NCBI GenBank assembly: GCA_021204045.1
Contig: JAJQAA010000031.1
Span: 1 to 48,403 of the forward strand
Direction: 5' to 3'
Length of the DNA: 48,403 nucleotides
Source: Clostridiales bacterium
Lineage (GTDB): Bacteria > Bacillota > Clostridia > Lachnospirales > Lachnospiraceae
In this document: positions 1 through 48,403 of the stretch, in pieces
Layout: the number at the start of each line of letters is the position of its first letter
How positions within the stretch are numbered: the stretch's first letter is position 1
The notes under the pieces: model-generated
What the model saw: only the letters and a program-made list of their open reading frames with translations
Database searches by the model: none
What the model was told of the DNA's origin: nothing
Program-made: the position numbers and the translations under genes

Positions 1-85
1 TTTACAAAGGGCTCCACCTCTTTTCCAATCTCAAAGTGTCGAAAACGGGATTATATCTTTGATTACCTATTCTGTCAATCTGATT

Positions 86-1645
86 TTACTTTTTAAATGA
101 ATAGCAAGTCTCCCCGATTTCCCGCTCTTCCTCCGAAAACAGCAGATTACGATTATATTCATAATAACGCGCGCACTCGTACGTCTGCAAAAAGCGCACG
201 CTGTAAAATCCGGTATTCAATTCCGTCACAAACAGCACCATCTCCTGGCCATTTCCAAAAGCGCCCTCCATGAAATCAAAAGCGTGCTCCAGCATCGCCC
301 CCGCGGCGTCAATGCTGTCCTCGTAGGCGTCGCTGTCCTCACCAAACAGCTCCCGCAACCGCTCCCAGGCCGCTTCGCCGTCAGAAATGTCTTCCGTGGC
401 AAGCTTTTGCGCATATGTTTCCAGCTTCGCCAGCACTGCACGGCTGACGATGCGCTCCTCGCGAGACATCAGGCCGCTCTCCGTCCGTTTCTCCTGCGTA
501 GCGCGAAATTCCTCCGTTCTTGTGGCAAGCAGCTGCGCGGGCACAGCGGCATTTTCCGGCGTCTCCTGATTTTCCAGCGTTTCCTGACTTCTCTGCGCCC
601 TCTCCTGCAACTCCGTCCGGTACTCCTGCAGCTTTTCCTGCAGCAGCTTCAGCATATCCTCCCGGCGGCACACCTCGCGGAACTGTGTATTCAATCCGGC
701 CAGCACCAGGCTGACGACGCTGACCCGCTCATCAAAGGCCGCCCGCTCCAGCTTGTCAAACACCGCCTGGGCAGTCTCGCCACGCAGGATCTTCTCCACC
801 TGATAATCGCCCTGATATTTGTGATACAGCTCCAGATAATTGGCAAAATCCCGGGCGATTTTGGGAAACTGGATGTATTCCATGACCACCTCGCGGCCGA
901 CTGGCCGCCCCAGCTTCTCGTAGACCGTCACCAGCTCCGACAGATCCTCCCAACCGCGCGGCGTGGCGAACATCCTGCCGTCCACCGTCGTCTCGATCTG
1001 GCAGAAATACTGCTGGCGCACATTCAGGTAGGCGCAGATTGCCGGGTGAATGCCCTGGCGCAGCGCGTATTCCCGCCATACCACGTAATCGGGCTCCACC
1101 GTGATGCGGCGCACGCGGTCCAGCGTAACCACGTCAAAATCGCGCACGGATTTGTTGTATTCCGCCGGATTGCCCGCGGCGACGATAATCCAGCCCTCCG
1201 GAATGCGGTGATTGCCGAAGCTTTTCCCCTGCAAAAACTGCAGCATCGTCGGCGCCAGGGTCTCGGACACACAGTTAATTTCATCGATAAAGAGGATTCC
1301 CTCCGCAAGCCCGGTCTGCTCCATGCGATTGTAAATCGAGGCCACAATCTCGCTCATCGTGTATTCCGTCACCGCGTACTCGCGGCCGCCGTACTGCCGA
1401 TGCTCGATAAACGGCAGGCCGATCGCGCTCTGCCGCGTATGATGCGTGATCGTGTAGGCAACCAGGCCAATCTGGCACTCCTGGGCGATCTGCTCCATGA
1501 TCTGCGTTTTACCGATGCCGGGCGGCCCGATCAGCAAAATCGGCCGCTGGCGGATCGCCGGAATCACATAGCTGCCATATTCATCCTTCATCAGATACGC
1601 CGCGACCGTGTCGCGAATTTCCTGTTTTGCCTGCTTAATGTTCAT
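86..1645 (-). CDS. AAA+ ATPase, MoxR-like
   Basis: A MoxR-like AAA+ ATPase of 519 residues. Walker A GPPGIGKT is at about residues 40-47, Walker B ILFIDEIN at about 117-124, and a sensor-1 Asn lies in AAGNPAEYNKSVRDFD near 159. After the AAA core comes a Gln/Glu-rich, probably coiled segment (about 335-380) and an acidic C-terminal domain I do not recognise. I start it at ATG 1645, which has GGAGAG 8 nt upstream; the longer frame begins at a TTG (1678) without a good site. The start overlaps the end of the VWA gene by 11 bp, so the two are probably translationally coupled. MoxR-type ATPases act with VWA proteins as chaperones or metal-insertion machines. The upstream neighbour is such a VWA partner, so a two-component ATPase/VWA machine is inferred. 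The substrate is unknown. Confidence 0.88.
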   Translation of the reverse strand: MNIKQAKQEIRDTVAAYLMKDEYGSYVIPAIRQRPILLIGPPGIGKTQIMEQIAQECQIGLVAYTITHHTRQSAIGLPFIEHRQYGGREYAVTEYTMSEIVASIYNRMEQTGLAEGILFIDEINCVSETLAPTMLQFLQGKSFGNHRIPEGWIIVAAGNPAEYNKSVRDFDVVTLDRVRRITVEPDYVVWREYALRQGIHPAICAYLNVRQQYFCQIETTVDGRMFATPRGWEDLSELVTVYEKLGRPVGREVVMEYIQFPKIARDFANYLELYHKYQGDYQVEKILRGETAQAVFDKLERAAFDERVSVVSLVLAGLNTQFREVCRREDMLKLLQEKLQEYRTELQERAQRSQETLENQETPENAAVPAQLLATRTEEFRATQEKRTESGLMSREERIVSRAVLAKLETYAQKLATEDISDGEAAWERLRELFGEDSDAYEDSIDAAGAMLEHAFDFMEGAFGNGQEMVLFVTELNTGFYSVRFLQTYECARYYEYNRNLLFSEEEREIGETCYSFKK

Positions 1646-2972
1646 CTGCCTGTCTCTCCATGATTTGTTCCGGCTCAAGGATCAGCTTGATCGCCCAGGC
1701 CGGTACGGATATATCCGTGTATTGATCTTTTACAAACACAAACGCGGTGTCATAGGGCGGGCGCTTGAGCGGATAAATGCCCATGCCGTCCGTAAAATAC
1801 AAAAGTCCCTTCAGATGGTGGAATTCCCTGCGGCCAAGCATTTGCGCCACATGTTCAAACGCCGGCCGGAAATCCGTGCCACCGTTGCCGATGAGTGTGA
1901 AATCCTTCATGTAAGCTTCCATCTCTTCCCGGCTGGTGATCCGGCGGTCTTCGCGCACTTCTTCATCGCATTGGATGATGTGAATGTTTGTGTGGCGGAA
2001 ATAGCTGCCTTTCTCACAAAGCACTGCGTAGGTCTCCTCGAGAAAGCGCCGCACCAGCTCGCCGGAGCACGACATCGAGGTGTCGACGACGACCACAAAC
2101 TCCTCAATGCGGCTGATCTCCTTCGACTCCAGCGGCTCGATCAGTGGCATATTGCCATACAATGATAATCCATAGCTGTAAAATATATAATCGAACGAAT
2201 CGGCGTCCACCTGCATTTCTTCCTTCAGCACTGAAAATTTGCGCAGGAACTGCTGATAATCATAGCGCTCCCGATTTTCTACCTGCACCTGTTCCAGCAG
2301 GCTGTTATCATTCTCATCCTGCTCGTTTCCCAGCGTCTCCATCTCTGTCTGCATTTTTTCGCGGTTGTCGCTCCACTGGTTCTGGCGTACCATCTCCGTG
2401 TGCGGCGAATCCTGCGGCAACTCCCAGAGATGGTGATCGTCAACGTAAAATTCCGCTGCCAAGCGTTCATACTGCTTTTGATTCAAATTCATCTCCTGCA
2501 ATGTCTTATAAACGCCCTCCGCATTCAGTACCCGGATGTGTTTCCGCAGCCGTCCATACCAGTCGAGCCGGTAAAGCGGCGGCTGACGGTGGACGCAGCG
2601 CAGATACAAGCCGTCGATCACCGATTCCGCCGCGATATCACAGGCCAGGTTCCAGTATTCCGCGGCGCGCCGCCCGCGCGTATCCATGTGACTGAACAGA
2701 CAATGCAGTACCATATGCAGGTAGGCGCGGTTCACCATCACCCGCCCCTGTCCGTACAGGGCGCACAGATAGTCCGGATCGTAGTAAATCACAAAGCCGT
2801 CAGTTCCCAGCGCGCCGCTGCCCGGCGCCGCCTCAAACCCCAGACTTGCCAGGGAGAGGTCGAGATAACGCATATTCAGATAAAGCTCATTGCGCGCGTT
2901 ATTCAGAATCCGCACGCAAAGTGCGACCTGATTCGCTTCCTCTATCTGACGATGTCTGATTGGATCAATCAT
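1635..2972 (-). CDS. DUF2201-type putative metallopeptidase with C-terminal VWA domain
   Basis: A 445-residue protein of the VWA-like (DUF2201, COG3864) type. The N-terminal part has a zinc-ligand-like His cluster, H86-x3-H90-x4-H95, in a helix, followed by WNLACDIAAESVID as in predicted metallopeptidase domains of this family; the usual HExxH glutamate is not seen. An acidic linker (about 205-240) leads to a VWA domain whose MIDAS motif D297-T-S-M-S301 is intact, with a later GGTD providing the distal Thr. GGAGAGG lies 7 nt before ATG 2972. It is encoded directly upstream of, and overlaps, the MoxR-like ATPase gene, which is the usual pairing of VWA adaptors with AAA+ partners. Peptidase activity is uncertain given the missing Glu; the metal-binding VWA role is better supported. 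Confidence 0.85.
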   Translation of the reverse strand: MIDPIRHRQIEEANQVALCVRILNNARNELYLNMRYLDLSLASLGFEAAPGSGALGTDGFVIYYDPDYLCALYGQGRVMVNRAYLHMVLHCLFSHMDTRGRRAAEYWNLACDIAAESVIDGLYLRCVHRQPPLYRLDWYGRLRKHIRVLNAEGVYKTLQEMNLNQKQYERLAAEFYVDDHHLWELPQDSPHTEMVRQNQWSDNREKMQTEMETLGNEQDENDNSLLEQVQVENRERYDYQQFLRKFSVLKEEMQVDADSFDYIFYSYGLSLYGNMPLIEPLESKEISRIEEFVVVVDTSMSCSGELVRRFLEETYAVLCEKGSYFRHTNIHIIQCDEEVREDRRITSREEMEAYMKDFTLIGNGGTDFRPAFEHVAQMLGRREFHHLKGLLYFTDGMGIYPLKRPPYDTAFVFVKDQYTDISVPAWAIKLILEPEQIMERQADEH

Positions 2973-3011
2973 GGGTCCGCCTCTCCATTTTCTATATTAT
3001 GTCAATCTGAT

Positions 3012-3962
3012 TCACAAAAGCTCGAAACGGCGTTTCCGCCGCCTTTCTCCGTCTGTACATTGCAAATTCTGGCGTTGCTGGTTCCGGTAATTCATCAGCC
3101 AGCTCACCATCTCCGTGTCCCCGCCGCGCCGGGCGATCGCGATCATTTCGGAAAGCTGCTCTGCTCCCGGTCTGCATATCTCTTCCACAAACCAGGGCAG
3201 GCACCCCGCGTCCAGATTGCCGCCGGCCGACCAGGAATAATCGCCATCCGATCCAGCATGGCATCCGTCCGCCGCGACCAGCAGCTGCACGGCCATATGC
3301 CAGTGTTCCGCCGCATAAGCCTGATACTGCCCGCGGAAGCGTTCGGTCAGTCCCGCTGGGTAAAGCAGCCGCCCCAGCGCCAGCTCCATAACCAGTGCTT
3401 CCGGTTCCTGCACCTGCACATGCGCGAACAGCTCGTCGTAAGCCGGATATTGAAACTGCGTCCGGGCAAAACAATAACGATAGCGATGCCCGCAGCCGTG
3501 CGTCTCATAATATAAAATCCGCGCCGGGGTGTTTTCCACCGATTCTTCGAAATATTCCGGAAAAATCAGACGCGCTTCCTCCGTTCCGTGCAGCTGCACG
3601 CGAAGCGTCTGCCGCAGTTCCGACAGCATTTCCTTAAAGCACGATTTTTCCCCCGGTATCAAAGTAATATCAAGAAAGCCAATCCTCCCCGCCCCGGCAA
3701 ACAGACCGGTTCCCAGATCGGCCGCCTGGCTGAAACAATAAATTTGCCGCAATCGCTCGCAATTGTAAAATGCGTACGCCCCGATTCGCCGCAGACCGGA
3801 AGGCAGATGCAGTATTTCTACCGCACTGCCGGAAAGCGCGTAAGCCCCCAGCTCCACAACCGGGAGTCCCTCCAGCTTTTCCGGAACAATCACCCTCGCT
3901 TCCGGGTCCGTGATTTTGTCAATCCTCGCTCCGCCCGGCAAAATTGTGTATTCCAGCCGCAT
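3012..3962 (-). CDS. leucine-rich repeat (BspA-type) protein
   Basis: A 316-residue protein without signal peptide or membrane segment. Residues about 33-75 read as BspA-type leucine-rich repeats (GLPVVELGAYALSGSAVEIL, then LRRIGAYAFYNC), normally a protein-binding surface. The remaining 200 residues are Cys/His-containing and not recognised. The start overlaps the stop of the DUF4129-like gene (TAATG) and has GGAGG 6 nt upstream, so it is a coupled member of the moxR operon; the VWA gene follows after 39 bp. BspA-type LRRs are usually exported, so a cytoplasmic version inside a MoxR operon is unusual and may provide substrate recognition. That role is inference. Confidence 0.72.
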   Translation of the reverse strand: MRLEYTILPGGARIDKITDPEARVIVPEKLEGLPVVELGAYALSGSAVEILHLPSGLRRIGAYAFYNCERLRQIYCFSQAADLGTGLFAGAGRIGFLDITLIPGEKSCFKEMLSELRQTLRVQLHGTEEARLIFPEYFEESVENTPARILYYETHGCGHRYRYCFARTQFQYPAYDELFAHVQVQEPEALVMELALGRLLYPAGLTERFRGQYQAYAAEHWHMAVQLLVAADGCHAGSDGDYSWSAGGNLDAGCLPWFVEEICRPGAEQLSEMIAIARRGGDTEMVSWLMNYRNQQRQNLQCTDGERRRKRRFELL

Positions 3963-5344
3963 TAGCTTCCTCCGTGCCCCAGACAGCGGCGCAAAACCGC
4001 CTCATACTCGCGGCAGTCCTCGCGCGTCAACACTTCGCCGCGGCCCTGATAATAATATTCATCCATCCGCTCACCCAGCTGACGCAGTCTCCTGCCATCC
4101 TCCGGCTCTCCTTTTTGTTCCTCAGTCGAATAAAGGCCCAGTCGGCGCATATATTCCCCCGGACTCTCCCCGGGCAGACGACACAATGGCGGTCTTTGCC
4201 GTGCCTTTTTGCCGACGCGCGGCAGATGCCGCTTCCCGGCGCGGTCGGCGTAGACCAGCAGCCCCGCCGGAGTACAGCGGTTTTTGCGATATTGAAACTC
4301 AAACGTAATTGCCGCGGCTATTTTTTTTGCCAGCTCCCGCAGCGCTTCCCACAGATGTCCTGTCCGCTTCACGCTCCGGCGCAGCTGCGGTCGCCGCATT
4401 CGCCCCAGCTTCCTGCCGCGGAACTGGTAAAGCGCCAGCGCAAACAACGCCAGCACAATCACTGCCGCAAAGGTAATCTGCAGCCACAGCGGCAGCCCCG
4501 CGCTACTCTCCTCTGCCATTTCCGCTGTCTCACCGAACAGCTCCATCCGCGCATTTTCCTGTATCCGCGGCGATGTGGTCGGCAGCAGCATAAGAATAAA
4601 CAAAATAATGGTCGCAAGAATCTTCCCGATCACGGAAAACACCATTCCGATCATCCTTGCCGCAATCGTCGCCAGCCACAGGAAAATATCCACCGCACTG
4701 TGGATCTGTCCCGACGCGAAGCCGACTACCAGCCCCGTCACCACAAAAATCGCCAGCACCAGAAGCAGCAGCACAATGCGACTCGCGGCCGCCGCACCGC
4801 TGATAATTGAGACATCCTCTTCGTGGGTACGAATCTGATTGATTGCCAGCAGGTCAAGAATAACCGCTGCCATGCAGATTGTCAATGCCGCCGCGTCCAT
4901 CGTCCTTCCAAGCTGCGTCGTTGTATACAGGTAAAACGCCAGCGCCACGATCAGACAATCCACATAGCGCAGCAGGCCGTTCGCCTTCGGCAGATACCAG
5001 GATGCTGCCGCGGCGTGGATAAATGTGACTGCCGCACCAGCTCCGATCAGCAGTCCATAATCCTCCCCGTACTGGCCACGCGCGGTCAACAGCACAACCG
5101 CCGCCGTCCCTGCCGCCGCCACAGCGGTATTCCAGACCAGATAACCATTTACCGACAAACCGCGCCGTATCAGGATCAGATTGATCACGGTCTGCACTTC
5201 AAAGACAGCCAGCCAGGGAAGCACCGGCAATACAAGGACATCGCCCGCCTGCAGCGCCCGGCACAGCGCCGCCGCGAGCAGACACAGGGCAAGGTCAGAT
5301 ACCAGCGCCCCCGTACAACGAAGGAAATCATGAAATCCTCTCAT
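3962..5344 (-). CDS. polytopic membrane protein with DUF4129-like C-terminus
   Basis: A 460-residue integral membrane protein. Eight or so hydrophobic segments span about residues 12-270, an additional one (WLQITFAAVIVLALFALALY) lies near 300, and a basic cytoplasmic tail follows. The last about 60 residues (GESPGEYMRRLG through YYQGRGEVLTREDCREYEAVL) match the DUF4129 pattern found at the C-terminus of transglutaminase-like proteins of MoxR/DUF58 operons. No transglutaminase Cys-His-Asp core is present. The start is ATG 5344, with AGGAGG 6-7 nt upstream; it overlaps the DUF58 gene by 17 bp. Context (moxR, DUF58) indicates the membrane partner of the MoxR machine. Confidence 0.78.
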   Translation of the reverse strand: MRGFHDFLRCTGALVSDLALCLLAAALCRALQAGDVLVLPVLPWLAVFEVQTVINLILIRRGLSVNGYLVWNTAVAAAGTAAVVLLTARGQYGEDYGLLIGAGAAVTFIHAAAASWYLPKANGLLRYVDCLIVALAFYLYTTTQLGRTMDAAALTICMAAVILDLLAINQIRTHEEDVSIISGAAAASRIVLLLLVLAIFVVTGLVVGFASGQIHSAVDIFLWLATIAARMIGMVFSVIGKILATIILFILMLLPTTSPRIQENARMELFGETAEMAEESSAGLPLWLQITFAAVIVLALFALALYQFRGRKLGRMRRPQLRRSVKRTGHLWEALRELAKKIAAAITFEFQYRKNRCTPAGLLVYADRAGKRHLPRVGKKARQRPPLCRLPGESPGEYMRRLGLYSTEEQKGEPEDGRRLRQLGERMDEYYYQGRGEVLTREDCREYEAVLRRCLGHGGS

Positions 5345-6629
5345 ACACTTCCTCCTGTTCCGGCTTTGGTTTCGGGGTAATATCCTCCCAGTAAAGGCAA
5401 TTGTATTCCCCACCATCCTGTTCGCGGCTCAGCGCCACAATACCGGATCGGCCGCGGCCCAACTCCTCCAGGAGCGGTTCCAGAGCACTCTTTCCATCCG
5501 TTCGCGCGCACAGATAAATATTGCCCAGCTTATGACTGGACCGCCAGAATTCTTCATACGGAAAAGCCATATCCTCCGCGCGGTAGTCAATCAGAGCCAA
5601 TGCCTCCAGGCTTTCCTGGATTCCGTCCGAATCCTCCCGCGGCAGACACAGCACCGCCTCATGAGCGCCGTAGGCCGGAATCACCAGCGCGGTCCGCACG
5701 CGACGCTCATTCAGCGCGCAAATGCAGGAGGCAATCAGGCTGATCATCCGCTCCAGCGACTGTTCCCGCACATAGCGGGTAACAATCTTTGTTCCGCCCT
5801 CTTCTTTCTCCTCGATACGGCGAAAGCTCTCCAGATCAAGCAAAAAAGCTGCGCAGCCGGGCTGCACCGTCTCATACACGTTGGTAATCATCTGCCCGCT
5901 CGCCGCCAGCAGCCGCCAGTTGATCTTCTTCATCGGATCGCCGGCCTGATAGGGACGGCTCCCCTTGAGTATCGTCGGATCCTCCGTGTGTCCCTGGCTG
6001 CGGGCGGCCGCCTCCTGATTGGCACGCATCAGCCGTTCTGCCTGTACCGGTACCAACCGCGGATAAATGAACAACCGCAGCGGGCGGGACAGAGGATACC
6101 ATTCTTCCCGCACAGACAGGCCAAAACCATCGCCCGCCGCCAGGCTGATCCCATCAATCGGCACAACACCGCGCTTCATCGCCTGATACTCTTCCTCCCA
6201 GGCGATCTCCTGCTGCCACAACAGCCACACAAACCGTTCACGAATACCGGTCTGTCGTTTTTCTTCTCCGTGCAGCAAGAACCAGGAAACCTCCGCCGCC
6301 CCGGCCGGCCGTAGCAACGGCTTCTGCCCGGTCGGCACGATCACGTCCAGCCAGACCAGCGGAAAAAAGCTTCGATTGCGCACCGTAAGCTTGAGAAGGC
6401 CGCGCTCTCCCGCGTGGCAGGATGAGCACGGCGCTTCCACCGATACCGCTACCCGCCTGCACACGCCCCGGCTCCAGACGTAAGCGCCCAGACAGAACAG
6501 AAAAATAAGCAGCAAAAATGCGCTGATCAGCCACGCCTGAAAATAGTTGGCAACGATGGCAAAAAACAGCAGCAGACACAGCCCCGGCAAGCTGGCAAGA
6601 CGGCTGGTCCTATTTTGCTTTGCTTCCAT
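5328..6629 (-). CDS. DUF58 domain-containing protein
   Basis: A 433-residue DUF58 protein. Two hydrophobic segments near the N-terminus (about 14-50) anchor it; an Ig-like region follows, and the conserved DUF58 block RPYQAGDPMKKINWRLLA lies near residues 215-235, followed by a divergent VWA-like fold (FLLDLESF). DUF58 proteins are encoded beside MoxR ATPases in most bacteria and are taken to be their VWA-type partners. AAGGAG lies 7 nt before the ATG, which overlaps the end of moxR by 20 bp, so the two are coupled. Assignment to the family is firm; the cellular target is not known. Confidence 0.88.
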   Translation of the reverse strand: MEAKQNRTSRLASLPGLCLLLFFAIVANYFQAWLISAFLLLIFLFCLGAYVWSRGVCRRVAVSVEAPCSSCHAGERGLLKLTVRNRSFFPLVWLDVIVPTGQKPLLRPAGAAEVSWFLLHGEEKRQTGIRERFVWLLWQQEIAWEEEYQAMKRGVVPIDGISLAAGDGFGLSVREEWYPLSRPLRLFIYPRLVPVQAERLMRANQEAAARSQGHTEDPTILKGSRPYQAGDPMKKINWRLLAASGQMITNVYETVQPGCAAFLLDLESFRRIEEKEEGGTKIVTRYVREQSLERMISLIASCICALNERRVRTALVIPAYGAHEAVLCLPREDSDGIQESLEALALIDYRAEDMAFPYEEFWRSSHKLGNIYLCARTDGKSALEPLLEELGRGRSGIVALSREQDGGEYNCLYWEDITPKPKPEQEEVYERIS

Positions 6630-7581
6630 GGAACAGCTCCTTCTGGTACGGCGGCACCGCGGTTTCCTCCAGAATGCCCTGCAAAATCAGCTCCGCTGTC
6701 TTCTTCTGTGAGCGGGCCTCGCTTGTCGGCACTATGCGATGCGCCATCACCGGTTCCCAGATTGCCTTGATATCCTCCGGGATCACGTAGGCGCGCCCGT
6801 GCATGGCCGCCCAGGCCTTTCCTCCCTGATAAAGACTGCGCGAAGCATGCGGACTCGCTCCCTGCTTCAGCCAGGCGTTCTGTCTCGTCGCCTGTACCAA
6901 GCTGACAATATAACGATTGCAGGCCTCCGAAACCGCGACCTCATGGATTTCCCCACGCAAAGCCAGCAGCGTCTCCGGGTTTGTTACCGCATTCACCTCG
7001 TCAAACGGCGTGCCGTCACCCAGATGCGCAAGGATCGCCATCTCTTCTTCCGGTTCCGGATATCCCAGAGACAGGCAGATAAAAAAGCGGTCCATCTGCG
7101 CCGCCGGCAGCATAAAGGTACTTTCCCGCTCGACCGGGTTCTGCGTCGCCATCACCAGAAACGGCCGCGGCAGCGGCAGGGTCGTGCCGTCGATCGTCGT
7201 CTGGCCCTCCTCCATCGCCTCCAGCAGAGCCGACTGCGTGCGCGGAATCGCTCGGTTGATCTCATCCGCCAGCAGAATATTCGTATGTACCGGCCCCTTC
7301 ACCAGTTCAAATTCGGAAGTCTTCTGGTTAAATACGGTCATGCCCACAATGTCCGACGGCAGCAGATCCGGCGTAAACTGCAGACGGCGGAAATCACAGC
7401 CGAGCGCCAGCGAAAGCGTCCGCACCAGCGTCGTCTTTCCGCTCCCCGGCAGGTCGTTTAAAAGCACATGCCCGCCGGAGAATGCCGCCATCAGTACAAG
7501 CTCAATCTGCCGACGCTTGCCGACGATGATTTTCTCCGTCTCACCAATCAGTTGTTCCGTATAATATGCCGCAGACTGCAT
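6610..7581 (-). CDS. MoxR family AAA+ ATPase
   Basis: A canonical 323-residue MoxR ATPase, about the usual family length. Walker A DLPGSGKT is at residues 43-50, Walker B ILLADEIN at 102-109, sensor 1 in ATQNPVE, and the MoxR-specific segments RTQSALLEAMEE and GASPHASRSLYQGGKAWA are present. The start is ATG 7581, with AGGAGG 8 nt upstream; the frame could extend 12 codons further but has no site there. It is the first gene of the six-gene set ending at 86 and is followed by its DUF58 partner in the standard order. Such ATPases are thought to act as chaperones on membrane or secreted complexes. Confidence 0.93.
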   Translation of the reverse strand: MQSAAYYTEQLIGETEKIIVGKRRQIELVLMAAFSGGHVLLNDLPGSGKTTLVRTLSLALGCDFRRLQFTPDLLPSDIVGMTVFNQKTSEFELVKGPVHTNILLADEINRAIPRTQSALLEAMEEGQTTIDGTTLPLPRPFLVMATQNPVERESTFMLPAAQMDRFFICLSLGYPEPEEEMAILAHLGDGTPFDEVNAVTNPETLLALRGEIHEVAVSEACNRYIVSLVQATRQNAWLKQGASPHASRSLYQGGKAWAAMHGRAYVIPEDIKAIWEPVMAHRIVPTSEARSQKKTAELILQGILEETAVPPYQKELFHGSKAK

Positions 7582-7602
7582 GGCATGTACCTCCTTTTTT
7601 AA

Positions 7603-7644
7603 TGATGCCAGGGTCAAAAGAACCGCTCTTTCACCCCGGCATCA
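7603..7644 (-). other. long intergenic hairpin before moxR
   Basis: The gap between the HIT gene and moxR holds a near-perfect 12-bp inverted repeat (7603-7614 with 7633-7644), with a further AAAGA/TCTTT pairing inside the loop. On the minus strand it is followed by TTAAAAAAGGAGG, not a T-run, so it is not a standard intrinsic terminator. It may partly terminate, protect the 3' end of the HIT message or process the transcript. Confidence 0.55.
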
Positions 7645-7657
7645 CGCAATGCTATTT

Positions 7658-8077
7658 TTACAGCGCCTGACGAATCTTTTCCGCGATCTCCTCATACTCG
7701 GCGTCCGTCAGCAGCACCTTGCCCGGATTCATCTCAAAGACGCCGCCCCACTCCGGGCCGCCCTCGTACTTCGGCACCAGATGCATGTGCAGATGGCAGC
7801 CGGTATCGCCGTAAGCGCCGTAATTGACCTTGTTCGGATGGAATACCTTGTGGATCGCACGCGCCGCCTTCGCCACATCGGCGAAAAACAGATTGCGTTC
7901 CTCATCCGTCAGCTCAATCATCTCGCTGATGTGCTTATCATGCGCCAGAATCAGGCGTCCCGGATGGCTCTGCTCCTTAAACACATACAAAAACCCCGAG
8001 TCCATCTTGCAGATCGGATAGGCAAACGCCGCGACCAGTTCTCCCTGCATACAATACGCACAATTTGTGTCCTTCAT
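7658..8077 (-). CDS. HIT family hydrolase
   Basis: A 139-residue HIT-superfamily protein. The histidine triad is intact as H95-L-H97-M-H99 within GCHLHMHLVPK, and the N-terminal C6-x2-C9 (CAYC) together with a His in the first third resembles the zinc site of Fhit/Hint-like bacterial members. Such proteins hydrolyse nucleotide phosphoramidates or dinucleoside polyphosphates in the cytosol. Residues 110-139 (the WGGVF segment and a C-terminal helix) are typical of Clostridia HIT proteins. GGAGG sits 8 nt before ATG 8077. It lies between two hairpins (7603-7644 and 8099-8119) that separate it from both flanking gene sets, so it may have its own mRNA segment. Confidence 0.9.
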   Translation of the reverse strand: MKDTNCAYCMQGELVAAFAYPICKMDSGFLYVFKEQSHPGRLILAHDKHISEMIELTDEERNLFFADVAKAARAIHKVFHPNKVNYGAYGDTGCHLHMHLVPKYEGGPEWGGVFEMNPGKVLLTDAEYEEIAEKIRQAL

Positions 8078-8098
8078 AGAAATATCCTCCTTTTTTAC

Positions 8099-8119
8099 GG
8101 GCGCGCCTGTGGCACACCC
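8099..8119 (-). other. GC-rich hairpin upstream of the HIT gene
   Basis: A 9-bp inverted repeat with a 3-nt loop (GGGTGTGCC ACA GGCGCGCCC on the minus strand) lies between the zinc-ribbon gene and the HIT ribosome-binding site. Two pairs are G-U in RNA. No T-run follows on the minus strand, so termination is doubtful; it could attenuate read-through or stabilise the upstream message. Confidence 0.5.
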
Positions 8120-8147
8120 GGTTTATTTTCTATTGCTCTGCTGCACC

Positions 8148-9632
8148 TCACCGTCTCCTGCCGCCCGGAGCCCTCCCACCGCACATTCCCGGCCTGCCGC
8201 CCGAAGGTCTTCCACCCCGCATTCCCGGTCCGCCGGATGCACGGGAAGCGCCGCCCGGCATCCCCGGCGGATGACCGCCGCCACCCGGCATCCCCGGCCC
8301 ACCGCCGCGGGTCGCCGCAATCGGACACGAGGTCACACGCGAACCGATCAATGCCGCGTCCTGCGCGCCGTAGGTAAAATGAGCGTTTGCGTCAAACGCA
8401 AGACCGGAAGCCGCAGCTGTGCCGTTTTCCGGCTCCATCGCGTAACTCTTTCTGACATTGCCACAAACTGCCACGCCGCAGAAAAGCGCGACGCCAAGCG
8501 ACAGCAAAAACAGCAGCGGTCCGCTACGGAACATATCGCCCACCAGCCCGCCCAGCAGCAGCATCGCCACAAACAACGGCGCCGCCACTTCCGCGAACAG
8601 CAATGCCAGGCGCCTCCGATCCAGCGGCAGTTTGCCACAGACCTTGCCTGTCTGCCCATTGCAGGCAAAATAATACATCTGCCCCGTCGCGCGGTCATGA
8701 TAAGTCAGCGCCCACACCGGAAGCAGAGCATAGCTCCAGCGCGCATCGGAAAGATCGACCTTTGCGCTGACCATCCGCACGGAATCATAACCAGAAACGC
8801 CATCCCGCAGGGAGTTCTCCGCAAAGCTTCGCACCTCGTCCTCCACCGCGTCACCCACCTGTTCTTTCTCAATATCGCGGTTCTCCGCCATGAAGCCGGA
8901 GAGATAGGCCATCTCAAAATCCTGCTGCCCACTCATATCAAACGGCAGCACACCTTCCACCAGCTTGCGGTCACTCCGCGACAGGGCGCAGCGGGTTACG
9001 TTTTCCACCGGCATCTCGCCCTCCCGGCTAATTCGGTAACGCTCGGTGCGCGTGTAGCGCAGCGTCCCGGAAACCCAACTCTGCAGCCGTTCCCCTTCCG
9101 CCTCCATGCGTCCCTTCGCGCGGCAGCTGTACTGCCAGTAAGGGAAATAGACGCCGGTCATCGACTCGATCTGCTCCTTGCTGTAGAAATCCTTCGGGAT
9201 ATAACACTTCCGCGAAATCCACTGATCAAAAATCTCTGTTGCCTGCTTCCGGTCAACCGCAAAGGGAATGATCTTGTCCGGATGATACTCTCCGCTCATT
9301 CTTCCGGAAAGCACGACCGGATTATGACAATAATAGCAGATCGTCGCGGCAGTCGTCTCGCTGGTCACCAGCTGCGCGCCGCAGCTCGGGCAATGATACA
9401 GGACCGCCTGCCCGGCCGACTCACTCTGACAATCCGGCTTATCTGACCCTTCTGTCTGCGTTGCCGGGCCGACTGCTGCCGATTCATCTTCTCCCTCTGC
9501 TTGCCGGCTCAGCTCCTCCATCTGCTCCTCATCAAACTCCGACAGGCAGTATTCACAACGAAATTTCTGCGTCTGTGGATGAAAGCGGAGATCGCCGCCG
9601 CAGTTCGGGCATTTGTATGTGATTGTCGCCAT
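8148..9632 (-). CDS. zinc-ribbon membrane protein, YdjG/TFIIB-ribbon-like
   Basis: A 494-residue protein. It begins with a zinc ribbon C8-x2-C11...C26-x2-C29 (CPNCGG, CEYC), followed by an acidic linker and a second ribbon (CPSCGAQL, CYYCHNP), as in TFIIB-type or YdjG-like proteins. A long soluble region rich in aromatic residues follows, then two membrane segments (about 360-405) and a Gly/Met/Pro/Arg-rich tail (repeated GMPGG, GRPSGG) of about 60 residues. The start is ATG 9632 with GGGAGG 4 nt upstream; ATG 9647, overlapping the SPFH stop as TGATG, is also possible. In Bacillus subtilis ydjG and ydjI (SPFH) sit with pspA in a stress operon. Here the SPFH partner is immediately upstream, so a membrane-integrity role is inferred. 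Confidence 0.78.
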   Translation of the reverse strand: MATITYKCPNCGGDLRFHPQTQKFRCEYCLSEFDEEQMEELSRQAEGEDESAAVGPATQTEGSDKPDCQSESAGQAVLYHCPSCGAQLVTSETTAATICYYCHNPVVLSGRMSGEYHPDKIIPFAVDRKQATEIFDQWISRKCYIPKDFYSKEQIESMTGVYFPYWQYSCRAKGRMEAEGERLQSWVSGTLRYTRTERYRISREGEMPVENVTRCALSRSDRKLVEGVLPFDMSGQQDFEMAYLSGFMAENRDIEKEQVGDAVEDEVRSFAENSLRDGVSGYDSVRMVSAKVDLSDARWSYALLPVWALTYHDRATGQMYYFACNGQTGKVCGKLPLDRRRLALLFAEVAAPLFVAMLLLGGLVGDMFRSGPLLFLLSLGVALFCGVAVCGNVRKSYAMEPENGTAAASGLAFDANAHFTYGAQDAALIGSRVTSCPIAATRGGGPGMPGGGGHPPGMPGGASRASGGPGMRGGRPSGGRPGMCGGRAPGGRRR

Positions 9633-9646
9633 AAATCCTCCCGCCA

Positions 9647-10909
9647 TCAGCTCCTCGGCTTCCCGCACTCGCTACAAAACTTACCGGTATTGACCGTGCC
9701 GCACGAACACGTCCACGAAACGGCCGGGCGCGGCCTTCCGCATTCCGTGCAGAATTTTCCGCTGTTGACCGTACCGCAGGCACAGACCCACTCGCCCGCG
9801 CCGCCCTGCTGTGTCACTCCTGCCGACTGTCCTGCCGGATCGTTTTCTCCGTTCATTAACCGTGAGCCTCCAGCATATGCGCCGCTTTGCGGCGCGCCCG
9901 TCTGCCGCGCCTGCGCGTTCATCTGCATTTGCTGCAAATTGGCCGCGGAAGCCGCGCCCACAAAACCGCCGCCCGCGTTCATCCCGGCCGCCATACCCAT
10001 AAACCCGGCCATCGCGCCGCCGGAATTGGAACCGGCCGCCTCCATGCCCCGTGCCATCGCGCCCTGGACATAGCCTTCGCGCACCGCCGGATCGGAGAGC
10101 ATCGCGCCCTGATTGCGCAGATTGATCAGCTTCTGCGATTCCTCATCATAGGAAATGCTGGCGATGCCCACATTCATCACTTCAAAACCACGGTCGCGCT
10201 TCCAGCCTTCGTCCAACACCTCCGACATATAACGGCTGAGCTCCATTCCCTTCGAGGCAACAAAGGAAATGCGTTCCCCGTCCGCCGACATCTTGTTGAT
10301 CGATGACTGCAGCGCTTCCAGGAATTCATTCATATACTGCTCGTTGATCGTCCCGATCTCGACATTGACGGCGTTTTTCGGGATCACCTGCGCGTAAAAC
10401 AGCAGAGGATCCGTGATTTTGATCGAGTACGTCCCGTGCGCGCGCAGAAACAGTTCCGCGTTGTAAAAGCTGTCATAATAATTGACCGGCGTGCGCGTGC
10501 CGAATTTGATTCCCTTGATTTCCTGCAAATTGATGTAAAATACCTTCTGTGCCGTGGGTGTCTCGCCGCCATAGCGGATACGGTTGAAGGATTCGTGCAG
10601 CGTCTCCTTAAACTGCCCGTTGAACAGAGACGGCAGCGAGGAATTATTCACCGTATAATATCCTTCTTCCGCCGTATAATCTACAACCTTGCCACCGTCC
10701 ACGAGGATCATAAACTGTTCCGGATAGACATGGATCACCGAGCCGTTGGACACCGTATTGTCGGTTCCCTTCGTATTGGATCCCCTGCGGGTCTTCACGC
10801 CGCCCGCGAAGACGGTCTGATCCCCCATATCTCCCGGCTCGATCACCTCGAGCCACTGGTCTGCCAGCGCGCCGCCGATCGCGGTTGTCGCCGCCTTAAT
10901 AATTCCCAT
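9647..10909 (-). CDS. SPFH domain protein with C-terminal zinc ribbons, YdjI-like
   Basis: A 420-residue COG4260-type SPFH protein. The N-terminus (GIIKAATTAIGGALADQWLE) and the SPFH core (about 30-300, including YDSFYNAELFLRAHGTYSIK) match YdjI-like 'virion core' proteins. A Gly/Ala/Met-rich linker leads to two C-terminal zinc ribbons, CACG...CTEC and CSCG...CSEC. SPFH proteins oligomerise on the inner face of membranes. The start is ATG 10909 with AGGAGG 7 nt upstream; the frame opens one codon earlier at GTG. The ABC permease gene ends 25 bp upstream and the zinc-ribbon membrane gene overlaps downstream. The shared zinc ribbons suggest that the two proteins interact. No PspA gene is present in the window. 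Confidence 0.88.
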   Translation of the reverse strand: MGIIKAATTAIGGALADQWLEVIEPGDMGDQTVFAGGVKTRRGSNTKGTDNTVSNGSVIHVYPEQFMILVDGGKVVDYTAEEGYYTVNNSSLPSLFNGQFKETLHESFNRIRYGGETPTAQKVFYINLQEIKGIKFGTRTPVNYYDSFYNAELFLRAHGTYSIKITDPLLFYAQVIPKNAVNVEIGTINEQYMNEFLEALQSSINKMSADGERISFVASKGMELSRYMSEVLDEGWKRDRGFEVMNVGIASISYDEESQKLINLRNQGAMLSDPAVREGYVQGAMARGMEAAGSNSGGAMAGFMGMAAGMNAGGGFVGAASAANLQQMQMNAQARQTGAPQSGAYAGGSRLMNGENDPAGQSAGVTQQGGAGEWVCACGTVNSGKFCTECGRPRPAVSWTCSCGTVNTGKFCSECGKPRS

Positions 10910-10934
10910 CACAATCCCTCCTTAAAAATACTCA

Positions 10935-11864
10935 TCACCGAATCTGCTTCCGTTCCGGATCCAGCACCCGTACCGCCACAAAAATGCACAACAGAGCGAA
11001 CCCCGCCTGCAATGCCATACTGCAGCCCACCCAACTGTCAGGCAAAGAGGGCAGCAAAACAGTGGCTTCCCGGGTTCGCAGACTTTCCATTCCGGAAAAC
11101 GTCGCTACCTGACCGGAAACCCGCGGCAGCGCCGACAAAAACGTCGTGATCGGATTGACCAGCAGCAGAACTCCGAGCCTGCCGGAACCCGCGAACATCC
11201 CCGCATCCACGCCTCCCGCGTAGGCCACCGCGGCCGTACCTGCGTAGGTCGCCGTAGCCGTGCGGCCGACATAGCCGGACAGCCAATTGATTCCATACGT
11301 TCCGATCGTGATCAACGCCGTGGCCAGATAGGCTGCCACAGTTGAAAGCGTCGAACGTTTAAAAATCGCCGAACAGCAGATTCCCAGACTGCCGACAAAC
11401 AACGCCGATATCATATAGCAGAGCAGCAGCAGCGCCATATCGCCAACGGTCACCCCGCCATAGATAAAAACCATGGCCAGAACCGGGAAACTGGAGATAA
11501 TCAACAGTGCCATCGTGCTGCACGAGGACATCAGTTTACCGCGCACAATCTGCGCCGGCGTCAGCTGTGTCGTCAGCATCAGCTCCAGTGTCCTCCGCTC
11601 GCGTTCGCCGCTGATACTCCCCGCCGTCAGTGCCGGCATAATAAAAATCACCATGACAAATTCCAGCGTTGCAACAAACAGATACAGCTGCAGAAAACTG
11701 CTGTACTGAATCTCCGCAGTCACACGCACCCGGGCCAGCGTCGAATACATGTTGAGGAGAGCCACCATGGCCAGAATTCCGTTAAAAACCAGCATCACCA
11801 GCGCCAGCCGGAAACTGCGGGCGCTGACCATCATTTCCCGCCTATAAACCGGATTCATCCTCAT
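10935..11864 (-). CDS. ABC-2 type transporter permease
   Basis: A 309-residue permease with about six membrane segments: one near 20-42, a pair around 70-95 with the loop SGERERRTLELMLTTQLT (the classic ABC-2 coupling region), then segments near 130, 160, 190 and the C-terminus. The length and layout match ABC-2 exporter permeases. I start it at ATG 11864 (GGTGG 7-9 nt upstream); ATG 11858 is an alternative. The start overlaps the ATPase gene by 23 bp. With the ATPase it forms an exporter. The large extracytoplasmic protein encoded before the ATPase is a likely accessory, as in Gld-type systems. The substrate is unknown. Confidence 0.85.
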   Translation of the reverse strand: MRMNPVYRREMMVSARSFRLALVMLVFNGILAMVALLNMYSTLARVRVTAEIQYSSFLQLYLFVATLEFVMVIFIMPALTAGSISGERERRTLELMLTTQLTPAQIVRGKLMSSCSTMALLIISSFPVLAMVFIYGGVTVGDMALLLLCYMISALFVGSLGICCSAIFKRSTLSTVAAYLATALITIGTYGINWLSGYVGRTATATYAGTAAVAYAGGVDAGMFAGSGRLGVLLLVNPITTFLSALPRVSGQVATFSGMESLRTREATVLLPSLPDSWVGCSMALQAGFALLCIFVAVRVLDPERKQIR

Positions 11865-12807
11865 ACGCCAGCACCACCTTTTCCTCATCATGCTTCGTCA
11901 GCTGCATAAACACCGCCTCCAGGCTCCCCGGCTCCCGCATGAAGCCGCGCACGGCAATTCCCTGCGCCGTCAGCGCAGCCAGCAGCTCGCTCTCCTGGCG
12001 GGCGCTGCCGGTAAACCCAACCATAATCTCCCGCTCCCGCATGCTGATCGTGCGCACCAGCGGATGATCTTTCAGCAAAGGAAGCGCCGCCGCCGGATCA
12101 TCGCAGAATGTGATCACCAGCGGCCTGGCTGTCCGCACCTGGTTGACCAGTTCCTCCACAGAACCATGAAGCAACATACGGCCTTCATCAATAATGCCGA
12201 TGTCCGTACACAGCTCCGATAAATCCGAGAGCAGGTGAGAGCTGATCAGGATCGTCTTCCCCTGTTCATTGAGTTCCCGGACAATCTCGCGAAACTCCAG
12301 GCGCGTGTGCGGATCCAGACCGGCTGTCGGCTCATCCATCACCAGAAGCGGCGGGTCATGCAGCAGAGCGCGCGCCAGGCACAGGCGCTGCTGCATGCCA
12401 CGGGAAAGACTGTCCACATAGGAATCCTCCCGTCCGTCCAGCCCTACCTGCTCCAGCAGCGTCAGCCCGCGTTTGCGCGCCGACAGGCCCTCCAGGCCAT
12501 AGCAGGCGGCAAAAAATTCCATATATTCCCAGACCTTCAGGTTGTCATAAATTCCGAAATAATCCGGCACGTAGCCGATATAGCTCCGGATCTGCCGCGA
12601 ACGCTTCCGGGCGTCAATGCCTGCGATGTGCACCGTTCCGTCATCCGGCGCAAGCAGGCCGGTAATAATGCGGATCGTCGTGGTCTTTCCGGCCCCGTTC
12701 GGACCAATCAGTCCATAGAGCGTACCCTCCGCGATCTCCAGGTCGAGACCGGCGAGCGCACGGTAATTTCCATAATTCTTTTTCAGGCCGTGGATCTTTA
12801 GCATCAT
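11842..12807 (-). CDS. ABC transporter ATP-binding protein
   Basis: A 321-residue ATPase. Walker A GPNGAGKTT is at residues 35-43, the ABC signature is LSRGMQQRL, Walker B is LLVMDEP, and a switch His lies in ISSHLLSDLSELC. The Q-loop position reads GYVPDYFGIYDNL, with Asp where Gln is usual; this variant seems characteristic of this exporter subgroup. A C-terminal domain of about 100 residues (FCDDPAAALPLL onward) follows, as in ABC-2 exporter ATPases. GGGAGG lies 5 nt before ATG 12807, which overlaps the previous stop as ATGA. It powers the permease encoded next. Confidence 0.92.
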   Translation of the reverse strand: MMLKIHGLKKNYGNYRALAGLDLEIAEGTLYGLIGPNGAGKTTTIRIITGLLAPDDGTVHIAGIDARKRSRQIRSYIGYVPDYFGIYDNLKVWEYMEFFAACYGLEGLSARKRGLTLLEQVGLDGREDSYVDSLSRGMQQRLCLARALLHDPPLLVMDEPTAGLDPHTRLEFREIVRELNEQGKTILISSHLLSDLSELCTDIGIIDEGRMLLHGSVEELVNQVRTARPLVITFCDDPAAALPLLKDHPLVRTISMREREIMVGFTGSARQESELLAALTAQGIAVRGFMREPGSLEAVFMQLTKHDEEKVVLAYEDESGL

Positions 12808-15266
12808 TCTTCCCTCCCCGCGACCATCGGCATCGGCAGCTGAATGGAACCATAGGTTCGCGCGCCTTCATAGACATAACGCACCGTAATCCGGTTGCCG
12901 GGCGACAGATAATAATCAAGCTCTTCGATATCCAGCGTCCGTCCTTCCGTCTCCATGCGGTCAAAATTGCCGCTGCCATAATTATAAAAATAAATATTTC
13001 CGCTAAAAATCTCGATAGGGCTCCCGCTCTCACTCTCCAGAAATTCATTCGATATCGACTCAAAGGTCAGACTCTCCACCGAAATATCGGTGCCAAGCTG
13101 ATATTCCAGCGTCAGCGGCTCCGAGCCGGTCATTGAATTTGTCCGCGCGTCATACTGGCCACTCACCACCTCCGGCGTCTTCATCAGTACGGACCGGTAA
13201 AGCAGACGATCCCGCGAGGCATTCACCGAAAGTGCTGAGGTCACCATCGTCTGTCCGTAGCTGTCCCCCGCATTTTTCACAAGGAACTGGCTCTCCTCCA
13301 TATCCGTGCCAAACGCGATTACCCGTGCGTCGGCCGTGTACGAGGAAAGGTAAGTATCCAGATAAAATTTCAGCATACCGGATCGTTTCATTGCCAGCAG
13401 ATAGCCCGCATCGTCAATATCCGCCTCCGCATATGCCCGTTCTCCGGAAATCCACTCGGAAATCACATAGCTGTTGTTGAGCGGGAAACGCAGAACCTGC
13501 AAATCATCCAGGCTTTTCGTCTCGCCCGGCTCCAGCCTGCCCAGATATACCATGTTGCCGTAAAGAATCAGCGCTGCTTTTTCCAGCACATACGGGAAAT
13601 AATTGGTAATATACCCGGAAATCTCTCCTTCGAAATAATCCACCTCGCCGCTGATCCCAATCGCTTCCGTATTGTCGCTTTTTTTCATAAGCTGGAAATA
13701 CCTGGGCGCAAATGGTTCGATATTCTGCCCCTGAATCGTCAGACGATCCTCCGACTGATAAATCGCGATCTGATACGCATCCTCCTCCGCAAACTCCGTA
13801 CTGCTTCCATCGCCGGACGAACGACTGCGTGTGATGGGCTGTACCGAGTAACCGGGCTGCAATTCCACCAGATACGGGCGATTGTAGGGATTGCGGATAT
13901 TGACAAACGTTGTGTCCGTAACATAATCATCGTCTGCGTCGATGATCGTCGCATAGCTGTAAAAAAGCGAACGAAAACGTGTCGTACTGCCAAGCAGATA
14001 AATCACGACCGCAAATATCAGCGACAGGCCAATCACGCCGCTGCGGTAATAAAGCTGCAGCCCGCGCCGCCGCAAAAACAGGTAGAGTCCCGGGCCGAGC
14101 AGCAGCAGATACACAAGAATAACGGCCGCGTACAATTCCAGCCGCGGCAGCTTCTCCACACTTCCCGTATTGATCAGGCTCTGCACCGACCAGTAACGGC
14201 TCGAATCGCCGCCGTAGGTCAGTTCAGCCAGTTCATCAATGCGGCTGTCGCCCAACAGACTGGTCAGAAAATAGTCCACATAAGAGGTTTGCTGCGAACA
14301 AAATACGCCGATTTCGGCCAGGTCAAACGCCGTCACGGCAATCAGTCCCTGCTCCTTCGCCGTCTCCGTCAGAAGCGCAAGGCCGCCGCTGGAAATAATC
14401 ACATTGCCGCCGTGCAGCGGGATATCGACACAGGTCAGTTCCAGTTCTTCCGCATCGCTCTCGTCCGGCACAAAACCTTCCGCGAGATTGACCATACAGG
14501 TACGCGGGGAACCATACGAAGCATCCAGAAGCTCCGGCGCAAAACGCCCCAGCGTATCATCCACGCGTGCTCCGGTACCCAGAAGCAGCACTCCGCCGCT
14601 GTGCACCCAATCCATAATCGCGGCTGTCTGGCTCTCCGAAAGACTGCGCAGCTTAAACGCGTTCACCACCAGTACATCCAGCAGGTCCAGACCGATCTCA
14701 TCCTCCGGGAAATCATCCGCATCAAGGTCAAAGGTCCGCGTGCGCAGCGTGCTGTAGCTCACGCCGACGCCGTCCAGATAATGCAGATCCTGCGGATCAT
14801 CCGAGAGAAGGCCGATAAACAGCTCCGGTACGTCAAGACTGATATTCAGCTTGACGCGTTCGCTCGCCAGCACCTCGCCATCTTCCCGTACGAACGACAC
14901 ATACAGGCGGCTTGCCCGGGTTCCCAGCGGGATATATTTCTCCAGCCACAGGTCTTCCTCAGCGCTCACCGAAGCCGGAAAATCATAGCGGTAAACGCTG
15001 CCGTCCGACTCCATCGATTTGATTTGCAGCGTGCCCGCCACCTCACCGGCAGACGGATTCTCAATCCCAATAGAAAGCGGCAGATAGCGGCCGCCCTTGG
15101 CAGTGTTGTCATAGCCGTACTCGATTTCCAGGTTTACATCCGTCCGGGCGAAAACCTCATTCGGAGCGCAAAAAACCAGGCCGCAAAAAAGAAGGGCGGC
15201 ACAGACCGCGACCATCTGTCGTCCGGCTTTTTTCCCATGATAAAATCTGCGAAAAATTCCGCCCAC
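12804..15266 (-). CDS. large extracytoplasmic membrane protein with GATase-like domain, ABC accessory
   Basis: A protein of about 820 residues. A basic N-terminus and hydrophobic stretch (VAVCAALLFCGLVFC) form a signal peptide. An immunoglobulin-like region follows, then a domain resembling class I glutamine-amidotransferase folds (LLDVLVVNAFKLRSLS, IMDWVHSGGVLLLGTG), with no catalytic Cys seen. Two membrane segments (LELYAAVILVYLLLLGPGLY; VIGLSLIFAVVIYLLG) lie near the middle, and a second extracytoplasmic domain ends the protein. The frame opens at TTG 15308. I prefer GTG 15266, 4 bp after the kinase stop with GGGGTG upstream, because it keeps the basic n-region; ATG 15215 has no clear site. 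The layout resembles DUF4350/GldG-like accessories of ABC-2 exporters, whose ATPase gene follows with a 4-bp overlap. Confidence 0.72.
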   Translation of the reverse strand: MGGIFRRFYHGKKAGRQMVAVCAALLFCGLVFCAPNEVFARTDVNLEIEYGYDNTAKGGRYLPLSIGIENPSAGEVAGTLQIKSMESDGSVYRYDFPASVSAEEDLWLEKYIPLGTRASRLYVSFVREDGEVLASERVKLNISLDVPELFIGLLSDDPQDLHYLDGVGVSYSTLRTRTFDLDADDFPEDEIGLDLLDVLVVNAFKLRSLSESQTAAIMDWVHSGGVLLLGTGARVDDTLGRFAPELLDASYGSPRTCMVNLAEGFVPDESDAEELELTCVDIPLHGGNVIISSGGLALLTETAKEQGLIAVTAFDLAEIGVFCSQQTSYVDYFLTSLLGDSRIDELAELTYGGDSSRYWSVQSLINTGSVEKLPRLELYAAVILVYLLLLGPGLYLFLRRRGLQLYYRSGVIGLSLIFAVVIYLLGSTTRFRSLFYSYATIIDADDDYVTDTTFVNIRNPYNRPYLVELQPGYSVQPITRSRSSGDGSSTEFAEEDAYQIAIYQSEDRLTIQGQNIEPFAPRYFQLMKKSDNTEAIGISGEVDYFEGEISGYITNYFPYVLEKAALILYGNMVYLGRLEPGETKSLDDLQVLRFPLNNSYVISEWISGERAYAEADIDDAGYLLAMKRSGMLKFYLDTYLSSYTADARVIAFGTDMEESQFLVKNAGDSYGQTMVTSALSVNASRDRLLYRSVLMKTPEVVSGQYDARTNSMTGSEPLTLEYQLGTDISVESLTFESISNEFLESESGSPIEIFSGNIYFYNYGSGNFDRMETEGRTLDIEELDYYLSPGNRITVRYVYEGARTYGSIQLPMPMVAGREE

Positions 15267-15270
15267 TTTT

Positions 15271-16428
15271 TCACCCCGGTTTTTCAAAATGTTCTTTATT
15301 AACGTCAAAATTGACCTGGAGCGTGACCGTAAATACCGTACCGCCCAGATCGCTTCTGACTGTAATGTCGCCGTTGTGCATATCCACGATGTTTTTCACG
15401 ATCGCCAGCCCCAGGCCGGTGCCGCCGGTATTCGTGGAGCGTGACTGTTCCACCCGGTAAAATTTATCGAAAATCAGCGGCAGCTCCTCCGCCGGAATCA
15501 CATAGCCGTAATTCGTGACCGAAACCTGTACAATCTCCGATCCGGCCGTGACCTTCACGACAATACGTTTTCCGTCCGCTCCGTATTTAACCGCGTTGTT
15601 AATCAGATTGTCAAACAGCCGCGCCAGCAGATTGCCGTCCGCGGTAATCATCTTGGCCGGCACATTGCTCTGCAGCTCATAGGAAAGCCCTTTGGCGGCA
15701 AAGCTGGGATAGGATTCCTCGAGCAGCTGGCTAAGCAGCTTGATGATGTCCACTCTGGAAATATGCATGGAAATCTTGCCGTAGTTCATCTTGGTAAAAC
15801 CAAACAGATCCTCAATCAGCTTTTCCAGGCGCTTGGCCTTACTGTAAGCAATGTCAATGTATTTTTTCTGCATTTCAGGCGGAAGCGGCGCTGATTTTGA
15901 CGAGAGCAGCTCCAGATAACCGATGATCGAAGTCAACGGCGTGCGCAGGTCATGCGCGACATTCGTGATCAGCTCATTCTTCGTCCGTTCCGACTCGCGC
16001 TCACGATCCATCAGGCTGCGAATATCCTCAACCATCTTGTTCAGATTGGCCGCCATCGCGGAAAACTCATCGTCCCCCACGACCTCGATCGTCGTATTGA
16101 GATCGCCCTCGGAAATGGTTTTGACCGCGTCCGAAATCCGTCCGATATAAGCGGTCGAGCGCTCCTGCAGAAATAAAAAGCAAACGGAAAAAATGACGAT
16201 CCCCACAAGCACATACGCAAGTACGACCGGCATATCCGAATGGTATACCATAACCAGCAGCGCGTTCTCGCTCTGCGCGCCTCCCGCGTAATCCGCCAGC
16301 ATTGACAGGTTGATCACCAGAAAGACTTCGACCAGACAGGCCAGCGCCGCGCTGTAAATAATGTTGATGATCATGCGGGTACGAAACCGGCGGCTTACGT
16401 CGCCCTGGCCGGTTTTCCTACTTTTCAA
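15271..16428 (-). CDS. sensor histidine kinase
   Basis: A 385-residue membrane kinase. Two transmembrane segments (about 20-42 and 70-90) flank a short extracellular loop of about 28 residues. HAMP follows (about 90-145), then a HisKA box NVAHDLRTPLTSIIGY with the phospho-acceptor His near 160, an N box (DNLINNAVKYG), and G boxes (TGGTGLGLAIVKNIV). The small sensor loop suggests intramembrane sensing, as in envelope-stress kinases. The start is a TTG at 16428 overlapping the regulator stop by 11 bp, with AGGAT about 6 nt upstream; the first ATG (16374) has no site and would cut into the first membrane segment. It is the partner of the OmpR-type regulator. Confidence 0.9.
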   Translation of the reverse strand: MKSRKTGQGDVSRRFRTRMIINIIYSAALACLVEVFLVINLSMLADYAGGAQSENALLVMVYHSDMPVVLAYVLVGIVIFSVCFLFLQERSTAYIGRISDAVKTISEGDLNTTIEVVGDDEFSAMAANLNKMVEDIRSLMDRERESERTKNELITNVAHDLRTPLTSIIGYLELLSSKSAPLPPEMQKKYIDIAYSKAKRLEKLIEDLFGFTKMNYGKISMHISRVDIIKLLSQLLEESYPSFAAKGLSYELQSNVPAKMITADGNLLARLFDNLINNAVKYGADGKRIVVKVTAGSEIVQVSVTNYGYVIPAEELPLIFDKFYRVEQSRSTNTGGTGLGLAIVKNIVDMHNGDITVRSDLGGTVFTVTLQVNFDVNKEHFEKPG

Positions 16429-17122
16429 TCTTGTATCCTACCCCCCACACCGTCGTAATGATCTTATCCTGGCGTTCGTCTTCCTTCATCTTGCCGCGCA
16501 AGCGGCGGATATGTACCATCACCGTGTTGTTCGCCTCGTAGACCTTCTCATTCCACACCCTCTCAAAAATCTCATCGGTGCTGAACACCTTGCCCGGGTT
16601 GGAAGCCAACAGATAAAGAATATCAAATTCAATCGGCGTCAGCCGGACTTCCTCGTCGTAGACGGTAACCTTGTAGTTGTCCTTATTAATCGTCAGGCCG
16701 CGGATACTGATCTCATTTTTCTGATTTTCATGAATGTTGCTGTTGGGATTCAACTGGGTATAACGACGCAGCTGGGATTTCACACGCGCCGTCAGCTCCA
16801 GTGGGTTGAACGGCTTCGCCACATAATCATCCGCGCCGGTGCCGAGGCCGAGAATCTTGTCCAGATCCGTCGACTTGGCGCTGAGCATGATAATCGGAAT
16901 GTTGTTCGTCTCACGGATCTTCTTGCACATCTCCAGGCCGCTCATGCCGGGCATCATAATATCAAGAAGCACCATCTGAATATCCTCCTTTTCGAGAATA
17001 TCCAGCCCGTCCTGCGCGTTGGATGCCTTAAATACTTTATATCCGTCGCTGACCAGATAAATCTCTACCAAGTCGGCGATCTCCTGCTCATCGTCTACTA
17101 CCAGAATATTTGTCTCTGCCAT
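16418..17122 (-). CDS. OmpR/VanR-like response regulator
   Basis: A 234-residue response regulator. The receiver has the acidic pair D10-D11, phospho-acceptor D54 (VLLDIMMPG), and the conserved Lys in AKPFNP; a winged-helix DNA-binding domain follows (LTPIEFDILYLLASNPGKV, then NNTVMVHIRRLRGKM). The opening ILVVDDEQEIADLVEIYL closely resembles VanR. The start is ATG 17122, with GGAGG 7 nt upstream. It heads the operon running to the zinc-ribbon protein, so autoregulation and control of the ABC/SPFH genes are likely. Resistance to a cell-wall agent is possible but not shown: no vanHAX genes are present. Confidence 0.92.
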   Translation of the reverse strand: MAETNILVVDDEQEIADLVEIYLVSDGYKVFKASNAQDGLDILEKEDIQMVLLDIMMPGMSGLEMCKKIRETNNIPIIMLSAKSTDLDKILGLGTGADDYVAKPFNPLELTARVKSQLRRYTQLNPNSNIHENQKNEISIRGLTINKDNYKVTVYDEEVRLTPIEFDILYLLASNPGKVFSTDEIFERVWNEKVYEANNTVMVHIRRLRGKMKEDERQDKIITTVWGVGYKIEK

Positions 17123-17197
17123 CGTGCTTCCTCCTTCGACGGTTTCTTCCATTTGTATGATATTATTAAGTCCGAAAAAGTATAATGCCAGGTTCCC

Positions 17198-17313
17198 GGG
17201 CAGAGCCTCGAAAAACCTACGGTTTTTCTCGGTCGCTTCGCTCGCCAGATGGATGTCCCTGTGCCCGCTCGTGCAAGCACGGCGGCCTCCTGGACATCCA
17301 TCCGGCTCTGCCC
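17198..17313. repeat. structured palindromic intergenic element
   Basis: A 116-bp element between tctA and the response regulator. Outer arms GGGCAGAGCC (17198-17207) and GGCTCTGCCC (17304-17313) are perfectly complementary. Nested inside are GATGGATGTCC (17248-17258) with its complement (17292-17302), a hairpin GAAAAACC-TAC-GGTTTTTC (17210-17228), and CGTG-CAAG-CACG in the centre. It could fold into a branched cruciform on either strand. No long T-run follows, so it is not a simple terminator. Its design resembles a miniature palindromic repeat or MITE, probably multicopy, but only one copy is in the window. Confidence 0.7.
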
Positions 17314-17361
17314 TTTCCGTACATCATATCATAAATTGTCGCATTACGCCTTACTTTTTTA

Positions 17362-18879
17362 TTACAAATCCGGGAGTGATTTCCGAATTTTCCGTTTTTT
17401 GTACCACGGATACAAAAGAGAAAGCACAAAGACCAGCGCGCTTATCATAAGCAGTACCGCCGTAACCGGACGCGTAAATACCGCAACCAGGTTCCCGTCT
17501 GCCAGATGATAGGCCGTACGAAGATCGTATTCACAGATTCGTCCGAGAACCACACCAAGAATCAGAGCCGCCGAATTGTAGCCCAGACGCATAAAAAAGT
17601 AACCGACGATACCGGCACAGATCATCAGCGCGACGTCATCCGTACTCTCGTCCAGCGCATAAGTGCCAAGCACCGCCAGCATCATCGTCAGCGGCGTGAT
17701 CACACTGTAAGGAATCTGCCGGATTCGCGCGAGCAGCCGTGCCAGGGCAATCGCCACGATCACCATAATCAGATTCGTCGCCAGCATCGAGCCGAACACC
17801 CCGGCCAGATATTCCGGCTGTTCCGTTATCAGCTTCGGACCAATATAAATTCCGCGCAGTCCAAGCGCGATCATGATGATCGCGGCCGCGTTGCCGCCGG
17901 GAATCCCAAACGCCAGCAAAGGCACCATCGAACCGCCGGCCGCAGCGTTGTTCGCCGACTCCGCCGAGACAATGCCGCCGGGCGCGCCTTTCCCAAGAAG
18001 TTCCGGCTGCCTTGACAGCCGCTTTTCGATCGCGTAGGAAACAAACGAAGCGATCGTCGCGCCCGCGCCCGGGACAATTCCAACGACCATGCCGACCACA
18101 GCGGAACGCAGCATCGCAATTTTCATCGCCCACAATTCCCAGAAACCCGGCAGCGAGAGATTGCGATGGCCGATCTGAAACGGCGATCGCCGGGTATCCA
18201 CAATCAGCGGCTTTCGCGTATCGCGAAGGCATGCCGGGACAATAAACAAGCCAATCACTACAGGAACAATATCAATCCCCTCCTGTACCGGGCCAAAACC
18301 CGTTGCCAGCCGCGGAACGCCAAGAATCGGATCTGTTCCGGTACAGGCCAGCAGAAGACCCAGCAGCGCCGAAATCACAGTCCGCACTGTATTGCCGCTG
18401 TCCAAACAGGTTAACAACACCAAGCCGAGCAGGACAACCGCAAATTCTTCTGACAGATGAAAATAATTTGACAAATCCGTTAACGGAATGGTCAGAGCTG
18501 CCATCGCCACCGCCGCGATCAGGCCGCCAATGGCGGATGAAAACAGCGCATAACCCAGCGCCTTTCCGGTTTCTCCGCGCTGCGCCATCGGAAATCCATC
18601 GTATGTAGTCGGCAGGCTCGACGGTGTCCCGGGAATACAGAACAGGACCGCGGTAATGCCGCCGCCCGCAATCGCCGCGCAGTAGACCGCCACGAGAAAA
18701 GCCAGCGCGGTAACCGGTTCCATGCGACAGGAAAACGGCAGCGCCAGTACAAGCGTCATTGACGCGCCGATCCCGGGCAAAGCGCCGCAAATCACCCCAA
18801 AGACCGTACCGATCAGAATCACCAAAAACACTGTCGGTTCCGCCGCAAGCACAGCGCCGGCGCTCATAATCTCAAACAC
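17362..18879 (-). CDS. tctA: tripartite tricarboxylate transporter large permease TctA
   Basis: A permease of about 505 residues with about 10-12 membrane segments and the TctA signature segments GALPGIGASMTL, GFPMAQRGETGKAL and GIVPGAGATIASFVSYAIEK, plus the internal duplicate APGGIVSAESANNAAAGGSMVPLLAFGIPG spread over about 285-315. TctA is the channel subunit of tripartite tricarboxylate transporters, which take up citrate and other carboxylates using a periplasmic or lipoprotein TctC. I start it at GTG 18879 (GGGAGG 8 nt upstream); GTG 18888 and ATG 18867 are alternatives. It overlaps the tctB stop. No tctC is found nearby. Confidence 0.9.
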   Translation of the reverse strand: MFEIMSAGAVLAAEPTVFLVILIGTVFGVICGALPGIGASMTLVLALPFSCRMEPVTALAFLVAVYCAAIAGGGITAVLFCIPGTPSSLPTTYDGFPMAQRGETGKALGYALFSSAIGGLIAAVAMAALTIPLTDLSNYFHLSEEFAVVLLGLVLLTCLDSGNTVRTVISALLGLLLACTGTDPILGVPRLATGFGPVQEGIDIVPVVIGLFIVPACLRDTRKPLIVDTRRSPFQIGHRNLSLPGFWELWAMKIAMLRSAVVGMVVGIVPGAGATIASFVSYAIEKRLSRQPELLGKGAPGGIVSAESANNAAAGGSMVPLLAFGIPGGNAAAIIMIALGLRGIYIGPKLITEQPEYLAGVFGSMLATNLIMVIVAIALARLLARIRQIPYSVITPLTMMLAVLGTYALDESTDDVALMICAGIVGYFFMRLGYNSAALILGVVLGRICEYDLRTAYHLADGNLVAVFTRPVTAVLLMISALVFVLSLLYPWYKKRKIRKSLPDL

Positions 18880-19399
18880 TCCCGCCACCTCCCATCAGAA
18901 GGCCAAGCAACGCCGCACATTGCCTCGAAAAATCGCCGAACACATTCTCGCCTCCGGGAAGATTTACCCCCAAAAGTCCCTGAAACAGCACATACAAAAC
19001 AACGGTAACCGCAAGAGAAAACAAAAACAGTACCACCGGCCGCTTTTCGCCAACCAGAATGCCGCCCGCTATCAGGAACACAAAGCAGGCCGGGAGGAAA
19101 CCGACATACGGAAGCCCCACTACCAGACACGCCACCAGTATCATTCCGGCGAAAGGGCGGCTCTCAAGGAACTCACCGATATCAAAACTGCCGGCGATGC
19201 CCAGGCCGACCCGCTTCATTCTCCGCCAGTCCAGCACAAAATTGACTGCCAGCATAATAATCAGCAGCACCAGCACCGCCCGCGGCCAGAATGCCGCTCC
19301 CAGTTCCGCCTCTGCACCTGCCGCCGGGTTCTCCATGCCAAGCATCGCGTACAGGTACAGACAGACTGCTCCCAGAACAAGTATAAACAGGTAATTCAC
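18872..19399 (-). CDS. tctB: tripartite tricarboxylate transporter small subunit TctB
   Basis: A 175-residue, four-helix membrane protein with hydrophobic segments at about 2-20, 42-60, 85-110 and 118-150 and the typical TctB features (FWPRAVLVLLIIMLAVNF, GFLPACFVFLIAGGILVG). TctB is the small membrane subunit that pairs with TctA. The start is GTG 19399 with AGGAGG 7 nt upstream; the frame extends 15 codons further but without a better site. It overlaps tctA by 8 bp, so the two are coupled. Confidence 0.85.
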   Translation of the reverse strand: MNYLFILVLGAVCLYLYAMLGMENPAAGAEAELGAAFWPRAVLVLLIIMLAVNFVLDWRRMKRVGLGIAGSFDIGEFLESRPFAGMILVACLVVGLPYVGFLPACFVFLIAGGILVGEKRPVVLFLFSLAVTVVLYVLFQGLLGVNLPGGENVFGDFSRQCAALLGLLMGGGGSV

Positions 19400-19460
19400 A
19401 GTGGCACCTCCTGTCTTTTCTTCTGCACGTATATATTCCTTCACCTTTAGTACATATATA

Positions 19461-20735
19461 TTACAGATATATCTTCAGCGGTTTAAGACTCCGTTCCAGA
19501 ATTCCCTTCATACTGGCAATCAGAATACCGTAGTTTGTCATGGGAACACCCGCATCCCGCGCGCACCCCAGACGATATTTCATCTCACGTTCATTCAGCA
19601 TGCAGCCGCCACAGTGCACAATCAAACGGTAAGGTGACAGATCATCCGGGAATTCCGTCCCGGAAACCGGAACAAATTCCAGCTTTTTCCCCGTATATTC
19701 TCTCAGCCAGCGCGGAATCTTCACCGTGCCGATGTCGTCGCACTGGCGATGATGCGTGCAGCCCTCCGCCATCAGAATTTTGTCACCGTCCCGCAGCTGT
19801 TCCACCGCACGCACGCCCTTCAGCGTCTGAGCGAGATCGCCCTTATAGCGGGCAAACAAAATGGAAAACGAGGTCAACGGGATATCCTCCGGCGTGTCGC
19901 GGGATACCTCGGCAAATGCCTGGCTGTCCGTGATCACCAGCCGCGGCTTCGCGCCAAGCTTTAGCAGCGTCTGATTCAGCTCCGTCTCCCTTGTAACCAT
20001 GGCAATCGCGCCGGTCTCGAGAATATCGCGGATCGTCTGCTGCTGCGGCAGAATCAGGCGTCCCTTAGGAGCCGCGCTGTCAATCGGCGTCACCAGAACG
20101 ACAACATCCCCCGGCGAAATGAGGTCGCCGACAATACGCCGGTCCGATTCCTCCGCGCGCGCAACCGCGGCAATCCGTTCTTTCAGCTCATAGATCCCTT
20201 CTCCGGTAACCGCACTGGCATACAGCTTCGGAACTGACGACGGCTTAAAAGCCGCTTCCTTAAGGCCTGCGATCTCATCAGCTGTATGTGCCGTCCCGGA
20301 CGACGTATCGTTTGTCCTCTCGCGCTGCGAAGATGGCAACAGCAGATCCGCCTTATTATACACGATCAGATACGGCAGCTCCTTGGCCTCAAATCGCTCG
20401 ATTAACTTTTTCTCCGGCTCGCCAACCCCCTCCACGGCGTCAACGACCAGCACGGCCACGTCTGTCTTGTTGAGCACCTGGTAGCTTCGCTTCACGCGCA
20501 GATCACCAAGGCCGCCTTCATCATCAATCCCCGGTGTATCGATCATTACCACCGGGCCGACCGGCAAAAGCTCCATCGTCTTATACACGGGATCTGTCGT
20601 CGTCCCCTTCACTTCAGAGACAACCGCCAGATTCTGCCCCGTCACTGCGTTGATTATACTGGATTTTCCCGCGTTCCTGCGTCCAAAAAAAGCAATATGT
20701 ACCCGCTCCGAAGCGGGCGTACCATTTATTCCCAT
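19461..20735 (-). CDS. hydF: [FeFe]-hydrogenase H-cluster maturation GTPase HydF
   Basis: A 424-residue HydF. The N-terminal GTPase has G1 GRRNAGKS (18-25), the G2 region KGTTTDP, G3 DTPG and G4 NKAD. The C-terminal domain carries the HydF-specific Fe-S ligands, C in EGCTHHRQCDDIG and two Cys in VHCGGCMLNEREM. HydF is the scaffold on which the 2Fe subcluster made by HydE and HydG is assembled before transfer to HydA. HydE, HydG and hydrogenase genes are not in the window. The start is ATG 20735, 13 bp after the previous gene; the ribosome-binding site is weak, so coupling to the upstream gene is possible. It implies a hydrogen-metabolising anaerobe. Confidence 0.94.
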   Translation of the reverse strand: MGINGTPASERVHIAFFGRRNAGKSSIINAVTGQNLAVVSEVKGTTTDPVYKTMELLPVGPVVMIDTPGIDDEGGLGDLRVKRSYQVLNKTDVAVLVVDAVEGVGEPEKKLIERFEAKELPYLIVYNKADLLLPSSQRERTNDTSSGTAHTADEIAGLKEAAFKPSSVPKLYASAVTGEGIYELKERIAAVARAEESDRRIVGDLISPGDVVVLVTPIDSAAPKGRLILPQQQTIRDILETGAIAMVTRETELNQTLLKLGAKPRLVITDSQAFAEVSRDTPEDIPLTSFSILFARYKGDLAQTLKGVRAVEQLRDGDKILMAEGCTHHRQCDDIGTVKIPRWLREYTGKKLEFVPVSGTEFPDDLSPYRLIVHCGGCMLNEREMKYRLGCARDAGVPMTNYGILIASMKGILERSLKPLKIYL

Positions 20736-20748
20736 GCTGTTTACTCAC

Positions 20749-22291
20749 TCACTTTCGAATCACACGTTCCTCGACATCACGAACCATGGACAACGCCACA
20801 CCGATGGAGGAAATAATCTCCGCATTCTCCGGAATATTATACTGCAGACCCATCTTCTTGGCGCAGTACGGCACCAGGACTGCAGCGGCGCCCCCGCAGC
20901 CGACCAGTTTCATGCTCTCGCTGTCGAACTGGTATTTCTCTGCCAGTGTGTTGATGCAGGCGCTGACCTTCTCATAGCCCTTATCCAGAATCTGAGCGGC
21001 CAGCTCTTCCACGGTGATACCCAACTTATCCGCGACCGGCTGCATCGCCGTGCGCGCCGCGCCGGCATTGCCGTGCGCGAAATATTTCTCATCAATCAGA
21101 CCGAGCACGTTAGCCGCGTCGGTGTTGGTAAAGCAGATGCGCTTGCCGCTCTTTAAACGGATCGCGACGTAATCCGCCGGATCACCCGGCTTCGGGCTGA
21201 TCATCTCGATCTGCGGATCGACGATCTCATCCTCCGGCGTAAAACAGGCATACTCGCAACCTGCGCTATGCGCGGAACGCGGACCGACGTCGACGACTTC
21301 CCTGTCGTTGATACGGACCATGGAACCGCCGGCGCAGCCCAGGGCACGCACATCCAGGGAGCTGATATAAGTATCATGTCCTCCGACCTGCGCACCATCG
21401 ACGCCCGGACGACCATTCTTAATCACACCGATATTAGTAGTCGTGCCGCCAACCTCGAAACAAATCGCATCGGCGACGCGCAGATACAGCAGAGACCCCA
21501 TAACGGAAGCCGCCGGACCGGAGAACGCTGTCAGGACCGGACGCTTCCTCATCTCGCTGATCTCCATAGCACCGCCGTCTCCGCACATCATCATCAGCGG
21601 TACGGTAACGCCTGCCGCGCGCACGGAAGAGTCGGTCGCATTCGCGGTCGCCATCATCTTCGGCAGAGTCGAAGCATTGATCACAGCGGCGCGGGTCCGG
21701 CTGGTCAGGTCGTACAGTTTCGTAATATCGGAAGCCATGGAAACCGGGATGTTCTTCTTCTCCGCACAGTCCCGGATCATCATCTCCTCATTCATACTGT
21801 CCACGCCGAATGCCATCGACGCGACGATAACCTGCGCGCCCTGGTCCGTCAGACTGTCAATTTCTTTATTTATATTGTCCTCGCTCAGATCCTTTTTCTT
21901 CGTAAAGCTGCTGAAGACCCGGATCTTTTTGTCGGCCTTTTCATCCAGGACGATGTCCTTCAACGCCAGCAAACCTTTTGCCAGAAAACCGCCGAGACCG
22001 CCCCCCCGTGACGCCGACGATACCGACATCGGCGACGTCGCCCTCAATCAACGCGTTCGTCGCCTGTGTCGTGGAATGCGCCACGAAGACAACATCCTCC
22101 GGCGCGATATTGTTTTCCCTCATACAGTTTTTAAAGCTTTGTGCTACACCGATGGCAACACCATCTTTGTCGTCATGCGTCGTTTTCACTTCATTTTTGC
22201 CGATGATTTCATGGGTTTCATTGTCCATAGCCACGCACCTGGTGTAAGTGCCGCCTACGTCGATCCCCATACGGACAGCTCTTTTTGCCAT
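20749..22291 (-). pseudogene. hydantoinase/oxoprolinase family protein, frameshifted at a 7-G run
   Basis: Two overlapping frames together encode one protein of about 513 residues. The first (start ATG 22291, RBS AAAGGAAAG) gives the actin-like ATP-binding N-terminus RMGIDVGGTYTRCVAMDN and runs to VADVGIVGVTGG. The second frame continues with GGLGGFLAKGLLALKD and carries GGTTTNIGVIKNG and the C-terminal domain to the stop at 20749. The switch lies at seven consecutive C on the plus strand (22001-22007); removing one base restores a single frame and makes the total length divisible by three. Family members hydrolyse or carboxylate cyclic amides or ketones with ATP; the substrate here is unknown. 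A sequencing error, a fresh mutation or slippage could explain it. Confidence 0.8.
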
Positions 22292-22423
22292 TTCTTACTT
22301 TCCTTTCTCCTTGTATTGTACAGGCAGGCATTGCCGACTATATACAAAATAACACATCTACCCAACAGACACAACTGCTTTTTTGTTTAATTTCCACACC
22401 TTCTTCGGGCACTTAGCTCCGGA

Positions 22424-22460
22424 CAAAAAAATGGCGCTTCGTCCGCAGAGGACGCGCACC
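22424..22460 (-). terminator. intrinsic terminator after the aminotransferase gene
   Basis: A hairpin with arms GGTGCGCGTCC and GGACGAAGCGCC (minus strand; 10 pairs around a small internal loop) and loop TCTGC is followed directly by ATTTTTTT. It begins 35 bp past the aminotransferase stop, and so ends the Lrp-aminotransferase transcript before the hydantoinase gene. Confidence 0.8.
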
Positions 22461-22494
22461 GTTTTTTGGAATATTATCATCAGCTTTATGTCAC

Positions 22495-23667
22495 TTAAAT
22501 CTTCCCATCCAGCCGGTTTACGAAACGCTCCATCCGGCCAAGCGCTTCCTTGAGGCTCTTGAGCGAATAGGCATAGGAAACCCGCAAAAAGCCCTCGCCG
22601 CTGTCGCCGAATGCTGTCCCCGGCACTACAGCCACCTTTTCCTCCTCCAGCAGCCGCATCGCGAACGCTTCCGACGTCATGCCAAAGCGGCTGATGTTTG
22701 GGAAAACATAGAAAGCCCCCAGCGGCTCAAAGCAGGGAATGTTCATCTCCTCAAATGCGTGCAGCAGATAACGGCGGCGCTGGTCGTAGGATTCACGCAT
22801 ATGTACAACGTCCTCATCGCTGTTTTTCAGCGCGTCGACCGCCGCGTACTGACTCGTCGTGGGCGCGCACATAATCGCAAACTGATGAATCTTGGTCATC
22901 TGCTTGAGGATCACCGCCGGCCCGCAGGCATAACCCAGGCGCCAGCCGGTCATCGCGAACGCTTTGGAAAATCCATTAATAAGAATCGTGCGTTCCTTCA
23001 TGCCCGGGAGCGAGGCAAATGAGACATGCCGCTCCTCCCCATAGGTAAGCTCCGCGTAGATCTCATCCGAAAGCACAAAAAGATCATGCTCCTCGACAAC
23101 CGCGGCAATCTTCTCCAGGTCTTCCCGTCTCATGACCGCTCCCGTGGGATTGTTGGGGAACGGCAGCACAAGCAGCTTCGTCCGGGGCGTAATCTTCTCC
23201 CGGAGCTTTTCCGGCGTCAGGCGGAACTGATCCTTCTCCTCCAGCTCAATCGTCACCGCCACGCCGTCAGCCAGCACGGCACACGGCACATAAGAGACAT
23301 AGCTCGGCTGCGGCACCAGCACCTCGTCGCCGGGATCCAGCATTGCGCGCATCGCGATATCAATTGCCTCACTTCCACCCACGGTCACAAGGATTTCGCT
23401 GTCCGGATCGTAACTGACATGATATTTTCGATTGACATAATTATGCAATTCTACGCGCAGCTCACGCAGCCCGGCATTCGCTGTATAAAACGTCCTTCCC
23501 TTTTCAAGCGAATAGATTCCCTCCTCACGAATATGCCAGGGTGTATCAAAATCCGGCTCACCCACACCGAGGGAAATCGCATCCTTCATCTCACTGACAA
23601 TGTCAAAAAACCGGCGGATGCCGGACGGGGGGATCGTAACAATCTTTTTCGACAGAGGGTTCCTCAT
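22495..23667 (-). CDS. pyridoxal-phosphate aminotransferase, class I/II
   Basis: A 390-residue fold-type I aminotransferase. The PLP lysine is K235 in NGFSKAFAMTGWRLGYA; D201 and Y204 of the DEIY motif and the PNNPTGAV block are in place, and the N-terminal SLGVGEPDFDTPWHI is typical of the Clostridia group annotated as aromatic or general amino-acid aminotransferase. It transfers amino groups between an amino acid and a 2-oxo acid in the cytosol. The ATG overlaps the stop of the upstream Lrp gene by 4 bp, so the two are co-translated and the regulator probably controls it in response to an amino acid. The substrate cannot be read from the sequence; aromatic amino acids or alanine are likely. 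Confidence 0.9.
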   Translation of the reverse strand: MRNPLSKKIVTIPPSGIRRFFDIVSEMKDAISLGVGEPDFDTPWHIREEGIYSLEKGRTFYTANAGLRELRVELHNYVNRKYHVSYDPDSEILVTVGGSEAIDIAMRAMLDPGDEVLVPQPSYVSYVPCAVLADGVAVTIELEEKDQFRLTPEKLREKITPRTKLLVLPFPNNPTGAVMRREDLEKIAAVVEEHDLFVLSDEIYAELTYGEERHVSFASLPGMKERTILINGFSKAFAMTGWRLGYACGPAVILKQMTKIHQFAIMCAPTTSQYAAVDALKNSDEDVVHMRESYDQRRRYLLHAFEEMNIPCFEPLGAFYVFPNISRFGMTSEAFAMRLLEEEKVAVVPGTAFGDSGEGFLRVSYAYSLKSLKEALGRMERFVNRLDGKI

Positions 23668-24146
23668 GGCGTAATCAGCATCCTTTCATCCGGGATCTCG
23701 CTGCAGAGGACAGTGCCATGATCCTTATACTTTTTGAGTACAAAATGGGTGGCCGTGCTCAGCACGGAATCCAGGGGCGCGAGCTTGTTCGAGACAAACT
23801 GAGCCACCTGCCGCATCGTCTTGCCCTCAATGATCACCATAAAATCAAACGATCCCGCCATCAGATAGAGCGCGTTTACCTCGCTGTACTGATAAATCCG
23901 CTCAGCCAGCTTGTCAAAGCCCATGCCGCGCTGCGGCGTCACCTTGACCTCGATCATCGCATTGACCTTTTCCTCACCGGTATTCTCCCAGTTGATCAGC
24001 GTATGATAACCACAGATCACGTTTTCCCGCTCCATATCGGCGATCTCATTTGCCACTGCGACCTCGCTTTCGCCAAGCAAAATCGCCAGATCCTTAATAT
24101 CAATGCGGCTGTTTTTCTCGATTACCGCCAAAATTTTTTCTCTCAT
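23664..24146 (-). CDS. Lrp/AsnC family transcriptional regulator
   Basis: A 160-residue Lrp/AsnC regulator. A winged helix-turn-helix occupies about residues 1-55 (SRIDIKDLAILLGESEVAVA), followed by the RAM/AsnC ligand-binding domain (about 60-150: VNAMIEVKVTPQRGMGFD, LMAGSFDFMVIIEG). These proteins form octamers and bind amino acids. GGAGG precedes the ATG. The gene overlaps the aminotransferase by 4 bp, so a dedicated local regulator sensing the substrate or product of that enzyme is likely, probably with autoregulation. Confidence 0.9.
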   Translation of the reverse strand: MREKILAVIEKNSRIDIKDLAILLGESEVAVANEIADMERENVICGYHTLINWENTGEEKVNAMIEVKVTPQRGMGFDKLAERIYQYSEVNALYLMAGSFDFMVIIEGKTMRQVAQFVSNKLAPLDSVLSTATHFVLKKYKDHGTVLCSEIPDERMLITP

Positions 24147-24188
24147 AACTCCTATCCTCCTTACCGCCAGACGTCATAAATCCGCTTT

Positions 24189-25835
24189 CTACATCCCCGG
24201 TCCGGACGGAATCTGCACCGCGGACTGCGGCGGCGTTTCCGGCTGCGATGTCGTTTCCGCCTGTGACGTCGTCTCCGCCTGTGATGTTGTTTCCGCCTGC
24301 GATGTCGTCTCCGCCGGAGGCGTCGACTCTGATTGCGGTGCGGCCTCTGCCTGCGGCGGTGCTGTCACACCAAGATTGTTTTCTGCGTTTCCAGCGTTTC
24401 CAGCGTCTCCCGCAGCTCCGGCATTTTCGGTGTTTTCCGCAGCACTGCCCTGCGTCTCTGTCGACGGCACAGTCTCCGTTACCGTCGCCTCCGGCACAGC
24501 CGGTCCGACCAGATAAATGGCCTTGGATGCGTTGTAAGTATCGGTATTCAAAAGTGTGCGTTCTGTCTCCACACCGTCCACGCGGACAACCTTCCACAGC
24601 CGGGATTTCAATCCGACATGCGCCGACTGTACCTTCTGGCGCGTGCCGGGAGCCAGACTCGTGTCAAGCCGCTCCGTGGGCGCACCGGGATCTGTCCTGC
24701 TTAATGTTTCCGACACATACTCGATCTTTCGGTTCTCCGGCCGCGTTTCCTTCCCGTAAATCGTAAAGGTCAGCGTCTTACCTGACGTGTAGCCCTCAAT
24801 ATAAACCGGCGTACTGTAATTGTTCGTGATCTTAATATCCTTATAGGTACCGGCAATCGCCGCGTCCATCGACGGCTTCACATAGGTGACAATCATCGAA
24901 TGGTTCTGCCGCTGCGTGATCTCCAGCTCTGCCTGCAATGCCGCATTGTACAATGTCGTAGCGATCTGGCACACGCCGCCCCCGACACTGTCCACTACCA
25001 TACCGTTCTCATAGGCTGCCGCCGTATAATAGCCGTTTGCCGTCGTAAACGGGTGCATATACTCATAGCCGGAAAGCGTCTCTCCCGGCATCAGCACACA
25101 GCCGTTGATCTTGCCCGCGCCATTGGCGAGATTTTTGGAGCGGGCTGCGCCGCTCGAAGAAAAATCCGTCGAAAAGCTGCCCAGCACATCGCCAATCGTC
25201 GCCAGCTGCTCCCGGGTAACCTCCGGTTCCTGCCGCACAAGCACCGCCTCTACAGCAATATCACTGCCGCTGCCATCATCTGCCAGAAGCACCTCATTGA
25301 TACGAGCCTCCGTCGCATCAACATCCACCATCTCTCCGGGCACTCCATCCGTGATCTCAAATACGCCGTCTATCCGTGTAATCATCGCATTTTGCGGTTC
25401 CGCAGACAGACCCGTTTCCTGTCCCTCCAGGAATACCGCAAGATGTCCGCCATCAATTTCCAGATCCAGATCAATATACAACGGATCCTTTTGCAAATCT
25501 TTCGCGGCCATATAGCGCTCGATCAGGTTCCCCTCGGAAAGCTTTTCCAGCTCTTTTGCAAGCTCGTCCTCATTGCTCCAGGAAAGCCCCAGATCCCCCA
25601 TCTGCGCAGTTAATATCTCTCCGCCGACGTCCAGTTCAAGCTGCCTGCCCGCCTGTTCCTCTATGCGGTCATCAATGGCCTGACGCGCTTCCTCTTTCGT
25701 CATGCCCCCAAGCGATACGTCGCTGACATACACTCCCTCCGGAATCGTCGGTTCTGCCGCCCAGGCAGAAAACATCATGGCTGCCGCCGATAGAAATGCT
25801 GCCGCCAATCCGCCCGCCAGCTTCTTTTTTTTCAT
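24189..25835 (-). CDS. VanW family protein with PG-binding and G5 domains
   Basis: A 548-residue exported protein. A signal peptide (KKKKLAGGLAAAFLSAAAMM) ends near AWA-AEP. Two peptidoglycan-binding-like segments follow (about 30-240, GVYVSDVSLGGMTKEEARQA), then the VanW domain (about 250-385; GGVCQIATTLYNAALQAELE, RQNHSMIVTYVKPSMDAAI) and a G5-type domain (KVVRVDGVETERTLL). The tail is low-complexity, with TSQAET repeats encoded by 18-bp units. VanW proteins are wall-associated and of unsettled function. The start is ATG 25835 with GAGGG upstream; a longer frame exists without support. The downstream Lrp gene begins 42 bp later. Despite the name there is no vancomycin cluster here. Confidence 0.88.
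   Translation of the reverse strand: MKKKKLAGGLAAAFLSAAAMMFSAWAAEPTIPEGVYVSDVSLGGMTKEEARQAIDDRIEEQAGRQLELDVGGEILTAQMGDLGLSWSNEDELAKELEKLSEGNLIERYMAAKDLQKDPLYIDLDLEIDGGHLAVFLEGQETGLSAEPQNAMITRIDGVFEITDGVPGEMVDVDATEARINEVLLADDGSGSDIAVEAVLVRQEPEVTREQLATIGDVLGSFSTDFSSSGAARSKNLANGAGKINGCVLMPGETLSGYEYMHPFTTANGYYTAAAYENGMVVDSVGGGVCQIATTLYNAALQAELEITQRQNHSMIVTYVKPSMDAAIAGTYKDIKITNNYSTPVYIEGYTSGKTLTFTIYGKETRPENRKIEYVSETLSRTDPGAPTERLDTSLAPGTRQKVQSAHVGLKSRLWKVVRVDGVETERTLLNTDTYNASKAIYLVGPAVPEATVTETVPSTETQGSAAENTENAGAAGDAGNAGNAENNLGVTAPPQAEAAPQSESTPPAETTSQAETTSQAETTSQAETTSQPETPPQSAVQIPSGPGM
24244..24315 (-). repeat. 18-bp tandem repeat in the VanW coding tail
   Basis: Four consecutive 18-bp units (24244, 24262, 24280, 24298) differ mostly at third positions and encode the six-residue unit A-E-T-T-S-Q. 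They form a flexible Thr/Gln/Glu tail after the G5 domain. In-frame copy number could vary among strains without breaking the protein. Confidence 0.85.
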
Positions 25836-25861
25836 AGCCGCCCTCAAAACTCCCGCATTTT

Positions 25862-25969
25862 TTAAACCATCGCGCTCAGCGCCATCGGCACTACCATTGC
25901 CAACACCAGAATCACCGCGACAACCGCGCAAACGATACGCTTCGTCTTGCTGCTGCTCATCTTTTTCAT
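25862..25969 (-). CDS. 35-residue single-span membrane peptide
   Basis: A short frame starting at ATG 25969, 3 nt after the stop of the exonuclease gene, with AGAGGTGA about 8 nt upstream. It encodes a basic start (MKKMSSSKTKRIV) and one hydrophobic span (CAVVAVILVLAMVVPMALSA) ending at TAA 25862, 27 bp before the VanW start. The pattern is that of a small inner-membrane peptide; I do not recognise a family. Tight coupling to both neighbours and a clear ribosome-binding site argue that it is translated. Confidence 0.65.
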   Translation of the reverse strand: MKKMSSSKTKRIVCAVVAVILVLAMVVPMALSAMV

Positions 25970-25972
25970 GAT

Positions 25973-26707
25973 TTATTCACCTCTTCTTACCACTTCTTCC
26001 GGAATCCGCCCATAGTGCAGAATAATCCGATCGACATAACGCGATACTTCACTGCGGCTCAGATCGTCAATCTGCACAGGCAGCTCTATTTTATGATATT
26101 TTAGCAGATACCGCAAGCCCTCTTTTTGCCTTTTCGTAGCCGGCTGCTCCCGTTTTACCCTGCACGTCAGCGGCCGCGGCAAAAATGCTTCCTCATCCTC
26201 CGGCTTTGCGGCCGCGCACAGCCGCAGAAAAAGCCGATGGGCGTCCCGCGCGTCGCCCAGGGCGCGGTGCGCCTGCTCTCTTGGCACGCCAAAATAAGCG
26301 CAGGCGTTTTCCAGGTTCTTTTTTTCCTCCTTCGGCATCATCCGGCGACAGATTGTGAGCGTATCAATGCCATTTTTTTCAAAGGTAAGACGCTGGTTAA
26401 TCGCAGCCTGCTTTAAAAACCGGTAATCAAACAGGATATGGTGACCCAAAAGCGGCAGATCCCTGCAAAACGCCACCAGCTCGCCAATCACTTCCCCCAC
26501 ATCCGGTGCGCCCGTGAGCATTTCATCCGTGATTCCCGTCAGCTTCACGATCCGTGGTTCCAACATCCGATGCGGGTTGACCAGCGTATGGAACTGCGCA
26601 CTCTCTGCGCCATTCTCTACCCGGATCGCCCCGATCTCCGTGATCCGGTCGCGTTTCACGTCAAGGCCGGTCGTCTCAATGTCGATCGCAATATAGCTTT
26701 GCTGCAT
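25973..26707 (-). CDS. DnaQ-like DEDDh 3'-5' exonuclease
   Basis: A 244-residue protein with a DEDDh exonuclease domain in residues 1-165: ExoI DIETTG, ExoII GHHILFDYRFL, and ExoIII HRALGDARDA with its catalytic His. This is the fold of DNA polymerase III epsilon and of stand-alone RNase T-like or PolC-like exonucleases. The C-terminal 80 residues (KRQKEGLRYLLKYHKIELP, then SEVSRYVDRIILHYG) form a SAP/helical-type appendage seen in Clostridia members. I start it at ATG 26707 (GGGAG 5 nt upstream); ATG 26719 is possible. It lies between the dCMP deaminase and small peptide genes. It could serve in proofreading or repair; the substrate is not shown. Confidence 0.87.
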   Translation of the reverse strand: MQQSYIAIDIETTGLDVKRDRITEIGAIRVENGAESAQFHTLVNPHRMLEPRIVKLTGITDEMLTGAPDVGEVIGELVAFCRDLPLLGHHILFDYRFLKQAAINQRLTFEKNGIDTLTICRRMMPKEEKKNLENACAYFGVPREQAHRALGDARDAHRLFLRLCAAAKPEDEEAFLPRPLTCRVKREQPATKRQKEGLRYLLKYHKIELPVQIDDLSRSEVSRYVDRIILHYGRIPEEVVRRGE

Positions 26708-26730
26708 AGTTTCTCCCATTCTGCCTGCCG

Positions 26731-27231
26731 CTACACATCAATCTCGATTTTTCGTCCGGTTTTTTCATACTGGTAATAACGCACGCCCGCCGCATTCAGC
26801 ATCCGCTTTGAGGCACGCACTGCCGCCGAATCCGCGTATTTATCGCAACCATAAATCAGCGTCTTGATGCCCACCTGAATGATCGCCTTGGCGCATTCGT
26901 TGCAGGGAAACAGGGTCACATAAATCTTACTTCCTTCCAGACTTCCGCCGCGGTAATTCAGGATCGCGTTCAGCTCGCTGTGCGTCGAATAAAAATATTT
27001 CGCGTTATAGGGATCATCGTCCTGATGCTCCTTTCCCCAGGGGAATTCATCATCCGAGCACCCGATCGGGAAACCATTATAGCCCATCGAGAGAATCTTA
27101 TTGTCCTCGCTTACAATGCAGGCTCCCACCTGCGTACTGGGATCTTTGGAACGTTTCGCCGAGAGCTCGGCCACCCCCATAAAATATTCGTCCCAGGAAA
27201 TATAATCTGTCCGCTTTCCAGTTTCCATCAT
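26731..27231 (-). CDS. comEB: dCMP deaminase, ComEB-like
   Basis: A 166-residue deoxycytidylate deaminase. Zinc ligands are H84 in THSELNAIL (catalytic E86) and C110-x2-C113 in LFPCNEC, and the N-terminal SKDPSTQVGACIV and MGYNGFPIGCSD segments are diagnostic. It converts dCMP to dUMP, feeding thymidylate synthesis, and in this family is usually allosterically controlled by dCTP/dTTP. GGAGG precedes ATG 27231 by 9 nt. The exonuclease gene follows after 23 bp. ComEB is the Bacillus name for this family; a competence role is not implied. Confidence 0.92.
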   Translation of the reverse strand: MMETGKRTDYISWDEYFMGVAELSAKRSKDPSTQVGACIVSEDNKILSMGYNGFPIGCSDDEFPWGKEHQDDDPYNAKYFYSTHSELNAILNYRGGSLEGSKIYVTLFPCNECAKAIIQVGIKTLIYGCDKYADSAAVRASKRMLNAAGVRYYQYEKTGRKIEIDV

Positions 27232-27315
27232 CGCAGCCTTCCTCCTTTTTCAAATCCAAGTTCCAACCTCAAATCTCTGCGTTTCGGTTTCGGTCTCGAC
27301 CTCCATTTCGCGGTC

Positions 27316-28374
27316 TCAGACTTTCACCTCGCGATACCCCGCCGCCTTCACAAGTCGGTTCATGATCGCCTGTCCGAGATGATCTCTCGGAAATCCTTCC
27401 GAATAAATCAGATCCACATCAAAATCATCAAATTCACGCAGCACCGCGAACAGATTGTGCGCGATCGTCTCCTCATACGCGCGTGCGCCGACGCTGCGCA
27501 GCAGCACGCCGTCACAATAGCCATCTTTTGTCTCATCCGTGCAGATCACGCCGACGCGCTTTCCCACAGCCAGCTGCTCCGCGGCCGCGCGATTGATTGC
27601 CGCGGTCATTGCCGCCGGTTCTCCCTCAAACAGCGTCAGCTCCGCCCGGGGCGCGTAATGCCGGTATTTCATTCCCGGTGCCTTCGGGCGCAGCCCCTCC
27701 TGCGGCGGCCCGACGATCGCCGGGTCAATTTCCACCGCGCCGAGCACCGTCCGCAACATCTCCATTGTCACCGCGCCCGGCCGCAGAAGCGTCGGCGTCT
27801 CGCCCGAAAGATCGACGATCGTCGATTCCACACCGATCCCCACCGGACCGCCGTCAAGGATCATCTCAATCCGCCCGTCCATATCCTGCCGGACATGCTC
27901 TGCCGTCGTCGGACTGGGCCGACCGGACAGATTCGCACTTGGCGCCGCGACCGGCACCCCCGCCAGGCGGATCAGACGGTTTGCGACCGGATCGCTCGGC
28001 ATCCGCACCGCGACGGTATCCAGCCCGCCGGTCGTTCCATAGGGGACACGCGTACTCTTTGGCAGCACCAGTGTCATCGGACCTGGCCAGTACGCCCGCG
28101 CCAGCAGCAGCGCCGCCTCCGGGATCTCGCTCACCAGCGGCCCCAGTTCCCGCATACAGGAAATATGCGCAATCAGCGGATTATCCGAAGGACGGCCCTT
28201 TGCGGCATAGATTTTTTTTGCCGCGGTCTCGTCCAGGGCATTCGCCCCCAGGCCATACACCGTCTCCGTAGGGAAGGCTACCAAGCCGCCCTCACGCAGA
28301 ATCTGTGCCGCCTCCTTCAGATCCTCATCCCGCACCGCGGTCGGATTTTCTATTCTGACCAGTTTTGTCTCCAT
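27316..28374 (-). CDS. L-threonylcarbamoyladenylate synthase, Sua5 type
   Basis: A 352-residue enzyme of the long Sua5 form. The YrdC domain (about 1-210) contains GGLVAFPTETVYGLGANA and KGRPSDNPLIAHI, with APSANLSGRPSPT; a linker and the C-terminal Sua5 domain (about 235-350; HYAPRAELTLFEGE, DFDVDLIYSEGFP) follow. It makes threonylcarbamoyl-AMP from Thr, bicarbonate and ATP for the t6A37 modification of ANN-decoding tRNAs. The start is taken at ATG 28374, where similarity begins; GGGAG lies 13 nt upstream, which is far, and the frame continues open to 28440, so the start is uncertain. An 84-bp gap separates it from comEB. Confidence 0.92.
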   Translation of the reverse strand: METKLVRIENPTAVRDEDLKEAAQILREGGLVAFPTETVYGLGANALDETAAKKIYAAKGRPSDNPLIAHISCMRELGPLVSEIPEAALLLARAYWPGPMTLVLPKSTRVPYGTTGGLDTVAVRMPSDPVANRLIRLAGVPVAAPSANLSGRPSPTTAEHVRQDMDGRIEMILDGGPVGIGVESTIVDLSGETPTLLRPGAVTMEMLRTVLGAVEIDPAIVGPPQEGLRPKAPGMKYRHYAPRAELTLFEGEPAAMTAAINRAAAEQLAVGKRVGVICTDETKDGYCDGVLLRSVGARAYEETIAHNLFAVLREFDDFDVDLIYSEGFPRDHLGQAIMNRLVKAAGYREVKV

Positions 28375-28473
28375 TTGTTTTTTGCGTCTCCCATGCTTCT
28401 GCTTTTCCAGCACATTCATATCCCCGTCGATTGCATTCATATCCCAATCGATTCTGCCGGGGCGAAAAGTCGG

Positions 28474-28499
28474 AAAAGACCCCGGAACGACCCGGGGTC
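28474..28499 (-). terminator. intrinsic terminator after dctM
   Basis: A perfect 8-bp stem, GACCCCGG with CCGGGGTC, and a 6-nt loop, followed by TTTTCC on the minus strand. It lies 90 bp after the dctM stop and before Sua5, so it ends the TRAP operon transcript. Confidence 0.75.
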
Positions 28500-28588
28500 A
28501 AATCTTTTCTGTTATTATATCTGCAATATCATCCTGTCTGCTTTCGGACGTCACCTTTTTCCAGTTTCCATCGTCGTAGTCTTCCTCC

Positions 28589-29848
28589 TTACATCAGTCC
28601 CGGCACCAGCATCGGCACATACAGAATCAGGAAAAACACCACGATCAGGCCGAACAGATAGGGTATGACGGCCTTTGCGATTTTTTCAATCGGCAGTCCT
28701 GTAATACCGGACGCGACAAACAGGTTAATCGCCACCGGCGGCGTGATCATACCGATCGCGATACCGACGACAAAGACGATACCAAAGTGAATCAGACTGA
28801 TCCCCATCGCCTTGATCAGCGGCAGAAATACCGGCGTCAGGATAATGATCGCCGAGGACGTTTCCATAAATACGCCCGCAATCAGGACAGTGATCGCAAT
28901 CAGGAACATGATGATATACGGGTTTGACGATACACCCAGCACCGCCCCGGAGATTGCCTCCGGAATCTTCCAGTTTGCCAGCACCCAGCTGAACGGGCCG
29001 CTGCAGGAAATGATGATCATGATGACAGCCGAGGTCTTTGCGCTGCCTTTCATAAGGTTGAACAGCTCCTTCGGTCCCAGATCGCGGTACAGGAACACGG
29101 ATACGAGAACCGCATAGATAACCGCCACATCCGCTGCCTCAGACGGCGTAAAGTAACCGGAAAAAATACCGCCGAGGATGATCACCGGCATCAGAATGCC
29201 CCAGATCGCCTTGAAAAATGTCTTTATTACATTCTTAATGGAAAACCGGGTTCCGCGCGGGTAATTGAATTTCTTCGCCTCATAGAGCGAAATAATGATC
29301 AGAATCAGCCCCATCAGCACGCCCGGCACAAAACCATTCTTAAACAGGGTGTTAACGCTCACCTCGGCAATGACCGCGTAGAGCACCATCGGTACGGACG
29401 GCGGAATAACCACGCCGATCGTGCCGGCCGCCGCAATCAGCGCCGCCGATCTTCCCTCGTCATAACCGCGCTTTTTCAGCTCCGGGATCAGCGTCGCGCC
29501 AACCGCGGCCGTCGTGGCCGCTCCGGAACCGGAAATCGCCGCGAAAAACATGCCGGCCAGCACCGATACAATGGAGAGTCCGCCTTTAATCATGCCAAGG
29601 CAGGCCTCAGCGAACTCTACCAGTACCTTGGAGACGGTGCCCTTCGACATCAGATCTCCGGCAAGGATAAAGAACGGAACCGCAATCAGCGAAAACGAAT
29701 CCGCTGCCGTAAACATCCGCTGCACGATCATCAGCAACTGCACATCGCCCTTCATCAGCACCAGAAGCGCGGAAATCGCGATTGAGAACGCCACGGGCAC
29801 GCCCAGCAGCAACAGCAAAATAAAACTGATAAACAATAGTGCCGCCAT
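28589..29848 (-). CDS. dctM: TRAP transporter large permease DctM
   Basis: A 419-residue, about twelve-helix TRAP large subunit with family segments VPVAFSIAISALLVL, FAAISGSGAATTAAVG, GTIGVVIPPSVPMVLY and VGIAIGMITPPVAINLFVA. It is the ion-coupled channel component of a tripartite ATP-independent periplasmic (TRAP) transporter. AGGAGG lies 11 nt upstream of ATG 29848. The DctQ gene ends 3 bp upstream. In Gram-positive bacteria the binding protein is a lipoprotein, matching dctP here. An Na+-driven carboxylate-type uptake is the family norm. Confidence 0.94.
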   Translation of the reverse strand: MAALLFISFILLLLLGVPVAFSIAISALLVLMKGDVQLLMIVQRMFTAADSFSLIAVPFFILAGDLMSKGTVSKVLVEFAEACLGMIKGGLSIVSVLAGMFFAAISGSGAATTAAVGATLIPELKKRGYDEGRSAALIAAAGTIGVVIPPSVPMVLYAVIAEVSVNTLFKNGFVPGVLMGLILIIISLYEAKKFNYPRGTRFSIKNVIKTFFKAIWGILMPVIILGGIFSGYFTPSEAADVAVIYAVLVSVFLYRDLGPKELFNLMKGSAKTSAVIMIIISCSGPFSWVLANWKIPEAISGAVLGVSSNPYIIMFLIAITVLIAGVFMETSSAIIILTPVFLPLIKAMGISLIHFGIVFVVGIAIGMITPPVAINLFVASGITGLPIEKIAKAVIPYLFGLIVVFFLILYVPMLVPGLM

Positions 29849-29851
29849 CGC

Positions 29852-30349
29852 TTACGCCGCCTCCTTTCCGAAAAGCGCCATTAGATGATCCAGCGTCATG
29901 CTCAGCGCGTGAAACGCCATCACCGCCGCGCCGATTGGAATGCAAGTATAAACATACCGCATCGGCAGGCGCATGGCCGCGGAGAGCTGGTTGCCCTGGC
30001 GACCGAAATACTTCACGCCGTTGTAAAAAATAACGCCGAACAACACCATGCAGACCAGATGAACCGCGATAATCATCAATTCGCGGACTGCTTTCGGCAT
30101 CGCGTCCTGGAGCAGTGTGATCGAGATATGGCCGCTGTGCTTGTACACGCAGCCCGCTCCCAGCATCGTGCTCCAGATCAGCAGGTAGCGGGTCGCCTCC
30201 TCGCTCCATGCCAGCGAGGTAAAGAAGATACGGCAGATAATCTGCGCTCCGGTAATGATAACCATGGCTCCCAGCATAACCACCGCCACCGCAATCATGA
30301 TCCGGTCAAGCAGGTCGCTCACTTTCCTTATCCCATGTACAATCGCCAA
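29852..30349 (-). CDS. dctQ: TRAP transporter small permease DctQ
   Basis: A 165-residue, four-helix membrane protein with the DctQ pattern: VVMLGAMVIITGAQIICR near the start, SLAWSEEATRYLLIW, and the C-terminal pair PMRYVYTCIPIGAAVMAFH. It is the small membrane subunit of the TRAP system, sitting between dctP (33 bp upstream) and dctM (3 bp downstream). The ATG at 30349 follows GGAGT-like bases. The co-directional order dctP-dctQ-dctM is standard. Confidence 0.92.
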   Translation of the reverse strand: MAIVHGIRKVSDLLDRIMIAVAVVMLGAMVIITGAQIICRIFFTSLAWSEEATRYLLIWSTMLGAGCVYKHSGHISITLLQDAMPKAVRELMIIAVHLVCMVLFGVIFYNGVKYFGRQGNQLSAAMRLPMRYVYTCIPIGAAVMAFHALSMTLDHLMALFGKEAA

Positions 30350-30382
30350 AACTCTCGACTCCTTTCCATCAGACCACTTCTA

Positions 30383-31477
30383 TCAGTTCGCCAGTTCCGC
30401 CTGAATTCTGGAAATGTAATCGGCATACTCCGTATACTGATCGTAAACAGACTGAACCGCCGCGCGGAACGACTCGGTATCCGGAGTCTCAATAACCTCC
30501 ATACCATTGTCCTTCAACGCCTGCAGCTGGTCGCTCTCCTGAGCAGCCACCCACGCACGCTCATACTCAGCCGCCTCCTGCGCGGAATCCAGGAAAATCT
30601 GCTGTGTATCCGCATCCAGAGAGTTGAACAGCTCGCCACTCATCGTGATGATCGCCGTCGAATAAGAATGGCGATCCAGCGTCACGTACTTCTGGGACTC
30701 CCACAGGCTGTAGGAATAAATTACGCTGACCGGGTTCTCCTGGCCCTGCACAGTACCCTGCTGCAGAGCAGTCAGCGCGTCCGCCCACGCCATCGGGGTC
30801 GCATTGACACCCAGCGCCTGGAAGGTCGCGGTATAAACATCGTTCTCCATAATACGGATGGTCAGACCCTCAAGGTCAGATGCGCTCTCAATCGGCCGCA
30901 CACTGTTGGTCAGGTTGCGGAAGCCGCGCTCCGCGTAAGCCAGACCCTTCAGGCCGGAATCCTGCAGCGTGTCAAGCAGTTCCTTGCCGATCTCACCATC
31001 AAGAATCTTGTAAGCTTCCTCATTGTTGGCAAACAGATACGGCATATCCAGCACGCCCATTGCCGAAGAGAAATTGATGAACGGGCCGCTCGTAATGATA
31101 CCCATATCCAGCGTGCCGATCTGCATGCTCTCCAGCATGTCGCGCTCGCCGCCCAGGGTCCCGTTCGGATAAATCTCAATCTCATACGCGCCGTTTGTGC
31201 GCTCCTTTACCAGCTCAGCGAACTTCTCCGCCGCCACCTGGAAGCTGTCCTGCTCATTCACGGTCGTGCCGAACTTAAATACCGTTGCCTCAACCGCCGC
31301 CGGCTCTGTCTCCGCCTCAGTCTCAGCCGCTTCCGTCTCCGCCGCGGCCGCCTCTGTCGCTGCCGCGGTCGTTGCCGCAGCGGTCGTCGCCGTCGATGAA
31401 GAACCGCCGCATCCGGTCATGCCAAACGCCATCACCGCTGCCAGTGCGAGCGCCATCACTTTTGTGCTCTTTTTCAT
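30383..31477 (-). CDS. dctP: TRAP transporter substrate-binding lipoprotein DctP
   Basis: A 364-residue binding protein of the DctP family. A signal peptide ends in the lipobox GMTG-C (C23). An Ala/Thr/Glu-rich linker (about 27-67) precedes the binding domain (FKFGTTVNEQDSFQVAAEKF). The conserved Arg for carboxylate binding is probably within GLTIRIMEN or GFRNLTNSVR, and LTALQQGTVQGQENPVSVIYS is the family signature. It delivers substrate to DctQM. AGGAGG lies 9 nt before the ATG. A T-box riboswitch starts 120 nt upstream, suggesting control by the charging of one tRNA and hence an amino-acid-related substrate. That link is inference. Confidence 0.93.
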   Translation of the reverse strand: MKKSTKVMALALAAVMAFGMTGCGGSSSTATTAAATTAAATEAAAAETEAAETEAETEPAAVEATVFKFGTTVNEQDSFQVAAEKFAELVKERTNGAYEIEIYPNGTLGGERDMLESMQIGTLDMGIITSGPFINFSSAMGVLDMPYLFANNEEAYKILDGEIGKELLDTLQDSGLKGLAYAERGFRNLTNSVRPIESASDLEGLTIRIMENDVYTATFQALGVNATPMAWADALTALQQGTVQGQENPVSVIYSYSLWESQKYVTLDRHSYSTAIITMSGELFNSLDADTQQIFLDSAQEAAEYERAWVAAQESDQLQALKDNGMEVIETPDTESFRAAVQSVYDQYTEYADYISRIQAELAN

Positions 31478-31596
31478 AAGTCACATCCTCCTTAAAATTC
31501 GATAACCTACTGTTTCTGAAAATATATTGTCAATCATCTGTCGCAAAAACTGGCTTCCCGCCAAAATCCGCGGCACGATGCAGAGACCATTGAATG

Positions 31597-31638
31597 AAAA
31601 AAAGCTCCTGCCTCTTTTTCAATCAAAGAGACAAAAGC
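31597..31638 (-). terminator. T-box terminator hairpin
   Basis: Arms 31625-31638 and 31604-31617 pair over 14 positions (three as G-U in RNA) and are followed on the minus strand by TTTTTTT. The 5' arm overlaps the sequence needed by the competing antiterminator that contains the T-box motif. Confidence 0.85.
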
Positions 31639-31897
31639 CTTAACTTCTGCGGTACCACTCTTCTTGCTGCCAACGGCAACCACCTCGACCTCATCGCCTT
31701 GCGGTCAATGAGCAGCACGATAACGGATGCTTTCCGATCCAGCCTACGCAGAGACTCCCATGCAGGCCGCCTCCTTCGGTGAATAGCTCCGGGCCGATAC
31801 TTGCGCCGCTTCCCTCACCGTCTCGCACCATCCGACGGCTCTCTGAAGATTTCTTCGACGCTCGCTTTCCCATCGTCGCGATAAAATTTTAATTCAG
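31597..31897 (-). ncRNA. T-box riboswitch leader of the TRAP operon
   Basis: On the minus strand this leader has the parts of a T-box. Stem I carries an AGAGAG bulge (complement of 31839-31844) and a distal loop GGTGCGAGACGG (31818-31829). Helix GCGTCG/CGGCGC sits over an internal loop whose 3' side is AAGTATCGG (31794-31802), the probable specifier loop. The conserved T-box AGTGGTACCGC lies at 31649-31659, and a terminator with seven T follows. Uncharged tRNA would pair with the specifier and T-box to permit read-through into dctPQM. The specifier codon is not certain: AUC (Ile, followed by a purine) fits best, with UAU and GUA as alternatives. Confidence 0.85.
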
Positions 31898-31903
31898 TAA
31901 CCA

Positions 31904-31931
31904 ATTATACATCGAAATATTCAAATGTCAA
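31904..31931 (-). promoter_or_regulatory. sigma-A-type promoter for the T-box/TRAP transcript
   Basis: Minus strand TTGACA (31926-31931) and TATAAT (31904-31909), both perfect, with a 16-bp spacer. The start of transcription would fall near 31897, just before Stem I of the T-box. Confidence 0.8.
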
Positions 31932-31943
31932 GAAAAAAATCAG

Positions 31944-31960
31944 AGTACTCAGTGAGTACT
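31944..31960. repeat. perfect 7-bp inverted repeat between divergent promoters
   Basis: AGTACTC and GAGTACT around a 3-nt spacer lie just upstream of the minus-strand -35 box and about 40 bp upstream of the proposed sda promoter. It could be an operator for either transcript or a small hairpin; nothing identifies a binding protein. Confidence 0.45.
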
Positions 31961-32001
31961 TCGGCAAGGGTTCAGCAACCGGGTATCCGGCCGATTTGAG
32001 C

Positions 32002-32030
32002 TTGATTTTCATATAAAAATGAAGTACAGT
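32002..32030 (+). promoter_or_regulatory. candidate promoter for sdaAB-sdaAA
   Basis: TTGATT (32002-32007) and TACAGT (32025-32030) are spaced by 17 bp in an AT-rich stretch, 45 bp before the sdaAB start. Matches to the -35 and -10 consensus are moderate. Confidence 0.4.
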
Positions 32031-32074
32031 AGCACCAATGAATTTACGCCAGACAGAATTTCGGAGGCAATTTT

Positions 32075-32737
32075 ATGAACATTTTTGACATCCTCGGCCC
32101 GGTAATGGTCGGGCCTTCCAGCTCCCACACTGCGGGAGCCGTGCGCATCGGCTATATTACGCGCTCACTGCTGCGCGGCCGCCCGGTAAAGGCCTCCATC
32201 GGCCTGCACGGTTCATTCGCCGCTACGGGAAAAGGTCATGGTACCGACAGGGCACTGGCAGCCGGGCTTCTCGGCATGCGGCCGGACGATATGCGGATTC
32301 CGGACAGCCTTGTACTTGCCCGGCAGGAGGGGCTGGAGCTGGATTTTCACAATATTCAGATTTCCGGTGCACATCCCAACACCGCACTTTTAAACGTAGT
32401 CAGCGAAGATGGAAAGGCCATCGAGGTACAGGCTTCTTCTGTCGGCGGCGGCCGCATCATGGTAAACAAACTGGACGGAATTATCGTTAATTTCAGCGGC
32501 GAAGTACACACGCTGATTGTATACAACACGGATACCCCCGGTTATGTGGCTCAGGTGACCGGCATGCTGGCCGGTGCCTCTATCAATATCGCAAATATGA
32601 ATCTCTATCGTGGGAAACGGGGCGGCTGCGCAGTCATGGTCATGGAAATTGACCAGCCGGTTCCACCGGAAGCGCTCCGCTGGCTGGAAGGCCGCGAAGG
32701 CATTACTAAGGTGATCTACATCGAGGGGGAGGCGTAA
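32075..32737 (+). CDS. sdaAB: L-serine dehydratase, beta subunit
   Basis: A 220-residue beta subunit. The N-terminal domain has ILGPVMVGPSSSHTAGAVRIG, the substrate-side signature of iron-sulfur serine dehydratases, with SGAHPNTALLNVV near 110; an ACT domain (about 148-220, TLIVYNTDTPGYVAQVTGML) ends the protein. Together with SdaAA it deaminates L-serine to pyruvate and ammonia. GGAGG lies 7 nt before the ATG, and sdaAA begins 5 bp after the stop. The ACT domain may bind serine. Confidence 0.95.
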   Translation: MNIFDILGPVMVGPSSSHTAGAVRIGYITRSLLRGRPVKASIGLHGSFAATGKGHGTDRALAAGLLGMRPDDMRIPDSLVLARQEGLELDFHNIQISGAHPNTALLNVVSEDGKAIEVQASSVGGGRIMVNKLDGIIVNFSGEVHTLIVYNTDTPGYVAQVTGMLAGASINIANMNLYRGKRGGCAVMVMEIDQPVPPEALRWLEGREGITKVIYIEGEA

Positions 32738-32742
32738 AAATA

Positions 32743-33615
32743 ATGGCTTATGAATCCTTAGAAGAGATTTGCCGATTCTGCGAAGCGGAAGCAGTACCGT
32801 TCTGGAGAGCAGTGCTTCTTGACGATATGAATGAACGCTCCGCCAGTGAATCTACGTCGATAGATACGATGCGGAACATGTGGCAGGCCATGCTGGACGC
32901 TTCCAATGCTTATGATGAAACACTGACATCACAGAGCGGCCTCGTCGGCGGCATGGGCGGTCAGATGGAAGCATGGCGGCGAAAAGGGAATACCCTTTGC
33001 GGCGACTTTGTTTCCGAAGTCATTGCCCAGGCACTCCAGATGGGCGAATCCAACGCCTGCATGAAGCGGATTGTTGCTGCTCCCACCGCAGGCGCCTGCG
33101 GTGTCCTTCCCGCCGTCCTCGTGCCGCTCTATCGGGAAAACCGCGCCGAGGAAAAACAGATTATCCAAGCCCTGTATACCGCCGCCGGGATCGGTCAGGT
33201 CATCGCCGCCCGCGCGTTCATTGCGGGAGCTTCCGGCGGCTGTCAGGCTGAGATCGGTGCCGCCGCCTCCATGGCTGCCGGAGCGCTGGTCTCCATCCGC
33301 GGCGGCGACTGCGGGCAGATCATACAGGCCGCTGCTATGGCACTGAAAAATCTGCTCGGCCTCGTATGCGACCCGGTGGCCGGCCTTGTAGAGATTCCCT
33401 GTGTAAAACGGAACGTAATCGGCGCCATGAGCGCGCTCTCCGCGGCGGACATGGCGCTGGCCGGTATCACCAGCCGCATCCCGCCGGACCAGGTAATCGA
33501 CGCCATGCGTGAAGTGGGCGAAGCCATACATGTCTCCCTGCGGGAAACCGGTGAGGGCGGCGTTGCAAACACACCCAGCGGCAAAGAGATCGCAGCAAGG
33601 CTCATGATCAAGTGA
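32743..33615 (+). CDS. sdaAA: L-serine dehydratase, iron-sulfur alpha subunit
   Basis: A 290-residue alpha subunit. It holds the 4Fe-4S ligands among its conserved Cys residues (GACGVLPAVL, GGCQAEIGAAASMAAGAL, LVCDPVAGLVEIPCVKRN) and ends in the family segment MSALSAADMALAGITSRIPP. It completes the two-subunit oxygen-labile serine dehydratase of Firmicutes. GGGGAGG is within the end of sdaAB, 10 nt upstream. Its last 8 bp overlap the convergent amidase gene, so no separate terminator lies between them. Confidence 0.95.
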   Translation: MAYESLEEICRFCEAEAVPFWRAVLLDDMNERSASESTSIDTMRNMWQAMLDASNAYDETLTSQSGLVGGMGGQMEAWRRKGNTLCGDFVSEVIAQALQMGESNACMKRIVAAPTAGACGVLPAVLVPLYRENRAEEKQIIQALYTAAGIGQVIAARAFIAGASGGCQAEIGAAASMAAGALVSIRGGDCGQIIQAAAMALKNLLGLVCDPVAGLVEIPCVKRNVIGAMSALSAADMALAGITSRIPPDQVIDAMREVGEAIHVSLRETGEGGVANTPSGKEIAARLMIK

Positions 33616-34318
33616 TTTCATCCGCATCTGTATTCAGGTATTCCAGTATACCCATGTGAATCGTCCAGGCCAGGCGGCTCTGATAATCTTCCGTAGCCAG
33701 CGCCGCGGCCTCCTGCCAATTGGAAAGAAATCCACATTCGACAATCACAATCGGCCGTCGCACATGCAGGAGCAGATAATAATTCCCATTAGGTTTTTCA
33801 TTCCGCGTGTTTTCCTCGCCCAGTACATAATCAAAGCGCCGCTGCAGAATCTGCGCCAGACGCTTTCCTTTTTCCGAGTCTTTATAATAGAAAACCTGAC
33901 CTCCGCGAACATACTCCTCGTGATAGCTGTTCTGATGGATACTTACCACCAGTGTCGGTTCTGCCTCGTTAATCCGCGCACAGCGGTTTTTCATGTCCGC
34001 CGCTTTTTTATTACTGTCGCCCTCTTCGTACAAACCGCGGTCATCCTCGCGCGTCATCACGACACGCACATCGGCAGCTTCCAGAAACGATTTCAGGCGC
34101 AGAGCGATCTGCAGATTAATATCTTTTTCCAGGCTTCCGTTCACCCCGACCTTACCCGGGTCGTAACCGCCGTGGCCACTGTCGATTACGACCACCGGTC
34201 TTTCTTCTGCTGCTGTCACATTCTGTCCGGAAACCATCATCCCCGCACGGCTCGAAATCAGATACACAAACAACAACAGCATAAATCCCATCAGAACTTC
34301 CGGCCCACGTTCTTTCAT
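33608..34318 (-). CDS. N-acetylmuramoyl-L-alanine amidase, CwlD-like
   Basis: A 236-residue Amidase_3 enzyme. An N-terminal hydrophobic segment (LMGFMLLLFVYLISS) anchors or exports it. Zinc ligands are H49 (IDSGHGGYDPG), E64 in LEKDINLQ, and a His in VVSIHQNS; the catalytic Glu is in IVECGFLSN. It cleaves the amide bond between MurNAc and the peptide stem. The length and short N-terminus resemble CwlD, which acts in spore-cortex muramic lactam formation; a sporulation role is inference. GGGTGAG precedes the ATG. Its 3' end overlaps sdaAA on the other strand. Confidence 0.88.
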   Translation of the reverse strand: MKERGPEVLMGFMLLLFVYLISSRAGMMVSGQNVTAAEERPVVVIDSGHGGYDPGKVGVNGSLEKDINLQIALRLKSFLEAADVRVVMTREDDRGLYEEGDSNKKAADMKNRCARINEAEPTLVVSIHQNSYHEEYVRGGQVFYYKDSEKGKRLAQILQRRFDYVLGEENTRNEKPNGNYYLLLHVRRPIVIVECGFLSNWQEAAALATEDYQSRLAWTIHMGILEYLNTDADEIT

Positions 34319-34387
34319 CCGGCACTCACCCTGCCCGCGGCTTTATACAGTATATCCGTCCACCGCCCGAAAAAGAACCTTCTCCGC

Positions 34388-35926
34388 TTACTCAACCGAA
34401 GAGATCCGGTTGTAATCATGCACAGCGTCCTCAATAATATACTGCACATAGTCCGAAAGTATCGTGAAAGAACCGTCATTCAGCCATAGTTCATAATCTG
34501 GATTCTCAATGATATCATCACGAATCTCACAGGCCGTGCCCTGATAATAATGATAATTCAGGAAGGAATACAGATCCGACATACGTATACGCTCATCCTC
34601 TGTCAGCTCCGGAATCTCCTGCAGCGCGTCGTAAGACTGATTATAAAACACCCGCAGCAAAAACGGTTCCCGGAAGCTTTCAAAATTCAGCAGATCTTCC
34701 TCTTCCCGGTCGTTACGCAGAGCCCAGCCTTCCACATCAACCGTGTTGGTCTGGTAGAAAAATTCCCCGCCCCGGTAATAATAAATTTCGCCATATTTGC
34801 AGGCAGGCGTCGCCAGCGAGCTTGTCACCGCCTCCCAGATGCCGCGGTTTTCCCGGTTGCGATCATAATGCTGTACATGCAGATGACCGCTCAGAAACAG
34901 GGTGATTCCCCAATCCTCCAGCATTCTCGCCAGCTGCTCCCCATGCTCGATCGTACAGTCGTCCACATAAATTTCGCTTTCATCCAGAAGATTGTGATGG
35001 CCGACCGGAATCACATCCACGCCGACATCCCATGCTTCCTCCAGCCGATCCTCAATCCAGTCATAGGTCTCCTGAGAAATCGAGCCGCCCACCTTAGCCT
35101 TTGGCGTATACATACAGGTATCCAGCATCAGAAACCAGGTTTCATCGTCATACTCATAGAGATAACTCAGACTGTACGCATCCTCAGAAGCCGCCTCGTC
35201 ATAGCCAAAATCCGCATAAATCTCCCGGAATTCCTCTGGCGTCGTGTATTCTGCCGGAAGACGCTGATCCGCTTCATAACACGCCGCCTGGCGGTTGTTA
35301 ATATCATGGTTGCCCGGTATCACCAGCACCGTAATCCCGGCATCCTGTACTTCATAAAGCTTTTCCGCCAGTTCCTGATGGCTTTGTTTCTCGCCCTCCA
35401 GCGTCAGATCACCGCTCAGGATCAGTACGTCCGGCTGCTCTTCAATCACTTCCTCAAAAAAAGCGTCCGTGATCTGGTCTATGTAAGTCACAACCTTGCC
35501 GTCGCCATGCTCCACCATGCGCTGAAAATATTCTCCGCCGTCCGTAAGTTCCCGCGACAGATAATGGATGTCCGTTGCCAGAAATATCCGCCTGCCCTCG
35601 TCGGGATCCCACTCGCCCGCCGCATCTTCTCCGTTCTTTTCGGTTCTGTCTTCTCCGTCCCCACCATTCTCATTCTCGCTTTTATCCTTATCCGCTTTTG
35701 ATGGGAAAGGCGCTATGGTATCCGGTATCGCTTCCGTCTGCTTTACCGTGTCCGTCTCATCTTCAGAACCCGGCCGCTCCGCCTCCAGAGATGTCTCTGT
35801 CCCGGTATCTTTCTCCATGAATTTTCCACAGCCGCCCAGCATCATTAGCGCCACGGTCATCGCCACCAGGCATACCTGCAGTGCCTTCATTTTCTGTTTG
35901 CGTGCCGCGCAAGGATTTGTTTTCAT
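34388..35926 (-). CDS. calcineurin-like metallophosphoesterase lipoprotein
   Basis: A 512-residue exported phosphoesterase. A lipobox MLGG-C (C33) follows a hydrophobic segment, with an acidic linker to about 105. All five metallophosphoesterase blocks are seen: LATDIHYLSR, LILSGDLTLEG, VIPGNHDINN, VGHHN and SGHLHVQHYD, with metals bound by their Asp, His and Asn. A C-terminal helical region (about 420-512) is not recognised. The ATG overlaps the stop of the GH18 gene (TAATG), so they are coupled. A surface nucleotide or phosphodiester hydrolase is likely. Confidence 0.87.
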   Translation of the reverse strand: MKTNPCAARKQKMKALQVCLVAMTVALMMLGGCGKFMEKDTGTETSLEAERPGSEDETDTVKQTEAIPDTIAPFPSKADKDKSENENGGDGEDRTEKNGEDAAGEWDPDEGRRIFLATDIHYLSRELTDGGEYFQRMVEHGDGKVVTYIDQITDAFFEEVIEEQPDVLILSGDLTLEGEKQSHQELAEKLYEVQDAGITVLVIPGNHDINNRQAACYEADQRLPAEYTTPEEFREIYADFGYDEAASEDAYSLSYLYEYDDETWFLMLDTCMYTPKAKVGGSISQETYDWIEDRLEEAWDVGVDVIPVGHHNLLDESEIYVDDCTIEHGEQLARMLEDWGITLFLSGHLHVQHYDRNRENRGIWEAVTSSLATPACKYGEIYYYRGGEFFYQTNTVDVEGWALRNDREEEDLLNFESFREPFLLRVFYNQSYDALQEIPELTEDERIRMSDLYSFLNYHYYQGTACEIRDDIIENPDYELWLNDGSFTILSDYVQYIIEDAVHDYNRISSVE

Positions 35927-37599
35927 TACCGGCTGCTCCCTTCCAACCGCACAATTTCCCAGATTTCCGGTGGTTCAAAGCCCAGCTTCCAGCAGGACAC
36001 GCCAGCCAGACCATACTGCTCAATCAGTTCCATCTTTGCCGCGATCGATCGTTCTTCCTCCATCCACAGATAATAGGTTCCATCCGTCGTGGCAAGCTCC
36101 CCGTAATACTGCCCCAGCTCTTCCTGCCAATACAGCTCCATGCCATGTTCTTCCACCCAGGACTTCGCCGCTGAAATGCCCATGGCCGTCGAGGTCGTAC
36201 CATCCGAGGACACGTTCCACACCCGTGTATAAAACGGAATCGCGCTGATCACTTTATCTGCGGGAACCTCCTTAAGTGTATCCTCTATCCCCTGGCGCTC
36301 ATAGCCGAGCGAGGCCACCGATCCCGCTTCTCCCCCGGCGTAATGCTCATCGTATCCCATAATGACAACATAATCCGCCACACGTCCCTGCTCCGCCCGA
36401 TTGTAGAACGCCGTATATGCGGAAGGCACATATGTATTCACTGACAACACAATGCCATTTTTCCGGCAGTCCACCGACAACTCCCGGATAAACTGTACAT
36501 AATGCTCGCCGGCCGCACGCGGAATCCCCTCAATATCAAGATTGATCCCGTCAATCCCGTATTCTCTCACTTCGGCTATCAAATCCGTGATCAGCTTCTG
36601 GCGTGCCTGCGTATCAGCAAATAGAATGTCAGACTGTACCGCATCGCCGCGATTGAAATTATCCACAACAGCCCAAACCTGTATCCCCAGTTCATGTGCC
36701 TTCTCCACATACGCGCTGTCCGCCAAGCTGTCGTAGCTGCCGTCGTTGGCTGTCAGCATAAACCAGGTCGGTGCTATCACGTTCACGCCGTCCGTCCCTG
36801 CCATCAGTTCCTCCATCGTCTGATTGGCCGCCTCCGTCATCGTCTGATGCCAGACCATGACCACCGGATCTTCCATGGAAATGCTGGTATAGACAGGCTC
36901 CTGAAAGCTGCTGATTCTCTGGACTTCCCGCTCATTTATCAGGAGTTTACTTTGTACATATCCTATGCAGCCGCTTTCCGTACGCACCCGTGCCCAGTTT
37001 TCCAGCATTTCCAGGATCTCCACGGTCTCACCCCTGGCCGCGTCAACAAGAATCGCGCTTTTTACTCCTCCGCGTGTCCGCACTTTCGCGTCCTTTTTCA
37101 GATCTGCCGCATCCGCCGTGTCCCAGATTGTATCAACAAAAACCCGCTTCGTTTCTCCATCCGCATAACGCTCAATCCTTACGTTTGTATATTCCAGCAC
37201 CAGATCCGCGGAAAGCCAGACACTCTTATCCCACATGGCCACATCCGGCGTCCTGCCGTTCTTTGCCTCATCTGCCGGAAAATACCGGATTTCCTCCGGA
37301 AGCGCATAAATGATCTGACTATTCGCGCCGTCCCAGTAAAAACGCTCATTCAGTTCTTCACTCACCCAGGCCTGCGGCAGATAAACAGTCCCATCCTTAT
37401 AAATTCCTTTCGTTTCTTCCAGCCGCTCATTATTATAGATAATCGCGATCTCATCTCCCGAGACCTCAAACCATTTCTCAAGATCCGCCCGTTCGTTTGA
37501 CGGTGAAAATTTCTGATAAAAATAAAAACCCATCCCCGCTCCGGCAAGCAGCAACAGCGTCAATATCATCGTCAATATCGTAATCAGAAATTTTCTCAT
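35926..37599 (-). CDS. GH18 glycosidase with SH3 domain
   Basis: A 557-residue membrane-anchored enzyme. An N-terminal hydrophobic anchor (about 4-28) is followed by a copper-amine-oxidase-N-like stalk (about 45-160), an SH3b domain (about 168-222, ARGETVEILEMLENWARVR) and a GH18 barrel (about 245-555). The catalytic motif is D350-G-I-N-L-D-I-E357, with E357 the acid. This architecture is common in wall-associated or spore glycosidases (SleL/YaaH-like) that cut N-acetylglucosamine linkages. GGAGG is 8 nt before the ATG. The metallophosphoesterase is co-translated. The 250 bp upstream hold no clear gene. Confidence 0.88.
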   Translation of the reverse strand: MRKFLITILTMILTLLLLAGAGMGFYFYQKFSPSNERADLEKWFEVSGDEIAIIYNNERLEETKGIYKDGTVYLPQAWVSEELNERFYWDGANSQIIYALPEEIRYFPADEAKNGRTPDVAMWDKSVWLSADLVLEYTNVRIERYADGETKRVFVDTIWDTADAADLKKDAKVRTRGGVKSAILVDAARGETVEILEMLENWARVRTESGCIGYVQSKLLINEREVQRISSFQEPVYTSISMEDPVVMVWHQTMTEAANQTMEELMAGTDGVNVIAPTWFMLTANDGSYDSLADSAYVEKAHELGIQVWAVVDNFNRGDAVQSDILFADTQARQKLITDLIAEVREYGIDGINLDIEGIPRAAGEHYVQFIRELSVDCRKNGIVLSVNTYVPSAYTAFYNRAEQGRVADYVVIMGYDEHYAGGEAGSVASLGYERQGIEDTLKEVPADKVISAIPFYTRVWNVSSDGTTSTAMGISAAKSWVEEHGMELYWQEELGQYYGELATTDGTYYLWMEEERSIAAKMELIEQYGLAGVSCWKLGFEPPEIWEIVRLEGSSR

Positions 37600-37851
37600 G
37601 GGGGATTCCTCCGTATAGAACAGCGCATCATTCTACTCCATCTTACCATACTTTCGACAAATTTTCTCTATGTTTTTTCGGCCATTCCCTCCCGCGCAGG
37701 ATCGGTCTGTTTCCGGCTGATTTGGAATTCTCCCTGATATCAATTCGTTTCGCCTGCGCATCCACCCCGGCCGTATCATCATCCTCCTGTTTTTCCTGAT
37801 TTTTTCTAAAATAATTCTCTGCAATTATGTCTGCAAAACAAATGCAGCCAC

Positions 37852-38253
37852 TTATTTATGATATACCCGGTCAAACCGGATTTCCTTGAGCTTTCTGCAG
37901 CAATTTCCCTTCCGGTCTGGTTTCTTTTCCCTTTCCTGTTCCGAGCAGTTCCCCTGCTTCCTTTCTGTACCGCCATAAGCCATACCCGGCTCATGCACCA
38001 TTTCCGGCCATTCTCCCGTCAGGTCCGCGACATCGATATTTTCAAATATCAGATCCGCCATATAAAACTGCTCGTGCCGTTGCGGACCGCCATAACGAAT
38101 CTGAAAAATCCGCTGCAGCTCATCCCAGTTTTTTTCTGCCACCTCCTTCCCATCCACCAGGATACGGACACCCCGTTCCCGGAATTTTTTCAGCCCATCC
38201 AGAAATATCTGCCGATCCCTCGCCGACAACCCCTGCTTTCCCTTACCTCTCAC
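37852..38253 (-). CDS. hypothetical protein, 133 residues
   Basis: A GTG-started frame with GGAGGGGAAT directly upstream. The N-terminal 100 residues look like a folded soluble domain (RDRQIFLDGLKKFRERGVRI, then MADLIFENIDVADLTGEWPE), while the last 40 are strongly charged (basic and acidic), suggesting a disordered tail. No signal peptide or membrane segment. I do not recognise a family. It follows the P-loop gene by 82 bp on the same strand and could belong to the kinase operon. Confidence 0.6.
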   Translation of the reverse strand: MRGKGKQGLSARDRQIFLDGLKKFRERGVRILVDGKEVAEKNWDELQRIFQIRYGGPQRHEQFYMADLIFENIDVADLTGEWPEMVHEPGMAYGGTERKQGNCSEQEREKKPDRKGNCCRKLKEIRFDRVYHK

Positions 38254-38335
38254 ATTCCCCTCCGCTTCCGGACTAACAGGCGCAAGGCTTTAAGGAGGCA
38301 ATTGCCGTGACACAAACCTTTGCACTGTACGCCTG

Positions 38336-38956
38336 TCATTCCCCGCACAGTTTCTCAAAAAAATACATATCGGCTCTCGATACAGCGAACGCATCCGCTG
38401 AAGACGGAATCCTCAGGACATGTATGCGTGCTTCCTTTTCCAATGCTTTTCTGGCCTCCTCGCTGCCAAAGGCAACCGCGTAACTCCAGCTCTTATTCCG
38501 CCGCACACCACATCCCAACAACTCCCAGAAACGTTCTGCCTGCCACTCGCTCAGCGAGCCGACAATCAGACCACGGTCACAGCGAGCGCACTCCGCGATG
38601 TTTCCTTCCGTCGCTTCCCCGTAGTCAATAATAATGCTCCGGTAATCTCCGGTCAGACAGTCCGCCAGCACCGCCGCGTCCGCCACACCGTAATAGTCCA
38701 CCTCAAGAAGAGAAAAACGCTTCGCGACCGCACCTTTTTTTACACAGAATTCCGCCAACCGCGCAAAATCCCCGTGGCGATTCCATTCCAGCAGCGCGGT
38801 ACGTTTCCGGCACACACCGCTTTGATAATTGGCCAGCCAGATTGCCAGATGGGTCACTCCCACTGCACGGCCCGCGCCTATAATTCCGAAGCTGCGCCAT
38901 CTTGCCTTCTCCGTCTGTTTTTCAAACACCCGTTTCCTTTTTGAATCCACCGCCAT
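38336..38956 (-). CDS. degenerate MinD/TadZ-like P-loop protein
   Basis: A 206-residue protein with the layout of a SIMIBI-class NTPase: a degenerate Walker A IIGAGRAVGVTHLAIWLANY (about 24-43) that lacks the P-loop Lys, then YRSIIIDYGEATEGN in place of the Walker B segment and CDRGLIVGSLSEWQ after it. It resembles the C-terminal module of the kinase encoded upstream (GAAPGAGATHLAI), so the two appear to be paralogues. AAGGA lies 5 nt before ATG 38956, and the gene overlaps the kinase gene by 79 bp. CpaE/TadZ-type pilus-localisation proteins have similar lysine-less motifs; no pilus genes are in the window. Confidence 0.7.
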   Translation of the reverse strand: MAVDSKRKRVFEKQTEKARWRSFGIIGAGRAVGVTHLAIWLANYQSGVCRKRTALLEWNRHGDFARLAEFCVKKGAVAKRFSLLEVDYYGVADAAVLADCLTGDYRSIIIDYGEATEGNIAECARCDRGLIVGSLSEWQAERFWELLGCGVRRNKSWSYAVAFGSEEARKALEKEARIHVLRIPSSADAFAVSRADMYFFEKLCGE

Positions 38957-40374
38957 AGTATTCCTTTCGTCGGTTCTGCCTCTGCCAGCGCAAGCAATGC
39001 CTTATAGACCGCCTGCGTCTGTCTTCCGCTCTTCCACGGATCGGGAGTATACGGCATCAGGAAACACGACATTTCCCGGTGCGGAGCGGGCAATTTTTCA
39101 CCGCGGCGCTCACAAAAATGATTATAGACTACCGCCAGCCCCGGCCAAGCTCCGAGACCAGATAAAACCGCCCTGGTCGTCTCCCATTCCCAGGGTTTAC
39201 TGCCACAGACAAGCACAAGCAAATCTGCCTTCTGCTCCAAGAATTCCGATTCGTAGCGTCCGCAGTCCCGCACCACCGCCTGGTAAGACAGTGGTTCCAA
39301 ACGAACCGCAGCGCCGTAATCAGGCAGCATCGGCAAGCCATGAATCCGATATATCCCGTAAGAATCCATCGTAGCTCCCAGCGCCTGCGCGCATTGCCGC
39401 ACCGCCCCGGATCGGTTTTTCTCCTCATACAACGCAAAATAACCACATTGCCGCAGATACACGGCAATTCCGATTGCCAGGTGTGTGGCTCCTGCGCCGG
39501 GAGCAGCGCCGGCCACGGCAATCGTAAGAGATGATGTCTGCTTTTCCCCAAAAACACCCGTTCTGCCGCCTTCTTCCTGCCTCATCAAACGTTCCAGCGC
39601 CTCACACAGCTCCTGTGCTGACGCGTAACGCCTTTCCGGCTTCTCTGCCAGGCAGGTCCGGATCACCCGTGCCATCTTCCGGTCGATCTGCTTTGGGGGA
39701 TAAGCCGGATTCCTGTCAGGAAAGTTCCCGGTCAGCATGTAATACAGGACAGCACCAATGGCATAAATGTCTGTTCGTTCGTTGAGGGCATCCCCCGTAT
39801 ACTGTTCCGGCGCCGCAAAGCCGACTGTCCCGTAACGGCGGGTCAGATGCTCCGCTTCCTCCAAATGCATCGCATGGTCAAAATCCACCAGTTTTATGGT
39901 GTCATGACACACCAGCAGATTTCTGGGTTGTAAATCCAGGTACAAAATTGGGTTTGGTCTCGCAGAATGCAAGATATTCACCAGATGGCAAATCTGAATC
40001 CCGTAGCGGATCGTCATTGCCTTTGAAAAATGCCCCATGTCGGAAACAAGGGCGTACAGTGAGTCTCCTTCCAGAAACTCTTCCACGATGTAGCCATACT
40101 CCTCGTCGCTCTCAAGATCGTAGATAACCGGTATCCCCGGGTGACGAATCGTCTTCAGCAACAGCGCTTCCCTTCGGAACTGCTCATAATCCTTGCAGGC
40201 TTTCGGCACCTGCTTGATCGCGCGATATTCCTCCAGGCCAATATGTTTTGCCAGATAGACTGTGCCGCTTCGACCGCGGCCCAATACCCGGCACAACTGG
40301 TATTTCCCAAACAGAGTGGTGTCTCCCGCCGCTGCCCACCTCCTTTCCGCGGCATCATCTCCGTGTTCTCCCAT
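38878..40374 (-). CDS. Ser/Thr protein kinase with C-terminal MinD/TadZ-like P-loop module
   Basis: A kinase of 498 residues from ATG 40374, or 510 from ATG 40410; numbering below uses the longer form. Kinase domain: glycine loop GRGRSGTVY (45-53), invariant K66 in AIKQV, catalytic loop LDLQPRN (D159, N164), DFD at 176 in place of DFG, and APE near 200-202; it ends about 280. A linker leads to a module starting SLTIAVAGAAPGAGATHLAI (about 295-314), a Walker A-like motif without its Lys. Both possible starts lack good ribosome-binding sites. No membrane segment or PASTA repeats, unlike PrkC. The 3' end overlaps the P-loop gene by 79 bp, and its last 25 residues are Arg-rich and may be an extension. 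Confidence 0.8.
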   Translation of the reverse strand: MGEHGDDAAERRWAAAGDTTLFGKYQLCRVLGRGRSGTVYLAKHIGLEEYRAIKQVPKACKDYEQFRREALLLKTIRHPGIPVIYDLESDEEYGYIVEEFLEGDSLYALVSDMGHFSKAMTIRYGIQICHLVNILHSARPNPILYLDLQPRNLLVCHDTIKLVDFDHAMHLEEAEHLTRRYGTVGFAAPEQYTGDALNERTDIYAIGAVLYYMLTGNFPDRNPAYPPKQIDRKMARVIRTCLAEKPERRYASAQELCEALERLMRQEEGGRTGVFGEKQTSSLTIAVAGAAPGAGATHLAIGIAVYLRQCGYFALYEEKNRSGAVRQCAQALGATMDSYGIYRIHGLPMLPDYGAAVRLEPLSYQAVVRDCGRYESEFLEQKADLLVLVCGSKPWEWETTRAVLSGLGAWPGLAVVYNHFCERRGEKLPAPHREMSCFLMPYTPDPWKSGRQTQAVYKALLALAEAEPTKGILWRWIQKGNGCLKNRRRRQDGAASEL

Positions 40375-40459
40375 TCTAATACAGCTCTGCCCGTTTGGCA
40401 ATAGAAACATATTTTTTCATAAAAGTCCTTCTCCATGAATAATTTTTTCCTGAATGTAC

Positions 40460-40488
40460 ATTCTATATAATATTGTAAAAAATGTCTT
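40460..40488 (-). promoter_or_regulatory. candidate promoter of the kinase operon
   Basis: Minus strand AAGACA (40483-40488) and TAGAAT (40460-40465) with a 17-bp spacer, in an AT-rich stretch. The -10 matches 5 of 6 and the -35 4 of 6 positions. It would start transcription near 40453, ahead of every proposed kinase start. Confidence 0.45.
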
Positions 40489-40535
40489 TATTTTTACCTG
40501 TTCAAAATTTTTTTCTATTTTTATATATTTTTATC

Positions 40536-40564
40536 TTTATAAAAACGAAACTATGTGCTAGAAT
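40536..40564 (+). promoter_or_regulatory. candidate promoter of the man-family PTS operon
   Basis: TTTATA (40536-40541) and TAGAAT (40559-40564) with a 17-bp spacer, 61 bp before the EIIAB start. It is divergent from the kinase promoter. No -24/-12 GG-GC pair of a sigma-54 promoter is seen, although LevR-type control is common for such operons. Confidence 0.5.
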
Positions 40565-40625
40565 AAACAAAGGAATGCTCTGTTTTGGGCATTTTCATCC
40601 ATTACAAAGAAGGGGGAATGAATTA

Positions 40626-41615
40626 ATGGTTGGAATTATTCTTGCCAGTCACGGCGGCTTCGCTTCCGGTATCATGCAGTCCGGCTCCATGGTATTCGGC
40701 GAACAGCCCAATCTGGCGGCCTGCTGCCTTCAGCCCAGCATGGGACCGAATGATATCCGCAAGCAGATGGAAGACGCGATTGCTTCTTTCGATGATCCGG
40801 ATAACGTCCTTTTCCTGGTCGATCTGTGGGGCGGCACTCCATTCAATCAGGCCAACGCGCTGATCGCCGGCCATGAAGACAAATGGGCAATTGTCACCGG
40901 TCTGAATCTTCCAATGCTGATCGAGACCTACGCGATGCGTATGGCGGTAGACAGCGCTCAGGAGATCGCCGCGGCGATTCTCGCACCCGGCCGCGACGGC
41001 GTCAAAATCTATCCGGATACGCTCGAGCCAAAGGCGGCGGCTCCTGCAGCGACGGCTAGCGCAGCACCTCAGGGCAGACTTCCCGAAGGTACCGTGGTCG
41101 GCGATGGAAAGATCAAATACGTCCTTGCCCGCATCGACTCCCGCTTGCTCCACGGCCAGGTTGCTACCGCGTGGACCAAGACTGTGCAGCCGACCCGCAT
41201 CATTGTCGTCTCCGACGGCGTTGCCCACGACGACCTGCGCAAGCGTCTGATTACCGAGGCGGCGCCGCCCGGCGTTAAAGCGAACGTCATCCCGATCGAC
41301 AAGATGATACAGGTTGCGAAGGATCCGCGTTTCGGCAACACCAAGGCCATGCTTCTGTTTGAGACCCCGCAGGATGTCCTGCGCGCGATCGAAGGCGGTG
41401 TGGAGCTTACCGAGCTGAATATCGGCTCGATGGCGCACTCTGTCGGCAAAGTGGCCGTGAGCAAGGTTCTGTCCCTGGGCACAGATGATGTCGCTACCTT
41501 TGATAAACTGAAGGCAAAGGGTATCTCGTTTGACGTGCGCAAGGTTCCGTCCGATTCCCGTGAGGATATGGACGCGATCGTTGAAAAGGCAAGAGCAGAG
41601 CTGGCAAAGGCTTAA
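40626..41615 (+). CDS. manX: PTS mannose/fructose/sorbose family EIIAB
   Basis: A 329-residue fused EIIA-EIIB. The EIIA domain (1-135) has the phospho-His H9 in ILASHGGFASG and VDLWGGTPFNQA; an Ala/Pro-rich linker (about 136-155) joins it to EIIB (160-329), with phospho-His H176 in RIDSRLLHGQVA. It receives phosphate from HPr and passes it to the sugar crossing ManYZ. The long frame starts earlier, but GGGGG about 9 nt before ATG 40626 and the family start MVGIILASH fix this start. The sugar (mannose, glucose, fructose or an amino sugar) cannot be read. Confidence 0.94.
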   Translation: MVGIILASHGGFASGIMQSGSMVFGEQPNLAACCLQPSMGPNDIRKQMEDAIASFDDPDNVLFLVDLWGGTPFNQANALIAGHEDKWAIVTGLNLPMLIETYAMRMAVDSAQEIAAAILAPGRDGVKIYPDTLEPKAAAPAATASAAPQGRLPEGTVVGDGKIKYVLARIDSRLLHGQVATAWTKTVQPTRIIVVSDGVAHDDLRKRLITEAAPPGVKANVIPIDKMIQVAKDPRFGNTKAMLLFETPQDVLRAIEGGVELTELNIGSMAHSVGKVAVSKVLSLGTDDVATFDKLKAKGISFDVRKVPSDSREDMDAIVEKARAELAKA

Positions 41616-41630
41616 TAAGGAGGAAACGGT

Positions 41631-42431
41631 ATGTCACCAATTTCTGTAGTATTGGTTTTAATTGTAGCCTTCCTCGCTGGTATGGAAGGTATTCTCGATG
41701 AGTTTGAGTTCCATCAGCCGCTGGTAGCGTGCACGCTGATCGGACTTGTCACCGGCAACCTGGAAGCAGGTATCGTCCTCGGCGGTTCCCTGCAGATGAT
41801 CGCCCTCGGCTGGGCAAACATCGGCGCCGCTGTCGCCCCTGACGCAGCCTTGGCCTCCGTGGCCTCCGCGCTGATTCTGGTCAAGGGCGGACAGGGTGTC
41901 GCAGGCGTCTCCACCGCGATCGCAATCGCAATCCCGCTGGCAGTAGCCGGCCTGTTCCTGACGATGGTCGTCCGCACCCTTTCCGTATTCTACTCTCATC
42001 AGATGGACGCCGCGGCCGCAAAAGGAAGCTTCGCCGGAGTAGAAGCCTGGCAGATCATCGCAATCTGCACCCAGGGTCTGCGTATCATGATTCCGGCCGC
42101 CCTGCTTCTGTTCATCCCGACTGAGACCGTATCCGGCCTGCTCAACTCCATGCCGGCGTGGCTGACCGACGGTATGTCCATCGGCGGCGGCATGGTCGTG
42201 GCAGTTGGTTATGCGATGGTTATCAACATGATGGCAACCGCAGAGGTCTGGCCGTTCTTTATTATCGGCTTCTGCCTGGCAGCGGTTTCCGATCTGACCC
42301 TGATCGCCCTCGGCTCCATCGCCGTCGCGATCGCACTCATCTATCTGAAGCTGTCTGAGGGCGGCGGTGCCGGAAACGGCGGCGGCGGAAACGTCGGCGA
42401 TCCCCTTGACGACATTCTGAATGATTATTGA
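41631..42431 (+). CDS. manY: PTS mannose/fructose/sorbose family EIIC
   Basis: A 266-residue EIIC of the man family: hydrophobic segments throughout, starting ISVVLVLIVAFLAGMEGILD, with QPLVACTLIGLVTGNLEAGIVLGGSLQMIALG spread over about 25-60. It forms part of the sugar channel with EIID. GGAGG lies 7 nt before the ATG, and the gene begins 15 bp after EIIAB. The C-terminus is Gly-rich and acidic (GGGNVGDPLDD), which is usual. Confidence 0.95.
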   Translation: MSPISVVLVLIVAFLAGMEGILDEFEFHQPLVACTLIGLVTGNLEAGIVLGGSLQMIALGWANIGAAVAPDAALASVASALILVKGGQGVAGVSTAIAIAIPLAVAGLFLTMVVRTLSVFYSHQMDAAAAKGSFAGVEAWQIIAICTQGLRIMIPAALLLFIPTETVSGLLNSMPAWLTDGMSIGGGMVVAVGYAMVINMMATAEVWPFFIIGFCLAAVSDLTLIALGSIAVAIALIYLKLSEGGGAGNGGGGNVGDPLDDILNDY

Positions 42432-42448
42432 TGAAGGAGGGCAAAGAA

Positions 42449-43363
42449 ATGGCAGAAGAAAAAATTACCTTATCAAAAAGTGACCGTCTCGCAGTTGCGA
42501 TCCGTTCCACCTTCCTTCAGGGATCCTGGAACTACGAGCGTATGCAGAACGGCGGCTGGTGCTTCGCTATGATCCCTGCGATCAAAAAGCTGTACACAAA
42601 CAAAGAAGACCAGATCGCAGCCTTAAAGCGCCATCTGGAATTCTTCAACACGCATCCTTACCTGGCTTCCCCGGTCCTCGGCGTCACCCTGGCGCTGGAA
42701 GAGGAAAGAGCCAATGGCGCTCCGGTTGACGACGTCGCGATTCAGGGCGTTAAGATCGGTATGATGGGACCGCTGGCCGGCGTCGGCGATCCGGTATTCT
42801 GGTACACGGTACGCCCGATTCTCGGCGCACTCGGCGCTTCTCTGGCTATGGGCGGCAGCCTGCTCGGCCCGATTCTGTTCTTCGTTCTGTGGAACGTAAT
42901 CCGCTGGGGCTTCATGTGGTACACGCAGGAATTCGGTTACCGCGCCGGAAGCAAAATTACCGACGACCTCTCCGGCGGCCTGCTTCAGAAAGTGACGAAG
43001 GGCGCTTCCATCCTTGGTATGTTCGTCCTGGGCGCGCTGATTCAACGCTGGGTATCTATAAACTTTACACCCGTGGTATCAACAGTACAGCTCTCAGAGG
43101 GCGCTTACATCGACTGGGATGCGCTTCCGGCCGGCGGCGCGGGCATCAAGATGGCATTCGAGCAGTATCTGTCCGGCATGTCCCTGAATCCGGTTGCCGT
43201 CACTACCCTGCAGGATAACTTAAATACTTTGATCCCGGGCTTCGCGGCGCTGCTGCTGACCTTCCTCTGCATGTGGCTGCTGAAGAAAAATGTCTCCGCC
43301 ATCGCTATTATCCTTGGACTGTTCGTGGTTGGTATTGTCTTCCATGTGATCGGTCTGATGTAA
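42449..43363 (+). CDS. manZ: PTS mannose/fructose/sorbose family EIID
   Basis: A 304-residue EIID. Signature blocks include STFLQGSWNYERMQNGGW, FFNTHPYLASPVLG and IGMMGPLAGVGDPVFWYT; the C-terminal hydrophobic segments form the membrane part. AAGGAGG is 8 nt before ATG 42449; the open frame extends seven codons further upstream. With ManX and ManY it completes the PTS. The ManO gene starts 7 bp after the stop. Confidence 0.95.
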   Translation: MAEEKITLSKSDRLAVAIRSTFLQGSWNYERMQNGGWCFAMIPAIKKLYTNKEDQIAALKRHLEFFNTHPYLASPVLGVTLALEEERANGAPVDDVAIQGVKIGMMGPLAGVGDPVFWYTVRPILGALGASLAMGGSLLGPILFFVLWNVIRWGFMWYTQEFGYRAGSKITDDLSGGLLQKVTKGASILGMFVLGALIQRWVSINFTPVVSTVQLSEGAYIDWDALPAGGAGIKMAFEQYLSGMSLNPVAVTTLQDNLNTLIPGFAALLLTFLCMWLLKKNVSAIAIILGLFVVGIVFHVIGLM

Positions 43364-43369
43364 TCCGGT

Positions 43370-43750
43370 ATGGCGCAATCGTTAAACACAAAATCAGACC
43401 TGGTGATGGACGCCACGTCTTACTCCGGCCTGAATTCCTATGGCAAGATCATGATCGGCGACCGCGCGTTTGAATATTATAACAACCGCAAGGTTGAGGA
43501 TTATATTCAGATACCCTGGAAGGACGTCGATTATGTGATTGCCTCCGTGATGTTCGGGGGAAAATATATCCCGCGACTTGTCATCCGCACAAAGCAGGGA
43601 AGGGACTTTCCTTTCGCGGCGAAGCGCCCAAAAGAGCTTTTGCGCGCAATCCGCAGCTATGTTCCCCCGGACCGCATGGTCCGCTCGCTGACGCTGATGG
43701 GCGTCATTCGTCGGCGTTTAAGACAATTTTTTAACAAATCGCAATCCTAA
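43370..43750 (+). CDS. manO: DUF956 family protein, ManO
   Basis: A 126-residue DUF956 protein (YGKIMIGDRAFEYYNN, IPWKDVDYVIASVMFGGKYI). Members are encoded at the end of man-family PTS operons in lactic acid bacteria and Clostridia, where ManO is proposed to regulate the operon. A GRAM/PH-like fold is likely. The ribosome-binding site is poor, so translation is probably coupled to manZ. The C-terminus is basic (VIRRRLRQFF). Confidence 0.88.
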   Translation: MAQSLNTKSDLVMDATSYSGLNSYGKIMIGDRAFEYYNNRKVEDYIQIPWKDVDYVIASVMFGGKYIPRLVIRTKQGRDFPFAAKRPKELLRAIRSYVPPDRMVRSLTLMGVIRRRLRQFFNKSQS

Positions 43751-43778
43751 AAAATCCATAAAAATTTTCACATATGAA

Positions 43779-43808
43779 TTGCTTTTTCCCTGTATCATAT
43801 ACTATAAT
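43779..43808 (+). promoter_or_regulatory. promoter of mecA
   Basis: TTGCTT (43779-43784) and a perfect TATAAT (43803-43808), spaced by 18 bp, lie 32 bp before the mecA GTG. It indicates that mecA has its own transcript. Confidence 0.6.
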
Positions 43809-43840
43809 GGCAGTAGCTATGAATGGAAAGGAGTGATTTT

Positions 43841-44602
43841 GTGAAAATCGAACGGATTAACGAAAACCAGATTCGCTGTACCTTAAGCAGCTTCGACCTG
43901 AGCGTTCGCAACCTCAATCTCGGCGAGCTAGCCTACGGCAGCGAGAAGGCGCGCAATTTGTTTCGTGAGATGATTCAAAAGGCCTCCAATGAAGTCGGTT
44001 TTGACGCGAAGGATATTCCGCTTATGGTAGAAGCCATCCCGCTTTCCAACGAGAGCGTCATGCTGGCGATTACCCGGATAGAGGATCCCGAGGAGCTGGA
44101 CACCCGTTTTTCCCGGTTCTCGCCTCCCACGGAGGATGAAGATCATGCTCTTGCCTCCAGCGAACTGCTGGAAGGCGCAGACAATCTTCTCGACTTCATT
44201 AAGAAGAAACTGGGAGGTATGCCGCTTCCGGACGGAAACACGATTGCCGTCGTGGGAACAGGCACAGAAAACCAGGCACAGGCTCCGGCTCAAGAGTCAG
44301 AGCAGGCTGTGTGCCAGCGGATCTACCGTTTCAAAAATCTTGATCAGGTGATTGACGCGGCTCATGCGGCCGGCCCGGTTTTTACCGGCAGCAACACGCT
44401 CTACAAGAATCCCGACTCCGGCCGCTACTACCTGGTTATTTCAAATGAAGGCGTCGACAAGCAGATGTTCAGCCGCGCCTCCAACATTCTCACGGAGTAT
44501 GGCAGAAAGCTTCACCAGGGAGCCGCGCAGGAAGCCTATTACAGAGAGCATTACGAGATCATTGTCTCCGACGGCGCGCTGCAGAAGCTGATGAATCTGT
44601 AA
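43841..44602 (+). CDS. mecA: adaptor protein MecA
   Basis: A 253-residue MecA-family adaptor. The N-terminal KIERINENQIRCTLSSFDL is the usual MecA start and gives the substrate-binding part; an acidic, low-complexity linker (about 90-155) leads to the C-terminal domain that binds ClpC (CQRIYRFKNLDQVIDAAH, SNEGVDKQMFSRASNILTEY). MecA delivers targets to ClpCP for degradation. Translation starts at GTG 43841 with AAGGAG upstream; the frame runs six codons further. A strong terminator follows. Confidence 0.93.
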   Translation: MKIERINENQIRCTLSSFDLSVRNLNLGELAYGSEKARNLFREMIQKASNEVGFDAKDIPLMVEAIPLSNESVMLAITRIEDPEELDTRFSRFSPPTEDEDHALASSELLEGADNLLDFIKKKLGGMPLPDGNTIAVVGTGTENQAQAPAQESEQAVCQRIYRFKNLDQVIDAAHAAGPVFTGSNTLYKNPDSGRYYLVISNEGVDKQMFSRASNILTEYGRKLHQGAAQEAYYREHYEIIVSDGALQKLMNL

Positions 44603-44633
44603 CACACATAAATACAGCGATTCATTCCGAAAC

Positions 44634-44690
44634 AAAGAGCCGGAACCAGCGGCTGTGCCCATCACAGTCCGCAGATCCGGCTCTTTTTTA
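44634..44690 (+). terminator. long intrinsic terminator after mecA
   Basis: Outer arms AAAGAGCCGGA and TCCGGCTCTTT enclose an inner hairpin (GCGGCTGTG with CACAGTCCGC) and are followed by T-rich TTTTAT. It lies 32 bp after the mecA stop. With As at the left end it may also work for prfA on the other strand. Confidence 0.85.
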
Positions 44691-44766
44691 TAACAATTCT
44701 TTTAACGCTGCTCCCGCAACGGCGATTCCCGTCTGTCCGTCAGCGTATTCTTACTTTCCCGGCATT

Positions 44767-45846
44767 CTACTCCCCATCCGCGTTCATCTTCGCCAGCTTC
44801 GCCGCCTGGTCGGCCGCGATCAGGCTGTCAATCAGCTCTTGGATATCCCCATCCATGATCGAATCAATCTTATACAATGTCAGCTTAATGCGGTGCTCCG
44901 TCACGCGCCCCTGCGGGAAATTGTAGGTGCGGATCTTCTCGGAACGGTCGCCCGTACCGATCTGGCTGCGGCGCTCAGCTGCCTCCGCGTTCATCTTTTT
45001 CTCCATCTCAAGGTCATACAGCTTGGAACGGAGCAGACGGAAGGCTTTTTCTTTGTTCTGCAGCTGTGATTTTTCCGTCTGGCTGTATATCACAATACCG
45101 GTCGGCATATGCGTGAGGCGTACCGCGGAGTCCGTCGTATTGACGCACTGTCCGCCGTTTCCCGAAGCGCGCATCACGTCGATGCGGCAGTCGTTCATAT
45201 CGATCTGCACATCTACTTCCTCTGCCTCCGGCATCACCGCCACGGTCGCCGTCGAGGTATGGATGCGGCCGCCCGACTCCGTCTCCGGCACGCGCTGCAC
45301 GCGGTGGACACCGCTCTCGTATTTCAGCTTCGAGTACGCGCCCTTGCCTGTCACCATCGCCACAACTTCCTTGAATCCGCCGATCCCGTTTTCATTCAGC
45401 GAAACAATCTCAACCTTCCAGTGCTGCCGCTCCGCATAGTTCGCGTACATACGGTAAAGCTCCGACGCGAACAATGCCGCCTCATCACCGCCCGCTCCGG
45501 CGCGAATCTCGAGAATAATGTTCTTGTCATCATTCGGGTCCTTCGGCAGCAACAGAATCTTCAGCTCCTGCTCCAGCTCTCCGACCCGTCTGCGCGCGTC
45601 CGCCAGCTCTTCCTTGGCAAGCTCCCGCAGTTCTTCATCATTTTCTTCCTCGAGCAGCGATAAACTGTCCTCAATGTCCTGCTTTGCCTGTTTGTAAGCT
45701 TTATACGCCTCGACAATCGGAGCCAGATCCGACTGTTCCTTCATAAGTCGGCGGAAACGGTTCTGGTCGTCCGTCACTCCCGGCTCATTCAAAGCCTGCA
45801 TGATCTCCTCATAATGAATCAATATGTCATCCAAGCGGTCAAACAT
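44767..45846 (-). CDS. prfA: peptide chain release factor 1
   Basis: A 359-residue RF1. The GGQ motif is at 231-233 ([18 protein letters not shown]), and P187-E-T189 in the [14 protein letters not shown] region is the PxT stop-codon-reading motif of RF1 (UAA and UAG). The N-terminal helical domain and the [19 protein letters not shown] segment are typical. GGAGG is 9 nt upstream of the ATG. Its methyltransferase PrmC is encoded just upstream, which is the usual arrangement; PrmC methylates the Gln of GGQ. Confidence 0.97.
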
Positions 45847-45854
45847 GATCAGCT

Positions 45855-45968
45855 CCTCCTGTTTTCCGTATATCTTTTTCGTGATTTCAAACGCTTTGAC
45901 GTTTTATATACTTCTATGGTTTCCTATGCTTCTGCGCTTTCATACGCTTCTGAGTTTCATGTTCTTCT
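45855..45968 (-). repeat. degenerate 17-18-bp tandem repeats between prmC and prfA
   Basis: On the minus strand the gap contains four imperfect units of 17-18 bp (45898-45968) with the core AGAAG-x4-(T/G)GAAA, and two weaker units extend toward the prfA ribosome-binding site. No ORF of length covers it. It could be a spacer, a degenerate coding relic or an RNA element. Confidence 0.6.
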
Positions 45969-45975
45969 GCAACTG

Positions 45976-46857
45976 TCAACTATGCGCAAAACCATATGCG
46001 CTCACCACCCGGTCGTGACCGGCCAGATCTCGGTGAATCCGTACGTTTGCAAAACCGGCCACACGCAGAAGCTCCGCCACTGCAGCGCCCTGGTCATATC
46101 CAATTTCCAGATACAAGCTGCCGCCATCCGCGAGATAGCCGCCTGCCTCCGCCGCAATCCTGCGGTAAAACGCAAGTCCGTCTGCACTGCCATCCAGCGC
46201 CTGGTGCGGTTCAAAATCCCGCACCTCCGGCTCTAGTCCGGCAATTACCGCAGTCGGAATATAAGGCGGGTTGGAAACAATGACATCAAAACAGCCCTCC
46301 GGCAGCGCCGCAAACAAATCTCCCTGATAAAAACGGATCTTCTGTGCCGGAACCAATGTTTTCGCGTTGCGCTCCGCGACCGCGATCGCAGCCGCAGAAA
46401 TATCCGTCGCCGCCACAGAAGGAAATTGTCCCTTCACGGCCAGGCTGATCGCGATGCAGCCGGAACCGGTACACAAATCCAGCAGACATTTCTTTTTCCC
46501 TGCTGTCCTGCCCTGCTCTGCCAGAACCAGCTCGACCAGCGTTTCCGTATCCTGGCGTGGAATCAGCACATTTTCATCAACGTAAAACGGCAATCCCATG
46601 AACTCCTGACAGCCCAGAATCTGCTGCTGCGGGCGGCGCTCGCTCCGCCTGGCAATCAGCTGACGGTATTTTTCCGTTTTCCGGAAGGATATTTCGTCCT
46701 CCGGCATCTGGCGCGTCCGTTCCAGAAGGAAACGCGCCAGATCCATCTCAAACGCCGCAAGCAGCAGCTCACGCGCATCCCGCTCCGCATCCGTTTCCAG
46801 AATCCCGCTCCTCTTCAGCGCTGCCGTTCCTTCCGCCAGAAGCTGATACAACGTCAT
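45976..46857 (-). CDS. prmC: release factor glutamine N5-methyltransferase
   Basis: A 293-residue HemK/PrmC methyltransferase. An N-terminal helical domain is followed by the SAM-binding motif DLCTGSGCIAISLA (127-140) and the NPPY motif at 196-199 (DVIVSNPPYIP) that positions the Gln amide. It methylates the GGQ Gln of RF1 and RF2. The ATG overlaps the DUF1385 gene by 4 bp. Downstream lies prfA, its substrate gene. Confidence 0.96.
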   Translation of the reverse strand: MTLYQLLAEGTAALKRSGILETDAERDARELLLAAFEMDLARFLLERTRQMPEDEISFRKTEKYRQLIARRSERRPQQQILGCQEFMGLPFYVDENVLIPRQDTETLVELVLAEQGRTAGKKKCLLDLCTGSGCIAISLAVKGQFPSVAATDISAAAIAVAERNAKTLVPAQKIRFYQGDLFAALPEGCFDVIVSNPPYIPTAVIAGLEPEVRDFEPHQALDGSADGLAFYRRIAAEAGGYLADGGSLYLEIGYDQGAAVAELLRVAGFANVRIHRDLAGHDRVVSAYGFAHS

Positions 46858-47894
46858 ACCGATGTCTCCCCGGTTCCTGCAATTTCCGCCTGCGGTATTT
46901 TTGTCTGCGATATTTTCGGCTCTGGTGTCTCCGTCTGCAATAGTTCTTCCTCCGGTATTTCCGTCTCGGGGAAATTCTCCCGCAGATACGCTCTCCAGTC
47001 AAAAACCGTCTCGACAGCGGTGATCGCCACCTCGATCATACTGTCATCCGGCTCGCTTGTCGTCAGCCCCTGCATCCACATCCCGGGCTTACTTAAAAAA
47101 TTGACAACCGGCGAATCACTGCGCCCGGCCAGCCGCAAAAATTCATAAGAGACACCGGCAATTACCGGAATCAGCACAATCCGGCTGGCAAAACGCAGCC
47201 AGATATTTTCCACACGGATCACCATAAAAAACAGGATGCTGATAATCATCACAATAATCAGAAAACTCGTGCCGCAGCGCTTGTGCTGGCGTGAGCTGGC
47301 GCGCACATGATCGACCGTCAGCGTCATCCCATGTTCGATACAGTTAATACATTTGTGCTCTGCGCCGTGATACATAAAGGTGCGCCGGATATCCTCCATC
47401 CGCGAAATCACCTTGATATAAGCGATAAAAATCGCGATGCGGATCAGCCCTTCCAGGATTGCCATCAACGTCCCCGAGCTTATAACTCTCCGGCACAAAT
47501 TCGCGATCATCAGCGGAAAAAGCATGAAAATAATCACCGCCATGACCACAGAAAATACCATCACAAAAGCCATCAGCACCTTCTGGACCTGCTCGCCAAA
47601 CATCTTATCAAGCCACAGTTCAAACCTGCCCGGCTCGGAATCCTCATCGTCCTCAAAAAAACCGGCCGACCAGGAAAGCGTGCGCATCCCCAGTATCATT
47701 GAGTCCGCAAAGCTGAACACTCCACGGATAAATGGCAGCGCAAGAAACGGCACTTTCTCCGTGATGCTGACATACCGCTCTTTTTTTACCTCAATCATGC
47801 CATCCGGACGGCGCACCGCGGTCGCGAGGTCGTCCTTATTTTTCATCATAATCCCTTCAATGACGGCCTGGCCGCCGATTCCGGAATATTTCAT
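46854..47894 (-). CDS. DUF1385 family membrane protein
   Basis: A 346-residue DUF1385 protein (COG3872, YqhQ-like). The N-terminal GGQAVIEGIMMKNKDDLATA is diagnostic. About four membrane segments lie between 50 and 240, including AFVMVFSVVMAVIIFMLFPL and FLIIVMIISILFFMV, with a conserved AEHKCINCIEHG between them. The C-terminal about 35 residues are Glu/Thr/Pro/Ile-rich repeats and are probably strain-specific. AAGGAGA precedes the ATG. The position between rpmE and prmC is conserved in Clostridia. The molecular function is unknown. Confidence 0.92.
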   Translation of the reverse strand: MKYSGIGGQAVIEGIMMKNKDDLATAVRRPDGMIEVKKERYVSITEKVPFLALPFIRGVFSFADSMILGMRTLSWSAGFFEDDEDSEPGRFELWLDKMFGEQVQKVLMAFVMVFSVVMAVIIFMLFPLMIANLCRRVISSGTLMAILEGLIRIAIFIAYIKVISRMEDIRRTFMYHGAEHKCINCIEHGMTLTVDHVRASSRQHKRCGTSFLIIVMIISILFFMVIRVENIWLRFASRIVLIPVIAGVSYEFLRLAGRSDSPVVNFLSKPGMWMQGLTTSEPDDSMIEVAITAVETVFDWRAYLRENFPETEIPEEELLQTETPEPKISQTKIPQAEIAGTGETSV

Positions 47895-47917
47895 CGCAGT
47901 CTCCTTGTCCTGGATTG

Positions 47918-47959
47918 AAAAAAAGGCTGGGCAAAAGTGTTTCCACTCCCGCTCAACCT
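47918..47959 (-). terminator. intrinsic terminator after rpmE
   Basis: A 16-position stem (47944-47959 with 47924-47939; one mismatch and several G-U pairs) with loop GAAA is followed on the minus strand by TTTTTTT. It lies 18 bp after the rpmE stop, so rpmE is largely transcribed on its own, with partial read-through into the DUF1385 gene. Confidence 0.85.
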
Positions 47960-47977
47960 CTCATCCTGCTGTGATGC

Positions 47978-48181
47978 CTATGCGTTAATGCCATACTTTC
48001 TGTTGAACTTATCGATACGGCCGCGGGCAGCAGCGGTCTTCTGCTGACCGGTGTAGAAGGAATGGCACTTGGAGCAGACCTCCACGTGAATCTCCTTTTT
48101 GGTCGAGCCGGTTACGAACTCATTCCCACAGTTGCAGGTAACCTTTGCCTGATAATACGCCGGATGAATACCTTCTCTCAT
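47978..48181 (-). CDS. rpmE: 50S ribosomal protein L31
   Basis: A 67-residue bL31 of the zinc-binding (C+) type: C16, C18, C36 and C39 ([20 protein letters not shown]). It belongs to the large ribosomal subunit and helps bridge to the small one. The start is ATG 48181 with AGGTGA upstream; the frame opens three codons earlier. A promoter (48282-48310) and an inverted repeat in the leader lie upstream, and a terminator follows. Confidence 0.96.
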
Positions 48182-48228
48182 AACTCTCACCTCTTCACTT
48201 TCTGAAATATATCCTTTTTGTGATCATC

Positions 48229-48251
48229 TAACAGTCTCCAACGTACTGTTA
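48229..48251 (-). promoter_or_regulatory. inverted repeat in the rpmE leader, candidate L31 autoregulatory RNA
   Basis: TAACAGT and ACTGTTA around a 9-nt loop form a hairpin in the leader, about 45 nt before the ribosome-binding site. Leader RNAs for L31 are known in Firmicutes (r-protein leaders); whether this is one is inference. Confidence 0.45.
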
Positions 48252-48281
48252 AAATCACCTCACGTCTGGAACAGCCCAATC

Positions 48282-48310
48282 AGTATACCATATAATATTC
48301 CGGTTTGCAA
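48282..48310 (-). promoter_or_regulatory. promoter of rpmE
   Basis: Minus strand TTGCAA (48305-48310) and TATACT (48282-48287) with a 17-bp spacer. Transcription would start near 48275, giving a leader of about 95 nt that holds the inverted repeat. The remaining 90 bp to the window end show no gene. Confidence 0.7.
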
Positions 48311-48403
48311 GAGGGAAATTTTAATCAGCCGGCGAAAAAGCCAGCGAATGGTTACTATTCACGGGGTAGGGAAAAAGACGGACTGAGATTTTGACTTTAA
48401 ATT

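Follow-up and report, generated by a model that had tools for sequence, protein, structure and literature searches.

YdjG, YdjH, and YdjI are the set of proteins that brings PspA to the membrane. The reference for this set is the pspA-ydjGHI operon of Bacillus subtilis (excerpts of PMC8581546 and PMC11237479). Its SPFH protein with a C-terminal zinc ribbon and its two-zinc-ribbon YdjG are encoded in one cluster, together with YdjH and its TPM domain. Bce modules pair a two-component system with an adjoining ABC transporter. According to an excerpt of PMC3023708, the permease loop of these modules spans about 200 residues, and the outer linker of BceS-type kinases is under 11 residues. GldA-GldF-GldG and DUF4350/arCOG01314 systems combine an ATPase, a permease, and an outer GATase1/flavodoxin-like (GIFT) protein (excerpt of PMC5898192).

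We analyzed a window of 48,403 nucleotides, the whole stretch of DNA under study, from a member of the Lachnospiraceae. It contains a locus that shares features with each of these systems. The locus probably consists of two adjacent modules, a self-regulated sensor-exporter and a PspA-free relative of the YdjI-YdjG-YdjH scaffold. Among the open PMC papers listed, none was noticed that describes a PspA-free YdjGHI set or a two-component module of the GldG type.

Gene content of the locus

Seven co-directional ORFs were found on the minus strand, each where the earlier note had placed it, by ORF coordinates and Pfam and NCBIfam matches. The first five make up module 1, which is present in 24 of 24 genomes of the genus. 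The first (16418 to 17122) encodes an OmpR/PhoB-class response regulator with Response_reg and Trans_reg_C domains. It starts with ATG at 17122, and AGGAGG precedes the start codon. The second (15271 to 16428) encodes a histidine kinase with HAMP, HisKA, and HATPase domains. By hydropathy, the kinase has two transmembrane segments with 20 to 30 residues between them, and the stretch is similarly short in 41 aligned rows (two pairs of rows come from the same contigs). The kinase thus exposes little outside the membrane, as had been proposed. The ATPase (11842 to 12807) matches ABC_tran and is DrrA/GldA-like. The permease (10935 to 11891) is a GldF-like ABC2_membrane protein of 318 amino acids. 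It is not a BceB-type permease with an outer loop of about 200 residues.

The third gene (12804 to 15308) encodes an 834-amino-acid extracytoplasmic protein. It has an N-terminal signal or transmembrane segment and two transmembrane segments at about 390 to 442. The predicted fold contains an Ig-like domain (56 to 156), a GATase1/GIFT-like domain (161 to 360), and a C-terminal half rich in beta structure. The GIFT/GATase1-like domain is a feature of the GldG/DUF4350 family, and the predicted fold agrees with the GldG-like accessory named in the earlier note. The protein has no family match in Pfam or NCBIfam, the DUF4350 and GldG models included. Subthreshold DUF4350 matches were obtained for two relatives, L099 (E 0.004) and L146 (E 0.01). 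No solved relative was found by sequence at E 0.1. Whole-model Foldseek matches were mostly multidomain glycosidases with low TM-scores and were set aside.

The last two genes make up module 2 (10912 to 8148). The first (9647 to 10912, with ATG at 10909) encodes an SPFH (Band_7_1) protein of a clade, here called type b, whose carriers mostly lack PspA. No solved relative was found by sequence at E 0.01. The second (8148 to 9632) encodes a YdjG-like membrane protein. Its ORF is listed to 9668, and the start, MATITYK, was placed at 9632 by homology. Two zinc ribbons are visible in the sequence of each protein, C-terminal in the SPFH protein, as the note had described. A profile of ten relatives, which excludes the window protein, aligns with the YdjG-like protein of a PspA operon (hhalign 100%, E 3.5e-61). 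The window protein shares 54 to 57% identity with two of the profile rows, and its assignment as YdjG-like holds.

The earlier description of this last protein missed a fusion. In relatives, the SPFH and YdjG-like genes are followed by a gene for a YdjH-like TPM protein. In the window, sequence comparison shows that the TPM domain is gone and that the transmembrane segment and tail of the YdjH-like protein are fused to the YdjG-like protein. This is the only such fusion without TPM in the 95 loci listed (93 distinct, as L140 and L141, judged by length, duplicate the contigs of G023 and G004). TPM (PF04536) has no match in the window's genome and is present in the other 14 genus genomes with a close SPFH. 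By HMM coverage, it occurs in 0 to 3 copies across loci.

Adjacency and separation of the two modules

A conserved box, GTAA-N7-GTAA (GTAATAAAAAAGTAAGGC), lies 5' of the regulator gene at 17348 to 17365 (minus strand) and overlaps the 3' end of tctA. It is present at 23 of 23 evaluable genus loci, the window included, with 0 to 3 mismatches; this count omits G002, since its regulator is off the contig. It is also present in all 14 full arrays among the best 80 of at least 593 loci, with at most 4 mismatches. The window contains one site at 3 or fewer mismatches (chance 0.01). Of 29 sites across the genus, 21 are at the regulator, and all 14 exact sites are among those 21. The response regulator would bind this box. 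A wider regulon was considered and rejected, with 8 off-target sites versus 15 for a control pattern.

A candidate extended -10 (TG-A-TATGAT), recognized by eye, stands behind the box at 17323 to 17331 (minus strand), and relatives have a TGnTA-rich -10 there. A strongly folded leader element follows at 17201 to 17310 (minus strand; z -6.7). It gives a full-length but subthreshold match to Clostridiales-1 RNA (29.3 bits versus a gathering cut-off of 48; E 1e-4). An exact 20-base leader probe had no match in 249 loci, and the leader does not belong to the conserved array.

The 80 named loci have the highest scores among at least 593 confirmed loci and are therefore biased to close relatives. 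The 20 order loci were drawn from the stronger of 81 positives, with some strong positives left out. The full array occurs in 14 of the 80 named loci (best of at least 593), two of which are contigs of genus genomes. It occurs in 11 of 24 genus genomes, the window included. Order and strand are the same in Lacrimispora, Enterocloster, Hungatella, C. aerotolerans, C. clostridioforme, and the window genus. The array thus recurs in several genera without pspA, as anticipated. This recurrence makes selection for adjacency, and hence coupling of the two modules, possible.

The modules also occur apart. The SPFH gene stands without the ABC and two-component genes in 66 of the best 80 of at least 593 loci, and in 47 of those 66 the upstream sequence extends for 7 kb or more. 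In the genus, 9 of 24 genomes lack a close SPFH and 4 of 24 have it on another contig, and all 24 retain the ABC part. Unrelated genes sit between permease and SPFH in some relatives: an AP_endonuc_2 family gene in L146, and DUF969, DUF979, and a pyroglutamyl peptidase in G018. The earlier note had treated the seven genes as one fused system, with free separation of the ABC/two-component and SPFH/zinc-ribbon parts as the observation against it. Such separation was largely seen. A single seven-gene system was not kept as the default reading, given this separation and the foreign genes at the junction.

Promoters upstream of SPFH are weak evidence for a split. A sigma-A-like score of at least 9 of 12 was found in 12 of 22 array relatives, and only 6 of the 22 score as high as or higher than 95% of their own shuffles (two of these are near-copies). 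Among loci with the trio alone, 12 of 41 also reach 9 of 12. The 25-bp gap between permease and SPFH in the window contains no promoter-like site. No common regulator box was found upstream of the relocated SPFH genes. Two array loci (L149 and L150) have a weak box-like site with 4 mismatches just 5' of SPFH.

One integrated membrane-defense operon, in which the SPFH scaffold organizes exporter and kinase, is unlikely. The shared order and strand across the array genera (among the best 80 of at least 593 loci) favor it, as do gaps of 29 to 122 bp between permease and SPFH in 8 of 10 array-bearing genus relatives. Gap lengths for L142, L144, L145, and L161 were left out as unreliable. The separate occurrence of the parts, the genes exactly at the junction in two loci, and the position of the regulator box at module 1 argue against it. 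Two adjacent modules account better for these observations. In the window, transcription probably continues from module 1 into module 2. In relatives, a separate promoter may serve module 2, which is often placed elsewhere.

A Bce-like reading of module 1

Like BceRS-BceAB, module 1 has a two-component pair with a short-loop kinase and an adjoining ABC transporter whose outer domain is large. Unlike BceRS-BceAB, it has an ABC-2, GldF-like permease, a separate GldG-like protein supplies the outer domain in place of a permease loop of about 200 residues, and the kinase loop estimated from hydropathy is 20 to 30 residues rather than the under 11 given for BceS-type kinases in the excerpt of PMC3023708. 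It shares an ATPase, a permease, and an outer GIFT-like protein with GldA-GldF-GldG and DUF4350/arCOG01314 as they appear in the excerpt of PMC5898192. It differs from GldA-GldF-GldG in the Ig-like domain of the outer protein, in the lack of a sequence match of that protein to the GldG model, and in the exporter being under its own two-component pair. The organism is not known to glide.

Module 1 (17365 to 10935) may work as follows. The short-loop kinase and the regulator would control the exporter through the GTAA-N7-GTAA box at their own promoter. The ABC-2 exporter would pair with the large outer partner of predicted GldG/DUF4350 (GIFT) fold. The module is probably Bce-like, with exporter and outer domain meeting a compound that acts on the envelope or one of the envelope's building blocks. 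The kinase would read the exporter or the bilayer, and the operon would be turned up. We reasonably infer a putative antimicrobial-peptide role.

Module 1 could instead serve secretion or surface assembly, as a DUF4350/MoxR/vWA machine of the kind predicted by Makarova et al. 2015, and not drug sensing, which we consider quite improbable. The GldG/IFT52-like domain predicted in the 834-amino-acid protein would fit such a machine, and the excerpt of PMC5898192 counts in its favor. Genes for MoxR, DUF2201 (VWA-like), and AAA proteins lie just downstream in the window, with DUF58-like and DUF4129-like genes that are both below cut-off. In 5 of 22 order loci, a MoxR gene lies close to the GldG-ABC genes, but the stretches around the operon in 23 other genus genomes contain no MoxR match. 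The dedicated two-component system in the window's family argues for a signal response.

A regulatory pair of the vancomycin type, accompanied by its resistance genes, is a very improbable reading. VanR and VanS are the closest named families of regulator and kinase, but the scores fall below the family cut-offs (318 of 350 bits and 297 of 400 bits), and the target operon is different. A VanW-domain gene lies at 24189 to 25931. A VanW gene alone is not known to confer resistance. No van ligase or dipeptidase family was found in the scanned subset of window proteins. An anti-phage defense system is hardly credible: nothing specific favors it, PADLOC on ten proteins gave generic ATPase and kinase matches and weak zinc-finger matches, and all 24 genus genomes carry the ABC part.

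Mostly PspA-free carriers and a putative SPFH scaffold

The absence of PspA claimed for the locus extends to the whole genome of the window, which is 99% complete and has no PF04012 match. PspA is absent from 74 of 80 named genomes with type-b SPFH (best 80 of at least 593; completeness unstated) and from 107 of 117 in the order sample (counts ignore kinship). No PspA occurs in any genome that carries one of the 14 full arrays (among the best 80 of at least 593 loci; completeness unstated). Strict mutual exclusion was rejected, as PspA is present in 10 of the 117 order genomes. It is also present in 6 of the 80 named genomes (best of at least 593), of which L165, L174, L175, L188, and L217 are Bacillus-like and L170 is a Clostridia MAG. 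Types a and b were told apart in the order survey by E value (type b at or below 1e-40, type a above 1e-22), and one genome, G217, falls between. One type-a genome (G053) has no PspA. Fisher p values for type-b SPFH and PspA are 0.012 in the genus and 5e-7 in the order; they are descriptive and ignore kinship.

The SPFH protein had been called YdjI-like. It is homologous to the YdjI type linked to PspA but not a member of the same clade. Six type-a SPFHs, of which five are encoded next to PspA, group apart from it with 100/100 support and are 21 to 22% identical to it; these six form the PspA-linked side of the tree, and B. subtilis YdjI itself is not among them. Like pspA-ydjGHI, the window clusters an SPFH protein with a two-zinc-ribbon YdjG-like protein, and its relatives add YdjH with a TPM domain. 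Unlike pspA-ydjGHI, neither the locus nor the genome encodes PspA, the gene order is SPFH-YdjG-YdjH, and in the window TPM is lost. In module 2, a soluble SPFH protein would be held at the membrane by the zinc-ribbon membrane protein and the YdjH-like tail. In the window, the zinc-ribbon protein and the tail are fused into a single polypeptide.

Tentatively, Clostridia and some of their kin may carry a PspA-independent YdjI-YdjG-YdjH branch in which an anchored SPFH assembly does the membrane-maintenance job of PspA. TPM would be variable in this branch, and the YdjG::YdjH-tail fusion would be a natural minimal version. In the Lachnospiraceae, the branch would have been recruited beside a Bce-like sensor-exporter of GldA/F/G-type parts. 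The type-b YdjGHI clade lives largely in PspA-free genomes, which suggests that YdjGHI has a function of its own. The fusion predicts which parts touch. Module 1 would be a concrete GldG-type counterpart of Bce detoxification modules in gut bacteria.

Gene content of the operon and its flanks

The window is one entire contig (C46) of a 2.75-Mb genome that is 99% complete. The seven minus-strand genes claimed by the earlier note (8148 to 17122) are present and correctly described, as judged from ORF reading and family assignments. Downstream of the regulator promoter and ahead of the regulator gene itself is a strongly folded leader element (17201-17310, minus strand; -70 kcal/mol, z -6.7). It aligned full-length to the Clostridiales-1 RNA at a sub-threshold 29.3 bits (gathering 48), and an exact 20-base probe from it matched 0 of 249 fetched loci. 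After the operon, on the same strand (8077 to 86), are HIT, MoxR, DUF58-like, DUF4129-like, LRR, DUF2201 (VWA-like), and AAA genes; the DUF58-like and DUF4129-like assignments are both below cut-off. In the order, 5 of 22 loci likewise have MoxR-type genes close to the GldG-ABC genes.

Exporter and scaffold modules in relatives

All 24 genus genomes encode the 834-aa GldG-like protein, together with the ATPase, the permease, and the two-component pair at the same locus; the G002 contig stops within the kinase gene. A close SPFH (76 to 100% identity) was found in 15 of the 24. It follows the permease in 11 (the window's genome, G000, and G004, G006, G007, G009, G010, G011, G016, G018, G022, and G023), at a distance of 2.5 kb in G018, where three unrelated genes lie between. 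In G003, G012, G013, and G021, it is on a separate contig, and the fetched upstream stretch contained no permease match. The nine genomes in which no close SPFH was found include some incomplete ones; one of them, G015, contains an SPFH copy of 39% identity elsewhere. A HIT gene comes right after the permease in six genus genomes (G005, G012, G015, G017, G019, and G020) and after the zinc-ribbon gene in the window.

Outside the genus, we surveyed named loci, the best 80 of 593 confirmed by profile, all with an SPFH gene. A complete array of both modules was present in 14 of these best 80 and not in 66, of which 47 have at least 7 kb of upstream sequence. Among these 14 arrays are loci from Hungatella, Lacrimispora, Enterocloster bolteae, C. 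clostridioforme, and C. aerotolerans; two are contigs from the window's genus.

The permease/SPFH junction contains an AP endonuclease family gene in L146, and a similar frame was seen by eye in L147, L149, L150, L182, and L187. At the same junction, L142 encodes a protein (8017-8907; scanned) with a C-terminal zinc ribbon. By eye, the gap in L143, a Hungatella-type locus like L142, contains a further such protein. L150 comes from a MAG whose record is titled Paenibacillaceae, but it appears almost the same as L149 and L147, both Lacrimispora loci, and its label may be wrong. Of 22 array loci tested, 12 have a promoter-like site (at least 9 of 12) no more than 120 bases from SPFH, and 6 of the 22 do at least as well as 95% of the shuffles of their own sequence. 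The window has no such site within that distance.

The seven genes had been proposed to form one system. This is not supported, since the parts separate in the genus and among the best 80 of 593 named loci, and the junction is interrupted in relatives. Because of these neighborhoods, we read the set as two modules.

A YdjG-YdjH fusion

In relatives, a TPM (YdjH-like) gene usually comes after SPFH and the YdjG-like gene. A ten-relative YdjG-like profile matched the YdjG-like protein of a pspA operon with 100% probability. In the 506-aa window ORF, residues 13-377 align to YdjG-like proteins, and residue 387 onward aligns to the TM segment and tail of the TPM protein. HMMs were run on 95 loci (14 genus, the best 80 of 593 named, and the window; two were counted twice). 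YdjG-like proteins were found in 83 and TPM-type proteins in 77; only the window has both on a single ORF. Its TPM-type part spans just positions 172-269 of the 273-position model, and a whole-genome domain search found no remaining TPM domain. From its two TM segments (354-372 and 385-403), we infer that both inner parts are still inside and that the loss is confined to the outer domain. According to passages of PMC8581546, YdjG and YdjH interact in B. subtilis and the pair anchors YdjI and PspA; the fusion agrees with this contact.

By HMM coverage, L153 likewise lacks the TPM domain, as apparently does L160, where the YdjG-like frame is broken. By the same measure, YdjH-like proteins of L167, L171, L179, and L194 have two or three tandem TPM domains.

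PspA and the SPFH clades

The earlier note was right that PspA is absent from the set, and the window's whole genome lacks it too. PspA was found in 4 of 24 genus genomes (G005, G017, G019, and G020) and in none of the 15 with a close SPFH. In the order sample (n = 295), it was found in 10 of 117 genomes with the window's SPFH clade (type b) versus 59 of 178 others, and in 36 of 64 with only weak SPFH matches. Among the best 80 of 593 named type-b loci, six genomes encode PspA (five Bacillus-like), and none of the 80 fetched flanks (at most 9 kb, often shorter) contained a match. All of these counts, in genus, order, and named loci, ignore kinship; many genomes are drafts, and extremely diverged PspA could escape detection.

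Six type-a (YdjI-type) SPFHs, five adjoining PspA, form their own group with full support, with two long-branched rows placed nearby. In two PspA-bearing genus genomes (L223 and L224), pspA adjoins another gene, with no SPFH there; in L223 this gene has a TPM-like match below cut-off. Passages of a PSP survey (PMC11237479) treat the ydj operon as associated with PspA and name as PspA-free contexts those of PspC and Toastrack.

A same-family genome (L228, 6456-12422) has a PspA-YdjG-YdjH-YdjI cluster with MoxR directly after it, and a DUF58-like gene was seen there by eye. This order echoes SPFH-YdjG then HIT-MoxR-DUF58 in the window.

The two modules of the window set are genuinely juxtaposed, and this arrangement is clade-specific. 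The exporter module adds a new variant to the two-component-ABC envelope modules, and the scaffold module is a form of YdjGHI without PspA that, in the window, carries an unusual fusion.
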